Positions 1 to 5,076 of a stretch of DNA of 5,076 nucleotides are shown here, piece by piece. The stretch covers positions 1 to 5,076 of the forward strand of contig JAUXBS010000114.1 of assembly GCA_030619245.1 (NCBI GenBank), given 5' to 3'. The translations under genes and the position numbers were made by a program. The notes below the pieces were generated by a model that saw only the letters and a program-made list of their open reading frames with translations, searched no databases and had not been told where the DNA came from. The stretch is from Clostridia bacterium. GTDB taxonomy: Bacteria; UBA6262; WVXT01; JAUXBS01. Position 1 is the first letter of the stretch. Every line of letters starts with the position of its first letter.

Positions 1-30
1 CTGGTCTTTTCTTATTGTCCTGGGAGTTAC
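1..30 (-). repeat. Outer inverted repeat, left copy
   Basis: The reverse complement of the first 30 bases matches 5002-5031 at 26 of 30 positions without gaps, including a 16-base identical core (GGACAATAAGAAAAGA). It lies outside the IS21-like element. Read on the minus strand it is part of an open frame (87 down to 1, running off the window) that encodes KVTPRTIRKDQ, and the right copy encodes KVTPGTIRKEQ. This favours a shared coding origin over a transposon end. The repeat may extend beyond the window. Confidence 0.7.
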
Positions 31-81
31 TTTTAAGCCCACTGGAGAAAACTTCTTACAAGGCTCATATTTGACGACGCC
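1..81 (-). pseudogene. Left flank: partial open frame, unknown protein fragment
   Basis: The minus strand is open from the element boundary to the window edge and encodes a peptide ending in GLKVTPRTIRKDQ. This resembles the peptide encoded at 4993-5076 (KVTPGTIRKEQ). The part next to the element (GVVKYEPCKKFSPV) is not recognisable. I see no ATG of its own; the nearest start-like codon is a GTG at 87-85 inside the terminal repeat. It is probably a fragment of a gene whose rest lies to the left. It does not encode the missing front part of the DUF4143 protein found on the right flank. Confidence 0.35.
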
Positions 82-99
82 GCTCACATAAAATACCCC
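82..99 (+). repeat. Left terminal repeat, outer copy (L1)
   Basis: GCTCACATAAAATACCCC, followed by three more C. Its reverse complement differs from the outer right copy (4563-4580) at one of 18 positions. In IS21-family elements several repeats at each end are binding sites for the IstA helix-turn-helix; that role is inferred here. Confidence 0.85.
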
Positions 100-105
100 C
101 CCTAT

Positions 106-123
106 GCTCAGATAAAAGACCCC
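106..123 (+). repeat. Left terminal repeat, inner copy (L2)
   Basis: GCTCAGATAAAAGACCCC, two mismatches from L1 and starting 24 bp further in. The same 24-bp step is found at the right end, so the spacing itself appears to be conserved. Confidence 0.8.
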
Positions 124-266
124 TTTCATTCCCAACAGATTTAACAGCAAAAGAAATACAGATAGGCTTGTGAACTCTTAAAGGGTTACTAAAGGAAGTA
201 ATGGGGACATTGATGAAACGCTCGTTGATGTGAGTCTCAAAAATGTTTAAGGGAAGCGATTGCTTA
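124..266. other. Non-coding region between istB and the left end
   Basis: There is no convincing gene here. A minus-strand open frame crosses it but overlaps both the istB 3' end and the terminal repeats and looks accidental. The stretch contains a TTGATGTGAG sequence (223-232) that resembles the TTTATGTGAG part of the terminal repeats on the same strand, possibly a weak further transposase site. A poor hairpin (AACTC/GGGTT, about 174-188) is the only terminator-like structure, and it has no T-tract, so no terminator is called. Confidence 0.4.
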
Positions 267-1022
267 TTATTTCTGGGTTTTAGTGGCATAGACGATGTTT
301 TTTGCTCTTATGCTGATGCATTCCTTCATGTTAAAGACAGTACAGTTTACGGTGATTCTATCAAGGAGCGCCGCAGTAAGATGTTTGTCCTGCAGGAAGG
401 TTCCCCATTCTTCGAAGCCCAACTGGGTAGTGATGATGGTTGTATGTTTTCTGTTCCTTGCCTTTATTAACTCAAAGAACGAGCCTGCCTGTTCTTTATC
501 AGCGATATTATAACCTAATTCGTCAATGAGCAGTATTTCGTAGGATTGGAGTCGTTTGAGCAGTTTGTATTCGGTATGGTCAGCCCTGGCTTGAAACAAT
601 TGATGTATCAGTTTCCCGAACTCAATAAAATATCCTTTGGAGCCCTGATTGATGGCATGTATAAGGAATGCGGTTGCCAGTCCGGTTTTCCCGCAGCCTG
701 TGGGGCCGATAAAAACAAGTTCCTGGCTTTTCGTGATGAAACGCAGGGAATCATAAAGTTCCATGACCAGTTTTTTCTTCAGTCGGGGTTGTCTGGAGAA
801 AGGAAAGGTCTCCATGACCAGCAACTCCGGGATATTAGCCTTTTTGATACGGGCGAGCCTGGCTCTTTCTTTTTTGTCGGTGTATTCTTTCTCAATAATG
901 TTTGTTAAGAATCTGTGGTAAGAGGGTTGTTTCCTTTTAGCTTCTGATAGAACAGCGTCCCAGTTTTCAGGGATGGTTCTCAACCCTAAAAACTGAAGTT
1001 CTTTTTTTATAGTTTCATCCAT
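267..1022 (-). CDS. istB: IstB-like AAA+ ATP-binding helper of IS21 transposase
   Basis: A 251-residue AAA+ ATPase, the normal length for IstB. In IS21 elements IstB binds target DNA, forms ATP-dependent oligomers and recruits and activates the IstA transposase. An N-terminal helical region (about 1-95) is followed by the ATPase core: Walker A GPTGCGKT at 106-113, Walker B LLIDELG at 164-170 with D167 and E168, a sensor-1-like strand TTIITTQ at 194-200, and the family's LLDRI motif at 219-223. The core looks complete. The ATG lies 5 nt after the istA stop. A GGAGA sequence inside the istA 3' end is 13 nt upstream, rather far, so translational coupling to istA is likely. It is the last gene of the element. 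Family assignment is near certain; activity is inferred. Confidence 0.95.
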   Translation of the reverse strand: MDETIKKELQFLGLRTIPENWDAVLSEAKRKQPSYHRFLTNIIEKEYTDKKERARLARIKKANIPELLVMETFPFSRQPRLKKKLVMELYDSLRFITKSQELVFIGPTGCGKTGLATAFLIHAINQGSKGYFIEFGKLIHQLFQARADHTEYKLLKRLQSYEILLIDELGYNIADKEQAGSFFELIKARNRKHTTIITTQLGFEEWGTFLQDKHLTAALLDRITVNCTVFNMKECISIRAKNIVYATKTQK

Positions 1023-1027
1023 AATTA

Positions 1028-2548
1028 TTATTCGTTCTCCTTTCCGGGAACTTCTTTGTCTGTTATAAGATTCTTATAAAATTCCGGGGCTGCTTCCTGT
1101 GAAAACCGTCCTTGTTGGTATGCCTCTCTTTGTTCATAGTCACCGGTTAGCGTTATCCCGGGCAGAGAGTATTGTTCTTCCCGCATCAGTTGGCGGGATA
1201 TTCTTCTCAATGTTTCAATGTTCCCCACATGATATTTTAACGCCCGTTGGATAATAATCATAAAGACAGAAGGCGCTATATTCCTTGAAAGGCCGTAGAG
1301 CTGGCGGATAAAGTTTGGTTTTTGTCTTATGCCGCTATTGTTAGACCTGATAAAATCAAGATAAGCGCAGCAGGTTTCACCAAGTGACCGGAGCCGTTTT
1401 TCTTCTTCATGGCAGGGTTTTTTAATATTACTGGGTTCGTAAGGATTTGTCTGAGCGCCCTGAGGCGTAAACTTCTGATTCCTGGTTTTTAACGCCGGTA
1501 AGGCATACTCTATAGGTGGTTTGTTTGGCGGAAAAATCTTTATCCTGTCGGTATATTCAATAACCGAAACATTCCCTCTCAACTTGCCGGGGATCCAGTA
1601 ATAATTGGCATTAAAAGCGATGTAACCGTACTGGTCAATATTTCTTTGATGGGGCTGATAGGGAGGTTCTACATAAGCCGGCAGTTTGACCAGGCAGGGT
1701 TTTTCTTCTTCAAACAGGCTGGCCGGGATAAGACGGGTTCTGGAGAGCGGCCGGCGGGCATAATGCGATGTCGCCCACTCAAAGGCCTGGCGGTTAAGAT
1801 CTTCCAGGCTTTCGAACCTGCGGCCCGGGAAAAAATTAGTTTCTACTGTCCAAAAATTCCTTTCCTTGCCCGCCTTGCGGTTTGCATGTCCCTTTTCGTG
1901 GGCAAACCACTCAAACCCGTAAGGACGGGCAAAAGCTATCATCTCCGGGTTATACACCGCCTCACTGCCCGTGCCATGCAGAACCGCCAGGTTGGTATTG
2001 TCAATCACGCAGGTTTTTGCCGCATATCCCCAGTAAGTCAAGGCTTCATAGAAAAAGCATTTCATCTTGAACCTGTTAAAATGCGGATAGAACTTGATAT
2101 AACGCATCTTGGAATAGCGAAGGTACAGGCCGCTGCATATAACCAATTTAACTTCATTGCCTATTTTTAACTTGTAAGGCGATGTGTCCTGCTGCATCTC
2201 AACGCCGGGTTGATCGCCTACTTGATAACAACGCTTGTTTACTTTCCGGCCAATACCGTAGCAGCGAATCATGCGTGACAGGGTGGAGTACCCGATTTCT
2301 ATTTTTTCTTCATCGCTTAAAATCTCATGAACACGCTGTACATAACCGTCACAGCGCTCGTACAGCCCGCGAAGAAACTCCTCATCTATAACCCTTTTAT
2401 CACTCCGTAGTTCTGGCTGCCGGTTTGACCCGGCAAGTATCCTGCGTATTGTCTTGGGAGTCAGATTAAGCAGCCGGGCTATTTCTTTCTTCTTTTTACC
2501 TTCCCCAAAAAGCGTCTGTATTACTTTCCTTCTATCCTCGTTTATCAT
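1028..2548 (-). CDS. istA: IstA-like DDE transposase, IS21 family
   Basis: A 506-residue transposase that would bind the terminal repeats and catalyse strand transfer. An N-terminal helix-turn-helix (about 8-38, KKEIARLLNLTPKTIRRIL) is followed by a second DNA-binding region to about 105 and the integrase-like core. The likely catalytic triad is D121 (MQQDTSPY), D183 (VIDNTNLAV) and E229 (AGKERNFW). The segment KGHANRKAGKER replaces the shorter KGkvEr of classic IstA; I place the catalytic E in KER because the following NFWTVETNFFPGRRF matches the region after that Glu in this IstA branch. A beta-rich C-terminal domain starts near 305. The ATG follows AAGGAG by 4 nt, and the first 17 bp overlap the ParB-like gene, so translation is probably coupled. 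Intact and of full family length. Confidence 0.95.
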   Translation of the reverse strand: MINEDRRKVIQTLFGEGKKKKEIARLLNLTPKTIRRILAGSNRQPELRSDKRVIDEEFLRGLYERCDGYVQRVHEILSDEEKIEIGYSTLSRMIRCYGIGRKVNKRCYQVGDQPGVEMQQDTSPYKLKIGNEVKLVICSGLYLRYSKMRYIKFYPHFNRFKMKCFFYEALTYWGYAAKTCVIDNTNLAVLHGTGSEAVYNPEMIAFARPYGFEWFAHEKGHANRKAGKERNFWTVETNFFPGRRFESLEDLNRQAFEWATSHYARRPLSRTRLIPASLFEEEKPCLVKLPAYVEPPYQPHQRNIDQYGYIAFNANYYWIPGKLRGNVSVIEYTDRIKIFPPNKPPIEYALPALKTRNQKFTPQGAQTNPYEPSNIKKPCHEEEKRLRSLGETCCAYLDFIRSNNSGIRQKPNFIRQLYGLSRNIAPSVFMIIIQRALKYHVGNIETLRRISRQLMREEQYSLPGITLTGDYEQREAYQQGRFSQEAAPEFYKNLITDKEVPGKENE

Positions 2549-3461
2549 AAAACTCCTTCAAGGCTCCTTTGAAAGTATCTATCCTGCCCAATATGCCTTC
2601 AATCAATAAGAGCGCCTCCGTAAAGAAAGAGGGGCTGAACAACCCGGAACTCTTCAATTTGTAAGGAATCTTCCCTATGCATCGCTGAACCGATTCCAAA
2701 TCCCTCAGCGTTCCTGATTCCTGCTTATTATTGTAGTTATTCCTTTCTGTACCTGTTCTTAATTGGTTTAAAGTCCAGTCTATATTGCCCCGCAGGATTT
2801 GTTCTTTAAGATTCTCTGACCCTTTAAAAAACCCTTCCGCCAATACCTCTATGGAACGGGTACTTAACCCTTTACCTGATACTATTTTCACAAATGTATC
2901 TATATCCGTTTTCTTGATTTTGTTTACGCGCGTAAAATGCTGCAGTGTATACAAATATGACCTCGCGGAAAACCGTCCCCCGAATACCGCCTTCTTTACC
3001 ACTGGGCTCATCTCTCCGATAACGCCCAGACGCACGCTCACCCATGCCGGAGAACGCTCCAGGCGCCGGGCTATCTCTGAAACTCCCATCCCGTGAACCT
3101 TGTTTAATTCGTCTACCAGCGCTGACTGTTCAAGAATGCTCAATCCTTTCGTATTGGATAACCTCAGCAGCCGTAATATCGCCGTGGGCTCATCACCGCC
3201 CAGGGATATTACCGGAACAACCTTTATCCCGAGTTTTAATGAACAGCGAAGCCTCTTAAACCCATCCAATAAAATCATACGGCCATCCGGTTTCTCCACG
3301 CACTGCAATGGCTCTTTGACACCCCCTTCTATCATTGAGCTCAGAATCTCTTTTTCCCGGTTCCTGTCTTTTAACCGGTTCCCCTCATGACGGGTGTCGA
3401 GCCGGCTAATTTCAATTTCTTTAATCTTAAAACTTCTTCCGCCTGTTTTATCCATCTCCAA
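2532..3461 (-). CDS. ParB/RepB/Spo0J-like DNA-binding protein carried by the element
   Basis: A 309-residue protein with a ParB N-terminal domain (about 11-105) and a helix-turn-helix (about 125-147, MGVSEIARRLERSPAWVSV). The position of the ParB box II (GERRxRA in chromosomal ParB, part of the CTP-binding site) reads DGFKRLRCSLKLG at 66-78, so the Arg pair is altered to K69-R70 and CTP binding cannot be assumed. The C-terminal third (about 215-309) is not recognised and no ParA partner is present, so chromosome or plasmid partition is unlikely. Its place between the winged-helix gene and istA suggests a role in transposition, for example binding element ends, choosing targets or regulating the operon; this is inference. 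The start is taken as TTG at 3461, 7 nt after GAGG and 12 nt after the upstream stop; an in-frame ATG at 3455 is the alternative. It overlaps istA by 17 bp. Confidence 0.88.
   Translation of the reverse strand: MEMDKTGGRSFKIKEIEISRLDTRHEGNRLKDRNREKEILSSMIEGGVKEPLQCVEKPDGRMILLDGFKRLRCSLKLGIKVVPVISLGGDEPTAILRLLRLSNTKGLSILEQSALVDELNKVHGMGVSEIARRLERSPAWVSVRLGVIGEMSPVVKKAVFGGRFSARSYLYTLQHFTRVNKIKKTDIDTFVKIVSGKGLSTRSIEVLAEGFFKGSENLKEQILRGNIDWTLNQLRTGTERNNYNNKQESGTLRDLESVQRCIGKIPYKLKSSGLFSPSFFTEALLLIEGILGRIDTFKGALKEFYDKRG
2923..2936. promoter_or_regulatory. Perfect 14-bp palindrome inside the ParB-like gene
   Basis: TTTACGCGCGTAAA is self-complementary, and with two flanking bases on the left it reads TGTTTAC at one side, similar to half of the parS site TGTTTCACGTGAAACA. 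It lies in the coding region for HFTRVNKI. About one perfect palindrome of this length is expected by chance in every few windows of this size, so a site role is only a suggestion. Confidence 0.25.
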
Positions 3462-3473
3462 ACCATATCCTCA

Positions 3474-3800
3474 CTACCATCCCTGTTCCGGGAGATCAAG
3501 CACCTGGTATACTCCCCGCCTGTATTCTATGAACCCCTTCTCCCTCAGTCCTTCTGTTGCGCTATCTATTGCCTCCACGCTTATCTTCAGTATTGCCGCC
3601 ATCCGTTCCCTGCTGTAATAACTTATCCCTTTACTGTCCCCGACCGCTATAAGGAAAAAGTAGAGCAGTATCTCCCGGGAAGTCAGTAAATCAATAAACC
3701 TCCCGTTTATAAACCGGTGTTCTATCTGGCTGAAACTTCCATTGACCTTGCGGAGCCGTAAGTTATTAACAGGCCCTGGCCTGCTACTTCTGTTGCCCAC
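3474..3800 (-). CDS. Small winged-helix-like DNA-binding protein of the element
   Basis: A 108-residue protein. After a basic, probably disordered N-terminus (1-22) comes FSQIEHRFINGRFIDLLTSREILLY, then a helix-turn-helix/winged-helix region at about 61-96 (YSRERMAAILKISVEAIDSA, then EGLREKGFIEYR) and a short tail YQVLDLP. The pattern resembles small HTH proteins I recall beside IS21-type transposases, and more distantly the winged helices of replication initiators and MarR-like regulators. It probably binds DNA, either as operon repressor or as part of the transposition complex; the sequence does not decide between these. The GTG start at 3800 is supported by AGGAGG at 3809-3814, 8 nt upstream, one of the best Shine-Dalgarno sites in the element. 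The ParB-like gene follows after 12 nt. Confidence 0.75.
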   Translation of the reverse strand: MGNRSSRPGPVNNLRLRKVNGSFSQIEHRFINGRFIDLLTSREILLYFFLIAVGDSKGISYYSRERMAAILKISVEAIDSATEGLREKGFIEYRRGVYQVLDLPEQGW

Positions 3801-3850
3801 TTGTCTGCCCTCCTATCGGGTTTTACTCAATACTACCACTATCTGCCGGA

Positions 3851-3882
3851 TTTTGCTATCAAGTCCTCTTTTACAAGAATCT
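3851..3882 (-). repeat. Third, diverged copy of the zinc-ribbon gene repeat, outside the frame
   Basis: Bases 3851-3880 match 4026-4055 at 25 of 30 positions. Translated on the minus strand it reads ILVKEDLIAK, comparable with ILVKMDALAK in the first copy, but it lies after the TAA of the zinc-ribbon gene in a different frame and directly behind a TAG. It is offset from the second copy by 91 nt rather than 84, which is one nucleotide out of phase. It looks like a lost C-terminal module. Confidence 0.65.
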
Positions 3883-3896
3883 AAAACCCTTTAGCT

Positions 3897-4349
3897 TTAC
3901 TGCCTCCTGACACTCTTTATCGTCGCTAAAGGTACGAGCCGGACAGTTAACGCGTCCATTTTTACAAGATTTCTGTCATCCTCTGGAATAAGCTTGAATA
4001 ACTTACCTCTCCGACTGTTAAACCCTTTTGCTAACGCGTCCATTTTTACAAGAATTCTGCCTGCCTGGTCCTTGCGTTTCTTGGCATCCCGGATACCTTG
4101 TAAATACTTGTTCCTGACTACATATTCCGGATGTTTCCTGCGGTATTTCCTCATGTAGTACTTATGAGATGCCTGCCATTTCTTCAAACTCCTTTCCTGA
4201 TTATCCCGGTAATCAGCATCTTTTGCCATCTGTTTCCTTTGCCAACGGTTCTTCCTGGCTTGCTGGCATTTCTTATCACTGCAATACCTCTGATTCCTGA
4301 TTCTGTGATTAGGAATGAACTCTTTCCCGCAATGTATACATGTTTGCAT
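3897..4349 (-). CDS. Zinc-ribbon (Cys4) basic protein, first gene of the element
   Basis: A 150-residue protein not named by any family I am sure of. Residues 4-28 form a probable zinc site, C-x2-C-x15-C-x4-C (C4, C7, C23, C28; CIHCGKEF and RYCSDKKCQQ). The next stretch to about residue 93 is very rich in Lys, Arg and aromatic residues (KNRWQRKQ, KKWQASHKYYMRKYRRKHP), typical of a nucleic-acid-binding helix. The C-terminus has LVKMDAL twice (100-106 and 128-134), encoded by a 22-bp identical DNA repeat. The ATG at 4349 is preferred over the GTG at 4358 because GGAGGTG (4358-4364) ends 8 nt before it and would overlap the GTG. It leads the operon and probably binds DNA or RNA for the element; function unknown. 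The end may be truncated, since a third repeat copy follows the stop. Confidence 0.8.
   Translation of the reverse strand: MQTCIHCGKEFIPNHRIRNQRYCSDKKCQQARKNRWQRKQMAKDADYRDNQERSLKKWQASHKYYMRKYRRKHPEYVVRNKYLQGIRDAKKRKDQAGRILVKMDALAKGFNSRRGKLFKLIPEDDRNLVKMDALTVRLVPLATIKSVRRQ
3948..3969 (-). repeat. Direct repeat copy 2 in the zinc-ribbon gene
   Basis: This 22-bp stretch, beginning TAACGCGTCC on the plus strand, is identical to 4032-4053. The copies are 84 bp (28 codons) apart, so they encode the same peptide LVKMDAL in the same frame. Confidence 0.85.
4032..4053 (-). repeat. Direct repeat copy 1 in the zinc-ribbon gene
   Basis: First copy in reading direction of the 22-bp repeat. Identity at the DNA level, including third codon positions, points to recent duplication, gene conversion, or selection on the DNA itself, for example as a protein-binding site. 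Confidence 0.85.
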
Positions 4350-4357
4350 ACTCTTCA

Positions 4358-4364
4358 CACCTCC
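4358..4364 (-). promoter_or_regulatory. Shine-Dalgarno site of the zinc-ribbon gene
   Basis: GGAGGTG on the minus strand ends 8 nt before the ATG at 4349. It overlaps the alternative GTG at 4358 and so argues against that start. Confidence 0.65.
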
Positions 4365-4381
4365 ATCCTGCCATTAATAAG

Positions 4382-4390
4382 ATTATATCA
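4382..4390 (-). promoter_or_regulatory. Extended -10 promoter of the element operon
   Basis: On the minus strand TGATATAAT is a perfect TGn-TATAAT extended -10. No good -35 is seen at the proper distance, which fits an extended -10 promoter. Transcription would start near 4375 and give a leader of about 25 nt before the zinc-ribbon ATG. It is the only strong promoter seen in the element and would drive all five genes. Confidence 0.6.
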
Positions 4391-4476
4391 GGAATCTGTT
4401 TAACTTGGATTAAATTTGATGATGAAGAATTAATAAAGGAAGGTACTTGAGGACAGATTAACTGCCTGCCCCTCAT

Positions 4477-4522
4477 AGAATTAGATATACTTTCAAATCT
4501 TTCGTTCCAGAATTAAATATAC
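4477..4522. repeat. Pair of 14-bp direct repeats upstream of the operon promoter
   Basis: AGAATTAGATATAC (4477-4490) and AGAATTAAATATAC (4509-4522) differ at one position and are 32 bp apart, about three helical turns. They lie between the operon promoter and the right terminal repeats. They could be operator or accessory transposase sites; the region is AT-rich, so chance is not excluded. Confidence 0.4.
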
Positions 4523-4538
4523 ATCATAACTGATTAGG

Positions 4539-4556
4539 GGGGTACTTTATGTGAGT
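4539..4556 (-). repeat. Right terminal repeat, inner copy (R2)
   Basis: GGGGTACTTTATGTGAGT, preceded by two more G. It differs from R1 at two positions and starts 24 bp before it, mirroring the L1/L2 spacing. Confidence 0.85.
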
Positions 4557-4562
4557 ACTAAG

Positions 4563-4580
4563 GGGGTAATTTATGTGAGC
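4563..4580 (-). repeat. Right terminal repeat, outer copy (R1)
   Basis: GGGGTAATTTATGTGAGC, one mismatch from the reverse complement of L1. Similarity to the left end stops directly after GTGAGC, which marks the element boundary. Bases from about 4584 on (IELATHYL) already belong to the interrupted DUF4143 gene. Confidence 0.88.
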
Positions 4581-4937
4581 ACTATAGAGCTGGCTACACA
4601 TTATTTGATAGGCGGATTATTTGAATCTCTGATTATTTCAGAATTGATAAAATGCAGATTAAACAAAGGGTTGGAGCCAAATTGTTATTATTGGAGAGAT
4701 AAGGCAGGAAATGAGGTTGATTGTATAGTAGAAACAGCCGGGAAACTAATACCCATTGAAGTAAAATCAGGGAAAACGATTACAAAGGACTTTTTTTCGG
4801 GTATGAATTATTGGAGGAAACAATCCGGGGTGAAAGTGAATAACTCTTATATCGTGTATGGAGGAAAGGATAGGCAGAATCGCAAGGAAGGTAAAGTAAT
4901 AAGCTGGAAAGATACGAAGTGTATTCTTGATGTATAG
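4581..4937 (+). pseudogene. 3' fragment of a DUF4143-type AAA ATPase gene
   Basis: About 118 residues matching the C-terminal domain of the AAA_14/DUF4143 ATPases (usually about 380-420 residues), often linked to toxin-antitoxin-like or defence islands but without a settled function. Seen here are LATHYLIGGLFESLIISEL, the usual YYWRDKAGNEVD segment, and IPIEVKSGKT; GNEVD and IEVK form the PD-(D/E)xK-like pattern of this domain. The Walker ATPase half and the start of DUF4143 are missing because the element abuts the fragment. The frame continues backward into the terminal repeats, where GTG codons at 4551 and 4575, each preceded at 8 nt by a G-run, could in principle start a short product. 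It is most probably a dead remnant. Confidence 0.85.
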
Positions 4938-4953
4938 GAATTTCAATATTTAT

Positions 4954-4971
4954 CGCAGCCTGAAGGTTGCG
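4954..4971. repeat. REP-like hairpin downstream of the DUF4143 remnant
   Basis: CGCAGCC, loop TGAA, GGTTGCG forms a 7-bp stem with one G-T pair, starting 16 bases after the DUF4143 stop. It is followed by GCTATTCG rather than a T-run, so it is not a classical terminator. Hairpins of this CGCAGCCTGAAGGCTGCGGCTA kind are, as I recall, dispersed intergenic repeats in many environmental bacteria. It may be one member of such a family. Confidence 0.5.
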
Positions 4972-4992
4972 GCTATTCGATGACAATTATGA

Positions 4993-5076
4993 GCTGGAAA
5001 GGTAACCCCAGGGACAATAAGAAAAGAACAGGATGCTGAAATAAGGAAAACAGCAGAAAAAACAGGCAGGCCAATA
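4993..5076 (+). pseudogene. Partial open frame running off the right edge, TGRP motif
   Basis: Open in one frame from a TGA at 4990 to the window end, encoding AGKVTPGTIRKEQDAEIRKT followed by AEKTGRPI. No start codon is visible, so it is either a fragment or the continuation of a frameshifted gene. The ending EIRKTAEKTGRP recalls the conserved TGRPLG region near the C-terminus of REP-associated tyrosine (Y1) transposases, which would fit the nearby REP-like hairpin. The match is short and unverified. Confidence 0.35.
5002..5031 (+). repeat. Outer inverted repeat, right copy
   Basis: 26 of 30 bases match the reverse complement of 1-30, including a 16-base identical core. Similarity continues weakly for about 10 bases inward (GAGCTGGAAAG against GGGCTTAAAA). 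The encoded peptides KVTPGTIRKEQ and KVTPRTIRKDQ are alike, with conservative D/E exchange, pointing to two related coding fragments facing outward. Confidence 0.7.

Follow-up and report, generated by a model that had tools for sequence, protein, structure and literature searches.

Genes and ends of the element

The window, i.e. the whole 5,076-nucleotide stretch of DNA analysed here, carries a 4.5-kb IS21-type element. Five genes lie in one direction as a minus-strand operon between inverted ends and encode, in this order, a zinc-ribbon-like protein, a winged-helix-like protein, a ParB-like protein, IstA and IstB (Table 1). The preliminary description had placed three additional co-directional genes upstream of istA inside the terminal repeats, and this was confirmed on the minus strand. 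Its spacings were exact: a 12-nt gap between the winged-helix and ParB genes, a 17-bp parB-istA overlap and a 5-nt gap between istA and istB. The zinc-ribbon and winged-helix genes are separated by 96 nt. Scanning for promoters and terminators gave results at chance level.

Table 1. Coordinates of genes, direct repeats and terminal ends in the window.
Feature	Position	Strand	Remarks
Left end	82..126		tandem ~22-nt repeats at ~82-104 and 105-126; inverted copy of right end
istB, AAA+ helper ATPase	267..1022	-	PF01695, 2e-52; NF038214, 203.1 bits
istA, DDE transposase with N-terminal HTH	1028..2548	-	NF033546, 4.6e-36
ParB-like gene	2532..3461	-	starts at TTG, or possibly at ATG 3455; overlaps istA by 17 bp
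Winged-helix-like DNA-binding protein	3474..3800	-	HTH_36, 3.9e-4 (below cut-off); aligned with 8 relatives
Direct repeat R3	3860..3878	-	TCTTGTAAAAGAGGACTTG; past zinc-ribbon stop codon
Zinc-ribbon-like gene	3897..4349	-	conserved Cys, predicted helices; ORF list starts at GTG 4358
Direct repeat R2	3951..3969	-	TCTTGTAAAAATGGACGCG
Direct repeat R1	4035..4053	-	identical to R2 over 19 nt
Right end	4535..4587		tandem 24-nt repeats at 4535-4558 and 4559-4582; tip CTATAG (minus-strand reading) at 4582-4587

IstB scored above its curated NCBIfam cut-off (203.1 bits against 200), and IstA matched its model with 124.8 bits, under the cut-off of 160. Residues D121, D183 and E229 of IstA, which we take to be the catalytic triad, were invariant in 18 aligned sequences. 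The ends pair as inverted repeats between 82-123 and 4539-4580 (79% complementary, 42 nt) and between 83-101 and 4537-4555 (95% complementary, 19 nt), and each end holds two tandem copies of ~22-24 nt. The left tip has diverged, and the right tip probably extends to 4587. No target-site duplication was found at the flanks of the window element; among 14 loci examined, an exact adjoining duplication of 6 bp was present in L040 and L032 and one of 5 bp in L140. The zinc-ribbon and ParB genes of L040 and L032 lie inside these 6-bp-duplicated ends. A DUF4143 gene was considered as a common target and rejected: L045 also has one upstream, but the end of L045 lies elsewhere.

PMC10122671 describes IS21 members as two ORFs with two repeats at each end (L1/L2 and R1/R2), and both this paper and PMC11208146 define the family by multiple terminal repeats at both ends. 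The element resembles the IS21 family (IS21, IS5376) in its IstA/IstB order, the IstB score above cut-off, the two repeats per end and, in its relatives, the 6-bp duplication. Unlike two-ORF members, it has a ParB gene overlapping istA and front genes with an operator-like array. It is an IS21 variant with five genes against two ORFs, 'two ORFs' being a descriptive trait.

The element is single-copy in its genome (1.5 Mb, 76% complete) and lies on a MAG contig of 5076 bases, as might be expected if the three front genes were passive cargo or an assembly artefact. This reading is scarcely credible, since the order zinc-ribbon, ParB, IstA, IstB recurs in the complete plasmid pHRM2a of Desulforapulum autotrophicum and in contigs that by their titles belong to some ten phyla, and target duplications flank the ends of two loci. 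The same recurrence bears out the earlier view that the genes are not passive cargo.

The ParB-like protein and its association with IstA

The ParB-like protein matched TIGR00180 at 3.8e-10, its 39.8 bits falling under the cut-off of 58.45. Its AlphaFold model (mean pLDDT 86) matched structures of ParB, Noc and KorB. It is predicted to combine a ParB/Srx-type N-domain with a KorB/Noc-type DNA-binding domain. The CTP-pocket motif GERR was replaced by GFKR in all 27 aligned ParB-like sequences, and ENxQR was absent from every one of these rows; because these motifs are altered, the protein is probably not a canonical CTP-driven sliding clamp. As noted in the preliminary description, no ParA partner is encoded in the window. 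The protein thus differs from KorB, Noc and ParB in the absence of ParA from the window, in motifs that are not kept and in its tie to a transposase.

ParB preceded IstA in 19 of the 20 first-found loci, and the 20th was cut at a contig end. Sampling that started from IstA (395 + 349 genomes, the best 3-4 first-look candidates scored per genome) gave 13 places at E ≤ 1e-60 by a profile built from ParB-adjacent IstAs, whose close matches favour the ParB-bearing branch. Twelve of these had ParB by profile, and the 13th held a ParB remnant (45% over 77 residues). Three of the 13 lay in the centre genomes G103 and G107, themselves found via ParB; without them, ParB was present at 9/10 close IstA places and a remnant at the tenth. 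The parB and istA frames overlapped in 29/30 measurable loci, by 4-44 bp in 24 and by 95-548 bp in 5 with uncertain frame or start, the exception being L155 with a 26-nt gap. The co-variation with IstA that had been anticipated was observed for ParB: distances gave a Mantel r of 0.94 (23 loci) and 0.89 (19 close loci), p = 2e-4, after dropping L050, L051, L082, L083 and L086 (ParB match <180 residues) and L039 (IstA in pieces), with L045 entered by a piece of its IstA.

Searching 98 genomes with the window ParB gave matches in 36; those outside its own locus had E values of 1e-8 or weaker and were taken for ordinary ParB proteins. A ParB profile run on two phyla (384 and 395 genomes, the best few first-look candidates scored in each genome) hit only 2 and 1 genomes, every one of them known beforehand, and no relative was found in viral contigs. 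Its adjacency to IstA, the frame overlap and the co-variation make ParB the firm part of the architecture, bound to a single branch of IstA.

A transcription regulator riding with istA would likewise account for the adjacency and the co-variation. ParB might then act as a KorB-like repressor of its own operon, or as a maintenance or immunity factor, rather than as a subunit of the transposition complex. We regard this as unlikely though not negligible, since the istA frame overlap and the strong co-variation exceed the needs of a promoter-binding regulator and the three repeats described below do not follow ParB.

Front genes and three direct repeats

The winged-helix assignment derives from sub-threshold HTH matches and a 9-sequence alignment, including 8 relatives from other IS21 elements. 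The gene was found in only 3/35 ParB-bearing loci (4/35 were cut too close upstream to tell) and also occurs in ParB-less IS21 elements. All five genes stand together in three loci only, the window, L080 and L082, the latter two ruling out a window-specific winged-helix gene. The refuting case named in the preliminary description, copies that keep the ends and lack the genes, was found for the winged-helix gene: L032, L033, L040 and L041 share GCTCAG-type ends and do not carry it.

A single obligate transposition or target-selection machine of all five proteins, close to the five-component system proposed earlier, would account for the complete, ordered set in the window, L080 and L082. It is very improbable given the scarcity of the winged-helix gene, the varying zinc-ribbon type and the occurrence of both front genes with ParB-less IstA. 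The proposal of a distinct, poorly described IS21 subgroup stands in that the architecture is recurrent and ParB goes with a single branch of IstA; it does not stand for the five genes as a fixed set.

The zinc-ribbon gene more likely starts at ATG 4349, behind GGAGG, than at GTG 4358. Neither Pfam nor NCBIfam gave a match to its ORF at E ≤ 1, and its structure model matched no solved fold in the PDB at E ≤ 0.001. Four cysteines were invariant in 14 aligned sequences, and three were invariant with one nearly so in 43. The protein is Lys/Arg-rich with predicted helices.

Three direct repeats lie at the 3' end of this gene on the minus strand, and 0/60 shuffles reached their score. The preliminary description had missed them. 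No further copy of the R1/R2 sequence was present in the genome when up to 3 mismatches were allowed. Repeats were present in 20/21 IS21 loci with this zinc-ribbon type, part of which served to define the repeat pattern, versus 1/18 tested without it (Fisher p = 6e-9); the one exception among the 18 was L126, whose zinc gene is cut by a contig end. L160 failed the repeat test (9/60) though two copies are clear. L185, whose two copies stand at a 66-bp distance, and L186 received a score with no shuffle control, and L039, L046, L048, L051, L086 and L187 stood outside the test. The repeats were also found in 6/6 serine-recombinase loci with the zinc-ribbon gene, all six carrying a Resolvase domain. 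Of 11 places of the zinc-ribbon N-terminus, 3 were remnants with no recombinase and no repeats (L161, L164 and L165), and these were kept outside the 20/21 count. ParB and IstA were rejected as owners of the repeats, which occur in the ParB-less L088, L127, L132, L139-L142, L162 and L163 and before serine recombinases. It is shown here that the repeats track the zinc-ribbon gene type, not ParB, the winged-helix gene or the recombinase class.

In most loci R1 and R2 lie in frame, their encoded peptides (IAKMDA, ALQD) are conserved, and in 10/23 loci the third repeat also falls within the coding frame; part of the repeat conservation may therefore be protein-level. That the repeats are mere repeated peptides with no role as a nucleic-acid site is nevertheless improbable: in 13/23 loci the third copy lies at or past the stop codon, a position left unexplained if the repeat matters only in the protein, and a Desulfobacterota IS21 element shares the identical 14-mer GATTGCAAAGATGG with serine-recombinase loci of Burkholderiales.

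The repeats could instead act as RNA, the zinc-ribbon protein binding its own transcript and controlling downstream translation. The Lys/Arg-rich, helical character of the protein, the lack of a palindrome by eye and the direction of the repeat core relative to the operon, the same in loci that share a core (28 loci tabulated; L033, L045 and L126, each with a different core, stood outside this comparison), all fit such a role. We consider it rather unlikely, as there was no Rfam match and a shared fold was rejected: of two regions folded, that of L032 gave z = -2.9 and that of the window z = +0.3. A host factor is another possible binder.

Candidate core and front cassette

The co-occurrence of ParB with IstA and the tracking of zinc-ribbon type by the repeats point to an architecture of a ParB-IstA-IstB core plus an apparently swappable, repeat-bearing front cassette. 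A literature search returned no description of such an arrangement. From these comparisons we infer the roles of ParB and of the repeats, and we place moderate confidence in the explanation that the transposition machinery likely has ParB as its third core subunit and that the zinc-ribbon gene with its three repeats is likely a swappable switch limiting downstream expression. In the end complex, ParB would contact both IstA and the DNA; together with IstB, it would help to assemble that complex or to choose the target. The zinc-ribbon protein, made first, would bind the three repeats, located within its own gene and beyond it, and thereby throttle read-through to the genes that follow. The winged-helix protein would be an optional second regulator.

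IS21 is a model of two-protein, AAA+-controlled transposition, and a branch in which IstA and a ParB-fold partner stay in lockstep would offer a natural three-part system for the coordination of ends, target and ATPase. Tn7-like TnsB-TnsC-TnsD/TniQ systems likewise combine a DDE transposase, an AAA+ partner and, as predicted for the window, a third DNA-binding partner. They differ in that the window's third partner is ParB-like and encoded upstream; the best match to TniQ/TnsD among the window proteins was TnsD at E = 0.12, in IstA.

More tentatively, and with somewhat less than even confidence, the zinc-ribbon gene and its three-site operator may form a portable control cassette shared by mobile elements whose chemistry is unrelated, IS21 DDE transposases and serine recombinases, the ParB-fold protein being an obligate third subunit in one IS21 branch. 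A control cassette crossing both recombinase classes would show mobile-element regulation moving as its own module. The serine recombinase-ParB-RepB operons of Methylibium RPME01 and Variovorax RA8 carry the same zinc-ribbon type and three repeats in front; they differ in encoding a serine recombinase (Resolvase + Recombinase domains) followed by two other ParB/RepB-type genes, with no IstA/IstB. Location away from IstA, raised earlier for all three genes, thus applies in part to the zinc-ribbon gene and not to ParB. Five plasmid records held the window's zinc-ribbon type: L096, which matches only in part and encodes no recombinase in its frames, pHRM2a, and three in which the gene precedes a recombinase.

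Exchange of the zinc-ribbon cassette is suggested by discordant identities between the window and L141 (zinc-ribbon 41%, IstA 24%), L033 (24% and 66%) and L135 (45% over 112 residues and 31%), the last compared separately from the distance set since its zinc frame is cut. This exchange is not free: over 14 loci the distances between zinc-ribbon proteins correlate with those between IstAs (r = 0.75, p = 5e-4).

Gene layout and the ParB–IstA pair

The element of the window is ordinary as an IS21-type element; it is unusual in that IstA is tightly linked to a ParB-fold protein and in that its repeat-bearing zinc-ribbon cassette also occurs with serine recombinases. The five genes are enclosed by inverted ends with two tandem repeats per end, and the ORF coordinates reproduced exactly the gene spacings of the preliminary description. 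The functions assigned to the proteins are putative. One copy of the element was found in its own genome (1.5 Mb, 76% complete).

Genes and direct repeats of the element in the window
Feature	Position	Strand or direction	Remark
Zinc-ribbon-like ORF	4358..3897	minus	ATG at 4349 is the likelier start
Winged-helix-like ORF	3800..3474	minus	family match under curated cut-off
ParB-like ORF	3461..2532	minus	family match under curated cut-off
IstA	2548..1028	minus	family match under curated cut-off
IstB	1022..267	minus	above curated cut-off
R1	4035-4053	operon direction	TCTTGTAAAAATGGACGCG
R2	3951-3969	operon direction	TCTTGTAAAAATGGACGCG
R3	3860-3878	operon direction	variant of TCTTGTAAAAATGGACGCG

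Of 3555 candidates from the protein search, 689 were related to the ParB-like protein at E ≤ 1e-5. Twenty ParB loci were sampled, 19 from a genome-contig scan and one from the plasmid collection (pHRM2a, a complete plasmid of Desulforapulum autotrophicum). IstA was the next gene after ParB in 19/20, including L039 with IstA in pieces and L051 with ParB in pieces; the contig of the 20th locus (L050) stops inside ParB. The deposited record titles, from which the phylum names were partly interpreted and which may be wrong for MAGs, pointed to Omnitrophota, Planctomycetota, Chloroflexota, Desulfobacterota, Bdellovibrionota, Spirochaetota, Fibrobacterota, Acidobacteriota, Nitrospirota and Verrucomicrobiota groups.

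Because these loci had been picked by ParB, IstA-based sampling was also performed, using a profile built from ParB-adjacent IstAs. Within ParB-bearing genomes, 25/26 IstA places were paired with ParB, and the 26th starts mid-gene at a contig end. Across 395 genomes of one phylum, ParB was present at 5/5 IstA places with E ≤ 1e-60 and at 1/9 places between 1e-30 and 1e-60. Across 349 genomes of another phylum, it was detected by profile at 7/8 places with E ≤ 1e-60, and the eighth (L186) holds a ParB remnant that shares 45% identity with L185 ParB across 77 residues. Two of the five and one of the eight places lie in the centre genomes G103 and G107, known earlier via ParB; outside them, ParB was found at 9/10 close IstA places and the remnant at the tenth. 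By these IstA-sampled counts, ParB marks one IstA branch and is scattered among more distant IstAs (L082, L083 and L086). The proposed tie of the ParB-like gene to one IstA branch was supported. ParB and IstA distances are correlated (r = 0.94 for 23 loci, 0.89 for 19 close loci, P = 2e-4). Of 30 loci in which the parB and istA frames could be measured, 29 have them overlapping: 24 share 4-44 bp, and five with uncertain frame length or start share 95-548 bp; L155 has a 26-nt gap. ParB is a firm extra component of the element.

According to the available text of two papers (PMC10122671, PMC11208146), IS21 elements have repeated ends and two ORFs or two essential proteins; the second paper leaves IstB-linked target immunity open. 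Multi-ORF structures with a suggested regulatory role are called typical of IS21 and IS66 elements in PMC3281130, in the available part of which ParB does not occur. No account of ParB in IS21 elements appeared in titles or abstract beginnings among the matches listed, a scope outside ISfinder and most subscription papers; a description may exist elsewhere in the literature.

Exchange of the zinc-ribbon and winged-helix genes

The zinc-ribbon and winged-helix genes are exchangeable between elements. Winged-helix relatives were present in 11/47 tabulated loci, namely 3/35 ParB-bearing loci (the window, L080 and L082) and eight IS21 loci without ParB. A fixed set of five components is not supported. 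Of 13 compared loci, L141 has the zinc-ribbon protein most similar to that of the window (41%), with 24% identity in IstA; L033 shares only 24% in the zinc-ribbon and 66% in IstA. L135, compared apart from the 13 since its zinc-ribbon frame is cut, showed 45% over 112 residues and 31% in IstA. Zinc-ribbon and IstA distances correlate (r = 0.75, 14 loci), which counts against full freedom of exchange.

Other zinc-ribbon types occupy the same position, among them a CRHC...CPFGC type in L036-L038, L040 and L041, and a CWRGQ.YC-like type in L049, L080, L082 and L136, a family with no significant three-repeat array. A DnaG/CHC2-type zinc-ribbon gene lies behind istB in 6/11 examined loci by motif (L032, L033, L038, L040, L041 and L081; checked against Pfam for L032, L033 and L040). 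It is absent from the window, though present in L033, the nearest IstA among the 13. A Caballeronia IS21 element (L088, 393-9768) carries zinc-ribbon, winged-helix, IstA and IstB genes without ParB, flanked by recombinase genes and a TniQ-family gene.

Direct repeats of the zinc-ribbon cassette

The three repeats of the window are spaced by 84 and 91 bp. Loci passed the repeat test when three 14-mers 60-100 bp apart were matched by at most 1 of 60 dinucleotide shuffles. The test was passed by 20/21 IS21-type loci whose zinc-ribbon N-terminus matched profile A5, built with the repeats excluded (L050, whose contig stops before IstA, included), vs 1/18 other tested loci, namely L126 with a contig-end-cut zinc gene (Fisher P = 6e-9). 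Six of the 21 came from an A5 search run after the pattern was known. That search gave 11 places in 10/299 genomes, of which eight were intact (six IS21, two serine recombinase) and three were remnants without repeats. Because part of the first set had served to define the pattern, the prospective 7/8 intact places, with L160 failing, is the cleaner figure.

The repeat sequence differs between elements (TTGYAAAG, CGTTACAAGA, GATACAAAACTC and others), and GATTGCAAAGATGG is identical in pHRM2a and Burkholderiales plasmids. R3 is located at the stop codon of the zinc-ribbon gene or beyond it in 13/23 loci and within the frame in 10/23. The R1/R2 sequence had no other occurrence in the window's own genome at up to 3 mismatches.

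The zinc-ribbon type with repeats also lies upstream of a serine recombinase in six loci (L092-L095, L156, L158), all passing the test. The arrangement is annotated on Methylibium petroleiphilum plasmid RPME01 and a Variovorax plasmid, with ParB and RepB-like genes behind, and was deduced from reading frames on a Paraburkholderia plasmid and an IMG/VR contig; the remaining two are genomes. ParB-type genes follow in 5/6 (L092 is cut). Pfam identified the Resolvase domain in 6/6 and the Recombinase domain in 5/6, the IMG/VR frame being short.

Two GATTGCAAAGATGGACGTG copies 70 bp apart lie behind istB at the contig end of L086 (21-105, minus), with no zinc-ribbon gene visible there; this contig is perhaps circularly cut. 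Two viral contigs (L090, 4301-4393; L091, near 289) contain a reading frame with TTGCAAAAATGG copies 81 bp apart and IAKMD peptides, coiled-coil-like by eye; the copies may reflect chance or borrowing.

Target duplications and flanking sequences

L040 has CTATAG... ends and an exact 6-bp duplication, TCATTT, flanking a 4732-bp unit that includes zinc-ribbon, ParB, IstA, IstB and CHC2-type genes. Target duplications were also found at L032 (TGGAGG) and at L140, which lacks ParB (TTGAG); an adjoining one was missing in the other 11/14 loci examined. The window has no target duplication, and its left tip is diverged.

Right of the element lies a C-terminal piece of a DUF4143-type gene (4588-4937); by eye, the 81 bases on the left side of the element showed no matching N-terminal piece. 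A REP-like hairpin repeat at 4927-4975 has six more matches in the own genome (82-93%). An outer inverted repeat at 1-34 and 4998-5031 (85%) encloses the whole element; about 80 bp from its right arm onward recur twice in a same-genus genome (G001:C118, 90-92%), and it is therefore a dispersed repeat.
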